64,000 nt of DNA. Source: Chitinophagales bacterium. GTDB lineage: Bacteria > Bacteroidota > Bacteroidia > Chitinophagales > CAIOSU01. The stretch is taken from contig JAGYJT010000006.1 of the NCBI GenBank assembly GCA_018401955.1, forward strand, positions 36,702-100,701, in the 5' to 3' direction. The notes under the pieces were generated by a model. It had not been told where the DNA came from and made no database searches. It worked only from the letters and a program-made list of their open reading frames with translations. Positions 1-64,000 of this stretch are shown here, piece by piece; the first letter of the stretch is position 1; each line of letters opens with the position of its first letter. Both the position numbers and the translations under genes were made by a program.

Positions 1-2
1 AC

Positions 3-917
3 CTCGACTACATCATTAGGGTGCTTAAGGGCAAAGTCAATGTTTCGGGTGGTTCGGTAGCGCATATTGGTTTTGGGTTGATGCTGGTAGGTATACTTAT
101 ATCTAACTACAAACAAGAGGTTATATCTAAAGGTAATGTGCGCTTGGGCGACTTTACCGAAGAGGAGAGCTCTAACAACGTTTTGCTGCGATTAAACGAC
201 CCCATCCGTATGGGCGACTATTGGGTTACCTACATTGGCGATAGCATATATGAGGGCAAGAACTTTTATTTGGTTGACTATGTGCGCAACAATGAGGTAG
301 GTGACACAGTGGAGCAGTTTATACTAATGCCGAATGCCGAGATTACCCCGAAAATGGGTATTGTAGCGCACCCTGATACGCGCCATTATTTGCACAAAGA
401 CATTTATACCCACGTAACATCGGTGCCCAACAAAGATGCCATCGAAGCAGCGCCCGATTCGTTTGAAGTGAGCATTGCCGGTATTGGCGATACCTTTTTT
501 ATTGCTAAAGCATTTGTGATTGTTGAGGATGTTAATAAAAATCCGGTTGTAGCAGATGGTAAAGAAGGGGACATTGCCATTGGTGTGAAACTATCCATTT
601 TCAATCCGCTAACAGGTATAGAGACCAAGGCTGAGCCTATTTATTTGATAAGGGGCAGGGAAGTGATACCACAAACCACGGAGGTGCCTGCCTTGGGCGT
701 GAAGTTCAGGATTGAGAAAATTTTGATAGAGGAAAACAAGTTTGCCATTGGCGTGGCCCAGCGCGATACTGCGAGTGACTTTATTGTAATGAAAGCAATA
801 GTGTTCCCTTGGATTAATCTATTGTGGATAGGTATTTTGATAATGACGGCGGGCTTTATCATTAGTATTAGGCGCCGCCGCAACGAAAACAAGAAAGAAG
901 AATCTCGTGCAGCATAA
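3..917 (+). CDS. cytochrome c biogenesis protein, CcmF/CcsA-like C-terminal part (5' end outside window)
   Basis: Open frame continues to the window start (LDYIIRVLKGKVNVSGGSVAHIGFGLMLVGILIS...); C-terminal TM helix; periplasmic domain as in Bacteroidota CcmF-like proteins. Confidence 0.6.
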   Translation, partial: LDYIIRVLKGKVNVSGGSVAHIGFGLMLVGILISNYKQEVISKGNVRLGDFTEEESSNNVLLRLNDPIRMGDYWVTYIGDSIYEGKNFYLVDYVRNNEVGDTVEQFILMPNAEITPKMGIVAHPDTRHYLHKDIYTHVTSVPNKDAIEAAPDSFEVSIAGIGDTFFIAKAFVIVEDVNKNPVVADGKEGDIAIGVKLSIFNPLTGIETKAEPIYLIRGREVIPQTTEVPALGVKFRIEKILIEENKFAIGVAQRDTASDFIVMKAIVFPWINLLWIGILIMTAGFIISIRRRRNENKKEESRAA

Positions 918-1785
918 GAACATCGTAATTATTGGTGCCGGTAATATGGCCTGGCATCTTGGGCACCAGTTTATTAAAGCTGGGCATAAAGTAGTGGAAG
1001 TATACAACCGTGGCAAAATTGCCGGTGAGGCATTGGCCGAAGAACTGGATGCTGCATTTGCCAGTAAGCCCGAAGAGATTACCCGCACCGCCGACATTTA
1101 CATTGTGGCAGTAAGCGACCATGGTATAGATGATATTATCCTTACCCTACAATTGGATAAACAAATTGTGGCCCACACCAGTGGCGCCGTGCCTATGACG
1201 GGTATGGAGCGCATCAGCCTTAACCATGGTATCTTCTATTCTTTGCAAACCCTTACCAAGGGTACCATGGTTGATTTTAGCGAGGTGCCCATTTTTATCG
1301 AAGGCTCAAGTAAAAAGGTAGAAGAAGAGCTAACCGCTCTGGCCAAAACCATCAGCAAAAGCGCGCATAAACTGGATAGCCACAAGCGCCGGGCATTGCA
1401 CGTGGCGGCGGTTTTTGCCAACAACTTTACCAATTACCTATACCATATCTCTAGCGAGATTTTGCGTAAAGAGGACATTGATTTTAAGCTGCTATTCCCT
1501 TTGATGGAAGAGACCATGGCGAAGCTTAAAACCCATACCCCACTCGAAGTACAAACCGGCCCCGCTAAGCGTGGTGACTACCGCACCATTGGCGAGCACA
1601 TGAACTACCTGCAAGGCCATGATGCCTATAAGGAGATTTATCTGGTACTCTCGGAAGGGATAATGAGCTTATACAAGCCAGCTGCTGAAGGCCTAATAGG
1701 CGAGGAGTATTGGGGTAAAGACTTCGAGTTTGATGAGCAAGTTGACGACTACGACGGCCTACCGCTGGAAGATGATGAAGATTGA
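907..1785 (+). CDS. Rossmann-like / DUF2520 domain oxidoreductase-like protein
   Basis: N-terminal IVIIGAGNMAWHLGHQF nucleotide-binding motif; DUF2520-type C-terminus (HVAAVFANNFTNYLYHISSEIL). Confidence 0.75.
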   Translation: MQHKNIVIIGAGNMAWHLGHQFIKAGHKVVEVYNRGKIAGEALAEELDAAFASKPEEITRTADIYIVAVSDHGIDDIILTLQLDKQIVAHTSGAVPMTGMERISLNHGIFYSLQTLTKGTMVDFSEVPIFIEGSSKKVEEELTALAKTISKSAHKLDSHKRRALHVAAVFANNFTNYLYHISSEILRKEDIDFKLLFPLMEETMAKLKTHTPLEVQTGPAKRGDYRTIGEHMNYLQGHDAYKEIYLVLSEGIMSLYKPAAEGLIGEEYWGKDFEFDEQVDDYDGLPLEDDED

Positions 1786-1973
1786 TTAATGTGCTGATGT
1801 GCTAATGTACCAATGTGCTAATTGTGATGGACATTATGGGCCCAACTATCTATCATTAGTAATTTCTTTGTGTCTTTTGCGTTTTTACTTTGCGCACGTT
1901 GTGGTTAAAAACATAACTCGTAACCCGTAACTCGCAACTATCTTGTTTTGTATCTTGTGTCTCAAACAATCGC

Positions 1974-2519
1974 ATGCAAGGCCCTACCCACATACTCGTT
2001 GGCATTAGCCTAGAGAAGATATTCTCCAAAAAACGCATGCAGCCCGTGGTGAGGTTTGTGGTGATAGCCGTAATAGCCTTGTTTCTGCACAGCGTATTCG
2101 ATCGTATTGCCCGCATTACCTACCATCCGCCCGATGCCTGCTACACCGACCCATTTTGGGTAGGCTACCATTTAATAGTGTACAGCGCCACCATATACAT
2201 GCTGGTAAAGTATTGGCGCAAATACCCCATCGGCATTACGTTCTCTATCCTTCCTGATTTTGATTGGGTGATATTACACGGCAGCAAAGCCATTTTGGGA
2301 GAGCACCCCAGTTGGTACCAAACCGGCCACATACACCAGTTTCTGCACAACATTACCGACGCTATACCGCCCTTTTCGCTCCTCCACCAATACCTCCCCG
2401 ACCGCACCGACGACAAACTAGGTTTCCTCTGGGAAGTGCTCATCGTACTCAGTCTTATTTTGCTAATCCGTTGGCTAGATAAACGAGCGGCCAAGTTGGA
2501 TAAAAACGCTGAAATATAA
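1974..2519 (+). CDS. hypothetical membrane protein
   Basis: 181-aa ORF with hydrophobic helices and His/Asp-rich motifs (MQGPTHILVGISLE, HSVFDR, LPDFDW). Confidence 0.5.
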   Translation: MQGPTHILVGISLEKIFSKKRMQPVVRFVVIAVIALFLHSVFDRIARITYHPPDACYTDPFWVGYHLIVYSATIYMLVKYWRKYPIGITFSILPDFDWVILHGSKAILGEHPSWYQTGHIHQFLHNITDAIPPFSLLHQYLPDRTDDKLGFLWEVLIVLSLILLIRWLDKRAAKLDKNAEI

Positions 2520-2621
2520 ACTAGCATGTCATCCTGAGCGTAGTCGAAGGGTGCGTGCGTGGGCCGTTGGGTTGAGCGTTACATTCAAATTACCGTTACT
2601 CTGTAGCAAAGTGACAGTCTT

Positions 2622-2682
2622 GCTCCCCTCCTTTGCATGGCGCTGAGCGATTGGCCAAGGAGGGGTTGGGGGTGGTCAGCAC
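2622..2682 (+). repeat. REP-like element, copy 1: gctcccctcctttgcatggc...ccaaggaggggttgggggtggtcagcac
   Basis: Near-identical to the reverse complement of 5312-5373 and to 5518-5583; internal CCCCTCCTT/AAGGAGGGG palindrome. Confidence 0.75.
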
Positions 2683-2698
2683 ATAATACCAGTGAAAA

Positions 2699-2941
2699 TC
2701 AAGAAATAGAATTCCGCACCCGCTGCGTATAATTGCGCATAGCAGTGCGCACATCAGTGCCGTTATCGGTCATATCCTTTAGCACGGCTATGGCCGCAAT
2801 GGCGTGGGTAAGCTGCTCGCCCTCATCGCTGCCTTCAATTTCAATTGTAGGGGTTTCCTCGTTCAGTATCGCCTCCTCGGCAGCAGTAAGTTGCTCAAGG
2901 GTATAGGTCTCAACCAATTGTTTTATTACCGGTAGTTTCAT
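2699..2941 (-). CDS. small conserved protein (DUF6952-like)
   Basis: 80-aa ORF adjacent to a thioredoxin gene on the same strand. Confidence 0.5.
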   Translation of the reverse strand: MKLPVIKQLVETYTLEQLTAAEEAILNEETPTIEIEGSDEGEQLTHAIAAIAVLKDMTDNGTDVRTAMRNYTQRVRNSIS

Positions 2942-2942
2942 C

Positions 2943-3260
2943 TTAGTTCAATTTATCAATCATTCCGGTTACATAATCCTCTTTGCTGGTGCTGGCACCT
3001 TCTACCAACTCACCGTTTTTAAACACGGCAATAAACGGCAAGCTATCCACATTAGCCAACTTGCGGGCATTGGGGCTCTTTTCGGCATTCACTTCCAAGA
3101 AGGCCACGCCAGCATAACGCTCATCAGCGCTCAAGCGCTTAAACTTCGGCGTAAACAACCGGCAGCTACCGCACCAGTCGGCATAGTACTTCACAATTAC
3201 TTTCTCGTTATCCTTCAACAACGCCTCAAAATCGGCATCGGTAGCAGTTATTACACTCAT
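2943..3260 (-). CDS. thioredoxin family protein
   Basis: YADWCGSCRLFTPKF active site, cis-Pro region SLPFIAVFKNG. Confidence 0.85.
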   Translation of the reverse strand: MSVITATDADFEALLKDNEKVIVKYYADWCGSCRLFTPKFKRLSADERYAGVAFLEVNAEKSPNARKLANVDSLPFIAVFKNGELVEGASTSKEDYVTGMIDKLN

Positions 3261-3562
3261 GGTATGGTTTACAAGTTTGTTCAGTAAAAAAGCATAACGC
3301 CCACGGGCATTACAAGGTTCAAAAATAGGTAGAAATACGAAAAGAGGAGCGTGAAAAAGTTAACCGCAAAGTGCGCAAAGAAAGGACCGCAACGAACGCA
3401 AAGAAAAAGTTTGCCATCTTACTTCCCTCCTAAAAAGGAGGGGTAGGGGAGGTGTAATTCGTCGCGCTAAACTCTGATAATCTGAACCTCTTAATTGCGA
3501 GTAATTCCACACAACACCTACCAATCAGCACATTGGTACATCAGCAAATCAGCACATTGAGG

Positions 3563-4888
3563 TTATTCCCCCACATCAAAATTCGCCTTCAGCGCCTGCT
3601 CAATCCTCCTGCTATTATTCATGTTTTGGTAAAATTCCACCACCATCGGGCGCACAAAAATGTCGCGAGGCGTAAGCGGACGACGCAGCACCAGCCCTTC
3701 CAGCGTAGTGCAGCGGCTCAACGCCACGTATACCTGCCCAGCGGCAAAAGCCCCATTGCCAAGGTCGATTATCACTTTATGGAACGTAAGGCCTTGGCTT
3801 TTGTGTATGGTTATGCCCCACGCCAACTTCACCGGGAACTGCGTAAACGTGCCCACAATCTGCTCTTTGATGGCGCTCTTTAGGTTGTCGTAGTCGTAGC
3901 GGGTGTTGTCCCACGTTACGGTGGTTACCTTGTGCTCTTTGCCCTCAATCTCAATCAGCAGTTCTTCGTTGGTTATAGCCAGCACCTTACCTATACTGCC
4001 GTTTACCCACTTCTTCTCCAAGTCGTTCTTCACCATCATCACCTGCGAGCCCACCTTTAGCTTTAGCTCCATTTCGGTAGGCATCAGTTCCGGCGGGAAA
4101 ATGCCCGTACTCTTCCCCTTTAACGTATGTTCCTCGGTGTGCAAGCTCGCCAGTTTAAAGTCGTTGGTTTGTTGGGCTGCTTGGCGCGTGGCACATAGCG
4201 TTATGTACATCTCATCATTCACGGGCGACCCAATGGCGCGGCGATTCATTTGCTCCAGCGCGTCCTCGTCCATCTCGTTATTGCGGATGCGGTTCAGCAG
4301 GTTCACAAAGCGCTCGTCTTGCTGGCGGTACACCGTGGTCAGTTCAATGTTCACGGGGTCTAGCTCTTTGTAGGCCGCACTGCTAAAAAAGAAAGGCGTA
4401 TCGTAATGCTCGCGAAGCAGCGGCCAGTCGTTTTGGGTTACCACCGGCTCCAACTGGAACAAATCGCCCACCAGTAGCACCTGCACCCCACCGAAAGGCG
4501 CCCTAGGGTTGTCGCGCACCGCGCGCAGGGTGCTATCAATGGCATCCATCAAGTCGGCGCGCACCATGCTCACCTCGTCAATTATCAGCAGGTCCATTTT
4601 CTGCATAATCTTTGCCTTGTTGCCCCGTATGCGCTTATGGTCTAGGCGGTTGTCGCCCGGTGGCAAAGGGCCAAATGGCAACTGGAAAAACGAGTGTATC
4701 GTTGCCCCCTTTACGTTCAGCGCCGCCACGCCCGTAGGCGCCACCAACACCACACGCTTGGCCGTGCTCAGGGCCACATCGCGTATAAAAGTACTCTTAC
4801 CCGTGCCCGCCTTGCCTGTAAGGAAAAGCGACCCCACCGTTTGGTCAATTATCTGCCTGGCCTGCTGCTGTAGCGTATTTTCTTGCAT
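3563..4888 (-). CDS. Pif1/RecD-like AAA helicase
   Basis: Walker A GKAGTGKST, LLIIDEVSMV, C-terminal GITIHKSQGLTF and VYVALSRC motifs. Confidence 0.85.
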   Translation of the reverse strand: MQENTLQQQARQIIDQTVGSLFLTGKAGTGKSTFIRDVALSTAKRVVLVAPTGVAALNVKGATIHSFFQLPFGPLPPGDNRLDHKRIRGNKAKIMQKMDLLIIDEVSMVRADLMDAIDSTLRAVRDNPRAPFGGVQVLLVGDLFQLEPVVTQNDWPLLREHYDTPFFFSSAAYKELDPVNIELTTVYRQQDERFVNLLNRIRNNEMDEDALEQMNRRAIGSPVNDEMYITLCATRQAAQQTNDFKLASLHTEEHTLKGKSTGIFPPELMPTEMELKLKVGSQVMMVKNDLEKKWVNGSIGKVLAITNEELLIEIEGKEHKVTTVTWDNTRYDYDNLKSAIKEQIVGTFTQFPVKLAWGITIHKSQGLTFHKVIIDLGNGAFAAGQVYVALSRCTTLEGLVLRRPLTPRDIFVRPMVVEFYQNMNNSRRIEQALKANFDVGE

Positions 4889-5012
4889 AGTGGTAAAGTT
4901 ACGGGTTATTGGTTAATCGGTTGATTGGTTACTTGTTGATTGGTTGATTGGCTTTCCATTGACCCGCGAAGCGAGTTTTGTCCTGCAGGAAGTGAGGTTT
5001 GGCGGGGGGGGT

Positions 5013-5110
5013 GAACCTTGATTTGCTTGATTACACGATTAGAAAAGGATTTTTTTCGTGTTGCGGGTAATCCTTTTCCAATCTACAAATCCTTTATTAA
5101 ATCAAGGTTC
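5013..5110. repeat. ~98-nt hairpin element, copy 1
   Basis: gaaccttgattt...gaaaaggattttt...aatccttttcc...aatcaaggttc; outer GAACCTTGATT/AATCAAGGTTC arms are complementary. Confidence 0.75.
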
Positions 5111-5311
5111 TTACCATTTGGGTTTTGTCGTCCAGGAATGTATATTTTATGCGGGTTGTAGGTCTGGTTACTTGCTTGTCTCGCCTTGGGCGAGGGTGGA
5201 TTGGTTATTGGTTTATTTGTTTTTTTGCCATGGACTATCGATCATGGACCATGGACCCGCGCAGCCCAGTTTTGTCGTCCAGGAATCGTTATTTCATGAG
5301 GGTTGTGTTAC

Positions 5312-5373
5312 GTGCTGACCACCCCCAACCCCTCCTTTTCCTATCGCTCACATGCCATTCGAAGGAGGGGAGC
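5312..5373 (-). repeat. REP-like element, copy 2 (inverted)
   Basis: gtgctgaccacccccaacccctcctt...gaaggaggggagc matches reverse complement of copy 1. Confidence 0.75.
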
Positions 5374-5517
5374 TGTCAAGTGCTCGACTTAGCTCGGCCT
5401 TGTTACTTGGCTTTTTTGCCATGGACCATGGACCATTGACTGCGAAGCATAGTTTTGTCGTCCACGAATGTATATTTTATGCGGGTTGTGGGGCTAGTTA
5501 CTGGTCGAAATACGGTA

Positions 5518-5583
5518 GCTCCCCTCCTTCGCATGGCCATTTTTGCGCGCTTGCGAAAGGAGGGGCTGGGGGTGGTTAGCGCA
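5518..5583 (+). repeat. REP-like element, copy 3
   Basis: gctcccctccttcgcatggc...gaaaggaggggctgggggtggttagcgc. Confidence 0.75.
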
Positions 5584-5918
5584 GCCCAGTTTTGTCGTGC
5601 AGGAAGTGAGTTGTGGCGCAGGTTTGCCGCGCCTTGGGTAAGCGTGGTTACTGTAAATATAAACCGCTGTAAATGAATGGTTTGTGTGGTTGTTGGTTTT
5701 TGTATTGGGCTGGGGGAGAGGGAGTTGTGGGGCCGCTTATGGCGGAAAATGCAAGCGGATGCTTGCTGCATGGTACACACATGCAAATGTTTGCGCGAGA
5801 TAGGGGTGAAGGAGTAGCGAAAAACATGAGTTGAAGAACTTGAGATGTTATTGAGGGTTTTAAGAGCCTGTTTTAAATTGGCATTTAGTATTTTTATATG
5901 GTAAAATGTAGATGCTTT

Positions 5919-8624
5919 ATGGTATACCTTCTAATTGATACTTGTATTTGGAAAAAATTAGTTGATAAGGTTCAATTTAATCAAAAGCTATATACCCTGC
6001 AAAGTTGGGTAAACTCACGTCAAGTGAAGCTTCTATGTCCTACGATTTTAAAGACCGAGTGGAAAAAGCATAGAGATATTGAAATAAGGAACATTAATAA
6101 GAGGATTGCTGCAAGACGAAAGCAAATAGAAACTGAACAAAATTATGCTTCTCACATGGGTGCGTTAAAAGATGACCTTGGTTTTGCTTTATTGAAAGGT
6201 CAAATAGATGTGATTGATGAAATGTTTGAAAATAGCATTGAAATCCAATGGACTGAGGCCGTGAGTGTACTAGGTTTTAATGCACTTAAAAACAAAAAGG
6301 CTCCGTTTTTTGAAAGACAAAATAGTGCAGCTGATGCCGAAATGATTTTCAGTACTTTATTGTTTTTAAAGCAAGATGGAGTTAATGATTTTTATTTTGT
6401 GACAGACAATCACAATGACTTTGCAGATATTAAAGATGGGGTTTATTATCTGCACCCTGATATCTCTGGCTTATTTCCGACTATCAATATTATTTATATG
6501 GATAGTTATGATAATTTTAATAGTCATCTAATTTGCAATAAAAACTTTACTGAGAAGATAATTATTAGGGAGAGCATAGACGAAGTTGATTTTAAGTTAA
6601 ATATAAATGAACATTTAGGAGTAAAGGGTCAAATAGCTGCCTTGTTAAAACATTTTAAGGATGTCAATTTTATTCCGTTACCATATATTATTAATAACTA
6701 CCCATTTGTTAGTAATGAAGCTGGTTACAGTCATTACAGTGGCTTTACTTTAAAAACTAGAAATAAAGATTTGTTTGAAGGCATAAACGAATTGATCTCT
6801 TCAAAACAAACTAATACAGAATCGTTGAGCATAGTAGAAAGGATAGGATCTAATTTGATTTATTTCATAGCCAATGATTCAAATGACACACTTGATTTAT
6901 GCCCTTCAAATCATAATGAGGACTTTTCTATTAAGGGTAAAATAGAACACTTTAAACTATTAGAGGCATATAGGGAGTTGCAAGAATGTAAAGACTTTGA
7001 CCATCCCGATTGGGAAGCATTGGCATATTGTTTTTTTTATTTTGGTGAATTTGATAAAGCAGGAAAGCTCTTCAGTAACTCATTGGCGAATCATAAACCT
7101 TCTGAACGAAGCAGCTTTAGCTATTCTATAATAGCGTCTAATTTGTTATTGCTTAAAAATGTAAGGGATAGTAAAGTTTCTTTAGAATTGGTTTCCACCT
7201 TAGACGATAAATTGAAGTCAATTTACCCGTATACGGATAAGTTATTTATGGAATATTTAAAGGGATATGATTACTATCACCATACTTTAAACTCCATGAC
7301 TGCTGTCTTAAAGAAAATAACTGAGCATTTAGAAAGATATCTTCAGAATGGTTGGAGTTACAATAACTCTCTAAGAGAAATCATTTGCTATTTCGCTCAA
7401 TTGGATTTACTCACAAGTAAGAACAACATAATTTTTCACCATTACTCAGAAATGACCGCTGCTTCTTCTATACTGTTTGAGGCTCTTTTTATCTGCCATT
7501 CTTATGGTACTAAAGGGTTAAGGTTACTTGAAGCTTTTGACGATTATTTTTTGAATAGAATGGTACATTTGGGAAATCCCAAAGAGCTTTTAAGATTTGC
7601 GAAAAAATACGGTTTGAATGAAATTACATACTATAGACAGGATAAAAATTATTTTATTCGGGACGTGAATAGTTTTTTTGATGATTTTGAAAAGAACTAT
7701 ATCGATATACATGAGATGTCTAAATCAAACCATGTACTCAACGACGTCCACAACAGGATGTTTGACAATATCCTTGTTGTGCTATCACTGTTAGATATTG
7801 ACCAAGATTTTGTACCTGTTATCACTAAAAAAATGGTTTCTTTTATAAGGGGAAACTCATTGCTCTATCTTACTTCTTATGATTACTTATCAGAATTTGT
7901 CAGTAAAAAGGGCAAGTTTATGAATTCTGAAAACCTTACTTCACTTCTCGAGTTATACTTTGAGGATAGGAACTTGGGACAATTTACTTATCACTCATTG
8001 TTATGCCATATAATTGAACAGTTAAATGTGAAGATTACAATTGATTTGTTAAATTATTTTAATGTCACCAACGCAATGCAAATTGGTCTAATTAGGAACG
8101 AGCGAATTAGACTGTTAATGATAGCAAGTAGGGTTATAAGTGATAAAACAATTACCAGTAAACTTAGCGCAACTGTAGAGGAAACAGATGAACTTGAATT
8201 AATTTATTGGGCCTTAATGTACGACATACCTGTGTCAAAGACAAAAGAGGAGCATTATTTTAGGCTGGCATTGGAAAGACAAATTAACAGATATGCCCAT
8301 TCGGATGATTTCTATGGACGATTAAATTCTTTGGGAAATGAGATGATAAATATCGCCTTTATGAAGGGATATGAACTGAATTCTGAGAGATTTCAACCGC
8401 TTGCGCAATTATCAGAATATTTTAATTGGCTATTAAATATAGGAACTTACGATTATTCTAAGTTTCAATTTGAATGGCTGTTCTATTACTTTAACGTGAA
8501 TTACAAGAAAGAGTTTAGTAAGCATCCACAATTGAAACTCAAAGTTTTTGAGATTTTGGCAAATAATAGAAATATAAAAGGTGCTGAAACAGCATTTGGT
8601 ATGTTTAAGGATATCGAAAATTAA
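5919..8624 (+). CDS. large PIN-like domain protein of unknown function
   Basis: N-terminal LIDTCIW...TEW...ADAEM...FVTDNHNDF, four acidic PIN positions; ORF begins at 5898, likely start MVYLLIDT; long alpha-helical-looking remainder; visibly AT-richer than neighbours. Confidence 0.65.
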   Translation: MVYLLIDTCIWKKLVDKVQFNQKLYTLQSWVNSRQVKLLCPTILKTEWKKHRDIEIRNINKRIAARRKQIETEQNYASHMGALKDDLGFALLKGQIDVIDEMFENSIEIQWTEAVSVLGFNALKNKKAPFFERQNSAADAEMIFSTLLFLKQDGVNDFYFVTDNHNDFADIKDGVYYLHPDISGLFPTINIIYMDSYDNFNSHLICNKNFTEKIIIRESIDEVDFKLNINEHLGVKGQIAALLKHFKDVNFIPLPYIINNYPFVSNEAGYSHYSGFTLKTRNKDLFEGINELISSKQTNTESLSIVERIGSNLIYFIANDSNDTLDLCPSNHNEDFSIKGKIEHFKLLEAYRELQECKDFDHPDWEALAYCFFYFGEFDKAGKLFSNSLANHKPSERSSFSYSIIASNLLLLKNVRDSKVSLELVSTLDDKLKSIYPYTDKLFMEYLKGYDYYHHTLNSMTAVLKKITEHLERYLQNGWSYNNSLREIICYFAQLDLLTSKNNIIFHHYSEMTAASSILFEALFICHSYGTKGLRLLEAFDDYFLNRMVHLGNPKELLRFAKKYGLNEITYYRQDKNYFIRDVNSFFDDFEKNYIDIHEMSKSNHVLNDVHNRMFDNILVVLSLLDIDQDFVPVITKKMVSFIRGNSLLYLTSYDYLSEFVSKKGKFMNSENLTSLLELYFEDRNLGQFTYHSLLCHIIEQLNVKITIDLLNYFNVTNAMQIGLIRNERIRLLMIASRVISDKTITSKLSATVEETDELELIYWALMYDIPVSKTKEEHYFRLALERQINRYAHSDDFYGRLNSLGNEMINIAFMKGYELNSERFQPLAQLSEYFNWLLNIGTYDYSKFQFEWLFYYFNVNYKKEFSKHPQLKLKVFEILANNRNIKGAETAFGMFKDIEN

Positions 8625-8629
8625 TCTCT

Positions 8630-8658
8630 CTCTCGCGGAAGTTCCTCTTCCGTGAGAG
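8630..8658 (+). terminator. hairpin after the PIN-domain gene (ctctcgcggaag / cttccgtgagag)
   Basis: 12-bp near-perfect inverted repeat immediately 3' of the stop codon, but no clear U-run. Confidence 0.4.
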
Positions 8659-8749
8659 GGAACTTAGTTCCCACGCATTAAAAGTTCGAACCAAGTTCCA
8701 ACGGCACGAAAGTAACTTTCACGCTAGTATAACTCAGACTGCCTTATTT

Positions 8750-9928
8750 CTACACCACCGCCACAAACAACCTATTCTCCTTGCCCTGCAGCGCATATAG
8801 CGAGGCGAAGGCGACTTCGGCAATGAGGTACTTTGCGCGGGGAGAGGTGTATTGCTCTATCACTTCTTTAATGTCCAAAGGTTCCAGTTCGGTGTCGTGG
8901 GTGTAGCGTATGTATAGGCGCAGCGTGAAGTCGGTGTGCAGTTGGTGCAGGCCGTGGCCGTTGGCTGCTATGTTTTGGTGCAGCTTTTTGTACTCGTAGC
9001 GGTATTGGTGGCTTAGTGCCGCCACATCGCTTAGCACGGCCGCGCCGGTAGGGTAGCTGCCTGCCCCCTTGCCCACCAGCAGTTGCTTGCCCGAAAATGC
9101 CCCATCTATCTCCACGGCGTTGTATTCGTTGTCGATGTTGATGAGGTTGCTCTCGGTGCCCACAAAGCGGGGCAGCACGTATGCTTGCAGTTGGTTGCCG
9201 TTGCGGGCGGCGTAGGCCACCAGCTTAATGCGCTGACCTTTGAGGGCGGCATGTTCAATATCAAATGCCGAAATGTTTTGTATGCCCAGGTTGAGCACTT
9301 CTTCGGGCTTGAAAATTACGCCAAAGGCATGCACCACCAGCAGCACCAGTTTGTATTTCGGGTCGAAGCCTGCTACATCGAGCCACGGGTCTATTTCGGC
9401 AAAGCCGAGCTCTTGGGCTTGTGCCAGGGCGGTAGCATAGTCCAGCCCGTCCTTATCCATGCGGGTGAGGATGTAGTTGCTGCTGCCATTGATGATGCCG
9501 CTGATGCTGTTAAGCGACTCGGTATCGTAGTACTCCTCCAAGTTGCGGATGATGGGGATGCTGCCCGCGCAAGCACCCTCGTATAACAACGCCACGCTAA
9601 ATTTTTGCTGCAATTGGAAGAGGGTGCTGAAGTGCTCGGCCAGCAGTTTTTTATTGGCTGATACTACGTGCAGCCCGCGCTGTATGGCCGTGCGCACAAT
9701 ATCGAGGGCATCTTCGGCATTGTCTACCAGTTCTACAATGGCCTGTATGTCGTTGCGGCCCAGTATCTCTAGGCTGTCAAACGAGAAATGGTCGAGGGCG
9801 ATTTTGCGCGGTTTGTGGCGGTTTTTTACGCCAATTTTTTGGATGCCGGCCTTAAAGCCGTGGCTTTGCCCAAGGGCATCATAGAGTCCCTGGCCCACGC
9901 ATCCAAATCCGAAAAGTGCTATCTTCAT
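8750..9928 (-). CDS. homoserine dehydrogenase
   Basis: ALFGFGCVGQGLYDAL, VSANKKLLAEH, GIINGSSNYILTRM, EIDPWLDVAGFDPKYKL. Confidence 0.88.
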   Translation of the reverse strand: MKIALFGFGCVGQGLYDALGQSHGFKAGIQKIGVKNRHKPRKIALDHFSFDSLEILGRNDIQAIVELVDNAEDALDIVRTAIQRGLHVVSANKKLLAEHFSTLFQLQQKFSVALLYEGACAGSIPIIRNLEEYYDTESLNSISGIINGSSNYILTRMDKDGLDYATALAQAQELGFAEIDPWLDVAGFDPKYKLVLLVVHAFGVIFKPEEVLNLGIQNISAFDIEHAALKGQRIKLVAYAARNGNQLQAYVLPRFVGTESNLINIDNEYNAVEIDGAFSGKQLLVGKGAGSYPTGAAVLSDVAALSHQYRYEYKKLHQNIAANGHGLHQLHTDFTLRLYIRYTHDTELEPLDIKEVIEQYTSPRAKYLIAEVAFASLYALQGKENRLFVAVV

Positions 9929-10144
9929 TTTGGTTGATTGGTTACTGGTTACTGGTTGATTGGTGTTGTTTCGTCCATGGTCGATTGTCCATGGTCCACG
10001 GTGATTTTCTTTGCGTTCGTTGCGATTTTATCGTTGCGCACGTTGCGGTTAAAGCACATAATATGTATGAATCGCCTCGTCTAAGCCGAGACAAGCTATC
10101 GTGTGCAAAGGAATTATGCAAAGGCCGCTACGTGTTGATTAGTT

Positions 10145-11206
10145 TCAATCGTATTTCGTACCTCGTAAATCGTAAATCGGCACATCTTGATACTCGGTAA
10201 CAAACTCCTCCAGCAACCCACTCAAGGCTTCAAACTCCAATAAAAAGCCATCATGCCCATATATGGACGTGATGCTTTTGTGGATGCCGTTTTGAACGTT
10301 ATCTGCAATAAACGCTTGCTCGTGGGGCGGAAACAACAAATCGCTGGTAATGCTTACTGCCAACAATGGGGTAGTGATGGTGGCCAATGTTTCGGTTAAC
10401 TCACCGCCTCGTCCTCGGCTTATGTTATGGCTATCCATGGCCTTGCTTAATGCATAGTAGCTAAAGGCATTGAACCGTTTGGCGAGCTTTTCGCCTTGGT
10501 AGCGTTGGTAGCTGCTGGCTTTATAACCTTCAATTTTACCAGCATCGTCAAGTTGCGTTAAGTGGTAGGTGTCGTATGAGCGATAGGAAAGCATGGCAAT
10601 GGAGCGCGCTATTTTAAGGCCGTTTAAGCCCGCTTCGGCATTGCTGTTTTTCCAGGTAGGGTCTTGTTCAATGGCTAGGCGCTGGCTCTCATTAAAAGCA
10701 ACGCCCCACGGTGAGTGCCTGGCGCTTGTGGCAATTACTGCGGCTTGATTAAAAACACCCGGTTCGCGCACGAGCCACTCCAACAATTGGTGCCCGCCCA
10801 ATGAGCCCGCAATGCCCAAGTGTATGTGCTCGATGCCCAAATGCTGGCGCAGCAACACATGTGCCTCCACCATATCCTTTACCGTTACCAAAGGGAAACT
10901 ATGATAGTATGGTTCAAAGGTTTCGGGGTTGATGCTCAGCGGCCCAGTGGTACCATAGCACGAGCCAAGTATGTTGGCGCAAACGATGAAGTACTTTTGC
11001 GGGTCGATGAACTTGCCTTCGCCCACCAAGCCATCCCACCAATCGGCGGCATCGGCATTGGCAGTAAGGGCGTGGCAAATCCATACTACATTGTCTTTAG
11101 CTGGGCTAAGAGTGCCGTAGGTATGGTAAACCACTTCAGGCCGGAGCAGCGTTTCACCGCTCTCCAGCCTAAGGGTATGGGGTATTTTAAACTTGTGTTC
11201 AGCCAT
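10145..11206 (-). CDS. metX: homoserine O-acetyltransferase family (alpha/beta hydrolase)
   Basis: YHTYGTLSPAKDNVVWICHALTANADAADWWDGLVGEGK; GIAGSLGGHQLLEW; adjacent to metY. Confidence 0.88.
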   Translation of the reverse strand: MAEHKFKIPHTLRLESGETLLRPEVVYHTYGTLSPAKDNVVWICHALTANADAADWWDGLVGEGKFIDPQKYFIVCANILGSCYGTTGPLSINPETFEPYYHSFPLVTVKDMVEAHVLLRQHLGIEHIHLGIAGSLGGHQLLEWLVREPGVFNQAAVIATSARHSPWGVAFNESQRLAIEQDPTWKNSNAEAGLNGLKIARSIAMLSYRSYDTYHLTQLDDAGKIEGYKASSYQRYQGEKLAKRFNAFSYYALSKAMDSHNISRGRGGELTETLATITTPLLAVSITSDLLFPPHEQAFIADNVQNGIHKSITSIYGHDGFLLEFEALSGLLEEFVTEYQDVPIYDLRGTKYD

Positions 11207-11309
11207 TATGTTAATTTGAAAATTTGAAGATGAGTTAATTTGAAAATGGCTTTACGGAGCGGTAAAAACCATTTTCAAATTTTCAAATTGCCTCATTTCC
11301 AAGTTGGGT

Positions 11310-12647
<1,338 letters not shown>

Positions 12648-12694
12648 TTATTGGTTTTTAAAAGTTGATTTATAATGGTTGAATTGGGTTGAAA

Positions 12695-12731
12695 AAGAAA
12701 AACCCGGCTCGGATAGGCTCCGGCCGGGTTT
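12695..12731 (-). terminator. intrinsic terminator/attenuator between polycysteine leader ORF and metY
   Basis: Minus strand AAACCCGGCCGGAGCCTATCCGAGCCGGGTTTTTC: 9-bp stem plus U-run, ~60 nt upstream of metY start. Confidence 0.85.
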
Positions 12732-12754
12732 AGAATATGCACCACGCTAAACGT

Positions 12755-12811
12755 TTACATACACCAATACCTGTCCGGTTGCCGGGGCGGGCAACAACAA
12801 CAGCACATCAT
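12755..12811 (-). CDS. polycysteine leader peptide MMCCCCCPPRQPDRYWCM upstream of metY
   Basis: ATG ATG TGC TGT TGT TGT TGC ... TGG TGT ATG TAA read on minus strand; enclosed by stem 12815-12824/12759-12767; followed by terminator. Confidence 0.75.
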   Translation of the reverse strand: MMCCCCCPPRQPDRYWCM

Positions 12812-12917
12812 GGTTTGGGTGTATTGGTTCATTGGTAACTTGTTATAGGTTAATGGTTGAATTCAAAATTTAAAATTGAAAATTGCATTGTTCTTGTTTT
12901 GATCCTTGATACTAAAA

Positions 12918-14078
12918 TCAGTACTTCGCCAAGCTAGTATCCACCTCATCGGCGTAGGCCAATATGCCACCTTTGAGGTTGTAAAGGTTATCATAGCCAA
13001 ACTGGGTTTCCAGTAGGCGAACGGCATTGGCGCTACGGGCACCACTGCGGCAATGTATAATTACTTGCTTGCCCTTGGCAATACGCTCTGCATTGGCAGG
13101 CACCGTAGCTAAAGGAATCAATTCGGCACCCAAGTTGGCAAGGTTAGCAATCTCATATTCGTACTCTTCGCGCACGTCAATCAATTGGAAATCGGCACCT
13201 TGGTCTTTTAAGGCTTTCAGTTCGGTTACGGTTATCTCTTTCACGGTATTGTCTTTTTTAGCCTCGGTAGCGGCTGGTTTTTCAATACCACAAAATTGCT
13301 CATAATCAATCAGTTTTTCAATCTTTGGGGTGTTCGGGTCTTTCTTGAATTTGAGTGTGCGGCTCTCAAAGCTCAGCGCATCAAACAAATACAACCGGCC
13401 CACCAAAGGTTCGCCCACGCCAGTAATTACCTTAATCACCTCACTGGCTTGCAAGCTGCCGATAATGCCAGGCAACACGCCCAATACGCCACCTTCGGCA
13501 CAGCTAGGTACAAGGCCCGGTGGCGGCGGGGTAGGGTATAGGTCGCGGTACTGCGGACCAAAAGTGCCATCGGCATATTTGTAATTAAACACGGTTACCT
13601 GCCCATCGAAACGGAAGATAGAAGCATACACGTTGGTTTTGCCTTGTATCACGGCCGCATCGTTTACCAAGTATCGGGTAGGGAAGTTATCCGTACCATC
13701 GGCTACTAAATCATAGTCTTTTAACAGCTCCAATGCGTTGCTGCTATGAAACTGCGTGTTGTAGGTATTGATGGTAATGTATGGATTTAAGGCGCGCAAC
13801 CTATCGGCGGCGGCTTCCACTTTCGGGCGACCTACATCACCAACACCAAACAATACTTGGCGCTGCAAGTTGCTATCGTCAACTTTATCAAAGTCAACTA
13901 TGCCCAAGGTACCCACACCGGCTGCTGCTAGGTAAAGCAATAGTGGACTGCCCAAGCCACCGGTACCTATTACCAGCACTTTGGCTTCTTTCAATTTGCG
14001 CTGCCCCTCCATACCAAATTCTGGTATAATGATGTGGCGGCTATATCGTTCTAGTTCTTGTTTACTGAAATTCGACAT
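12918..14078 (-). CDS. ThiF/MoeB-family E1-like adenylyltransferase with C-terminal rhodanese domain
   Basis: YSRHIIIPEFGMEGQRKLKEAKVLVIGTGGLGSPLLLYL; rhodanese loop IIHCRSGARSANAV. Confidence 0.92.
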   Translation of the reverse strand: MSNFSKQELERYSRHIIIPEFGMEGQRKLKEAKVLVIGTGGLGSPLLLYLAAAGVGTLGIVDFDKVDDSNLQRQVLFGVGDVGRPKVEAAADRLRALNPYITINTYNTQFHSSNALELLKDYDLVADGTDNFPTRYLVNDAAVIQGKTNVYASIFRFDGQVTVFNYKYADGTFGPQYRDLYPTPPPPGLVPSCAEGGVLGVLPGIIGSLQASEVIKVITGVGEPLVGRLYLFDALSFESRTLKFKKDPNTPKIEKLIDYEQFCGIEKPAATEAKKDNTVKEITVTELKALKDQGADFQLIDVREEYEYEIANLANLGAELIPLATVPANAERIAKGKQVIIHCRSGARSANAVRLLETQFGYDNLYNLKGGILAYADEVDTSLAKY

Positions 14079-14157
14079 GCGTCTTAGTTCAAAATTTAAA
14101 ATTCAAAATTCAAAATTGTTTTTTTACCATGGACCATCGACTATGGACCATGGACTA

Positions 14158-14433
14158 TTAGCAGCCTCCCGCAATGGCAGGTACTATGCTTATTACGGTT
14201 CCGCTCTCTACTGCGGTAGCATTGTTATCAAGGTCTTTTATATCGTCTTCGCCTACAAACACCTTGATAAATTGGCGCACCTGTCCGTTATCATCAAATA
14301 GATGGCCTTTTACGCCTGGGTACGTGGTTGTCAATTCGTTCAATGCCTCGCCCACGTTGCCGGAGGTAGCTTGAAAGCTGCTCTGGTTATCGGTAAACTT
14401 ACGTAGCGGTGTAGGTATGATAATTTTTGCCAT
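14158..14433 (-). CDS. MoaD/ThiS-like sulfur carrier protein ending in GGC
   Basis: beta-grasp protein; minus strand ...cct gcc att gcg gga ggc tgc taa = PAIAGGC*. Confidence 0.88.
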   Translation of the reverse strand: MAKIIIPTPLRKFTDNQSSFQATSGNVGEALNELTTTYPGVKGHLFDDNGQVRQFIKVFVGEDDIKDLDNNATAVESGTVISIVPAIAGGC

Positions 14434-14490
14434 GGGGTTTGTTATTGGTTATAGGGTTATTTGTTATTGGTTTATTTGTAATTCGTATTC

Positions 14491-14588
14491 GAACCTTGAT
14501 TTTTTTGATTCCCGTTATTTGAAAAGGATTTTTACATACTATGGTATAATCCTTTTCTAATCCATAAATCCTTTCAAAATCATGGTTC
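14491..14588. repeat. ~98-nt hairpin element, copy 2
   Basis: gaaccttgatttttttgatt...gaaaaggatttttacatactatggtataatccttttc...aatcatggttc. Confidence 0.8.
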
Positions 14589-14591
14589 AAA

Positions 14592-15068
14592 CTATTGGTT
14601 AAAGTTCGACAGCAACGCATCCACGTCAAAAGGGTTGTTTTGGTTAATTACCTTTTCCTCCTCAAAGCGACCTTGATCATTCAGTTTCCAAGAAAGTACC
14701 GCCGCCGTTTTTGCTTTTTTTACTGATACAATAATGTACGAGAAGTAAGGCAATGCTTGGCGCAAATCGTGCTCGCTCGGTATGGCTGCGTGCTCTGGGT
14801 GGCTGTGGTACACGCCCAGCAGTGTTAGGCCATTTTCATCAGCATACTGCTCGGCTTTCATGTAATCAATTGATGAAATTTCAAACCTTCGTTCACGGTT
14901 TTCCTCTTTGGTATTTACTACTGGTATTGCTTCAGTAACAATTCGCTTATCATCATCACTGCCATAAAAAAAACCGCAGCACTCGTGAGGGTAAGTGCTC
15001 TCAGCATCTTTAATAATCACTTTTCGTGCATCCTCAGTAAGTATCAGTTCACTCATCTTTTGGTCCAT
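14592..15068 (-). CDS. JAMM/Mov34 M67 family metallopeptidase
   Basis: PHECCGFFYG and HSHPEHAAIPSEHD JAMM motif. Confidence 0.9.
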   Translation of the reverse strand: MDQKMSELILTEDARKVIIKDAESTYPHECCGFFYGSDDDKRIVTEAIPVVNTKEENRERRFEISSIDYMKAEQYADENGLTLLGVYHSHPEHAAIPSEHDLRQALPYFSYIIVSVKKAKTAAVLSWKLNDQGRFEEEKVINQNNPFDVDALLSNFNQ

Positions 15069-15079
15069 TGTTTTTGTAA

Positions 15080-15178
15080 GAACCTTGATTTTGCTTGATT
15101 CTCTTGATTTGAAAAGGATTTTTTACATACTTCGGTAAAATCCTTTTCTAATCTGTTAATCCTTTTGAATCATGGTTC
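15080..15178. repeat. ~98-nt hairpin element, copy 3
   Basis: gaaccttgattttgcttgatt...gaaaaggattttttacatacttcggtaaaatccttttc...aatcatggttc. Confidence 0.8.
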
Positions 15179-15186
15179 AGACCTTA

Positions 15187-16110
15187 TTAAATTGACAACT
15201 CCGGATAATTGCTGCCGTGGTCAGGGAAAACCGTAACTACTACACCGCTATCCAATTCGTTGGCTACCCTTATGGCACCAGCCAAGTTTGCCGCCGATGA
15301 TGGGCTTAACAGCAATCCATCTTTTTTAGCCACTTCTTTTATCAAGGCATAAGCCTCTTCGGTGCTCACCTCTAGGTTTCTGTCAGCTAGCGTGGGGTCA
15401 TATATCTTCGGCACTTTGGCAGTCTCCAAGTGTTTCCAACCTTCTAGGGCATGCATGGCAAAATCAGGCTGCAAAGATATTACCTCAATGTTCGAGTCAA
15501 TTTCTTTCAATCTGCGTGAAGTACCCGTAAAAGTACCTGAGGTGCCCAGCCCTGCAACAAAGTGCGTTATTTTGCCACGGGTTTGGTCAAATATTTCACG
15601 GCCAGTGCCGTAGTAGTGTGCCTTCCAGTTGTGCTCGTTGCTATATTGGTCGGCATAATAATACTGGTCTGGGTTGTTTTGGTATAGTTCCAATGCATAC
15701 TCTTGTGCACCATCGGTGCCTTCAAATCGACTGGTTTCAATAATGTTTACGCCATGTGCTTTAAGGGCGTTTTTCTTTTGGCTGCTGGCATTAGCTGGCA
15801 GAGCTAGGGTAACTGGTATGCCCAACGCCGCTCCAATAGCGCCATAAGCCACGCCGGTGTTACCACTGCTGGCATCCAATAAATGGATGTGCTCGTCTAG
15901 TTTACCTGCTGCTACCGCCTCTTTAATAATATTGTAAGCGGCACGCGCCTTAACGCTGCTGCCAATTTGGTACCACTCTAGCTTGGCATAAATGGTTACA
16001 CCAGGTTTGTTAAAAGTTCCGTTCAACGGGAACAGGGGGGTGTTCCCGATGAACGGTTCCAATGAAAAAACCCTATTTAGTAAGCTCGATTTCGATTCTT
16101 TGATGAGCAT
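15187..16110 (-). CDS. cysteine synthase family PLP enzyme (CysM/CysK-like)
   Basis: GNTPLFPL, QIGSSVKARAAYNII, LLDASSGNTGVAYGAIGAALGIP, GLGTSGTFTGTSRRLKE. Confidence 0.88.
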   Translation of the reverse strand: MLIKESKSSLLNRVFSLEPFIGNTPLFPLNGTFNKPGVTIYAKLEWYQIGSSVKARAAYNIIKEAVAAGKLDEHIHLLDASSGNTGVAYGAIGAALGIPVTLALPANASSQKKNALKAHGVNIIETSRFEGTDGAQEYALELYQNNPDQYYYADQYSNEHNWKAHYYGTGREIFDQTRGKITHFVAGLGTSGTFTGTSRRLKEIDSNIEVISLQPDFAMHALEGWKHLETAKVPKIYDPTLADRNLEVSTEEAYALIKEVAKKDGLLLSPSSAANLAGAIRVANELDSGVVVTVFPDHGSNYPELSI

Positions 16111-16215
16111 GTGTTTTTGATTTTCGATTTACGAGGTACGATTTACGATTGTGTACCCTGTTAACTCTTTTACTTTTCAATTCATTCGCACCTTGTGCTT
16201 CTTTTTTTTTGATTT

Positions 16216-16265
16216 CCGGTATTCGGGCCCTGTATTCTTTCGAACCAGCAGGGCCCGAATACCGG
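16216..16265. repeat. perfect 17-bp inverted repeat CCGGTATTCGGGCCCTG-N16-CAGGGCCCGAATACCGG
   Basis: Arms 16216-16232 and 16249-16265 read directly. Confidence 0.9.
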
Positions 16266-16361
16266 TCAATCATGACAATTATTGACAAACCATTATTTCA
16301 AATGACAGATATGAGATGAGAGATGAAAAATATTTTTGCTGACACACTCACCTCACTGTCG

Positions 16362-17030
16362 TTAACTTAGTTCTTTTTTTGAGAGGTAGAAATCTACTTT
16401 CTCGTAAGTAGCATTCGCAAGGCGCTCTTCCACTTCTACCAAGGTTTTTGGTGGCGGCACAATTACTTTATCACCTGGGCGCCAGTTGGCTGGTAGAGCA
16501 ACGCTGTGCTTATCGGCCGTTTGTAATGCCTCTATAACACGTTTAATCTCGTCAAGGTTGCGGCCAATATTCAATGGGTAATAAATTATAGCACGGATAA
16601 CGTTTTTTGGGTCGATAACAAACACGGCACGTACGGTAGCGGTTTGGCTTTCGCCTGGATGAATCAATCCGTATAATTGCGCCACTTTGGTATCCAAATC
16701 GGCCACAATCGGGAAATCAAGGTATACACCTGTTTTCTCCCTAACGTTTTGTACCCAAGCTACGTGGCTATGAATGCTATCAATGCTCACGCCAATCAAA
16801 TTGGTATTGCGGGCGGCAAAAAACTCCTTTTCGCGGGCAAACTCAATCAGCTCGGTGGTACATACAGGGGTAAAGTCAGCAGGGTGAGAAAACAGGATGG
16901 TATACTTATCCTTCTTGAAATCGTAGAAGTTTAAGCTGCCCACGGTGGTAACGGCAGTAAAGTTCGGGGCGGCATCGCCAATGCGTGGGATGCCGTTTTG
17001 TACTACTGGGTTTTCGGTTGCTGTTGACAT
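16362..17030 (-). CDS. peroxiredoxin, 1-Cys/Prx6-like
   Basis: ILFSHPADFTPVCTTELIEFA; WRPGDKVIVPPP C-terminal region. Confidence 0.92.
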   Translation of the reverse strand: MSTATENPVVQNGIPRIGDAAPNFTAVTTVGSLNFYDFKKDKYTILFSHPADFTPVCTTELIEFAREKEFFAARNTNLIGVSIDSIHSHVAWVQNVREKTGVYLDFPIVADLDTKVAQLYGLIHPGESQTATVRAVFVIDPKNVIRAIIYYPLNIGRNLDEIKRVIEALQTADKHSVALPANWRPGDKVIVPPPKTLVEVEERLANATYEKVDFYLSKKELS

Positions 17031-17092
17031 GGTATTTTGTTTTTTACTGGCTATTGATGGCCTCGTTTCTTGTTTCGATAATGTTGTAAATG

Positions 17093-17125
17093 AAAAAAGC
17101 CCTCCCGCTTTGGCGGAAGGGCTTT
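17093..17125 (-). terminator. intrinsic terminator/attenuator between polycysteine leader ORF and peroxiredoxin
   Basis: Minus strand AAAGCCCTTCCGCCAAAGCGGGAGGGCTTTTTTC: ~13-bp stem plus U-run, ~63 nt upstream of gene start. Confidence 0.88.
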
Positions 17126-17167
17126 GTATAGCTTTTAGTGTTTGGTTGTTGTCTTATCTATCCAATA

Positions 17168-17233
17168 TTACCTACACAAATACAATGCACCCTGTCCGCC
17201 AGAGGCGAAACAACAGCAGCAACAACACATCAT
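17168..17233 (-). CDS. polycysteine leader peptide MMCCCCCCFASGGQGALYLCR upstream of peroxiredoxin (alternative start at 17242 gives MNNMMCCCCCC...)
   Basis: ATG ATG TGT TGT TGC TGC TGT TGT TTC ... TTG TGT AGG TAA read on minus strand; enclosed by perfect 9-bp stem 17254-17262/17174-17182; followed by terminator. Confidence 0.78.
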   Translation of the reverse strand: MMCCCCCCFASGGQGALYLCR

Positions 17234-17280
17234 GTTGTTCATCGCTTGGGTGATATTTGTGTGAGTATTCATTTCGGTTG

Positions 17281-17311
17281 CTAATCTATGACATAATAAC
17301 CCAATTGTCAA
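17281..17311 (-). promoter_or_regulatory. possible Bacteroidota-type promoter for the peroxiredoxin leader
   Basis: Minus strand TTG-N20-TAGATTAG, one mismatch from the TTG...TAnnTTTG pattern, just upstream of the leader stem. Confidence 0.35.
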
Positions 17312-17386
17312 TCTTTGGTTCAATTAGTTCTGTTAAATAATTTAGGTAAAACAGTGTTAGGTGTTGATAATCAACGAGAAAAATTA

Positions 17387-17803
17387 TTAAAAATTAGCGC
17401 CGCTAAATATACTCCATATAATAATGCCTATTAAAGCAAGCCCAATAGCCAACGGCACCCATATTTTACGCTTGGGCATACTTTCGTGGCCAGGAATGTA
17501 TTGGTCGTGTAGATATTTCCCCATAACCCACGATGTGGCTAAATTGATTGGGATGCCTACACCTCTGGGTATGTCAATTACAAATTGAAGCGCAACTAAT
17601 GCTACCATAAATGCAATGCTGCCTAATAATACTTTAATAGCAATATCGTTTTTACCGACTCTATTAAGGTTTTGATAAGCCATTATACCTCCAAAAATGG
17701 TGGAGAAAAAGAAGGTAAAACCCGCCACCGCACTACTGGAGTATATTTCTGGTGCTGGGGTTTCATCTATAGGTGCATCAAGTATAGTGTTGTGCTGTTC
17801 CAT
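17387..17803 (-). CDS. hypothetical membrane protein
   Basis: 138-aa ORF with several TM helices. Confidence 0.6.
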   Translation of the reverse strand: MEQHNTILDAPIDETPAPEIYSSSAVAGFTFFFSTIFGGIMAYQNLNRVGKNDIAIKVLLGSIAFMVALVALQFVIDIPRGVGIPINLATSWVMGKYLHDQYIPGHESMPKRKIWVPLAIGLALIGIIIWSIFSGANF

Positions 17804-17869
17804 GGTAGCCTTTTGGGCAAAGATATACCATTTGCCTTTTAGTTGTAATGTGTAAGCAAAGCAAAAGTA

Positions 17870-19714
17870 TTAATATACCAGCACCTTTTTACGAGAAATT
17901 GCTTTGCCGTTGATAGTTGTTAGTAGATACATGCCAGTACCTGTGCTAATTGGCAAGGTTAGCGTGTTACATACATTGCAACTGGCAACTACTTTGCCTG
18001 TAATATCGGTAACCGTTACATCAGTATGAGTTGAGAGGTTAATGGCGTTCCCTGCTTTTACTGGGTTAGGATAGAAGCTTACCTCATTGGTAGGTTCCAT
18101 AACTTCATTTAAGCCAACATACAAAGCACCTTTGTATCGGTGGCTCGAAAACCAGAACCAGTCGGGGTTATTGGTTACAAAGGCAACCAATTCCTGTGTT
18201 TGAAATTGTTGATAGGTTAGCGTTCTGCTCCAAACATCCGTTACTCCATCAATCCAAAGGATATCGGTATAATTATTAGAGTCTAATGATAGGGTTACAG
18301 CACTAGAATCTGGCGAGAAGCTGATATTTATGTAAGGCCTTAAATCATCAAACGGTAGTTGATTGTCAAAATATGGATAAAAACGATAGGTTAGGAACGA
18401 GTAATCTTGATTGATGGCAAACACCATGGTGTTGCTGTTATCCCAAACCCCCAACTTGGGCACACCATTGTCATTTGACAAATCAAAATTAGTGGAACCG
18501 ATGTTGCCAAAAGAGAGGGCGTTGTTAATTTCTGATATTGAGCTAGCATAGCGGTTTTGTAGCATAACCCCGCCGTTACCCATGGCAGTACTTTGCCCAA
18601 GCACATCATATAATCCCTTGCGAGTGGTTCTGATTGAATCGCCTGAAGATTGTATAAATACCTTGTAGCCGGTGTTAGGTTTTGCCCTACAGCCTCCATT
18701 ATCCCATAATGATTTTACCAAGGTGTCTTTATTGGCATACAAGTATTGAAGGTCGTGGGCTGTATTTACCCAAACCGAATCATCGGATTGATGGCCCAAA
18801 TGATTTGATTTGCTCAATACTTGCACGCTACTGGTTACCCATTTGGTACCATTAAAAGTTGCCGTAATTTCAAATTCTGAATCGGTATTACGGTTAAATA
18901 TGCCAATTTTCACAGTGTCTACTGCTGTTTGTATGGCTGCAATAGAATTTGGGTGGTAAAAATCGATAATATTATTGTCAAACGTATCTAGTGTGGTGTA
19001 GCTGCAAGTAGATTGGGGTGTGCCAGCCGGGCTTATGCCCCAAGCAGGGTCTGCAGCACTCCAATAAAAATTTGTATTGTGATTAGCTGATACCCAGTTA
19101 ACGGTAGGGTACGTAACGCCACCAGTTTGTTGGCTTCCAAGGAATGCATATCCCAGGTTGTTGGGCATTACATAAAACTCGTGTGGGTTGCCTATGCCAA
19201 AGGTATCAATTACCTCAAAATTTCTATCGCATACATAACCAACTACAGGTTTAATGCTGTAGTCTCGTATTTCGGCCCAAGTAAAAAGTTCTTCCTCTGG
19301 CCAATATCTAAAATTCCAAATAGGAAAATTTGACCCATCGGGTACTAAACGAAACGCAGCGGGTATCTTTTCATATACATCATATAGTACCATCATTTGC
19401 TCAAGTACAAATGGAGAGCTAGCAGCCCAAAGGCCATACCTTACTTTGGTTTGTGCTATCGCCTGGTCGTTATAGTTTATTTGAAACGGAAATATAACAC
19501 TGTTAGAGTCTTCTACAAGCGGTGCATAGATAGTTTGGGCATAAACTTGCGCATTTAAGCATACTGCTATCACTAGCATTATAACGTACTTGACGCAATT
19601 ATCTATAAAACTATTTTTGGCGCAAGGCGATGAGAAAATGCTTAGGCTAGTTGATAATGTTACATACGCTTTTGCCAAAGGGTTTTGGTACAAAAGCAAC
19701 ATTTGTTTTCCCAT
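17870..19714 (-). CDS. secreted protein with C-terminal T9SS type A sorting domain
   Basis: C-terminus FYPNPVKAGNAINLSTHTDVTVTDITGKVV...MYLLTTINGKAISRKKVLVY. Confidence 0.75.
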   Translation of the reverse strand: MGKQMLLLYQNPLAKAYVTLSTSLSIFSSPCAKNSFIDNCVKYVIMLVIAVCLNAQVYAQTIYAPLVEDSNSVIFPFQINYNDQAIAQTKVRYGLWAASSPFVLEQMMVLYDVYEKIPAAFRLVPDGSNFPIWNFRYWPEEELFTWAEIRDYSIKPVVGYVCDRNFEVIDTFGIGNPHEFYVMPNNLGYAFLGSQQTGGVTYPTVNWVSANHNTNFYWSAADPAWGISPAGTPQSTCSYTTLDTFDNNIIDFYHPNSIAAIQTAVDTVKIGIFNRNTDSEFEITATFNGTKWVTSSVQVLSKSNHLGHQSDDSVWVNTAHDLQYLYANKDTLVKSLWDNGGCRAKPNTGYKVFIQSSGDSIRTTRKGLYDVLGQSTAMGNGGVMLQNRYASSISEINNALSFGNIGSTNFDLSNDNGVPKLGVWDNSNTMVFAINQDYSFLTYRFYPYFDNQLPFDDLRPYINISFSPDSSAVTLSLDSNNYTDILWIDGVTDVWSRTLTYQQFQTQELVAFVTNNPDWFWFSSHRYKGALYVGLNEVMEPTNEVSFYPNPVKAGNAINLSTHTDVTVTDITGKVVASCNVCNTLTLPISTGTGMYLLTTINGKAISRKKVLVY

Positions 19715-19950
19715 AGTAGATAATAATGAGTCAAAGGTACGCAGCCCAAGGAAATATGGCCTGAAAACTCATTAAATTTTGATTAAAATAACCAGGGTTA
19801 ACTGTCTGAAATTCAGTAATTTAGGTTGCAGTTTGTGCTTTAAAATAGACAGTCATAACGTATCAAAATAATCAGCATAATCATATTGGTGATTTGCAAT
19901 GCGGTATGATTGTATAAAATAGCCGTTGCATAGCTATTAGTTAAACGGTG

Positions 19951-20547
19951 CTACTGGTCTCTTTGTACCCAACCTTCATAAATGCCATCCATAGTCTCAG
20001 TAGATAGTTGTGGAGCATGGTAAAGCCCTGTTTCAATACGTTGGCGCATTACCTCAAACACACTCACAGCACATGCTACCGAAATATTGAGGCTCTGCAC
20101 CATGCCCTGCATCGGGATAATGAAATTGCCATCGGCATACTCCAATATTTCAGCTGATAAGCCTAAACGCTCGTTGCCAAACAACAAAGCTACCGAGCCG
20201 GTTAAGTTTAGGTTATATAAACTAACGGCATCTTGGCTTAGGTGGGTAGCATAGACCTTATCGTACTTAGCCTTTACGGCGGTCATACAATCGGCAATGT
20301 TTTCAAAAGTATGTAGGTCAACCCACTTTTTTGCGCCAGCAGAGCTACGTTTACCCAATTTAGTAATGGGCGGGGTAAGGGTGTTAACCACATATACCTC
20401 CATAATACCCACGGCATCGCAACTGCGCATTACAGCCGATAGGTTGTGCGGGTCGTGAACGTCTTCGAGCACAACGGTAACATTTGGTTGCCGTTGCGAC
20501 AAAACTTTCCGCATTTTTTGTTGTCTTATACTTAGTGTATCATCCAT
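19951..20547 (-). CDS. TrmH/SpoU family RNA methyltransferase
   Basis: VVLEDVHDPHNLSAVMRSCDAVG, LLFGNERLGLS, IPMQGMVQSLNISVACAV. Confidence 0.9.
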   Translation of the reverse strand: MDDTLSIRQQKMRKVLSQRQPNVTVVLEDVHDPHNLSAVMRSCDAVGIMEVYVVNTLTPPITKLGKRSSAGAKKWVDLHTFENIADCMTAVKAKYDKVYATHLSQDAVSLYNLNLTGSVALLFGNERLGLSAEILEYADGNFIIPMQGMVQSLNISVACAVSVFEVMRQRIETGLYHAPQLSTETMDGIYEGWVQRDQ

Positions 20548-20596
20548 TCGTTTGTAAAACTAAACAGAATGGTATCTTTATAAAAACTTTTCCACT

Positions 20597-23281
20597 ATGT
20601 TACGTAAGCTTCTATTAGGCTTTTTAATTTTTATCGTGTTGTTGGTAGGTGCTTTAGCCGCAGTGCCGTTTATTTTTAAGGACCAATTGCTGGCGTTTGC
20701 CAAAACCCAGATAAACACATATCTCACCGCCACGGTCGATTTTGATGAGTTTGGTGTCTCGGTTTTCAAAGATTTTCCTAACATCAGTCTCACCCTAGGT
20801 GATGTATCGGTAATTAACGGCGCCCCTTTTGAGGGCGATACCTTAGCGGGTATAAAAGACGTTACTGTTAGCCTCGACATAATGAGCGTTATCAAAGGCG
20901 ACCAATATGTTATCCGTAACGTGGCGCTTACCCAACCGCGCATAAAGGTTAAGGTGTTAAAAGACGGCACGGCCAACTATGACATAATGAAACCTAGCGA
21001 TGCGGCTGATACCACTAGCGGCGGTGCTACCCCGGCCATCGAAATAAATGGTTACAGCATTACCAAAGGCTATATTTTATATGACGATAAGGCAGGGGAT
21101 ATGTATGCGGAGATTGTTGACCTAGACCATAAGGGTAGCGGCGATTTTGCACAAGATATTGTTGACCTTTCAACCACTACCAGCATTAAAGCCCTAACCG
21201 TGAAGACCGGTGGTGTGGCCTACCTGAGCAAAGCCGAACTGGAAGCAAAGCTTGACCTGAACCTTGATTTGCCGAACAGCAAATATACTTTTAAAGAAAA
21301 CACCGTAAGGCTTAACCAATTGGAGCTGGCCTTCAACGGCTGGTTGCAATTGCTTGCAAATGAGGCTATGGATTTGGATGTGAGCTTTGATGCCAAGAAA
21401 ACAGAGTTTAAGAACATCCTTTCGCTGTTGCCGGCCATATATGCCAAAGATTTTGAGCAAGTGCAAACCAGCGGTAGCTTGGTGCTGCGTGGCTATGCCA
21501 AAGGCAAATTGGAAGGTGAAAGCTATCCAGCCTTTGCCTTGGAATTGGGTGTAGACAATGCCAGTTTCAAATACCCAGATTTGCCTGTTGGGGTAAGTGC
21601 TATAAACATTGATGCCAGCGTAAAATCGCCGGGCGGTAGTTTGGATAGAACGGTAGTTGATGTGCCAAAGTTTGATTTTGTAGCAGGTACCGATCCGTTT
21701 AAAATGAAGATAAATGTGCGTACCCCAATTTCAGACCCTAATATTGATGCTAGCCTAAAGGGCAAAATCAATTTGGATAACGTAAAGAACTTTTACCCAA
21801 TGGCGCAGGGCGAAAGCCTATCTGGCCTATTGGATATGGATGTAACGGCTGAGGGTAGGCTTAGTGCCATTGAGGCAGAGAAGTATCAAAACTTTGATGC
21901 CCAGGGTAGTATTGCCATTACCAATTTGAGGTATGCTAGCCCTGACGTGCCTAAGCCCGTATCGGTTGATGCACTTAACATGACCTTTACGCCGCAAGTG
22001 GTAACCTTGGATAAGTTGGTTGCTAAAATTGGCAGAAGTGATATTGATGCGGTTGGCAGGCTCGATAATTTACTAAATTACCTATTTGCCGGTGAGGTGC
22101 TTAAAGGTAGCCTAACCTTAAACTCGAAGTTGTTGGATTTGAACGAGTTTATGACCGAGGAAACTACTACCACAACCACCACTACCACCGACGGTGACGG
22201 CAGCACCAGCACTACTATGGAAACTACCGGTGCCGATGTGCCCGATGATTTAGATTTTACCCTAAACGCAACAATGGCCAGGGTTATTTATGATAACATC
22301 GAGATTAAGGGTGCTAGTGCCAAATTTACGGTAAAGAACGAAACGGTAACCATTACTGATTTGAAAGCCAATATTTTGGATGGGGCTCTGGCTCTTGATG
22401 GTACTTACTCCACTTACCAGACCGAAAGGCCAGCGCTTGACTTCAAGTTTAAATTTATGAACGTTGATGTGCAGCAGGCGTTCAAAACCTTCAATTCGGT
22501 GCAGCAAATTATGCCTATTGCCGACCAGATAAGTGGCAAGTTTAGTACCCAGTTTGATATGAAGGGCTTTTTGGGCGACGATTTATCGCCTGACTTAAAT
22601 ACCTTATTGGGCGAGGGTACTGTTGAGTTGACCAATGCAAAGCTTACTGGTAGTGATGTACTGAATAATTTGGCGGATAAATTTAAGTTGCCACAATTAA
22701 AGTCGATTGATATACCTAAGTCTTGGACCATTGTGAAACTGGTAAATGGTAAGATTTTTGTTGAGCCGTTTGACTTTAAGTACCAAGATATAGCCATGAC
22801 TATTGCCGGTTCGCACAGCCTGTTAAACGTGATGGACTACGGTGTACTGATGGATGTGCCGAGCAACAAAATGGGCCCAGCCAAAGGTATGGTTGATGGT
22901 TTATTAGCCCAATCGCCAATACCGGGTATTACACCAACCTCGTTGCCAGATATGTTGCGCTTTAAGGTTGGTATAACGGGTGATATGGCGAAACCAAAGA
23001 TTGATGTAAAGCTACTAGGCTCCGGCGGTTCTACCAGTCCGGTTAAAGATTTGGTAAACGACCAGGTGGATAAGGTTAAGGAAGAGTTTGACAAACAAAA
23101 GGACGAGGCCATTAAACAAGCAGAGGATGCCAAGCGTAAAGCTGAAGAAGAAGCCCAAAGGCAGCTTGATGAGGCTAAGCGCAAAGCCGACGAAGCTAAA
23201 AAGAAAGCCGAAGAAGAGGCTAAAAAGAAGGCTAAGGAAGAGGCTGATAAGCTAAAAGATAAGATTAAGACGCCTTGGTAA
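20597..23281 (+). CDS. AsmA-like protein with Lys/Glu/Ala-rich C-terminal tail
   Basis: N-terminal TM then AsmA-like repeats; tail KQAEDAKRKAEEEAQRQLDEAKRKADEAKKKAEEE. Confidence 0.8.
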   Translation: MLRKLLLGFLIFIVLLVGALAAVPFIFKDQLLAFAKTQINTYLTATVDFDEFGVSVFKDFPNISLTLGDVSVINGAPFEGDTLAGIKDVTVSLDIMSVIKGDQYVIRNVALTQPRIKVKVLKDGTANYDIMKPSDAADTTSGGATPAIEINGYSITKGYILYDDKAGDMYAEIVDLDHKGSGDFAQDIVDLSTTTSIKALTVKTGGVAYLSKAELEAKLDLNLDLPNSKYTFKENTVRLNQLELAFNGWLQLLANEAMDLDVSFDAKKTEFKNILSLLPAIYAKDFEQVQTSGSLVLRGYAKGKLEGESYPAFALELGVDNASFKYPDLPVGVSAINIDASVKSPGGSLDRTVVDVPKFDFVAGTDPFKMKINVRTPISDPNIDASLKGKINLDNVKNFYPMAQGESLSGLLDMDVTAEGRLSAIEAEKYQNFDAQGSIAITNLRYASPDVPKPVSVDALNMTFTPQVVTLDKLVAKIGRSDIDAVGRLDNLLNYLFAGEVLKGSLTLNSKLLDLNEFMTEETTTTTTTTTDGDGSTSTTMETTGADVPDDLDFTLNATMARVIYDNIEIKGASAKFTVKNETVTITDLKANILDGALALDGTYSTYQTERPALDFKFKFMNVDVQQAFKTFNSVQQIMPIADQISGKFSTQFDMKGFLGDDLSPDLNTLLGEGTVELTNAKLTGSDVLNNLADKFKLPQLKSIDIPKSWTIVKLVNGKIFVEPFDFKYQDIAMTIAGSHSLLNVMDYGVLMDVPSNKMGPAKGMVDGLLAQSPIPGITPTSLPDMLRFKVGITGDMAKPKIDVKLLGSGGSTSPVKDLVNDQVDKVKEEFDKQKDEAIKQAEDAKRKAEEEAQRQLDEAKRKADEAKKKAEEEAKKKAKEEADKLKDKIKTPW

Positions 23282-23292
23282 AGGCTGGTTTT

Positions 23293-23468
23293 CCGTCATA
23301 GCTGAGGAAGGAAATGCTGTAGCAACCGACTGACGAAGTAACTATTCTTACTGCTTTTGCACAGAATGCCATCTGGTCGTGAGCACCTTTCATCGACTCA
23401 GGGGATTGCTTCAAGTCCTTGTTGGCCTGGAGTTTAGCTAGGTTTAGTGTGGACTTTCGCAATGACGG
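23293..23468. repeat. ~176-bp dispersed-type element with inverted ends (ccgtcatagctgagg...ctttcgcaatgacgg)
   Basis: Ends resemble CCGTCATTGCG/CGCAATGACGG; internal gctgtagcaacc and gggattgcttc words. Confidence 0.6.
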
Positions 23469-23479
23469 TGTGTTAAAAT

Positions 23480-23516
23480 TAAAAATGCCCCCGCGGATTC
23501 GTGGGGGCATTTTTTA
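23480..23516. terminator. terminator hairpin aaaaatgcccccgcggattcgtgggggcatttttt
   Basis: GC-rich inverted repeat with A- and T-runs; potentially bidirectional. Confidence 0.8.
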
Positions 23517-23549
23517 TAATGTTTGCTGAGTTAAATCAGCTTAATATGC

Positions 23550-23786
23550 TTATTGAAAAAGGAAGGCAAAAATATACTGGTGCTGCCAATCGCCGAAGTG
23601 AATATTGTATGATGCAAAGCTTGGGTATTCGGCAAGTATAGCTTTGGTAATGGCTATACTCCAGCTACCCAAAACGGCCAGCATAATGAATATGTAAGTG
23701 GGTGTTTGTTTCAAATGTTTTTTCATCGCATTGTGGTTTACCCTTACTAAACGATTAAATATACCAAATAGTTGCCTTGCTATCAA
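23550..23786 (-). CDS. small hypothetical membrane protein
   Basis: 78-aa ORF with a TM helix, adjacent to phnW. Confidence 0.35.
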   Translation of the reverse strand: MIARQLFGIFNRLVRVNHNAMKKHLKQTPTYIFIMLAVLGSWSIAITKAILAEYPSFASYNIHFGDWQHQYIFAFLFQ

Positions 23787-23787
23787 A

Positions 23788-24918
23788 TTACCCTTTCAAA
23801 TTTACACCCATTTCCAACAAAACATCTTGAATGGCAGCTAATAAACCACGAATGTCAACCTCGGTTATGTGGCCTATGTTGCCAATACGGAAACAATCTA
23901 CTTGACTCAATTTGCCTGGGTAGATAACGTAATCCATATTGTTCAACAGCTCATAAAATCGTTTGAAATCGAAATTGGGGTCGGTTGGGTACAAAAATGA
24001 GCTGATGATGTAACCTTGTTTCTCTGGTGCTAAATATTCTTTAAAACCCAGTTCGCGCATGCCAGCAACCAACAAGTTGTAGTTAGCTTGGTAGCGGGCA
24101 CTGCGGCCAGCCACACTACCTTCGGCGGTATGTTCTTTTATAGCTTGCGCAAAAGCCAATATGGTATGCGTAGGTGGTGTAAAACGGAACTGGCCATTTT
24201 GCTCCAAACCTTCCCACTGAGCGTATAAATCTAGGCTTAGGCTGCGGGCATTGCCTTTGCAGGCATCCAATGCATCCTTTTTGATGATAGAGAAACTAAA
24301 GCCTGGCACACCCTCAATACACTTGTTAGAAGACGAAACCAAGAAATCTATTTGGTAATCGGTAATGTTGGTAGGCACCGCACCAAAGCTGCTCATGGCA
24401 TCTACAATATAGTTTTTGCCATATTTTTTCACCACCTCGCCAATGGCCTTTATCGGGTTGAAAATACCGCTAGTAGTTTCGCAATGCACCACCACGGCGT
24501 GGGTAATACCTGGGTTTTGTGCAAGGGTGCTATCTATCTCTTCTAAAGACGGATATTCATCTTCGGCATATTTTAGTACCGTTTTGGTTATGCCGTGTAC
24601 ATCGGCCATTTTGGCTATACGATCGCCATAAGCACCATTGATGATAACCAACAGGTGCCCGCCAACCTTGGGCAATGCAGATGATATAACCGATTCGACA
24701 CCAAAAGTGCCCGAGCCCTGCATCAACACCGACTCATAACCTTGGGCTTGGCTTACCTCACCCATTTCTAGCAAAGCATTACGCACTTGCTTTACGGTAT
24801 TAATAAACTCAATATCGCGAGAACCTAGGTCGCGAAGCATCGCCTGCTTTACAGTCATGCTGGTGGTAAGCGGACCAGGGGTAAATAGTAATTTATCTTT
24901 GGTAAGAGTGTTTTCCAT
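23788..24918 (-). CDS. phnW: 2-aminoethylphosphonate--pyruvate transaminase
   Basis: LLFTPGPLTTSMTVKQAMLRDLGSRDIEF, VDAMSSFGAVP, SSSNKCIEGVPGFSF. Confidence 0.9.
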   Translation of the reverse strand: MENTLTKDKLLFTPGPLTTSMTVKQAMLRDLGSRDIEFINTVKQVRNALLEMGEVSQAQGYESVLMQGSGTFGVESVISSALPKVGGHLLVIINGAYGDRIAKMADVHGITKTVLKYAEDEYPSLEEIDSTLAQNPGITHAVVVHCETTSGIFNPIKAIGEVVKKYGKNYIVDAMSSFGAVPTNITDYQIDFLVSSSNKCIEGVPGFSFSIIKKDALDACKGNARSLSLDLYAQWEGLEQNGQFRFTPPTHTILAFAQAIKEHTAEGSVAGRSARYQANYNLLVAGMRELGFKEYLAPEKQGYIISSFLYPTDPNFDFKRFYELLNNMDYVIYPGKLSQVDCFRIGNIGHITEVDIRGLLAAIQDVLLEMGVNLKG

Positions 24919-24972
24919 TGTGTTTGGTTGATTAGTTGATTGGTTAATTAGTTATTGGTTAATTCGTTAAAA

Positions 24973-25671
24973 CTAATCTACCAATACACCAGCAACCAAC
25001 GCAGGCACTTCATTGATGCTATTCAGTATGTGTGTGTGGGGGTGTGCCTCTAGTTCGGCACGGGTACATGCACCGCTCAACACGCCAATGTTAAAGCTGG
25101 TATTGCTGTTGTGCCCTTCGTTTAGGTCGGCAGGGGTATCGCCAACTTTGGCAACCGCCTTAGGGTCGGTAATACCGAATGCGGCCATGGCTTTTTGTAT
25201 CATGTGGGCAGCTGGGCGGCCTTGTGGCACCTCGTCGCTGGCTACGCTAATGTCAATTAAGCCATCACGTTCCCAACCAAGGCGCTCAATAATGGTATCT
25301 ATAATATCACGGCTAAAACCGCTATCAATAGCCACTTTAATACCAGCAGCCTTTAGTGCACGAAAAACATCACTAGCGCCGTCAATTTCCTTCACTCGAG
25401 GGTCGTTTTTGTAAAAATTGATCGTTTCTGCTAAAAATACATCATGCAGCTCGTTTACATATTCATCGGTAATGGTGCTGTGGTCGGTCAATTTGCTTTC
25501 CAACACCAAACGGATAGCCAAAGGCTTTTGTAGTCCCATTACGGCATTAATATCGTCGCGGGTTATGGGCAAGCCAGTGCTTTTAAGGGCAGCTTGAAAG
25601 CAAATATTTACATCATCATTGTCATGTACGGTAGTACCGGCCATGTCGAACATTACCATTTGAATTTTCAT
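24973..25671 (-). CDS. phosphonatase-like HAD hydrolase (PhnX-like)
   Basis: MVMFDMAGTTVHDND, VMGLQKPLAIRLVLES, KVGDTPADLNEG; directly downstream of phnW. Confidence 0.8.
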   Translation of the reverse strand: MKIQMVMFDMAGTTVHDNDDVNICFQAALKSTGLPITRDDINAVMGLQKPLAIRLVLESKLTDHSTITDEYVNELHDVFLAETINFYKNDPRVKEIDGASDVFRALKAAGIKVAIDSGFSRDIIDTIIERLGWERDGLIDISVASDEVPQGRPAAHMIQKAMAAFGITDPKAVAKVGDTPADLNEGHNSNTSFNIGVLSGACTRAELEAHPHTHILNSINEVPALVAGVLVD

Positions 25672-25892
25672 GTTAGAGGAGGGTTTGTTTGTTGTACTGC
25701 AAAGATAAGTAGTCCATAGTCGATTGCCCATCCTTGAAGGGAAAAATAATGAACACTTAATAGTAATTACCCACATGCCAAGTGATTTAACATTTTTTAT
25801 TTCAAATTTCTCATTTAGGTAAAACCTAATTTTTGTTTTTTGAAGTCTTGTGTCTTGAGTCTTGTGTCTAAAAATGATTAATTTTGCACTCA

Positions 25893-27680
25893 ATGGAGCA
25901 ATATGTGGTATCGGCGCGAAAGTATCGCCCGAGGAAGTTTGAAGAAGTAGTAGGGCAGGAGGGTGTAACCAACACGCTCAAGAATGCTATACGCAGTGGG
26001 CACTTGGCCCATGCGCTGCTATTCTGTGGTCCGCGTGGGGTGGGCAAAACAACCTGTGCCCGTATTTTGGCACAGATGATTAACTCTAGCCAGGAAGTTG
26101 ATAGTTTTGACCCGAAGAGCGAAAAAGCCCTCGACGAAAGCTTTAACGTATATGAGCTGGATGCGGCCTCTAACAACTCCGTTGACGATATACGAGCCCT
26201 GGTAGACCAAGTGCGCATACCACCACAGGGTGCTAAATACAAAGTATACATCATCGATGAGGTGCACATGCTCTCTACGGCCGCTTTCAATGCGTTCCTT
26301 AAAACGCTTGAAGAGCCACCTGGTTATGCCATATTTATATTAGCTACTACCGAGAAGCATAAGATTATACCGACCATCCTTTCCCGTTGTCAGATTTACG
26401 ATTTCAATCGTATTACCATTGACGATACGGTAAACCACTTGGAAGGTATTTGCCAAACCGAAGGCATCACTGCCGACCCCAATGCCTTGCACATCATCGC
26501 CCAAAAGGCTGATGGTGCTCTAAGAGATGCACTTTCGCTGTTTGATAGGTTGGTTGATTATGGTACCAAGCAACTTACTTACGAGAGTGTATTGGTAAAC
26601 CTGAATATTCTCGACTACGATTACTATTTCCGCATAACCGACCAATTGCTTACGCAAGATTTCTCGGGCTTGATGCTGAGCTTTGATGAGATTGTGCGCA
26701 AAGGTTTTGAAGGCGATATGTTTATAGGTGGCTTGGCTGACCATTTCCGTAACCTAATGGTGGCCCGCGACCCAGAAACGATAAAAGTGCTAGAGGTTAG
26801 TGGAGACTTAAAAGACCGCTACCAGCAGCAGGCCGTGCTAATACCAATGGGCTTTTTGATTAATGCCCTTAACCTAGCGGCCCAATGCGAGGTGAGTTTT
26901 AAAACCAGCCGCAATAAACGGTTGCATGTAGAGTTGGCACTGATGAAAATGTGCTACTTGCCAGCGGCCATGCAACTCGCCTCAAGCGGCGAGGCCACAA
27001 AAAAAAACTCTAGTAACGAACAGGTAGCAGCGCACCAAGCTGTACAAAAGCCTGCAAGTCAGCCACAAACAAATAGCCCCCCATCGTTGGCTAATAAGCC
27101 AGCGATTGATGAGGCTAGTAAACCCGCTACGCCAGCTGAGCAACCCGCATCGCTAGAGCAGCAGGTTGCCCCAACCCCGGTAAAAAAGATGCCGGCCGCG
27201 GGTAGTGGCACAGGCAGTATGATGGGCGGTATTACCGGGTTTAGTTTATCGGCTGCAAAGCCCACAAAGCCAGTAGTTGCTAAGCAAGATGAGGAAGAGG
27301 AAAATGTTCCGCTAGATGTAATTGATGAAGCCAAACTTGCAGAGGCTTGGAAGGCTTTTGCTGCTCAATCGCAAGATTTGATGCGCGGTTTGCTTGACCG
27401 CAGTATGTGCAAGTTGGATGAAGGAAAAGTAAAAGTGGTGGTTGGCACTACCGTGGGTAGAGACTTGTTTGAGCCGGAGCGCACTGCTTTTCGAGAGTTT
27501 TTGCAAGCACAATTGGGATTGCAGCGTGTGGCTGTTGAGGTAGAGATAGACAAGAGTTTGGCTGAATCAAATGCACCACGAAAAGCTTTCTCCAGCAAAG
27601 AAAAACTAATGCAAATGGCAGAAAAGAATCCTGCTATATTGAAATTAAAAGATAACTTAGACTTGAAATTCGACCTATAA
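25893..27680 (+). CDS. dnaX: DNA polymerase III subunit gamma/tau
   Basis: VSARKYRPRKFEEVVGQEGVTNTLKNAI, GPRGVGKTTCARILA, VHMLSTAAFNAFLKTLEEPP. Confidence 0.95.
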   Translation: MEQYVVSARKYRPRKFEEVVGQEGVTNTLKNAIRSGHLAHALLFCGPRGVGKTTCARILAQMINSSQEVDSFDPKSEKALDESFNVYELDAASNNSVDDIRALVDQVRIPPQGAKYKVYIIDEVHMLSTAAFNAFLKTLEEPPGYAIFILATTEKHKIIPTILSRCQIYDFNRITIDDTVNHLEGICQTEGITADPNALHIIAQKADGALRDALSLFDRLVDYGTKQLTYESVLVNLNILDYDYYFRITDQLLTQDFSGLMLSFDEIVRKGFEGDMFIGGLADHFRNLMVARDPETIKVLEVSGDLKDRYQQQAVLIPMGFLINALNLAAQCEVSFKTSRNKRLHVELALMKMCYLPAAMQLASSGEATKKNSSNEQVAAHQAVQKPASQPQTNSPPSLANKPAIDEASKPATPAEQPASLEQQVAPTPVKKMPAAGSGTGSMMGGITGFSLSAAKPTKPVVAKQDEEEENVPLDVIDEAKLAEAWKAFAAQSQDLMRGLLDRSMCKLDEGKVKVVVGTTVGRDLFEPERTAFREFLQAQLGLQRVAVEVEIDKSLAESNAPRKAFSSKEKLMQMAEKNPAILKLKDNLDLKFDL

Positions 27681-27691
27681 TACTACCCTAT

Positions 27692-30625
27692 ATGAAACCC
27701 ATTACATTCCGCTTTTTATTATTGCTGTTGTTGCCTGTCCTTTTTTCAGTTGGCTGCGGCGAGGAAAAGGAACCCGTATCCGAATCGAAATACCAGTACG
27801 AATCGGTACCCAACGACCCGCTGGATGCGCGCATCTATACCCTCGATAATGGCTTGAAAGTTTACCTCACGGTAAACAAAAAAGAGCCTAGGGTACAAAC
27901 CTTTATTGCGGTTCGTGCAGGTTCAAAGTCAGACCCTAAAGAAACTACCGGCTTAGCCCATTACTTGGAGCACATGGTGTTTAAAGGCACGCACAAAATA
28001 GGCACCATTAATTGGGAAGCCGAAAAAGTAGTGCTTGATCAAATTAGCGACCTATACGAGCAGCACCGCCAAACTGCTGACCCAGAGCAGAAAAAAGCGC
28101 TTTATCATCAGATTGATAGCCTATCTCATGAGGCATCAAAGTTTGCGGTGCCCAATGAGTACGACAAAATGATATCTTCTTTGGGCGCCCAAGGCACCAA
28201 TGCTTACACTTGGGTTGAGCAAACCGTGTATGTAAACGATGTGCCTAGCAATGAGTTGGAGAAATGGATGATGGTAGAATCTGAGCGGTTTCAAACCTTG
28301 GTATTGCGCTTGTTTCATACCGAGTTGGAGACCGTGTACGAAGAGTTTAACCGTGGCGAAGATAGCGATACCCGCAAATCGTGGCAAGAAATGTATAAAG
28401 GGTTGTTTCCTAACCATCCATATGGCACGCAAACCACTATTGGCGAAGGCGAACACCTTAAAAACCCGAGCATGGTGAACATACATAACTACTTTGACAA
28501 GTATTATGTACCCAATAACATGGCTATCTGCCTTTCTGGCGACTTAGACCCCGACAAAACTATCGCCATGATTGACCAATACTTTGGCAGCTGGCAAAAG
28601 AAAGACGTTGAGCCGTTCTCTTTTACCAAAGATGAACCATTGGCCGGCGTTTCAGAAATTAATGTAACGGGTGTGCAGCCTGAACATGTGCGTGTAGGTT
28701 ACCGCTTGGCTGGAGCAGGCACCAAAGATGCCATGATGGGTAAATTGTTGGAACAGGTATTGAGTAATGGCCAAGCGGGCTTGATTGATTTGAATTTGAA
28801 TCAAAAACAGACCGTATTGGGTGCCTCGGCAGGAATTGTGGAAATGGTTGATTATAGTGTGTTTATGCTATATGGTACCCCACGCGAAGGGCAAACTTTG
28901 CCGCAGGTAAAAGACTCATTAGTAGCCCAACTCGAGTTGGTTAAGCAAGGTAAGTTTGATGATTGGTTGATAGAGGCCTGCATAAAAAACTTGAAGCTTA
29001 ACCGCATGAAGGAGTTGGAGAACAACCGTAATCGTGCGGATTATTTTGTTGATGCCTTTATACGCGAGGCTAACTGGAGCGACTATATTTTTGAATTGGA
29101 CGAAATGGCCAAAATTACCAAGCAACAGCTTGTGGATTGGACCAATGCTAATTTTGACGACAATTACGTAGCCGTGTATAAAAACTTTGGTGAAGACCCT
29201 AATCGCCATAAAGTGGAGAAGCCGGTTATTACCCCAGTAGTAATGAACCGCGATACTGCTTCAGCCTTTTTTACGCACTTTGATTTGCTTGCGTCAGATA
29301 GGCTCGAGGCGCAGTTTTTAGACTATGATAAGCTGATTACCGAAACCAAACTGGGTAACGGTGTTCCGGTAAGTTATATTGAGAATGATGTAAACGGGTT
29401 GTTTAGCCTGTACTACATTTTTGATATGGGCACCGATAACGATCAAAAACTTGGCTTGGCCATTGAGTATTTGCCATACCTAGGTACTGAAGACTTTACG
29501 GCTGAAGAGTTGCAGAAAGAGTTCTTTAAACTTGGTTTGAGCTTTGATGTGTTTTCTAGTCGTGATAGGGTATATGTTACTTTGAGCGGTTTGGATGAGT
29601 CTTTTAATGACGGCGTAAAGTTGTTTGAGCATATTCTGTCGTCAGTTAAACCCGATGATAAGGCCTTGGCCGACCAAATTGATGGTATATTAAAAGGGCG
29701 CTCTGATAGCAAAAAGAACAAGGGCGCTATATTATACGGCGGCATGAGCAATTATGCCAAATATGGCGCCACCTCGCCATTTACCCATAATTTAAGCACT
29801 ACCGAACTGAAGAACCTAAAGGGTGAAGAGCTGGTTGCTAAGCTGCAAGGCCTATCAGGGTACAAACACCGCATGTTCTACTACGGTACACTTAAGCCTG
29901 CAGTAGTGGTTGAAACGTTGGATAAATACCATACCGTGCCGGCCACTTTGGCCGAGTACCCTAAGCCTGTAACGTTCCCAGAGTTGGATATCAATGAAAA
30001 CAAGGTGTTTTTTGTGCATTATGATATGAAACAAACGGAACTTTACCTTATTAGCAAAGGGCCTACTTTTGATAAGGGTTTAGTACCTTACGCCAATCTT
30101 TTCAACGAGTATTTTGGCTCTGGCTTGTCTTCAATTGTTTTTCAAGAAATACGTGAGGCCAAGGCCTTGGCATATTCAGCATACTCATACGTAAGTGTAC
30201 CACGCTTGAATACGGAGTCGCATTATATTGCGGCGTATATAGGTACCCAAGCTGACAAACTGGGCGATGCTACGGATGCCATGATTACGCTAATGAACGA
30301 CATGCCTCAAGTTGAGGCACAGTTTAAAGGGGCGAAAGATGCAGCCCTAAAAAAGATTGAAAGCAACCGTACCACTGGGGCATCAATTTATTGGAGTAGG
30401 GAGAGTGCGCGTAACCGTGGCTTGGATTATGACTTGAACAAAGAAGTATATAGTGCAATAGGAAGTATGGATGTTGCGACACTGAAAAACTTTTTTGATG
30501 CCAATATCAAGGGGAAAAATTATACTTTCTTAGTTTTGGGGAATAGAAAGGATGTTGACTTTAACGTGCTTAAGAAATTGGGCCCGGTAAAGGAGCTGAA
30601 ATTAGAAGAGATATTTCGATACTAA
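27692..30625 (+). CDS. M16 (insulinase) family metallopeptidase, lipoprotein-like
   Basis: HYLEHMVFKGT zinc motif; signal/lipobox SVGCGEEKE. Confidence 0.92.
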   Translation: MKPITFRFLLLLLLPVLFSVGCGEEKEPVSESKYQYESVPNDPLDARIYTLDNGLKVYLTVNKKEPRVQTFIAVRAGSKSDPKETTGLAHYLEHMVFKGTHKIGTINWEAEKVVLDQISDLYEQHRQTADPEQKKALYHQIDSLSHEASKFAVPNEYDKMISSLGAQGTNAYTWVEQTVYVNDVPSNELEKWMMVESERFQTLVLRLFHTELETVYEEFNRGEDSDTRKSWQEMYKGLFPNHPYGTQTTIGEGEHLKNPSMVNIHNYFDKYYVPNNMAICLSGDLDPDKTIAMIDQYFGSWQKKDVEPFSFTKDEPLAGVSEINVTGVQPEHVRVGYRLAGAGTKDAMMGKLLEQVLSNGQAGLIDLNLNQKQTVLGASAGIVEMVDYSVFMLYGTPREGQTLPQVKDSLVAQLELVKQGKFDDWLIEACIKNLKLNRMKELENNRNRADYFVDAFIREANWSDYIFELDEMAKITKQQLVDWTNANFDDNYVAVYKNFGEDPNRHKVEKPVITPVVMNRDTASAFFTHFDLLASDRLEAQFLDYDKLITETKLGNGVPVSYIENDVNGLFSLYYIFDMGTDNDQKLGLAIEYLPYLGTEDFTAEELQKEFFKLGLSFDVFSSRDRVYVTLSGLDESFNDGVKLFEHILSSVKPDDKALADQIDGILKGRSDSKKNKGAILYGGMSNYAKYGATSPFTHNLSTTELKNLKGEELVAKLQGLSGYKHRMFYYGTLKPAVVVETLDKYHTVPATLAEYPKPVTFPELDINENKVFFVHYDMKQTELYLISKGPTFDKGLVPYANLFNEYFGSGLSSIVFQEIREAKALAYSAYSYVSVPRLNTESHYIAAYIGTQADKLGDATDAMITLMNDMPQVEAQFKGAKDAALKKIESNRTTGASIYWSRESARNRGLDYDLNKEVYSAIGSMDVATLKNFFDANIKGKNYTFLVLGNRKDVDFNVLKKLGPVKELKLEEIFRY

Positions 30626-30764
30626 ACAATTTACGACGTACGATTTACGAATTACGATTGTGGTTTGGAATATGTGCCAAATGTATTTTGTGATTTTTTA
30701 AATAATTCAATCGTACCTCGTACGTCGTAAATCGTACTTGATACTAGATACTAAAAACTAGACT

Positions 30765-32048
30765 ATGGCTGAAGTGATAAGGATGCCGCGGATGAGCGAC
30801 ACGATGGAAGAAGGGGTGATAGTGGCTTGGCACAAAAAGGTTGGCGACAATGTAAAGTCTGGCGACCTACTGGCCGAGGTAGAAACCGATAAAGCGACCA
30901 TGGAGCTGGAAAGCTACCAAGAGGGGGTGCTATTGTATATCGGCGTTGAAGAGGGTGCCGCGGTTCAGGTAAATGGTATTTTAGCCATCGTTGGTAAAAA
31001 AGGCGAAGACTATAAGCCACTACTTGCTGAAGAGAAAGAGCAGGACAAGGAAGAAGCCTCTGCTGACAAGGAAGAAGCAAAACAGGAAGATACCAAGGAA
31101 GAGGCCAAGCCGGAACCTAAGCAGGCAGAAACCAAGCCTGAACCTAAAGAACCGGAAACATCATCAGCAGATGATAGCCGACTGAAGATTTCTCCGTTGG
31201 CACGCAAAATGGCCGAGGATAAGGGTATTGATGTAAATGACTTGAAAGGTACTGGCGATGATGGCCGCATTGTAAAGCGTGATGTGGAGCAATACCAGCC
31301 AGCCGCCAAGAAAGCCGAAAGTGCCCCACAACAAGTGGTGCAATTGCCTAAGGTGGTAGGAGAGGAGAGCTATGAGGAGGTGAACGTTTCGCAGATGCGC
31401 AAAACGATTGCCAAGCGCCTAGGCGAAAGCAAATTCAGCGCGCCGCATTTTTACCTTACTATGGAGATAAACATGGATAAGGCCACTGCTGCCCGCGAAG
31501 GCTTGAATGCTTTCTCGCCAGTGAAAATTTCGTTCAATGATTTGGTGCTGAAAGCTGCTGCTGCTGCATTGCGCCGTCACCCTAAAGTAAACAGCTCATG
31601 GTTGGGCGATAAAATACGCTACAACCACCACATCCATATTGGGGTGGCCGTAGCCGTTGAAGAGGGTTTGCTAGTGCCTGTTATCCGCTTTGCCGATAAC
31701 AAGGGCCTATCGCACATTGCTGCTGAAGTAAGGGAACTTGCTGGCAAAGCCAAAGACAAAAAGCTACAGCCTGCCGAAATGCAGGGCAATACCTTTACCA
31801 TCTCCAACTTGGGTATGTTTGGTATTGATGAGTTTACTGCTATCATTAATCCACCAGATGCTTCTATACTAGCCGTTGGCGGTATTAATAAGCGCTTGGT
31901 AATGGACGATGATGGTGAGCTGCGCAATGAGCTGATTATGAAAGTAACCCTATCATGCGACCACCGTGTGGTTGATGGTGCCATGGGTGCTAGATTCTTG
32001 CAAACCTTTAAAGAGTTGCTGGAAGACCCAGTGAGGATGTTGGTTTAG
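30765..32048 (+). CDS. pyruvate dehydrogenase E2 (dihydrolipoamide acetyltransferase)
   Basis: Lipoyl motif EVETDKATMELES; E3-binding SPLARKMAEDKGID; catalytic CDHRVVDGAMGARFL. Confidence 0.93.
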   Translation: MAEVIRMPRMSDTMEEGVIVAWHKKVGDNVKSGDLLAEVETDKATMELESYQEGVLLYIGVEEGAAVQVNGILAIVGKKGEDYKPLLAEEKEQDKEEASADKEEAKQEDTKEEAKPEPKQAETKPEPKEPETSSADDSRLKISPLARKMAEDKGIDVNDLKGTGDDGRIVKRDVEQYQPAAKKAESAPQQVVQLPKVVGEESYEEVNVSQMRKTIAKRLGESKFSAPHFYLTMEINMDKATAAREGLNAFSPVKISFNDLVLKAAAAALRRHPKVNSSWLGDKIRYNHHIHIGVAVAVEEGLLVPVIRFADNKGLSHIAAEVRELAGKAKDKKLQPAEMQGNTFTISNLGMFGIDEFTAIINPPDASILAVGGINKRLVMDDDGELRNELIMKVTLSCDHRVVDGAMGARFLQTFKELLEDPVRMLV

Positions 32049-32096
32049 TCGATGGTCGATGGTCCATGGTCGATAGGCCATGGAAAAATTATACTT

Positions 32097-32136
32097 AAAA
32101 GCGAAGCCGAGCACCTTGCTCGGCTTCGCTTTTTAT
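32097..32136 (+). terminator. intrinsic terminator after E2
   Basis: AAAAGCGAAGCCGAGCACCTTGCTCGGCTTCGCTTTTT. Confidence 0.9.
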
Positions 32137-32182
32137 GTTATTTATACATTGTACTTTGTACCTCGTACATCGTACATGCAAA

Positions 32183-33421
32183 TTATCCTTTCACCAACTC
32201 CATCACCGTAATCTCGGGTAGTATACCAATGCGGCCCGGAAAACCAAGATAGCCTAAGCCACGGTTAACATAAATGTATTGGGTGCCTTTTTGGTACAGG
32301 CCAGCCCATTGCTTATAAATATACTGGGCAGGGCTCCAACGGAGTTTACCCAACTCAATGCCAAACTGCGCACCATGCGTATGGCCAGCAAATGTGATAT
32401 CTATATCCTCGTAGTCGCGTATTTTCGCATCCCAATATGTTGGGTCGTGCGATAGTAGCAATTTCACAGGTGCCTCGCAGCCTTTATAAGCTACATCCAA
32501 ATCTCCATAAGTATGGAAACTCTTGGTGCCACTGCAATTCTGCACACCAATAATGGCTATTCGCTGGCCATCTTTCTCTAAGTAAGTATGTTCGTCCCAC
32601 AGCAGTTTCCAGCCCATATCAGTATGGGCTGTTTTAAGCCGTTCAATGTTATCTTGCTTCTCTTTTTGCGAATTCCAAGGTACATAATCTCCATAGTCAT
32701 GGTTTCCGAAAACGGAGTATTTACCCAACTTGGCATTCATTTGGCTAAACATTGCAACGTATGGTTCAACCTCCTCAGCAATATTATTTACCAGGTCGCC
32801 GGTAAAGAAAATCAGGTCTGGCTTTTCAGCATTGATCATTGCAATTGCCTTTTTCAATGGGTCACCCGAAGGAAAACTGCCTGCATGGATGTCAGAAAGC
32901 TGAACAATCTTCAACCCATTAAAAGCATCAGGCAAGTTTGGTAGGGTAATTTTTACCCGGTGTATGGTATAGTCATGTGCGCCTTTTAGTATACCCCAAA
33001 GCCCAGCAATAAGCGGCGCAGTGGCTACCACCAAACCGGTTTGGCTTAAAAACTTTGCCCGGCTAAGGTTGGTTGGGCCGCCATCAGACGGCGGAAACAC
33101 CAATGAATATATCCACCTGAAAAAACGTTGTACATCATCAATCAACAGAAAAACGATGATAAACATCTTGCCGAGCATAGCCAGCGCAATAACACTGAAA
33201 ACTATGGCCCTTAATGTATGCGGCCACTCTCTTACAGAAAATGCGAAGTTTGATAAAATGGTGGCGATGGTAATAAACGTAAAGCTCCAATAAATAATAT
33301 AACTGATGCGCTTAACGTTTTCTGAGCTATCGCGAAGAGAGGTTTTTACCGCTTGAAAGGCATAAACATCAGCTGCCAATAGTAACAGGGTAATGATTAG
33401 GAACAATAACTCTCTTCTCAT
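32183..33421 (-). CDS. membrane metallophosphoesterase
   Basis: LSDIHAGSF, FTGDLVNN, GNHDYGDYV, FAGHTHGAQFG; N-terminal TM helices. Confidence 0.9.
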   Translation of the reverse strand: MRRELLFLIITLLLLAADVYAFQAVKTSLRDSSENVKRISYIIYWSFTFITIATILSNFAFSVREWPHTLRAIVFSVIALAMLGKMFIIVFLLIDDVQRFFRWIYSLVFPPSDGGPTNLSRAKFLSQTGLVVATAPLIAGLWGILKGAHDYTIHRVKITLPNLPDAFNGLKIVQLSDIHAGSFPSGDPLKKAIAMINAEKPDLIFFTGDLVNNIAEEVEPYVAMFSQMNAKLGKYSVFGNHDYGDYVPWNSQKEKQDNIERLKTAHTDMGWKLLWDEHTYLEKDGQRIAIIGVQNCSGTKSFHTYGDLDVAYKGCEAPVKLLLSHDPTYWDAKIRDYEDIDITFAGHTHGAQFGIELGKLRWSPAQYIYKQWAGLYQKGTQYIYVNRGLGYLGFPGRIGILPEITVMELVKG

Positions 33422-33532
33422 GGTCGAATAACCCTATCTAGTATAAAAATGTTCGGCTTGGTGTAAAACTATCGTATTTTTGTTGTTGCTAGTTTAAAAA
33501 AGGACAAACCCGAATACAAACCAGACGAACGG

Positions 33533-35176
33533 ATGAGAAAAATATTGTTGAGCTTGATATTTATGGCAGTTGCCATTTTGGGTTTCGGCCAGTCTTTTAC
33601 CAAAGGCGATACCTTAAGAGGAATGCTTACGCCCTTGCGTACTTGTTACGATGTGGTATATTACGACCTGGATGTAAAGGTGGATATTGAGAATAAGCGC
33701 CTTTCTGGTTCCACCTTGTTCAAGTTTAAGGCTACGCAAAACTTCACCAAGCTACAGTTTGATTTGTTTGATAACATGCAGATTGATTCGGTAGTATACA
33801 ATGGGGCCAAGCTGCCATTTAAACGCGAGTACAACGCCGTGTTTATTGAGTTTGAAACGCCCATCAATCGTGATGCTATTGATAGTTTCAAGGTGTTTTA
33901 TCAAGGTACACCTATTGCCGCCAAAATGCCGCCCTGGGACGGTGGCCTGGTATGGCGCGAAGATAAAAACGGCGACCCGTTTGTGGGCGTGGCGTGCGAA
34001 GGTATAGGCGCTAGCCTGTGGTGGCCTAATAAAGACCACTTGAGCGATGAGCCGGATAGTATGATGATTCGCATAACCGTGCCCAAAGGGTTAATAAATG
34101 TATCAAACGGCCGGTTGCGCCAAACAGTAGAACTGGATTCGGCATGGACGCGTTTTGATTGGTTTGTGGCTAACCCCATCAACAATTATAATGTTACCAT
34201 CAACATTGCCAAATATGCGCATTTTCACGATATCCATATTAACGAAGAGGGGGATACTTTGGATTTGGATTATTACGTGCTGCCCTACAACTTAAGCAAG
34301 GCTAAGCAACATTTTGAGCAGGTAAAACCTATGATGAAATGCTTCGAGCAATACATGGGCAACTATCCTTTTTATGAGGATGGCTACAAACTGATTGAAA
34401 CACCATATTTGGGCATGGAACATCAAAGTGCCATTGCTTATGGAAACAACTACCGCACTGGCTACAATGGTACCGACTATTCTCGTATTGGGTTGACGTT
34501 TGACTATATCATCATACACGAAACGGGGCACGAGTGGTGGGGCAACAACGTGAGCATGAAAGACATTGCCGATATGTGGATTCATGAGGGTTTTTGCACT
34601 TACTCAGAGGCCATTTACGTGGAGTGTATGTTTGGTTACGATACGGCTATAGCCTACGTTAATGCCAAAAAGCCAGGCATTGATAACGAGGAGCCTATTA
34701 TTGGCACTTACAACGTAAATAGTGAAGGTGCTGGCGATATGTACAACAAGGGTATGTTATTGCTCAATACCTTACGACACGTGGTGAACAATGATGAGCT
34801 ATGGTGGGATATCATCCGTGGCATACAAAAGGATTTTGGTAAAACCACCACTACCACCGAGGAAATTGTGGCCTATATTAGCCGCCAAACTAACCAAGAC
34901 CTTACGTACTTCTTCGACCAGTACTTGCGCTACCCAAATATACCGGAGTTTGAGTACCAGATTACCAAAAAGAAGAAACAACTAACCTTGCGCTTCCGCT
35001 GGGTGGCCGATGTTAAGGACTTCCGTATGCCGATAAAGGTATTGGTTGCGCCGGGTAACTATGAATTTATTTACCCAACCACCGAGTGGCAAAACACGAT
35101 ACTTGACCTAAAAAAGCCTACCGACTTTAACGTGGCCGAGGATTTGTTTTATGTAAATGTGGTGGAGGTGCAGTAA
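33533..35176 (+). CDS. M1 family metallopeptidase
   Basis: HETGHEWWGNNVSMKDIADMWIHEGF zinc-binding motif. Confidence 0.93.
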   Translation: MRKILLSLIFMAVAILGFGQSFTKGDTLRGMLTPLRTCYDVVYYDLDVKVDIENKRLSGSTLFKFKATQNFTKLQFDLFDNMQIDSVVYNGAKLPFKREYNAVFIEFETPINRDAIDSFKVFYQGTPIAAKMPPWDGGLVWREDKNGDPFVGVACEGIGASLWWPNKDHLSDEPDSMMIRITVPKGLINVSNGRLRQTVELDSAWTRFDWFVANPINNYNVTINIAKYAHFHDIHINEEGDTLDLDYYVLPYNLSKAKQHFEQVKPMMKCFEQYMGNYPFYEDGYKLIETPYLGMEHQSAIAYGNNYRTGYNGTDYSRIGLTFDYIIIHETGHEWWGNNVSMKDIADMWIHEGFCTYSEAIYVECMFGYDTAIAYVNAKKPGIDNEEPIIGTYNVNSEGAGDMYNKGMLLLNTLRHVVNNDELWWDIIRGIQKDFGKTTTTTEEIVAYISRQTNQDLTYFFDQYLRYPNIPEFEYQITKKKKQLTLRFRWVADVKDFRMPIKVLVAPGNYEFIYPTTEWQNTILDLKKPTDFNVAEDLFYVNVVEVQ

Positions 35177-35194
35177 GGTTGTTACCCAAAATGG

Positions 35195-35656
35195 TTGTAT
35201 TACCAAAATACGGTCATGAAACCCTTATTTACTGCCATTCTTCTCAATTGGTTCTTTGTGTCTTTTGCCCAATTGGGTGGTGATATACTTTCACCAGCCC
35301 CAAGTGCCTATGACACCATCAGTGTTTCTAGTGCCGATGATGAAGTTTATAAAGTAGTTGAGCAAATGCCTGTTTTTCCGGGAGGGTTAGCTGGTTTAAC
35401 GCAATACTTTTTAGATGTTCCGTACCCCAAAAGTGTACTGGATGAGCAGATACATGCCACCGTTTATCTTGAATTTGTAATAGATAAAAGTGGGAATATT
35501 ACGCAACCTAGAGTAGCAAGAAGTTCTGGTAACCAAATACTAGATGATGCCGCATTAGCGTATTTGAGATACATGCCCAAATGGCAACCCGGCAGGCAAC
35601 GAGGGAAAGCGGTGTTAGTACAAATGGTTGTTCCTGTTAGGTTTAATCTTAACTAA
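35195..35656 (+). CDS. energy transducer TonB-type protein
   Basis: PVFPGGLAGLTQYF ... KSGNITQPRVARSSGNQILDDAALAYLRYMPKWQPGRQRGKAV. Confidence 0.8.
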   Translation: MYYQNTVMKPLFTAILLNWFFVSFAQLGGDILSPAPSAYDTISVSSADDEVYKVVEQMPVFPGGLAGLTQYFLDVPYPKSVLDEQIHATVYLEFVIDKSGNITQPRVARSSGNQILDDAALAYLRYMPKWQPGRQRGKAVLVQMVVPVRFNLN

Positions 35657-35812
35657 CCGCACCATGTCATGTGGAATTACTTCCCCAACTAGTGGTACCG
35701 AAAAATGCTAGTTTAATTTTATTCATCACCCAAACCCATACTAATTAACCAATAACCAATCAACTAATACACTACCACACTCGCTGGCACAGTTTTTACA
35801 TAGTAGTATGTT

Positions 35813-36790
35813 ATGAAAGTGAAAGATTGGATTATTGATACTTTTAACATCTTTAAAGAGGCTGGCATTAGGTGGGTTAAAGACGATGCCTTTGAAATGA
35901 GCGCTGCCATTGCCTACTATGCCATATTTTCTATTCCTGCATTGTTGGTAATTGTTATTACCATAGCTGGCTGGTTTTTTGGTGAGGATGCAATTACTGG
36001 CAAGGTGGCTGCCGAACTGCAGGGTGTTGTAGGTGCCGAGGCCGCTAAAACAGTTGAAAATGCAATAGCAACCTCCAGCCAGTTTGATGGTAAATGGTAT
36101 GCCGTTATCATTAGTATTGGTACTTTGTTGTTTGGTGCCACAGGAGTGTTTTTCCAGTTGCAAAAATCATTGAACAAGGTTTGGAGCCTAGAGCCAAGGC
36201 CAAAACAGGCCTTGGTAAAAATGCTGCTGGATAGGGCCACAGGCTTAGGCGTTATCCTTATTATAGGTTTTTTATTATTGGTATCACTGGTTCTTACATC
36301 ATTGCTATCAGCCCTAAGCGATTGGATGATGGGTTTTTTGCCAGAGTTTATGACGGTATTGTTCATGGTACTCGATTTTGGCCTGTCGTTCGTGGTAATA
36401 ACCGTATTGTTTGCCTTAATATTTAAACTATTGCCCGATGCGGAGATTCAATGGCGAACGGTTTGGACCGGTGCGGGGCTTACCACATTGCTGTTTTTGA
36501 TAGGTAAGTTCTTATTGGGTCTTTACTTTGGCTTTGTTGATCCCTCATCGGCCTATGGTGCGGCGGGGTCGGTAGTGTTATTATTGCTTTGGATAAACTA
36601 CTCATGCCTGATTGTGATATACGGTGCCGAGTTTACAGAGGTATATTCGCGCCACCGAGGCGATGGCATTAAGCCTTCGCAACATGCCGTGTTTGTTACC
36701 AAAGTAGTAAAGGAGACCAGCAGCCACGCTGAATCTGCGGATAGCAAAGATGCCGAACCCGAGATTGATGCTGAGTGTAAGCCTGATTGA
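35813..36790 (+). CDS. YihY/BrkB family membrane protein
   Basis: DDAFEMSAAIAYYAIFSIPALLVIVI, GAAGSVVLLLLWINYSCLIVIYGAEFTEVYSR. Confidence 0.9.
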   Translation: MKVKDWIIDTFNIFKEAGIRWVKDDAFEMSAAIAYYAIFSIPALLVIVITIAGWFFGEDAITGKVAAELQGVVGAEAAKTVENAIATSSQFDGKWYAVIISIGTLLFGATGVFFQLQKSLNKVWSLEPRPKQALVKMLLDRATGLGVILIIGFLLLVSLVLTSLLSALSDWMMGFLPEFMTVLFMVLDFGLSFVVITVLFALIFKLLPDAEIQWRTVWTGAGLTTLLFLIGKFLLGLYFGFVDPSSAYGAAGSVVLLLLWINYSCLIVIYGAEFTEVYSRHRGDGIKPSQHAVFVTKVVKETSSHAESADSKDAEPEIDAECKPD

Positions 36791-37104
36791 GACGGCTTTT
36801 GCATAACTTAAAATAATAAACCAATTTTCGCGCTGGATGTGACTTGCACTGCAAGATTTACGCGTCGAAATACACCTGTCTAGTCCTTTCTACGGCTATC
36901 GCTTAGATCTGACTGACCTTTTCTAGGAGGGAAGTGATATGTAATTAGAAGGATGACAATTTTAATATTCCCCAATTCTGTTAATTCTGATTCCGACCGA
37001 AAATAATTTCCAACAATACCTGTATCTTTTTTGGGTTAATGTATTATAGCTGGTGAAAAGGGCACAGACGGCTACCTATTGTAAGTCGCAAGCCATTAAA
37101 CAGC

Positions 37105-37698
37105 TTGAAAACCATGTTTGCTATGAACATTCCTAGAACCAACTTGTCGCATACCGCAGCGCCGCCCCCCAGCGAGGCGCAGCTGGTAGCTGCGGCGCAA
37201 AAAGACATCAGCCGCTTTGAGCCATTGTACAACCATTACCACGAGCCGGTAGTGCGTTTTTTGGCGCGTAGGCTTGATGACCAAGACCAGGCCTTTGACC
37301 TCGCCTCGCAGGTATTCCTTAAAGCCATGCAAAACCTAGCTAAGTATGAGCAGCGCGGTTTGCCCTTTGGCTCGTGGTTGTTCCGTATTGCCCGAAACGA
37401 ACTGTATACCTATTTCAAAAAATCGCCAGAAAGCCGCTCGGTAAACATCGAAACCCGTGAAATAGGCACTACCATGGCCGACGAGATGGAAGAAAACAGC
37501 CTTGAGCCATACATGGATAAAATGATTGAGGCCATTGGCGATTTGCCCGAAGACGACCTACAAATGATAGAGATGCGCTACTTTGAAAAGCGACCATATA
37601 AAGAAATAGGTGAGATATTGGACATGACGGAGAACAATGCGAAGGTGAAGACCTACCGCATACTGGAAAAATTGAAGAAGTTAATCTTAGCCAAATAA
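37105..37698 (+). CDS. RNA polymerase sigma-70 family (ECF-like) sigma factor
   Basis: FEPLYNHYHEPVVRFLARRL, GSWLFRIARNELYTYFKK, KEIGEILDMTENNAKVKTYRILEKLKKL. Confidence 0.9.
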   Translation: MKTMFAMNIPRTNLSHTAAPPPSEAQLVAAAQKDISRFEPLYNHYHEPVVRFLARRLDDQDQAFDLASQVFLKAMQNLAKYEQRGLPFGSWLFRIARNELYTYFKKSPESRSVNIETREIGTTMADEMEENSLEPYMDKMIEAIGDLPEDDLQMIEMRYFEKRPYKEIGEILDMTENNAKVKTYRILEKLKKLILAK

Positions 37699-37712
37699 CG
37701 GAGGGTAACACG

Positions 37713-39392
37713 ATGAAAAGAAACATAAACATCAACAAGCCTGAAATGAGCAGCGAGCAAATAGCGGCCCGCCGTGATTTTGGTACTTTGCAACAAGCTT
37801 ATCAGGCAAGCGGGGGCGGCGCAAGCAGCGGCCTCTTTAGCAAAACTATTTACCTGGCCTCTGGGGTTATACTAGTGGCGGTGGGGTTGGCCATTTGGTA
37901 CTTTACCGGTAAAATGGAAGGACCAGAAACCATAGCCGAAACCAGCATAACCACTACGTACGATAGTTTACAATTGGTGGAGACCTTGAGTGTGGTGCAT
38001 GCCCCAATAGAAGGGCTGAATGTAACCTATACCAAGTATATGGTAAACAGCAATACTGGCGATACGCTGGATTATAGTACTGGCAGTAAGATAATGATTC
38101 CCCCTGGGGCTTTTACCGATAGTAATGGTGTAACAGTAACTGGCGATGTAGAACTGCGCTACCGTGAGTTTCATGATGTAGCGGCGTTTTTTGCGGCAGG
38201 TATACCCATGACCTACGATTCGGCTGCGGTACAGTACCATTTCGAGTCGGCGGGCATGTTAGAGATAACTGCTTACCAAAACGGTGAGCGTTTGTATACC
38301 AACCCCACCGCACCCATAAAGGTTGAGATGCGCTCTTATAATGCCAGCACCGAGTTTAACCTATACTCGCTAGAGGAAACCACGGGCGATTGGATGCTGA
38401 AAGGCAAGGATAAGGTAGTGGTTACTGGTGAAGCACCAGCAGGAAGTCAACAGTGGGATGTAGTTGCAATAGAGGAGTTACCGTTTAATCCAGTACAAGT
38501 TGAACTAACGAAAATAAAGAATGAAATAATCGAGTTTAAAAAATCAAAGCCCGTAGCGCCTGTTGAGGCAAATCCAAAGCGCAATCGTTTTGATGTGGAT
38601 GTATCGCCCAATGAGTTTCCAGAGATTGCAGTATACAAGGGGGTTTTCTTTGAAGTATCGAATAAAAACAAGGACTTTAAAGAAGAATGGTACGAGGTTA
38701 TTTGGGAGGATGTAAGCCTTAAACGTATGGACGATAGCCTAAACTACGAGGTAACCTTTACTAAGGGCAAACAGGTAGTAAGCATTTTGGTATACCCCGT
38801 GCTAGAGGGCAAAAACTATGAGGTGGCCAAAAAGAAGTTTGATGATAAGTATGCCGTATACAAAACCAAGCTGCAAGAAAAGCTTGACGAGGAGAAACGG
38901 TTAATAGCCGAATGGGAGGCGGAGCAAAAGCGACTGAAAGATGCTGCCGCTGCCCAACAAAAAAAATGGGAGCAGCAAAGGCTTGCCGTCAATACCGAGC
39001 AAGAAATAAAGAGAATATTTGCGATAGATAAGTTTGGTTTTTGGAACTGCGACTACCCTCAAAACTTACCCAAAGGGGCTTTGGTAAACGCAGAGTTTAT
39101 TGATAGCTCAGGAGCAAAACTTGCCTTTCCTCATCTGTATTTGATGGAGTATGGACGAAATGCTGCGTTCCAATATTGGGGTAAAGCTTTTAATAGGTTT
39201 CAATACAACCCAAACAAAAAGAACATTGTATGGGGCATGACCACCAATGGCGAATTGGCGATATTAAAACCTGGTCAGCTTACGGGTAAGCACGGCGCAG
39301 GTAAAACTAAGTTTGTAATGAATGTATTGGCAGAGCATCCTGTAAGCATTGAGGCATTAAGAGCATTATTAGGAATGGACGAGGCAAGCTGA
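37713..39392 (+). CDS. membrane protein co-located with sigma factor (possible regulator; ZU5-like extracellular segment)
   Basis: Single TM near N-terminus; GSKIMIPPGAFTDSNGVTVTGDVELRYREFHD; starts 15 nt after the sigma gene. Confidence 0.55.
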   Translation: MKRNININKPEMSSEQIAARRDFGTLQQAYQASGGGASSGLFSKTIYLASGVILVAVGLAIWYFTGKMEGPETIAETSITTTYDSLQLVETLSVVHAPIEGLNVTYTKYMVNSNTGDTLDYSTGSKIMIPPGAFTDSNGVTVTGDVELRYREFHDVAAFFAAGIPMTYDSAAVQYHFESAGMLEITAYQNGERLYTNPTAPIKVEMRSYNASTEFNLYSLEETTGDWMLKGKDKVVVTGEAPAGSQQWDVVAIEELPFNPVQVELTKIKNEIIEFKKSKPVAPVEANPKRNRFDVDVSPNEFPEIAVYKGVFFEVSNKNKDFKEEWYEVIWEDVSLKRMDDSLNYEVTFTKGKQVVSILVYPVLEGKNYEVAKKKFDDKYAVYKTKLQEKLDEEKRLIAEWEAEQKRLKDAAAAQQKKWEQQRLAVNTEQEIKRIFAIDKFGFWNCDYPQNLPKGALVNAEFIDSSGAKLAFPHLYLMEYGRNAAFQYWGKAFNRFQYNPNKKNIVWGMTTNGELAILKPGQLTGKHGAGKTKFVMNVLAEHPVSIEALRALLGMDEAS

Positions 39393-39419
39393 TTTAACAA
39401 CCGATTCAGAGGCACTTTT

Positions 39420-39460
39420 CAAGGCCAGAACCTAGGGTGGGTTCTGGCCTTCCTTTTTTC
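39420..39460 (+). terminator. intrinsic terminator
   Basis: AAGGCCAGAACCTAGGGTGGGTTCTGGCCTTCCTTTTTT. Confidence 0.9.
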
Positions 39461-39546
39461 TAAAAAAACCGTGCAGTTATTAAAACTTTTTGTCACACTA
39501 TACGTAAAACCACGTAGCTAAACCTCCAACCCCAAAAAGCATTATT

Positions 39547-40863
39547 GTGGATATTAAGTTTAACAAAGGCTTTTCAGATAAGAAAGAGCGAAGCATACAG
39601 CGCATTTTTGTTATAGGCTGCATGGTATACGTAAGCATCGGTTTTGCTTATCAGCTTACCGAGATAAAAGTAAACGATCCGTTTTGGCTGCGTTTTTTAG
39701 TCGGTACATTGGGCCTTATGGCGCTAATCATGACCCGCTTGTCCAGCCATTTTAAAAATTATTTTTCTACGGTGCTGCTCATGACCATGCTCATGTGCAA
39801 TTTGCATTTTTACTACCTCCTTTACATCAACGATTTTGACGCCAACTACCGGCTATCCTTACTGGTAGTAGTCATTACTACCATCATGTTCATCAACTCC
39901 AAGCGGTTACACTTGGTGTACAACCTGTTTACGGTATTGGCGTATGGAGGCTTAATGCTTTATACCGGTCGAACCGATAATGACAGTTTGTTGCTGGGGT
40001 TACTGATTTTGGTAGTGCTGTTGTTCGGCTATCTAAAAAACAGTGATAGGATAGAGGCCTTCCGTTTGGTAAACGAAAACCAGATATTGCTCAATACCGT
40101 AAACAACAACATCTACAACGGCATTTTTCGTATCAATACCAATTTCAGGCTTTTATATGCCAATGATTATTTGGCTCGAATGTTAGGGTATTCCATTACC
40201 GAGGATAGGCTAATTGTGGAAGAGATAAAGCGAGTGTTTCAAAACCATAAACAGATTAACAGAAAGCTTGAAAAGCTTGAATCTATAAAAGATATGGAAG
40301 TATCTTTTTTAAGGAAAGATGGTACTGAATTTTGGGGCCTGATAAACATGTCGCCCATAACAAGTGAGCCAGATGAAGTACCTTTTTATGATGGTACCAT
40401 ACTGGACATTACCGATAAAAAAATTGCCGAGAACGAATTGATGTTGTTTAGTGCAGCTATTGATCATACTCCTACCGGTGTGGTAATAACTGATAGATGG
40501 GGAAAAATTACTTATGCCAATCCTTACTTTACTAAGCTTACAGGTTTTATGATTGATGAAGTATTAGGCACTCGCATCGAAAACTATGGCGTAGTAAACG
40601 ACAATACCAGTGCACGCACCTGGGGCAACTTGATAAGCGGCTCGGTATGGAAGGGCGAGTTGAATTTCCAAAACAAGAAGGGGGATGTGCTTACGGAACT
40701 TACCAGCGTAGCGCCCATAAGAAATGATAAGGGGGAATACAGAATTGACGTATTATTTCACGAAGATATTACCGAGCGTAAACATGCCGAAATAGCTACC
40801 TTAGAAGCCAAGGAAAAGCAGAGGAAGCCACTCGGGCCAAAGAGCAGTTCTTGTCAACTATGA
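39547..40863 (+). CDS. membrane PAS-domain sensor histidine kinase, N-terminal part (frame broken near 40820)
   Basis: TM region then two PAS domains (MLFSAAIDHTPTGVVITDRWGKITYANPYFTKLTGF). Confidence 0.8.
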   Translation: MDIKFNKGFSDKKERSIQRIFVIGCMVYVSIGFAYQLTEIKVNDPFWLRFLVGTLGLMALIMTRLSSHFKNYFSTVLLMTMLMCNLHFYYLLYINDFDANYRLSLLVVVITTIMFINSKRLHLVYNLFTVLAYGGLMLYTGRTDNDSLLLGLLILVVLLFGYLKNSDRIEAFRLVNENQILLNTVNNNIYNGIFRINTNFRLLYANDYLARMLGYSITEDRLIVEEIKRVFQNHKQINRKLEKLESIKDMEVSFLRKDGTEFWGLINMSPITSEPDEVPFYDGTILDITDKKIAENELMLFSAAIDHTPTGVVITDRWGKITYANPYFTKLTGFMIDEVLGTRIENYGVVNDNTSARTWGNLISGSVWKGELNFQNKKGDVLTELTSVAPIRNDKGEYRIDVLFHEDITERKHAEIATLEAKEKQRKPLGPKSSSCQL

Positions 40864-41960
40864 GCCATGAGTTGTGACACCCATGAATTCGGTTATTGGT
40901 ATCAGTAACATATTGTTAGATGAGAACCCAAGGCCCGATCAGGAAGAAAATTTGAACATCCTCAAGTTCTCAGCAATAAATTTATTAGCTATTATCAATG
41001 ATATTCTGACCTTCCAAAATAGAAGCGGGGAAGATGGAGTTTTTGAACGAGGTTTTGATTTGCATTACACCCCTTAATAATATCAAAAGGGCGCATGCAA
41101 TTAAAGCAGAAGAGAAGGGAATAAAAATTAGGTTGCAGGTGGATGAGCGCTTACCCAATATATTAAAGGGTGATGCGTACTGCCTAAACCAGGTGTTGAA
41201 CAACCTTGTGTCTAATGCGGTAAAGTTTACCGAAAACGGTACCAACATCTGCAGGCATTGAAATGAAACCGGAGCGCGGCGTTAAACTAAAGGTAACCAT
41301 AGCCGATAAGCAGGTATAGGTATACCGGCAGACAAGCTTGATTATTATATTTTCCAGAGCTTTGGCAAGCATCAGCCGAAACGGCACAAAGTATGGTGGT
41401 ACTGCCCTGAAAATTCTACCACCAAAAGCCAATTTTATTGCAGGGTGGCGACATTAACGTTTGCAGCAAAATAGGCAAAGGAACTACCTTTACCGTGTAA
41501 TCGGCCTTTATGAGCGCGGTAATGTATTGTATCGCAACGAAAAAGCCTCAATTGCCTGCAGAAAGCAGTGCTCGATAATGTCTGCATATTGTTGGTAGAT
41601 GATAAACCATATCAACCAAAAAGTTGCCATTAAATTTTTGAGTCTGAAAGCCCCAGGTAATCACTGCTGACAATGGCTAAGAGGCTAACAGATACACCGC
41701 TTGGCGATTTTGACTTGATATTGATGGACCTTCAAATGCCGTACGGATGGCCTAGAGGCTACCAACTTTATTAGAAAAATGGATGACCCCGTTGGCGCCA
41801 CCATACCTGTAATTGCCCTTACTGCAGCCGCCATGAACCAAGAACGCGAGCTAGCCCTTAAGCTAGGCGTGCAACGACTACGTTTGTAAACCATTTGTGC
41901 CAGAGGAGCTTATACGATAAGCTCGTTAAATTCTCACTTAAGAGCAAGGAGCAGCTTTAT
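40810..41960 (+). pseudogene. continuation of hybrid histidine kinase (HisKA, HATPase, receiver) broken by frameshifts
   Basis: Shifted-frame FLSTMSHEL H-box around 40850; CLNQVLNNLVSNAVKFTENGT; DFDLILMDLQMP and VPVIALTAAAMNQE-like receiver fragments in different frames. Confidence 0.7.
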
Positions 41961-43639
41961 ACTAGCCAATGCAATAAAAGGTGATAAGGTGAATAGAAAG
42001 AAGGGTAACTTCCTTAAGGTGATGTTTATCAAAAAGGCACATATTAACAATTACAACCAAAGTTGTCGCCTAACTTAGTATTAATTCAAAGGCACATAAC
42101 TTGAAAGGCAGTAAGCTTATCATTTTCCGCATTATTATATCCCTAGTATGGCTAGCAAACGGGCCTGTTTTGCAACAGGTTGAATCTTGTGCCCGTCACC
42201 AACAAATTGTGGGCGATATATGTAACGGAGTATGCTCGAACTTACCGTTTATCGGGCTGTCTGAGATAGGAATGGCTATTTGATAATCAGCGGCATTAAG
42301 CTCCCGTGAGTGCGCTTATATTTTTCAAATTGCTGTAGTGGTTACCATGAATGTTATCAATTTGTGCTGGTGCCCGATTTATTACTTTGGGGCCGTGCAT
42401 GAATGCCCTATTTGCAATATTGTTTGTTTTGTTTGTAAGGCAGCGAATATTACTGAACCCAAACGCTGAAAGCCCGACGTCATTCCTAAAACCATCCATT
42501 TGCAGTAGAGGCATACTTTAACAGGTCATATTTACTTTTGCCGTGCCCAAAGAACAATTGCAGCCATTATCACCTGATTGCTGCTGGATATATTTAACGA
42601 CACCTATGCCTTTGTAGCATTGGCTATGGTTGAAACCAAAGGGAGTTTAGGCCAAAAGGTTTCCTGGCATTGGTGGCAACGATTTTTATTTAATGGGTCT
42701 GCGCATTTTCGTTAAATATATCAATAACCAAGGCAACAGGCTGCGCGACTTTATATCATCAATCTGGTTACCGATAAAAAAGAAGGTGGAGCTGGTGGCA
42801 ACATCTTTACACACTACAACTATATCGACAACAGATATTATCGAAACCAAAGCTGGCAACACCGTTAAAGTAAAATCAATCGGCTCGGCAATCGATATAG
42901 AGTGGCAATACCTCAATGAAAACGAAGCCCAAATACCTGGGTTGGTTCGCCATTTACCGAGTGGGCAGATGCCCGTAGGTTTTCTTGGTCCATTGCCTTT
43001 ACCTTACTTTCAACGCTGAGAAGAAAGAGGTTTTGATAATTGAAGGCGTATATAGCATCAGGTTCAGCCCATTAAGGTAAACCGCATTAGTGCCATATTT
43101 GATGCGCTGGGTTTGTGCAGGGACCATAAGGTCGCTAGTGCCGTAGTAGAGGATGTACCAGCATTACTGAAAAAGGAAAGCTAGAGCGATGGAAAGGGTA
43201 AGAGGGCCATATCAAGGCATTGGTAACGTTGTTCGATTTAATTGGCACTTATGTGTTTGCAGTTATTATGCTGGCTTTAGCAATAGCCGCATATTTTCTT
43301 CCCGGTTATTGCAAGTACTTTCTGATAATCTCTTGATAGGGGGCATTTACTTATCACCGTTTCGCTGGTAGTAACTATATTGGGTGTATGGATTTTATCA
43401 AACCTGTATATTTTATATTGGCTTGATAGCATCTCTATCAACCCAGGCGACCATGTGGTGAATATTAATGCAGGCTTTGATGAACCAGTGAACTGCCGGA
43501 AACTTAAGTTCTTCAAAGCAAACTTCACTGTTCTGACTTTACGACCCTGAAAACATACCGAGGTTTCGATTAAAAGGGCACGGAAGGCTTACCCACCATA
43601 CCCCAGCACCTTAACTATTGAAACCACGTACACCATTAC

Positions 43640-43915
43640 ATGAAAATTCAGTTGATTGTATTATTGCCACCTTGGCTGCGCACGATACGGGATAATAATG
43701 AGCGTGTTCGATTTTTAAAGGAAGTTTATCGGGTTTTAAAGCCAGACGGGAGGGTAGTGGTAACCGAGCACGGCTGGATGCGGCCAATTTTATTGCATAC
43801 AACTTTGGGGCATCTCCATTTTCATGCAAAGGCAACTTGGCTGGCTAACTTTATGCCGCAGGTTTTACTTTGCACCAAGAAATTAAACCACCTTTATATC
43901 CACCTTTATACTTAG
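43640..43915 (+). pseudogene. SAM-dependent methyltransferase fragment
   Basis: RDNNERVRFLKEVYRVLKPDGRVVVTEHGW; lacks N- and C-terminal regions in the same frame. Confidence 0.5.
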
Positions 43916-44317
43916 TAAAATGTAACTACACCTTAAGGTTATTGGCGTATTGCTGGCAGTGCTGGCCATAGCAAGTGCTATATTTCCACGCCATTTCGAT
44001 TGGAAGATAAGGCTGAGGATTGAGCCTTATTAATAGGCAAATGATGTACGTGCATACCTTATAGCATTGGTGGTACCACATGTATGCCTGTATCACCTCC
44101 GCTAATGAGATGTTAATACTACTCTGGGTAAAAAATATGTTTCGGGCTGTTTGAAAGTTTTTTGTCTACCAGTTATCATAAGAATTCTTTGGTTACTCTT
44201 CGAGTTGTGGAAAGGCAAGATCTTTTGAAACTACTTGTAATGTGGCATTTACTTTCCTTTGGGTTTATTTTATGGGGTGTTTTTATGGGTAGTAGGTGCA
44301 TTACTGAATCATAATCC

Positions 44318-44356
44318 AAAACGGCCCCGTCTCAGTTAATCGAGATGGGGCCGCTT
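44318..44356 (-). terminator. intrinsic terminator after ahcY
   Basis: Minus strand GCGGCCCCATCTCGATTAACTGAGACGGGGCCGTTTTGG. Confidence 0.75.
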
Positions 44357-44403
44357 GATTTATATAATCAGTTACCAATAACCAGTAACCAATCAACCAA
44401 CTA

Positions 44404-45186
44404 CTAGTAGCGGTAGTACTCAGGCTTGTAAGGGCCATCAACGGTTACGCCTATATAGTCGGCTTGGTCTTGGCTTAGGGTTTCCAACTCAACACCAATT
44501 TTTGCAAGGTGCAAGCGGGCAACCATTTCATCCAAGTGCTTAGGCAATACGAATACTTCGTTAGCGTAGCTTTCGCTATTTTTCCAAAGCTCCAATTGTG
44601 CCAAGGTTTGGTTGGTAAATGAGTTACTCATTACAAACGATGGGTGGCCAGTAGCACAACCAAGGTTTACCAAGCGGCCTTCAGCCAATAGTAGAATGTC
44701 GTTTCCGTCAATGGTATATTTATCAACCTGTGGCTTAATGTTTACGTGAGTGCTGCCGTAGTTCTTCTTCAACCAAGCAACATCAATCTCATTATCAAAG
44801 TGGCCAATGTTACAAACAATAGCTTTGTCTTTCATTAGCTTAAAGTGCTCACCACGGATGATATCTTTATTACCGGTAGCGGTAACTACGATGTCAGCCT
44901 GAGGTAGCGCATTAGCCATAGTTTTTACCGCAAAACCGTCCATTGCAGCCTGTAGGGCACAAATTGGGTCAATCTCGGTAACAATTACGCGAGCACCAGC
45001 ACCACGCAAAGAAGCAGCAGAACCTTTACCTACGTCGCCATAACCAGCAACAAGGGCCACTTTACCAGCCATCATTACGTCAGTAGCGCGGCGGATAGAA
45101 TCTACTAGAGACTCTTTGCAACCATACTTGTTATCAAATTTTGATTTGGTAACCGAATCATTAATGTTGATTGCAGGAACAGGCAA
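44404..45186 (-). CDS. ahcY: adenosylhomocysteinase, C-terminal part in frame
   Basis: [43 protein letters not shown] ... [17 protein letters not shown]. Confidence 0.93.
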
Positions 45187-45715
45187 AGTACCCTCTTCAT
45201 GCGCTCGTATAAACGGTGCACACCAGTTGTAGTTTCTTCGCTAATACCATTTTGGATGCCTTTACCAACTCAGGGTAACGATCAAGAACCATATTGGTCA
45301 AGTCACCACCATCATCCAAAAATCGTTAACGGTTGGTTGTCTTCACCAAACAAAGTTTGCTCAATACCAGTCAAATTCTTCTTCTTCGCTCAACTTTCTT
45401 CCATGCATAAACAGCAACACCGGCAGCAGTAACAACAGCCGCAGCGGCATGATCTTGTAGAGAAATGTTAGCTTACTCCATGTAACTTCAGCAATCTAAC
45501 TCAACTAATGTTTCAATCAACACGGCAGTTTGATTGTGGTCATGTGCAAGCAAACTGCTAACATGGGCACCTTTTAAAGGTTTGTCTTTACATATTTTTC
45601 GTGCAAAATAAGTAAGACCTACATCTGGCTGTTTAATTCAATTCTCACGGCCTAGTCTCACAGATATCTTTTACTTTGTACTTTAGTTTAGTAGTTTCAA
45701 TGTTTTATGTTTAGT
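45187..45715 (-). pseudogene. ahcY: adenosylhomocysteinase N-terminal part, broken by frameshifts
   Basis: Minus-strand fragments QTAVLIETLVEL, QDHAAAA, TAAGVAVYAWKKV, DDGGDLTNMVLDRYPELV in different frames. Confidence 0.75.
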
Positions 45716-45849
45716 TTCAAATTGATTGCAAAGTTACTGATTAAGCAATGAGATGCAACTATGTAACGATGAATGAGGATGAATTAACAATTGCTTATTA
45801 TTCAAGATAAAGGTTTAGCTATAATAAAACACCTCAGCCATTGCTAGCC

Positions 45850-48246
45850 AGGGCGTTCATAATTGTTTATTTTATCTATCTTAATCTAAAGATCGGCGCT
45901 GTAATGTCGGACGGTTACAATAAAATGGTTGGCAACGCTCATAATACATACGCTGGCCATGGTCGTGGTGAGGTAAAATACCAGACACTTCTGGTTCATC
46001 GCTGGTATAATAGCATCGGTATTATTAACGGCACACAGTTGCTCCAGTTGTCGGGGTTATACCAGACTGCGTCATCGTCTCCACAAGAGGTAATAAATCA
46101 TCGAACGAGTCACCATAACGCAACTAGAGGTCGCTATTGCAAGAGTTGCCTGATTGCGACACTACTACCCTATACCCAGCCATGACAGCAGCGTTGTGGT
46201 ATAGCCAGTAGCAGTGCCAACATTGGTAGAAGGTACCACAACCAGTGGTAGACTCTTACACAGAACCGGAAATGTGCCAGCGCCAGTGAGTTGCCACGGC
46301 AAGCGTGTAATTATCGTTTACGCAAGTAGTAACGCAATAGCTGTAATGGCGCAGAGGTCTTCATAATACTACGGTAACCCAGCTTTGGCGCTGTTATGGT
46401 TTATTGCAAGTCGAGGTTGGATGGCCTTGGCGCTTTCAATCAGAAAGCAACAGCCATAGTTAATGGGAAGGTGTGCTGGTTGTGCCCATGCACTCCAGGT
46501 GCTGCCACCAAGTGGAAGCACACTTGTTCTGCTCCTGAGAGCCACCTGCGCCACCCCAGCCAGCAAATGCAGTAACACCAGCTGCCACTGCTGCACCACA
46601 AATGGTTGTGGGTTGTGGTTTTGGCATCAGAAAAAGGTAGGTCATTTTTAACGTTCCATATAAACACTGCTTCGGGCGAAGTGCCACAACCAGCCGGTAC
46701 AAGACGTTTCAACCTACACATATCCGTCTCAGCCAATTAATGGTAGGCAAATCAGAATAACGCACACTGGTTGGTAGAGGTGCTATGATGCATCCGCGCA
46801 ACCAGGTTAATTTTGACCTGAACACACTGGTAAGCGTTAGCGTTGCGCCTACACACACCGTATCGTAATGTCGGTGATGCCAAACTGATGAACTGAAGGA
46901 CCGCGAACACAGTCCAGTTATAAAGGTCGTCGCCATGGTCGAAAGCCATTGCCGTTGCAGTTTGGAAAGTGAATCTCAATGAAAGTTGGTACCTGCACCG
47001 CAGCAAAACTGGGATGGTAGTTCGCTGAAGAAACCATTTCATCATTGTACGATACCCAGTCGCAAGCGCCTGTGCCGCCAATGCCCGCAGTTGGGTTGGT
47101 AAGGTTAAGGTTTGCCTCGCAATAGTGTTGCAGCTTCGGTGAATGTAGTATCCAGGGGTCGGGGTAACGGTTACAAACCCATACTGGTATTGACCAACCA
47201 TTGTGCAACTTCGTCTGAATGCTCAGTTTTATTTGACAACATATTGCTTGAGTTTCGTATTAGGGAAACTAAATGTTGGGGGTTGAACTGCTTGATGTAT
47301 ATTGGCACCGGGGCATTGAGTCTGTAACCGCTTGTTGTTGAATTGTCCAGCGTCACCAAGATTTGATGGGCTGTTTTCAGTACGCTGGTCAACTCTCCAT
47401 CAGCACAAATTATGATGTGGATAATAATGATTACAGAGAGCACGGTTAGTTGAAACCAGTACCATTCGCGCACGGGTATCGCGTTGTTGTTATATCTTTC
47501 CGTCCGGTTGAGGTATAAAATACCGAAATATTATTGTTGCCATTGATTGGCTTGAAAGTGCGCTGGTGATATCTTCACCGTTGCGCCACCAGTGCCGTAG
47601 TTAGTCCAAGTGCTGCCAACTTTGGTTAACTCAATTACAGAGCTAGCAGTCTTTAGTATTATCATAATTAACCTCAGCGCATTGGTTGGGCTTGGTAACT
47701 TTCCGGAATGGCAACGTTGTGAGAGAATTGCGGTGAAACGCTTGGTACGTTTACAGAAGATAAACACCGCCAGAGGTTGCCAATTGCAGAACACCTAACG
47801 CCATTAGAGCCGTTTCCGCCGTTGCCACCAGCGCCAGCAACAACTGCAACGCCAGCACCGCCATGTTACCGCCACCAGAGCACCGCCTGCGCCGGTTCTG
47901 CCACTTCGCCAGAGGCGCCTCTACCACCTGCACCACCTGACCCAGCTGCATCTGTAAAATCAGCGGTTAAGAGAGAACCAGCAGAACCTGTTGTTCCAAA
48001 TAAAGATGCCGGAAAAGGCCACCGCCACCGCCGCCACCCGCACCAGCGCCACCGCCACCGCCACCTGCCGTTACCGCCGCTGCCGCTGCCGCCTTGGTCG
48101 CAGCAAAAACGCGTACAGAGGCATCCCAGCCGCCACCGCTGCCGCCGCCGCCACCACACCGCCGCCACCGACGCTTGCGCTTGAAGCGTTTCCTTTATCT
48201 GCGTGTAATATCCTACCGCATATGTAGCAACACCAGCTGCACGATT
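45850..48246 (-). pseudogene. frameshifted continuation of the Gly-rich secreted protein at 48247-50226
   Basis: Same-strand Gly-rich and PKD/Ig-like fragments scattered over all three minus frames. Confidence 0.5.
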
Positions 48247-50226
48247 TTACCAAAGCAATTTACTTGATGTATTAGCATGACCCACCGCCTGGCCTGCCAA
48301 TTTCATTGTTGTTTCTACATGCATTTCCCAGGCCCGCCACCAACCTTCGGTAGCTGTTAGTGTTCGCACCTCCAGACGAGCCATTACATGTGCTTCCTGG
48401 GCCGCTACAGCCAACAGCCGCGCACTGCGTTCGCCACTGCCGCCATTGCCACCATTTTGGGCACGGCCGCCAATTTGCGAAGCATTTAAACCACCTAAAC
48501 TGCCGCTACCGCCAGCACCGCCACTGCCACCATTGTCATTACCACAACCCGACTGTCCGTCACTGCCGTTACTCGCTGCCCCTCCTTGAGAGCCGCTACC
48601 GCCATCCCAAGTTGAGTTAAAGGCTGCAAAAGTACCACCGGGTTTTCCTGCTCCCGAAGTAGCACTTCCACTACTGATGTAGCAGCGGGTGATGTTATAA
48701 CCTGTAGAACCATTTCCTATCCATATTACATAGTTGGAAATTCCATTTCCACTGCTAGTATTGCCGCTTGCATTTGAAGTGTATATCGCTAAATCTTGCA
48801 AGGTCCAATTATCGGTATTGTTAGACCTAAAGCCCATTACGTGTCTAACGTTGGAGTTAACCGTCTCTTCACCCGAAAAAATAATGATTGTAACAGCCGC
48901 ACTGCTCTTGGTCCAGTTGTTGCCACTTTGTACGTAGCCGCCCTCAATAATTACATCCGAAGGAATATTTAGAATGGAATTGATGTTGTACGTACCGCCA
49001 GCCATGCGTATATGTTTACGGCCTGAGCCACCTGCCAACACCAAACCTGCGGCTAAGGTTACCGGAGAGTTTGACGAACCAACCAGTGTGTTGCTAGTAG
49101 AGCTGTTTACATACACAAAGTCGCAATCGGGTGCGCTTACATTTACCGTGCAACTAGAGCTAGTGGCATTACATGGCCCTCCATTATCGTCGGTGGTAAG
49201 GGTTACGGTAAAGCTACCGGCACTATTAAAAGTAATGTTGGTTGATGAGCTTGTTGGGCTAGCAATGCTCACGCCTGTGGTTGGGCTTACCGTCCAAGTA
49301 TAAGAACCATTACCAATAGCGCCAACCGCTGGCGGTAGGGTAGCAGCAAAGTTTTGCGTAGAATTGATAAACACACTGTTGCCACAAGCAGCGCTTACTA
49401 TAGGTGGCGAGTAAGGGAAATAATTTACCCTAACACAATTTGATATAGTAGTTTTTGATGTAAAGTCAGCACTGCAGTTGCTGGTTATCAATACCCTATA
49501 TTGCCTTGCCCCTGCTGTTTGAGGTGGCACATAGCTGGCACTTGTGGCACCGCTTATGTTGCTCCAGCCGCTGGTAGCACAACCTGCTTGTGGTGCGCCC
49601 GTGTTGGTATTTACTTGCCATTGGTAAAAGCGCGCCGAGGCATCGCCAACAACAGTTAATGTGGTGTTAGCGCCTATACATAAGTTTCTATCATTAGGAG
49701 AGGGTTGGGTAACAATACCAGGTGCATTGGCCCACTCCCAACGTATGCGGTAGTCAACTTGCCAATTGCTATTGCAAAATATATTGTAGGTGTTCCAGGT
49801 ACAAATAGCGCCGCTCCTAAAATTGAACGCAGAACCCAAAATATTACAGTATGCCTCATCATTGTTTATACATCCAGTGTTGTAGGTATCAGAGCTACCG
49901 CAACCATCGTCTTCCCATGCCTCAAGTCTAACCCTAATAAAGCTGGCAGCGGTATTGTTGCGCGTACGGCATAAAAAGTCTACGGGGTCGTCCCAAGCTG
50001 GCCCGTCCAAGCCATTGTCTATGGAGCGCAACACGCCCTCGCCAAAGCTGTAACCGTCAGTATTATCAAAAAAAAGTACTCGCCAACGAGGGTCATCGGC
50101 TGTCCAAAAGTCAGAGTTGCCACGGCCAGTATAGTAGCGCGTGGTATATATCTGGTAATTAACGTTTTGTGCAATAGTTGATAAGCACAAAAGCGTTAAT
50201 AGTATGGTGAGTATATGTTTATTCAT
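48247..50226 (-). CDS. large secreted protein: signal peptide, Ig/PKD-like segments, Gly-rich region (frame lost near 48430)
   Basis: MNKHILTILLTLLCLSTIAQ signal peptide; GDASARFYQWQVNTNTG; GGSGGAGGSGSLGG. Confidence 0.65.
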   Translation of the reverse strand: MNKHILTILLTLLCLSTIAQNVNYQIYTTRYYTGRGNSDFWTADDPRWRVLFFDNTDGYSFGEGVLRSIDNGLDGPAWDDPVDFLCRTRNNTAASFIRVRLEAWEDDGCGSSDTYNTGCINNDEAYCNILGSAFNFRSGAICTWNTYNIFCNSNWQVDYRIRWEWANAPGIVTQPSPNDRNLCIGANTTLTVVGDASARFYQWQVNTNTGAPQAGCATSGWSNISGATSASYVPPQTAGARQYRVLITSNCSADFTSKTTISNCVRVNYFPYSPPIVSAACGNSVFINSTQNFAATLPPAVGAIGNGSYTWTVSPTTGVSIASPTSSSTNITFNSAGSFTVTLTTDDNGGPCNATSSSCTVNVSAPDCDFVYVNSSTSNTLVGSSNSPVTLAAGLVLAGGSGRKHIRMAGGTYNINSILNIPSDVIIEGGYVQSGNNWTKSSAAVTIIIFSGEETVNSNVRHVMGFRSNNTDNWTLQDLAIYTSNASGNTSSGNGISNYVIWIGNGSTGYNITRCYISSGSATSGAGKPGGTFAAFNSTWDGGSGSQGGAASNGSDGQSGCGNDNGGSGGAGGSGSLGGLNASQIGGRAQNGGNGGSGERSARLLAVAAQEAHVMARLEVRTLTATEGWWRAWEMHVETTMKLAGQAVGHANTSSKLLW

Positions 50227-50265
50227 TAGCGTTGGTTTCCTTTATTAAAACAGTAGGGGGCGGTA

Positions 50266-50739
50266 TTATTTCTTAAAAAATGACAATAGCACCGGCTGCT
50301 CCTTCGATTCTGAGCCTAGCACAAGCTTTTCAGCGTTTAATGTAACAATGGTATTTTGCTTGGTGCTTTTGCCATTGCCGTTTTCATATGTCAGTATCAG
50401 TTGCAAGTCGTTTATGGTATAGGTACCTTCAAAAGTGAGCTGCTTGCTTCTGTAAAACTCAAAGCGATTACCTTTAAACACAAATTTGGTAAGGCCACAG
50501 GCCATATCTTTTTGCATGTATTCTACTATCGAAATTTTCTTTTGCTGGTAACTATCGGCTTCCACCTTTTTGTTATCCGTATTTATAGGCGATTGGGCGT
50601 TGGGGTTAACGCTAACCCATATAGAGTCGTTCGATTGAATATCGCTCAGTATCCATTCTCCCTGCAATTGGCCCATATCGCTTTGCGCAAAAATCGTTAT
50701 TGGCGCAATCATTAATAACAAGAGTATAAGTTTATTCAT
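50266..50739 (-). CDS. secreted lipocalin-like hypothetical protein
   Basis: Signal peptide MNKLILLLLMIAPITIFAQ; QGEWILSDI...FEGTYTINDLQLILTYENG. Confidence 0.5.
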   Translation of the reverse strand: MNKLILLLLMIAPITIFAQSDMGQLQGEWILSDIQSNDSIWVSVNPNAQSPINTDNKKVEADSYQQKKISIVEYMQKDMACGLTKFVFKGNRFEFYRSKQLTFEGTYTINDLQLILTYENGNGKSTKQNTIVTLNAEKLVLGSESKEQPVLLSFFKK

Positions 50740-51239
50740 ATAGCGGCGTTGTTTCTTTTATAAGGTATTGTTTTGTGCCTGTGCCGTATTTTGGTGAAGT
50801 AAATATTGTATTGCAAGTTTTAACGTGTAACAAATAACTACCTACTGTACAGTTTGCATTGGGCACACCTCATATACAAAGTACGAAATGTTTTTACTAT
50901 AAATCCACTTTTTTGTTCTGTTTTTTAAAAGGATTAACCCTATTTTAATTTTCTTATTTTGTTTTGATACATAAAGCCTTTATAATTAACGCTAAATGGT
51001 AAGTGCTTAGTTCCCAATAAATTATTACCCTAAATACACTGTTTACTTTTGTGTACACGTATATTTTAGTGCTCATGCTTTAGTAAGTATTACGGTTGGT
51101 GTTAAATAGTTTTTGAGTGGCATGTGTTTGTTTTGGTGCTTACTGGTTGTTGGCCCCCTAAAGTGTTGTAAAGCCGATACAATTACGCCTCAGCCTGCTA
51201 ATTAGATTATTGTGTTAATTTTGAAACAAACCCTGTTTA

Positions 51240-51635
51240 ATGAGATATGTAATACTAATGCTGCTGGTTGTTTTTGCTGCTTGTGATAAAAACAAGCCAA
51301 ATAAGATTGACGGTGGTTTGGACCCGATTGCAGACAGCACCCAAGTAAAGGGTTATGATATATTAAACGACTTTGCTGGCATATGGAATGGGGCGGTATC
51401 GTCAACTACGCCTTTAGGTGGCTACCCAGAGTGGATTGTAGATTTTAGGCCAGTTTCCGTAGCGCAACTATCAGGTAAAGCAGAGCTTGATACCGTTAAC
51501 GATATTTTTATGGGCTTTTTTATTGCAGAATATGATGGCGCGTATGTAATGGCATTTAGAAACGGGGGAGGGTTCGCTGGTCTTGAGCGAGTTTCGTATG
51601 CCCGGTGCGATAGTGCTACCGATAGCAATTTTTGA
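51240..51635 (+). CDS. hypothetical lipoprotein, N-terminal part (frame lost after ~51630)
   Basis: Lipobox VVFAACDKNK; downstream coding-like sequence in other frames. Confidence 0.5.
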   Translation: MRYVILMLLVVFAACDKNKPNKIDGGLDPIADSTQVKGYDILNDFAGIWNGAVSSTTPLGGYPEWIVDFRPVSVAQLSGKAELDTVNDIFMGFFIAEYDGAYVMAFRNGGGFAGLERVSYARCDSATDSNF

Positions 51636-52403
51636 GCACACGTTCTTCGTGGATTTTGTGGCGGGTCAAAACAGGCTGTTTGTTGAGTTTAGGCTTTAAA
51701 AACGACAGCGTTTACATGAGCACTTTTACCAATAAATACAACACACTCAGTGCACCTGCTCTGCACATGGAGTGGAAAGCTAAGCGAGTTGGATAGTGCC
51801 GCAGTTAAGCTGATGCTAAACAACATTTCGGGTTTCCTAAAAACAAGTAGTAAAAGATTCTCCAGCTCGTTTGATAATATTACTGAAGCAGTATTTTATG
51901 GCACCCAAAACCGATCCATACCCGCAAAGTGAACATCCTTATTTGGGTACGGCAACACTAACTTGCATGTTCGCAAACAATGTGCAGGTGCAGCCCAGGC
52001 CCAGGTAATCGTGGTTATTACTACCCAACCTTTGTTCAATGGGTTTCAGTATTTACCGCAACCTTAAAAATATAGGTCGAGGTATGTATTGCTCACCGGC
52101 AGTGCAGCTAGCAGCCATACTTTTGATTATATGCACCTGGCGATTACTACTTAAATGTAATTTATGATACCAACGCCGATTTAGTGCCCCAATCTGGCGA
52201 GTTTATACAGTTTCCATTTGATTTTCAGTTTACGTTAAATGCTAACGGGGAAATTGACCTACAGGCTACCATAAATACCATAATACCATAATGTTTAGCA
52301 GGGGATACTACCAATCAATAGTTGCAAAAAACCTTTATGTATTTGACACTTAAACAATTATGGGTTTTATGCGTATCATACCATTGGAATTTGGGAGCGG
52401 GCT

Positions 52404-53894
52404 ATGAACATCTGGGATACAACATTAGGAAGTAGGTATAACAAGCTTTGGAGTGTTATATCTGAGCTAGGCTTGCGGCATGATACTGATGGCCGTGTGC
52501 GAAAGAAGATTCTGTTATCTAATAGGCTTAGCGTAATTACTTTTGCTATATCTGCAGTAAGTACTTTCATTTTTTCTATTGCCAACGGCAACGCAGAGGT
52601 TACTTATCTGGTTGCCTCAATGATGGCCATACCGATACTTGCATTAAGCCTAAACCACTTTGGGTTTACCAAATATAGTCGTTTGGCTTTCGGGGTATTA
52701 ATGCCTTTAATGGTATTGGTTATCATAGTAATGCTCAAAGTTTACAGCAGCACCACCAATTTTGTGGTAGGCGAGTATCACTTTTACACCCCACGTTATT
52801 ATTTGGTGGCTATAAGTTTGCTGCCCCTGTTTTTAATTGATATTAGTGAGCGCTTTCTGTTTTACCTGGCGCTAGGTATTAATGTGGTTTGCCTGTTGCT
52901 GTTCGATTTCGTTCACGATGTGTGTGGGGTGGGGCATGAGCAATTTGGCTTTATTTTTCATCAATACTATCAGGCAACAGTAATGCCTATGGTGCTGTTG
53001 TTTTTTATGTATGGTAGCATATCTTTTTACCAATCGGAAAACAAGCGATATGAAGACAAAATAATTAGCCTTTTAAATAAGGTAAAGTTGCACAACGACC
53101 AGTTTACGCAAGAACTGCAATTGGCAAAAAAAGTAATGGAGCGCTTGATACCTGAACAACTGCCTGCAATAAAAAATATTGAACTATCAGCCTTTATGCA
53201 ATGGAGTAAAGAGGTTGGAGGCGATTACTATAGCGTGCGGAAAGTAGATGACGAACGTTTTTTGTTGATGGTTGCCGATGTAGCAGGCAAGGGCTTACCT
53301 GCCTCAATATTAGTATCAACCTTGCACTCTTACATTGAAACACACTTGAATAATACGGTGCTATTCAGGCTAGATGATTTTGTAGCTAGATTGAATGGTG
53401 TGTTGTGCCGTATAATGGAAGACGGTAGGTTTATTACTGGCTGGGTAGGCGTATATAATCAAAGTACTGGTGAGCTTGAGAGTGTAAACTGCGGTCACCC
53501 AGCTCCAATAATACTTAATACTGCCATGGAGCAAAACAGGCTATTGGAAAAAGGCGGAACAATCTTGGGGTTTTTTGATGATAACTACTTGTTTGAAACA
53601 GAGGTTGTGCAGTTGAATAAGGGAGATATGCTGGTAGCTTATACTGATGGGGTTTCGGAAGCGGCTAATGAAGATGACGAACTGTATGAAGAAACCCGAT
53701 TAACGGAGTTTTTAAATAGGCACAAACACATGCAACCTGACACTATGTTGCGCCACTTGCAGCTAGACCTGCGCCGATTTGTGCAACAGGAGAGCTATGA
53801 TGATGACTTAACGTGTCTTGTACTTAAAATGGTAGATAACAAGCTGGGCGATGCCCCGCGGGTTGAATCGAAAAAAGCAACTACATTTGTTTAG
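52404..53894 (+). CDS. membrane SpoIIE-type PP2C serine phosphatase
   Basis: Six or more TM helices then SKEVGGDYYSVRKVDDERFLLMVADVAGKGLPASILVS, VNCGHPAPIIL, MLVAYTDGVSEA. Confidence 0.9.
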   Translation: MNIWDTTLGSRYNKLWSVISELGLRHDTDGRVRKKILLSNRLSVITFAISAVSTFIFSIANGNAEVTYLVASMMAIPILALSLNHFGFTKYSRLAFGVLMPLMVLVIIVMLKVYSSTTNFVVGEYHFYTPRYYLVAISLLPLFLIDISERFLFYLALGINVVCLLLFDFVHDVCGVGHEQFGFIFHQYYQATVMPMVLLFFMYGSISFYQSENKRYEDKIISLLNKVKLHNDQFTQELQLAKKVMERLIPEQLPAIKNIELSAFMQWSKEVGGDYYSVRKVDDERFLLMVADVAGKGLPASILVSTLHSYIETHLNNTVLFRLDDFVARLNGVLCRIMEDGRFITGWVGVYNQSTGELESVNCGHPAPIILNTAMEQNRLLEKGGTILGFFDDNYLFETEVVQLNKGDMLVAYTDGVSEAANEDDELYEETRLTEFLNRHKHMQPDTMLRHLQLDLRRFVQQESYDDDLTCLVLKMVDNKLGDAPRVESKKATTFV

Positions 53895-53943
53895 CAACTT
53901 TAATGCTATAACCGTTGTTATAGCACCCTAACATTATGTAGTT

Positions 53944-54354
53944 ATGAGAATGTCAGTAATACGCAAGGCCCACTTTAATGCAGCCCATAGATTGTTTAGG
54001 GCTGATTGGAGTATGGAGAAGAACAATGAAGTTTTTGGCCTTTGTAACAATCCCAATTTTCATGGGCACAATTACAACCTAGAGGTTAAGATTACCGGCG
54101 ATGTGGACCCGGAAACTGGCTATGTAATTGATTTAAAAATAGTAAAGGATATAATTGATTCGGAGGTTGTTGAACGGTTCGACCATCGCAACCTAAACCT
54201 AGATGTTGCAGATTTTGCTAACCTTATACCCACTGCCGAGCATATTGCCTATGTGATATATAACCGGATAAAAGCAAAGCTTGATGCTAAATACGACCTA
54301 CATATCAAGCTCTTTGAAACGGAAAGAAACATTGTTGAATATCCGGTAGCGTAG
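53944..54354 (+). CDS. queD: 6-carboxytetrahydropterin synthase family
   Basis: KAHFNAAHRL, CNNPNFHGHNYNLEV, DHRNLNLD, NIVEYPVA. Confidence 0.85.
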   Translation: MRMSVIRKAHFNAAHRLFRADWSMEKNNEVFGLCNNPNFHGHNYNLEVKITGDVDPETGYVIDLKIVKDIIDSEVVERFDHRNLNLDVADFANLIPTAEHIAYVIYNRIKAKLDAKYDLHIKLFETERNIVEYPVA

Positions 54355-54356
54355 AG

Positions 54357-54758
54357 TTACTTCCTTATGGTGAGTTTTTTGGTTTCTGAGCGATCATTTA
54401 CGCTCAATGTGTAAAAGTACACCCCATCATTAATGTTTGATATATCCAGTGGTATGCTATGGTCGCCAGCAATAAGATTACCATTAACCACTTCTTTCAT
54501 TAAAATGCCCAAGGGATTAAAAACCTTAAGGCTTACGTATGAGTTGGCGGGTAATGTAAAAAAGATATTGACTACACTACTGTTTCCAGCAGGATTGGGA
54601 TAATGCTTTACTGCGGGCATTTGAGTCTGTTGAGGCGATTGCGCAGCGACATCATAAGTTGCCATAAAGCAAAGTGCAATAAAAATAGATCGTAAAAAAA
54701 TGTTCATGTAGAGCTTCCTTCGATAAGCAAATACTTTATTAAAATAAAAATTCAACAA
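54357..54758 (-). CDS. short secreted T9SS type A sorting-domain protein
   Basis: KHYPNPAGNSSVVNIFFTLP...GVYFYTLSVNDRSETKKLTIRK. Confidence 0.75.
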   Translation of the reverse strand: MLNFYFNKVFAYRRKLYMNIFLRSIFIALCFMATYDVAAQSPQQTQMPAVKHYPNPAGNSSVVNIFFTLPANSYVSLKVFNPLGILMKEVVNGNLIAGDHSIPLDISNINDGVYFYTLSVNDRSETKKLTIRK

Positions 54759-54988
54759 TTAACGCAAAGGGATGCAACCTTTATTGTTTGCTACAATATA
54801 GGGCAATTAAAAGTAAGTATCAATCAATCAGCGGAAAATTAATTGCGATTTAATTAACACACTCAGGTACTAAGTGGAAAAGATGTGGAAAAAGTAAAGT
54901 GAATTTCATTTTTAGTTCACAAAGGTTAGTATTGGTTGCATATGATTGATAATTTTACAATCTTTAGCAAACATAAACCACTCCTTCC

Positions 54989-55519
54989 ATGGCCCAAGAT
55001 CGCAAGTACCTCATTTTCCTTGTTGATGATGACGCGAAACATTTACTGTTGCTTAAAGAGCATCTCAACAAGCATCTTCCTTATAACCTTGATATAAGAA
55101 CTTATACCAATGGTGATGATGCAATGGTTGATTTGCCCGCGAATCCGGATTTGATAATTTTGGATTACTACTTTGATGGTGAAGACCAATCGGCAACCGA
55201 TGGGGTAGAAGTACTTAAGAAAATTAAAAACAAGCGCCCAGAGATTCCTGTGGTTATGATGTCGCACCAAGATAAAATTGAAGTTGCCGTTACTTGCTAT
55301 GATTATGGTGCTAAAGACTACATCATTAAAAACGAAACCGCCTATGCCCGTGCGCAGCTGGTAGTTCGAAACGTGATTCATGAAATAAACAAAGAAGATG
55401 TAGCTACCAAGTTTAAGCAGAGCACCAAAATTGCTTATACTATTTTAGGTTTGTTTATCCTCTTCCTTATTGGGTTTGTAATTTTCTTGATCACTTCTTC
55501 AGCTGAAATTCAAAGCTAA
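54989..55519 (+). CDS. response regulator receiver domain with C-terminal transmembrane helix
   Basis: FLVDDD, LIILDYYFDGEDQSATDGVEVL, DYIIKNE; tail IAYTILGLFILFLIGFVIFLITSS. Confidence 0.85.
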   Translation: MAQDRKYLIFLVDDDAKHLLLLKEHLNKHLPYNLDIRTYTNGDDAMVDLPANPDLIILDYYFDGEDQSATDGVEVLKKIKNKRPEIPVVMMSHQDKIEVAVTCYDYGAKDYIIKNETAYARAQLVVRNVIHEINKEDVATKFKQSTKIAYTILGLFILFLIGFVIFLITSSAEIQS

Positions 55520-55579
55520 GTATCCACTATGCTGAGCGCTTATTTTACTACCTTTGTCTAAGGTATATTAAAGTCTATT

Positions 55580-56269
55580 ATGAGCGCTGAAACGATATTG
55601 GAACTGCATAACGCCTTCGTGTATCAAGGTAAAACCTTGGTACTGAATGGCGTGGGTCTACAAGTTAACCAAGGCGAGTTTGTTTACCTTATTGGCAAAA
55701 CCGGTAGCGGTAAAAGTAGCTTGATGAAAACCCTGTATGGCGACCTAAGGCTTGACCAAGGCACTGGGCGCGTGGTAGGCTACGACCTTAATGCACTCAA
55801 AACCAAAGATGTGCCATACCTGCGTCGTAAGTTGGGCATCGTTTTCCAAGATTTTCAATTGCTAACCGATAGAAGCGTTACGGATAATTTGATGTTTGTA
55901 ATGAAGGCTACAGGCTGGAAGGATGAAAAGAAAATGAACCAAAAGGCCGATGAGGTGCTCAGTAAGGTTGGGTTGCAAACCAAGGGTTTCCGCTATCCGC
56001 ATGAACTTTCGGGGGGTGAGCAACAGCGTGTTTCCATTGCCCGTGCCTTGCTTAACGACCCTGAGCTGATACTGGCAGATGAGCCAACCGGAAACCTTGA
56101 CCCTGATACCAGCGATGATATTATGCAGCTGCTTATTAAGCTTAACAAAGAGCTTAACACGGCGGTGCTTATGGCTACACACAATTATTACATTATCGAA
56201 AAATTCCCATCTCGCATCATTAGGTGTAGTAATGGCACCATTAAAGATGAGGAACATATAAGTATGTGA
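55580..56269 (+). CDS. ftsE: cell division ATP-binding protein FtsE-like ABC ATPase
   Basis: [49 protein letters not shown]. Confidence 0.88.
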
Positions 56270-56270
56270 T

Positions 56271-57431
56271 TTATTGCAGCTTTGGCTGTTGCACTGCTGC
56301 ATGAGCAGGCCATACCAACTGTATTAGGTTTTTTGCGTTGGCTGTGTTTGAATACTTTTTCTCAAGCACGGCGGTGCGCATGTTTAGGTCTTCTTGGGTA
56401 AACTCTTTATCAAACAGTGTATTTACGGCCTCTTTCATTTCATCTGCCGAGTCGCATACGTGACATAATTCTTCAAGGCCGGTATTTTCTATCATGGGCT
56501 TATTCACCACACAAAAACGACCATTAAACAATGCATTTATGAGCTTTAGCTTTACTCCGGTAGCTTGAAAAGTTGGCAGTACGTTTATGTGCGCATTACT
56601 TATCAACGATGCCATTACATCATCTTCTGGGTCGGCAAACAGTTCAAAATTCGGCCTGCTTTTTACTTCTTGCTGCAACATGCTCGATGGCTTACGACCG
56701 GCAATTTTTAGCGGGTGGCCAACATCATCAAATATTTTGCGTGTAAGGTATATTGCCGCTTGGTTATTTTCTTGCACGCTTAAGTTGCCGTGGTACAAGG
56801 CATAGCCACCATGGCCTACTTTACTTTGCACCTCGGTGTTTTGATGAAATGCCGGTAAGTGGGCTACGTTAGTAAAACGATCGGTTAAATACTGCGTATC
56901 GTTTGATGATATACCCAATATCAGGTTAGCATCCTTTAATACCTCTTCGTACTCTTTTAGTTTTTTTGATTCGGCATAGAAATAGAACTTTCTGAAGAAA
57001 TTACGTTCTGCTTTGCCTAAGCTATCATAGTAATCCCACTCAATGTTGTGCATCCGCACAATTTTAAATCGGTTGCGAATAGATGGGTGGCTCAGATAAA
57101 AGCAAGTATGTAGCCCTTCAAAAAGGATAGGGTAGTCGTCTTCTATCAGCGTAGAGAGTAAACTATCTGACTGCCGAGACCCAACAATGTACGGCACCCT
57201 GCTATAGATGGCCTGATAAAACTTTTGACGTGGGTAGTAGTATACCTTTTCGCAAAGCTGATTTAGCTTCTCAGTTTCCTCCCTACCGTAATGAAAAGTG
57301 TGAAGATGTACCTTTATTCCAAGGTCTGATAGGGCCTTTATTTTAAAAAAAACATCAATCACCCCACCATAGTTTGGCGGGTAAGGAACATTAAAAGATA
57401 CGATATGGATGTGGCTATTTTCGGACGTCAC
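56271..57431 (-). CDS. glycosyltransferase family protein
   Basis: HIVSFNVPYPPNYGGVIDVFFKIKAL; GT-B like C-terminus. Confidence 0.75.
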   Translation of the reverse strand: MTSENSHIHIVSFNVPYPPNYGGVIDVFFKIKALSDLGIKVHLHTFHYGREETEKLNQLCEKVYYYPRQKFYQAIYSRVPYIVGSRQSDSLLSTLIEDDYPILFEGLHTCFYLSHPSIRNRFKIVRMHNIEWDYYDSLGKAERNFFRKFYFYAESKKLKEYEEVLKDANLILGISSNDTQYLTDRFTNVAHLPAFHQNTEVQSKVGHGGYALYHGNLSVQENNQAAIYLTRKIFDDVGHPLKIAGRKPSSMLQQEVKSRPNFELFADPEDDVMASLISNAHINVLPTFQATGVKLKLINALFNGRFCVVNKPMIENTGLEELCHVCDSADEMKEAVNTLFDKEFTQEDLNMRTAVLEKKYSNTANAKNLIQLVWPAHAAVQQPKLQ

Positions 57432-58512
57432 GATACAATGTTAACAATTTCTCCGCTTCTATTTGCCATGTGAAGTGCTTTTTCGCATTTCGGCATGCAA
57501 CTTTTAATGCCAAATACTTGTCGGTATCAAGCTGTAGCTTGCGTATTATGTTAACAATAGATTCTGTAGAGAGTTCCGTAAGCAAAATAGCCACCGGGTG
57601 TTTTTCGACTAGAGCAGTGTATTCAGGGAAGTTCATATGCACGGCTGGCACCTCGGCCTGTATGTAATCAAAACATTTGTTTGCTAGAGAGTAATAGTAA
57701 CTGAGCCCCATGTTTTCTAACAAATTGAGGCCTAACCAAGCACCTGCCGTTAGCTCAGGCAGGTCGGCTGGCTTTACAAAACCTAGAAACGTTACCTTGT
57801 TTTTTAAATCCAAGGTTTCAACCATTTCCCGCAGTTCGTTGCTAAGGTCGCCTTCGCCAGCAATTTTGAGCTTGCCATCAATATGTTGCATAGCCTCAAT
57901 CAAGGCTTCCAGTCCGCGCCCCTTGTTAAGCGCTCCTTGGTAAAGCAAATAACCGTTGTCGGTGGCAACAGGCGCCTCAATAGTTTCATTGGGTACATTG
58001 CGTATGCTATGGAAAGGTATGGCGTACCTATGGGTAAATATTGCTGCCAATGCCGGGCCTACGGTATACGCCAAATCGGCTTTAGGGATAAAAACTTTGG
58101 CGACCCACTCCCATATCTTTTTTACCTGCGGCCTATGCACTACCTCTGGTACTTCGCTAAAGTATTCGTGCGCATCGTATATTTTGGTCCAGCCTTTCCA
58201 GCTGCCTATCACAAATCCAGGTATTATGGTGTCCAAGTCAACAGCGCAAACCATGTCGGCTTTTTGCCAGAGCAAATACCACCAAAGCCTTACATTAAAC
58301 TCTAGGTAAAATAGTTTACCCTTATTAAACCAACATGTAAGGCGATGCTGCTGGTAGGGCTCATGGGCCAATGGCAATGAGTTGGTTAGTTGCCTGCCTA
58401 CCAAGCATACCTCGTAACCTTTGTTGGCCAGCGTACGGCAAATGCGCTGCATTCGGCGGTCATAGGTTAGGTCGTTGGTTACGGTAGCAATTAAACGTTT
58501 CACTCTAGCCAA
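57415..58512 (-). CDS. GT4-like glycosyltransferase
   Basis: LLYQGALNKGRGLEALIEAMQHIDGKLKIAGEGDL; overlaps the next GT gene by 17 nt. Confidence 0.85.
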   Translation of the reverse strand: MARVKRLIATVTNDLTYDRRMQRICRTLANKGYEVCLVGRQLTNSLPLAHEPYQQHRLTCWFNKGKLFYLEFNVRLWWYLLWQKADMVCAVDLDTIIPGFVIGSWKGWTKIYDAHEYFSEVPEVVHRPQVKKIWEWVAKVFIPKADLAYTVGPALAAIFTHRYAIPFHSIRNVPNETIEAPVATDNGYLLYQGALNKGRGLEALIEAMQHIDGKLKIAGEGDLSNELREMVETLDLKNKVTFLGFVKPADLPELTAGAWLGLNLLENMGLSYYYSLANKCFDYIQAEVPAVHMNFPEYTALVEKHPVAILLTELSTESIVNIIRKLQLDTDKYLALKVACRNAKKHFTWQIEAEKLLTLYRDVRK

Positions 58513-60401
58513 GTTAAGCGGTTATCATCAGTAAGCGAAATTCGACCAAGCTCGATTAATTTACGAATGGCTTTCAACACGCTTTCTTCGTTATATTGGG
58601 TTAACCTTGATAAGGTATCAAGGCTTGATTGCGGCCCGGTTTTTAGTGTTGCTTCAATGGCTGCAAATATACCAGCTTCGGCATCTTCACTTTTGGCACC
58701 TTCTTTGCAAATATCGCAATGCTCGCATCGCTCAGAGTCTAGCTCACCAAAATAAGATAATATGTATTGGCTTCGGCACTTGTTATCATTAAGCGCATAG
58801 CCAAGTATTGCCTTAAGTTGTTCTTCAAACACGGTTTTGCGCTCAAGTACAAAACGTTTATCAATTTTTAGGTATTTAGCGCTCTCTCGGGCTTTAAGGT
58901 AAGTAACTTGTGGTTGGTCGGTTTGTGGTAAGTACTCAATCAATCCAGCCTTTTTAAAGAATGAAAGATAGTTTTGGATATCCTTTACTGTTAATCCAGC
59001 CTTTTTAGCTAATTCTATTTCCTTAAACGGCGTATAATCTTCAAACAGGCCTGAGTAGGTTCTAAGCAGCAGCTTGATAAAAGGGTCGAACTTCTTGTTT
59101 GCAATTTGAAATTTATAAAGGTCTTCTTTGCTGCAAACAAACTTTAAGCGCGAAGGCATAAATATAGCTTCGGTAAGGCTAATTAAGCCATGTTGCTCCA
59201 ATATTTTGAGTGCCCCAAAAGTTTTAGGTGCATCAAGGTTAAAGTTTTTGATGAACGGAGTAGTATCTAACAAAAAACTCTCGCCTTCGCCAGCACCTAC
59301 TGCTAGTTGCAGATAGTTGCCCAGTGCATTGTATACATTGGTTATCTCTTCAGGAGAAGGGAAGTTATTTTCGAGCCTATAGTTTATTTCATCTTCATTG
59401 TATTGGTTAAACAACATCAAGGCAAAAGCATGCTTACCATCTCTTCCGCCTCGCCCTGCCTCTTGGTAATACGACTCAACGTTTTCTGGCAAATCCATGT
59501 GTATTACGGTTCGTACATCGGGCTTGTCAATACCCATACCAAAGGCGTTGGTACATACCATTACGCGTACTTTGTTATTCAACCAGTCTTCTTGTCTTCG
59601 GTTTCGAAGTTCGTGGCTGAGCCCCGCATGATAAAAGGTGCTACTAATACCTTTTCGGCCAAGCAAATCGGCCACCTCTTGGGTTTTGCGCCTAGTGCGC
59701 ACATAAATAATTGCAGTGCCAGCCACGGCATTCAGGGCTTGCATTACTTTACCCATTTTATCATCAGTGCGGCGCACTACAAATGAGATATTAGGCCTTG
59801 CAAAACTTGCCTGAAACACGGCGGCATGCTTGCTAAAATTCAGCCTTACTTGTATGTCTTCTTTTACCTTTGGGGTAGCGCTGGCGGTAAGTGCCATAAT
59901 AGGTACATCGGGTATTAGCTCCCTTATGTCTGCTATATTCAGGTAGGCAGGTCTAAAGTCATAACCCCATTGGCTAATGCAATGCGCTTCATCAACGGCC
60001 AGCAAGTTTACTTTCATTTTGGCAATTCGAGCCAGCAGTATTTCGCTAGAGAGCCGTTCAGGGGATAGGTAAAGAAATTTAAAGTTGCCATATACCGCAT
60101 TATCAAATGCCATGTCAATTTCTTCCCGCGTCATACCGGCATGTATTGCCAATGCCCTAATGCCTCTTTTTTTAAGATTGGCAATTTGGTCTTTCATTAA
60201 AGCAATAAGCGGGGTAACTACAATGCAGATGCCCGGCATATACATTGCAGGAACTTGGTAACACAGCGATTTGCCACCACCAGTAGGTAGTATGGCCAAA
60301 GTATCATGCCCATTTAATACAGACTGCATGATTTCTTCCTGAAGCGGACGAAACTCACTATACTGCCAGTGCTGTGCTAATATGCCTTTGAGGTTGTGCA
60401 T
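58500..60401 (-). CDS. recQ: RecQ family ATP-dependent DNA helicase
   Basis: LPTGGGKSLCYQVPA, VDEAHCISQWGYDFRPAY, QEAGRGGRDG, zinc-binding CRSQYILSYFGE...CEHCDIC. Confidence 0.93.
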   Translation of the reverse strand: MHNLKGILAQHWQYSEFRPLQEEIMQSVLNGHDTLAILPTGGGKSLCYQVPAMYMPGICIVVTPLIALMKDQIANLKKRGIRALAIHAGMTREEIDMAFDNAVYGNFKFLYLSPERLSSEILLARIAKMKVNLLAVDEAHCISQWGYDFRPAYLNIADIRELIPDVPIMALTASATPKVKEDIQVRLNFSKHAAVFQASFARPNISFVVRRTDDKMGKVMQALNAVAGTAIIYVRTRRKTQEVADLLGRKGISSTFYHAGLSHELRNRRQEDWLNNKVRVMVCTNAFGMGIDKPDVRTVIHMDLPENVESYYQEAGRGGRDGKHAFALMLFNQYNEDEINYRLENNFPSPEEITNVYNALGNYLQLAVGAGEGESFLLDTTPFIKNFNLDAPKTFGALKILEQHGLISLTEAIFMPSRLKFVCSKEDLYKFQIANKKFDPFIKLLLRTYSGLFEDYTPFKEIELAKKAGLTVKDIQNYLSFFKKAGLIEYLPQTDQPQVTYLKARESAKYLKIDKRFVLERKTVFEEQLKAILGYALNDNKCRSQYILSYFGELDSERCEHCDICKEGAKSEDAEAGIFAAIEATLKTGPQSSLDTLSRLTQYNEESVLKAIRKLIELGRISLTDDNRLTWLE

Positions 60402-60429
60402 GGCTGCTAAAATACGGATAGCAAAGGGC

Positions 60430-60466
60430 AACAAAAAACCCTATGGCAATTGGCCACAGGGTTTTA
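60430..60466 (-). terminator. terminator hairpin AAAACCCTGTGGCCAATTGCCATAGGGTTTTTTG
   Basis: Minus-strand inverted repeat plus U-run between the 60553-61023 gene and recQ. Confidence 0.75.
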
Positions 60467-60552
60467 TTGTAATTGAGTTTTGGGGCTGCTTAATTGGTTC
60501 GGTGTAATTTGGGAAAATTGCACGATTTGCAGCCCCAGCCCTCAATCCCGAT

Positions 60553-61023
60553 TTAAGCACTTATTCGCAGTCGTGTATTCAATGCCACTAGATAGTCGCG
60601 CAACGAAGGGTCTACTTTGAGTTTAAATTGGCTGTTTTCGTCAATTACCATATCAATATCATCAATCAAAAACATTTCTTCCATAAAACCATCTTGAATG
60701 TTATCGCCAAAAATATGTTCATGGCCCGCATATAAATCTTTCATAAAGCGCGTAAGCAATCCGGTAAGCTTGTCACACTTTGATACTTGGAGCGTTACAT
60801 CTATGCCACCAAATACAAACTGTACCTCTTTGGTAACCGAGTAGCTCAAATCAAGAAATACCAGCGGCGCAGGTGATGTTTCGTGTAGTGGTATATATAC
60901 TGGCTTAACGCTTATTAGCGGGCCACCATGTTTTTTCAGCTGTTCAACATGTGCTGTTATACGCTGCACTAGCAATGGCTCCTTTATCAATAGCCTTGTC
61001 ATTGTGTTCAACCATTTATCCAA
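60553..61023 (-). CDS. hypothetical protein
   Basis: 156-aa ORF with own terminator. Confidence 0.55.
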   Translation of the reverse strand: MDKWLNTMTRLLIKEPLLVQRITAHVEQLKKHGGPLISVKPVYIPLHETSPAPLVFLDLSYSVTKEVQFVFGGIDVTLQVSKCDKLTGLLTRFMKDLYAGHEHIFGDNIQDGFMEEMFLIDDIDMVIDENSQFKLKVDPSLRDYLVALNTRLRISA

Positions 61024-61477
61024 TACTTTACCTCTGCGGCATTGGCGGTATAGGTAAGTGTACCATCGTTTTTGATGATGGTAATAAATTAAGGATATAG
61101 TGCTTCCTGTATTCGCGGGTGCTTATCTTTTTCATTTTTCGTAGTTTACCTTGGCCTGCTTATTTATTACGTAGGTAAAGCTACTTGTTGTTAATACTTG
61201 TTTCAACAACAAAAAGACCTTTTAAGGACTCCAAACAATCAAATGTTGAGGTGATTTAAGTTTAAGTGATTGATTTTCAGTTTATTGAGGCGACTTTGAA
61301 CTCTCGGTTTTTGTAAGTCTGAAAGCTGTTTGATATCCTAAAACAATAGCAACAAAAGCTAGATATAGTAGGGGTTTCAAAGATATTCTTATCTGTTAGA
61401 AATGTTATGCGAAAAACATCAACCTGGTTGGTTGCAGTAACTATAATGGTGCAAAAGATGGATGAGTTTAGTCCAAT

Positions 61478-62743
61478 TTACTTAGAGCGGATTGCGTCTA
61501 CAGGTCGCATTTTGGCCGCGATAAATGCTGGTATAAACCCGAAGAACATGCCAATAAATGCAGAAAAAATCAATCCAAAGGCCACTTGACCTCCCGAGAT
61601 AATGAACTTGAAGTCCATATCGAAACTGTTGAGTATAAAGTATTCGGCTACGGTTACCAGTATGTACACTAATATCAAACCCAGTACGCCGCCCATTAAG
61701 CAAAGCACAATAGCCTCTATGAGGAACTCCATAAGAATAAAGAAGTTTCGAGCGCCGAGGGCCTTCTTAATGCCAATAATGGCAGTTCGTTCTTTTACGC
61801 TCACAAACATAATGTTGGCCACCCCAAACCCGCCTACCAAAATCGAAAAGGCACCGATAAAAGCACCTGCAAAGTTGATAATGCCAAAAATGGAGGATAG
61901 TATATTGGTTATCAAGCTCATTTCATTTATCGCAAAATCGTTTTCTTGCAGTGGGCTTAGCCTGCGCTCTTGGCGCAATGCAACCGTTACTTGGTCTTTT
62001 AGGTCTTCATCGGTCACCTCGGGCGATGCTTTGATAATGATACGTGTGCCAATGAAATTACTGTTGAGGTCAATAATCTTTTTTACAAAGTTGTAATTAA
62101 GTATCACTGCATCATCGCCGGTAATGCCCAATACGTCTTCGCCTTCTTTTTCTAAAAGCCCGATTATCTGAACGCTCGAGCCAAATACATTTATCTCCTT
62201 ACCAACTGGGCTAATTGACCCAGGGAACAGAATATCCGCAACCTCCTTACCAACAATCGCCACATTTGAGCCTCTTTCAATTTCAGATAAGCTAAAATAG
62301 CGCCCATCTTCAAAAGACATATCCTTTATCAGGTAATAGTCATAGCTTACCCCAAATACATTGGCCTTCATGGCGTTGCCTTCGTGTTTTACCGTTTTTT
62401 TGATGGTAAACATCATGCTTATGCCAGCTGCTCCAGGCACACCGGCTTTTAGGGCGTTAAAGTCATCAAGGTCGGGGTTTGGCCTTCTCAAATACTTAAA
62501 CCATGAGTTTTTTGCATCTTGGCTCCAAGGGAATTTTTCAATATAGATAACCCGGTTGCCAATTTTATCTAGGCTGGCCCTAACATTATACTCTAGTGAG
62601 CCTATTGATGTAAAAACCGAAACAATACAAAAAATACCAATGGTAATACCGAGTAACGACAAAAAAGCACGCAACCTGTTGTTTACAATCTCTTGGAATG
62701 CACTAACGAAACTTTCTTTGATTAAATGCAACACTACTCTCAT
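61478..62743 (-). CDS. MacB/FtsX-type ABC transporter permease
   Basis: NRLRAFLSLLGITIGIFCIVSV; GGFGVANIMFVSVKERTAIIGIKKALGA. Confidence 0.92.
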   Translation of the reverse strand: MRVVLHLIKESFVSAFQEIVNNRLRAFLSLLGITIGIFCIVSVFTSIGSLEYNVRASLDKIGNRVIYIEKFPWSQDAKNSWFKYLRRPNPDLDDFNALKAGVPGAAGISMMFTIKKTVKHEGNAMKANVFGVSYDYYLIKDMSFEDGRYFSLSEIERGSNVAIVGKEVADILFPGSISPVGKEINVFGSSVQIIGLLEKEGEDVLGITGDDAVILNYNFVKKIIDLNSNFIGTRIIIKASPEVTDEDLKDQVTVALRQERRLSPLQENDFAINEMSLITNILSSIFGIINFAGAFIGAFSILVGGFGVANIMFVSVKERTAIIGIKKALGARNFFILMEFLIEAIVLCLMGGVLGLILVYILVTVAEYFILNSFDMDFKFIISGGQVAFGLIFSAFIGMFFGFIPAFIAAKMRPVDAIRSK

Positions 62744-62950
62744 GCGCTAGGTATTGGAGTAAAGGTTAATTGTGCATAGCAAGTACAATTATGTTGTAAT
62801 GTACGTAATTAAACCTTGCAGCAGCTAAGCAAAGTATATTTGGCCTTACAAATAGCAACATATACTTTGGGATGGAACAAATATAGGCTGATTTTAGTCT
62901 TTTACGCCGACAATTTGTATTTTTGCATCGCTAAAAAATAACGGCTCTTT

Positions 62951-63997
62951 ATGAAGTTGTCCCAATTTAACTTTGAATTACCTCTCGACCTTATTGCATC
63001 ATATCCTAACGAAGAACGCGACCAAAGTCGCTTAATGGTTATCCATCGCGACACTGGCGTTATCGAGCACAAGATGTTTCGTGATGTGCTTGGCTACTTT
63101 GATGATGGCGATGTAATGGTGCTAAACAATACCAAGGTTTTTCCAGCACGCATGTATGGCAAAAAGGAAAAAACAGGTGCCAAAATTGAGGTGTTCTTGT
63201 TACGTGAGCTTAACGCTGAAAACAAGCTTTGGGATGTATTGGTTGACCCTGCCCGTAAAATTAGAGTTGGTAACAAGCTATATTTTGGCGATGACGACTT
63301 GGTTGCTGAGGTAGTGGATAATACCACCTCACGCGGACGTACCATCCGTTTTTTACACGATGGTAGCTATGAAGAGTTTAAGGCACTGCTATATAGCTTA
63401 GGCGAAACCCCACTACCTAAGGCCATAAAGCGTAAGCCTGAAGATTTGGACAAAGACCGCTACCAAACGGTGTTTGCTAGCAACGAGGGCGCAGTAGCGG
63501 CCCCAACGGCAGGCATGCACTTTAGCAAAGAATTGATGAAACGCCTAGAGATTAAGGGTGTTAACTTTGCCGAGCTTACTTTGCATGTTGGCTTGGGTAC
63601 CTTCCGCACTATTGATGTTGAAGACCTTAGCAAACATAAAATGGATGCTGAGTATTACTTTATCAACCAGAAGAACTGTGATATTGTAAACAAGGGCAAA
63701 GAAGCAAAACGCAAAATTTGCGCGGTAGGCACTACTAGTATGCGTTCAATGGAGTCGGCTGTATCGGCCAACCAGATGCTGAAGCCTATGGAAGGGTGGA
63801 CCAATTTGTTTATCCACCCACCACATGAGTTTAGTATTGCAAACTGCATGATATCTAACTTCCATTTGCCAAAGTCTAGCTTGCTTATCATGAATGCCTC
63901 ATTTGCAGGCTATGATTTGATGATGAAGGCATACGAAGAGGCCATTAAAGAGAAGTACCGTTTCTTTACCTATGGTGATGCGATGTTGATTTTGTAA
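62951..63997 (+). CDS. queA: S-adenosylmethionine:tRNA ribosyltransferase-isomerase
   Basis: [51 protein letters not shown]. Confidence 0.95.
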
Positions 63998-64000
63998 ATG

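Follow-up and report, generated by a model that had tools for sequence, protein, structure and literature searches.

The cysteine and methionine operon that begins with a peroxiredoxin gene in a Chitinophagales bacterium of the Bacteroidota is in all likelihood controlled by a ribosome-mediated transcription attenuator sensing charged tRNA-Cys, as judged from comparative analysis and folding models. The element lies on the minus strand of the window (the whole 64,000-nucleotide stretch of DNA that was analyzed) and combines several features of attenuators: a run of cognate codons, an operon of the corresponding pathway, an intrinsic terminator, and an antiterminator that shares the 5' arm of the terminator. 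Attenuators of this kind are classical; what appears to be new is this particular member, how widely it occurs in the phylum, the range of sulfur operons that carry it, and its frequent occurrence in tandem.

As read from the sequence, the leader ORF, MNTHTNITQAMNNMMCCCCCCFASGGQGALYLCR, comprises 34 codons plus a stop (17168-17272, minus strand) and is kept in three congeneric genomes. Its six consecutive Cys codons, TGT TGT TGC TGC TGT TGT (17210-17227, minus strand), the putative regulatory codons, are invariant in the congeners, and a pattern search found this run of six TGY codons to be unique in the 3.49-Mb assembly. The preliminary description had recognized the ORF and its Cys run but began it at an internal ATG (17233-17168). 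The frame is open up to an ATG at 17272, and the start probably lies further upstream than was proposed. A Bacteroidota-type promoter, TTG-N20-TAGATTAG, is predicted from its sequence boxes at 17281-17311 (minus strand), with a -7 box that ends 8 nt 5' of the leader ATG. Boxes of this type scoring at least 8 of 9 stand 5' of 45 of 82 related leaders, against 11% in shuffled sequence. The leader folds at -65.1 kcal/mol compared with -44.9 for dinucleotide shuffles (z -4.6), a value reached by none of 200 shuffles, and the Rfam 15 families gave no match near gathering scores in the region 12000-20600 of the window.

An intrinsic terminator had been placed between the leader and the peroxiredoxin, and one is indeed found upstream of the peroxiredoxin ATG at 17030. 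It consists of a 13-bp stem, the 4-nt loop AAAG, and a T-rich tail (17096-17125, minus strand), with 17121-17112 in its 5' arm serving as segment 3. The 5' strand of the putative antiterminator, segment 2 or GGCGGACAGGG (17190-17200, minus strand), begins 9 nt past the Cys run. The two segments can form GGCGGA-(C)-AGGG paired with CCCTTCCGCC, a helix of 10 bp with one bulge that is identical in four congeners; the TGGCGGA/TCCGCCA complementarity noticed earlier is real and extends further than was claimed. When Cys-tRNA is scarce, the ribosome would stall on the Cys run and leave segment 2 (17200-17190) free to pair with 17121-17112, allowing RNA polymerase to read through into Prx-cysM-mec-cysO-moeZ-metY-metX-hom. 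With ample Cys-tRNA, the ribosome would cover segment 2 and arrive at the stop codon, the terminator would form, and transcription would end.

The small hairpin CGCC-TCT-GGCG reported just past the Cys run is present at 17207-17197 (minus strand), and among congeners its stem is invariant and its loop variable. It may delay formation of the antiterminator. A 9-bp stem that encloses the Cys run also exists as described (ACACAAATA at 17262-17254 with TATTTGTGT at 17182-17174, minus strand), and its 3' arm includes the last Cys codon. Relatives lend this stem no support: the outer pair is gone in all three congeners compared, more pairs are weakened or broken in two of them, and there are no compensatory changes. 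A role as a protector hairpin is thus unsupported among the congeners; the stem may help in the window species but does not appear to be a conserved part of the element.

The genes past the terminator, from the peroxiredoxin to a homoserine dehydrogenase, share one direction. The first encodes a 1-Cys peroxiredoxin (16362-17030, minus strand, as for all genes here; PF00578 and PF10417; NF009668). Next comes a cysM-like cysteine synthase (15187-16110; PF00291) whose best solved relative is cysteine synthase B; its best NCBIfam match, TIGR01138 cysM, is below cut-off, so that the name rests on similarity. A Mec-like JAB-domain protease (14592-15068; PF14464), a CysO-like sulfur carrier of the ThiS/MoaD type (14158-14433; PF02597), and a MoeZ-like ThiF-rhodanese protein (12918-14078; PF00899 and PF00581) follow, and then a metY-like O-acetylhomoserine sulfhydrylase (11310-12635; TIGR01326, above cut-off), a metX-like homoserine O-acetyltransferase (10145-11206; PRK00175 just below and TIGR01392 below cut-off), and the homoserine dehydrogenase (8750-9928; NF004976, above cut-off), which is probably the operon end. 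Gene order and strand suggest co-transcription. The peroxiredoxin, named as the target in the preliminary description, is the first gene, but the controlled unit would be the whole Cys/Met operon rather than the peroxiredoxin alone.

The CysO/CysM/Mec cysteine pathway is known from Mycobacterium tuberculosis, and the middle genes of the operon resemble that gene set. Most CysO/ThiS-like proteins of such operons (window and L161-L240) do not stop at their C-terminal GG but continue for one or a few residues, as in AIAGGC in the window. Because extra residues stand past the GG, these proteins probably need trimming before activation, perhaps by the JAB protease next door. The window genome and four congeners (G000-G004) have no match to NIR_SIR (sulfite/nitrite reductase); a PAPS-reductase-family gene is present nonetheless. 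A leader-terminator pair was not found before that gene in the window genome, and an overview of looser-pattern matches made no further pair evident there.

In a set unbiased with respect to the leader, loci were chosen by CysM alignment alone from one-genome-per-species data, giving 80 named loci, 78 of which have more than 250 nt upstream and are usable. They come from Chitinophagaceae, Saprospiraceae, Flexithrix, Reichenbachiella, Microscilla, and others. The preliminary description had held that homologous upstream regions lacking the ORF, the Cys run, or the terminator would speak against attenuation; 66 of the 78 keep all three, with at least three Cys codons in a short ORF and at least four in 57 loci. 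These 66 loci contain 82 modules, 16 of them having two modules each, and in the window as in the 66 loci the terminator lies 22-63 nt past the leader stop. At L214 and L178 the leader is present, and either the hairpin was overlooked by the finder or the run is down to two Cys. Leaders of different families have a common layout and sequences that cannot be aligned. Because the arrangement recurs across many Bacteroidota, it is very probable, on this comparative evidence, that carriers sense Cys shortage via the ribosome.

Leaders were also found by other routes. A peroxiredoxin-based search recovered two congeners that likewise carry the six-Cys leader and terminator before the peroxiredoxin. 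In two genomes from a different family, the peroxiredoxin gene is preceded by MLNSLKISMNNCCCCMKPYRKGNCVYI and MSNSLKISMYNCCCCMKIYRKE; the remaining peroxiredoxin loci examined are without a polycysteine leader. The third congener with the leader, G004, came from a pattern search (a terminator combined with four Cys codons, run on 399 genomes from the order) that returned many matches and much noise. Twenty stretches were taken from that search for a visible inverted repeat or a known locus, chosen before further genes were seen. Behind the leaders in these stretches are mostly cysM operons, along with sulfite reductase (three cases), Prx then cysH (two), metY (two), and a RimK-like ATP-grasp ligase (one). 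A bare six-Cys pattern across the phylum was almost pure coding noise, with no leader in 29 new loci. In one congener (L091/L162) leader and terminator are kept and the peroxiredoxin is absent between terminator and cysM. At L254, in a genome from a distant family of the phylum, the gene for a CysK-like cysteine synthase follows a five-Cys leader with its terminator. The ATP-grasp ligase, preceded by a seven-Cys leader and terminator (L093:1000-2176), may make a Cys-containing thiol or peptide.

The identity of the downstream genes bears on the suggestion that the polycysteine peptide itself binds copper or zinc or reacts with oxidants, and that this halts or frees the ribosome. Other bacteria are known to have Cys-rich upstream ORFs that act in copper control, which offers a precedent, and the peroxiredoxin that comes first in the window and at L099, L100, and L149 would fit an oxidant signal. 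However, Cys biosynthesis and sulfur assimilation genes overwhelmingly dominate downstream, and no copper or zinc genes stand directly behind the terminators. Outside the genus, moreover, the Cys run alone is kept while the flanking residues and the run length (3-8) vary. Peptide sensing is accordingly improbable.

Support for codon-level sensing comes from the antiterminator, which was proposed from the window alone and is borne out statistically in the 82 modules. In 55 modules, where about four are expected, the post-Cys segment pairs with the terminator 5' arm better (p<0.05) than dinucleotide-shuffled sequence does, and the helix mostly starts 5-24 nt past the Cys run. Terminator arms pair better with their own leaders than when swapped (permutation P=1e-4, a value that is optimistic because the sequences are related). 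The pairs are lineage-specific, including GGCGGA/TCCGCC, GGAAAGG/CCTTTCC, GGTGGAG/CTCCACC, GGTGAGG/CCTCACC, and GCACAAGA/TCTTGTGC, and such differing but matching arms amount, at the sequence level, to covariation between lineages. The ten antiterminator pairs of the window are invariant in its genus and hence uninformative on covariation there.

The switch was modeled on a transcript truncated in the terminator loop, with a ribosome either on the Cys codons or on the stop codon. Modeled sequestration of the terminator 5' arm averages 0.70 for the first ribosome position and 0.13 for the second; the window values are 0.91 and 0.21. A shuffled control was added because shorter RNA pairs less anyway, and the modeled switch size is 0.58 as observed and 0.15 when shuffled. 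In the window, a ribosome at the stop codon barely extends to segment 2. When the complete terminator is included, it dominates equilibrium folding at any ribosome position and little switch is seen, so that the choice must be kinetic and made during transcription. Kinetic switching is usual for attenuators.

Another reading is translational or Rho-type control, in which the leader would govern a downstream ribosome-binding site or Rho access and the hairpin would be incidental. Loci of Fodinibius, which have a Cys run without an intrinsic terminator, speak for such control. Against it, the window and all 66 loci have a T-tract terminator 22-63 nt past the leader stop, with a 5' arm complementary to the segment behind the Cys run, leaving this reading a slim chance, slightly below that of peptide sensing. 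In the five Fodinibius-type loci (Balneolota; L211, L215, L220, L221, and L240) the Cys run ends at the stop codon about 160-180 nt before cysM, and most have a GTTACCG...CGGTAAC-type hairpin past the stop. Their sequences suggest that these leaders likely use a different control mode.

The codon run was also compared with runs of all other residues. Before the terminators, runs of at least four are found for Cys at 54 loci, for Leu in a shadow frame at 50, and for Val, the next residue, at 5. The Cys frame has an in-frame ATG in 78 of the 82 modules, the Leu frame in 15, and the Val frame in 4, and a Leu-frame reading of the repeat was rejected by this test. Chance association of an upstream gene's terminator with a spurious ORF can be dismissed as next to impossible: TGY/RCA codon runs often occur in the phylum as mere coding noise, but the 66 of 78 protein-selected loci, the frame test, and the pairing tests refute it.

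With attenuation by charged tRNA-Cys as the preferred reading, there is a reasonable likelihood that Bacteroidota carry a cysteine "regulon without a regulator" in which tandem attenuators sharpen the response to Cys-tRNA. Its members, each with its own polycysteine attenuator, would be cysM-mec-cysO-moeZ, sulfite reductase/siroheme, Prx-cysH, metY-metX, and cysK. Where two attenuators stand in series before cysM, as at many Saprospiraceae-type loci, termination would be multiplied and the response made sharper. Two complete leader-terminator modules in series precede cysM at L167, L169, L171, L172, L174, L176, L179, and L181, and further at L186, L188, L193, L194, L198, L217, L218, and L225; L149 and L092 likewise have two modules before one operon. 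Tandem modules are mostly in Saprospiraceae-type records, and each module usually has its own antiterminator.

The arrangement resembles the trp/his-type attenuators of Proteobacteria in its leader ORF with a cognate codon run, intrinsic terminator, alternative antiterminator, and biosynthetic operon. It differs in that the amino acid is Cys, the hosts are Bacteroidota, no conserved protector hairpin was found among the congeners compared, and the element is often in tandem in Saprospiraceae-type loci. In mycobacteria, polycysteine ORFs are reported to control a downstream ribosome-binding site or Rho access; Canestrari and colleagues reportedly worked experimentally on polycysteine leaderless short ORFs there in 2020. 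Actinobacteria have cys leaders before Cys/sulfur genes and no conserved terminator hairpins (PMC1262725). The leaders described here share with the mycobacterial and actinobacterial ones the Cys runs before Cys/sulfur genes and the use on several operons per genome, a likeness of layout, but possess intrinsic terminators and antiterminators. The uORFC-8-2 motif before cysS in Rhodobacterales has a two-Cys leader ORF and then an intrinsic terminator (PMC8632094). It is similar to the window in this order of Cys codons and terminator; it differs in having two rather than six Cys codons, in preceding a cysteinyl-tRNA synthetase rather than a Prx/cysM operon, and in its alphaproteobacterial host.

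Within the Bacteroidota, the accessible parts of two transcriptome reports propose leader-peptide attenuation in general terms (PMC9723704, PMC7366714). For Flavobacterium psychrophilum, the proposed leader-peptide attenuators precede amino-acid operons, and the main text names no cysteine leader (PMC9723704). A published Bacteroidota cysteine attenuator was not found in the searchable full texts, which were the main texts of mostly open-access papers.

The proposed attenuator provides a concrete, testable answer to how numerous environmental Bacteroidota could regulate cysteine synthesis, and it links a CysO/CysM/Mec-type pathway to a codon-level sensor. Cultured carriers, among them Flexithrix dorotheae, Reichenbachiella agariperforans and faecimaris, Puia dinghuensis, Paraflavitalea, and Pseudoflavitalea, make the proposal testable, and studies of attenuation beyond the model phyla can draw on dozens of naturally occurring versions, some of them in tandem.
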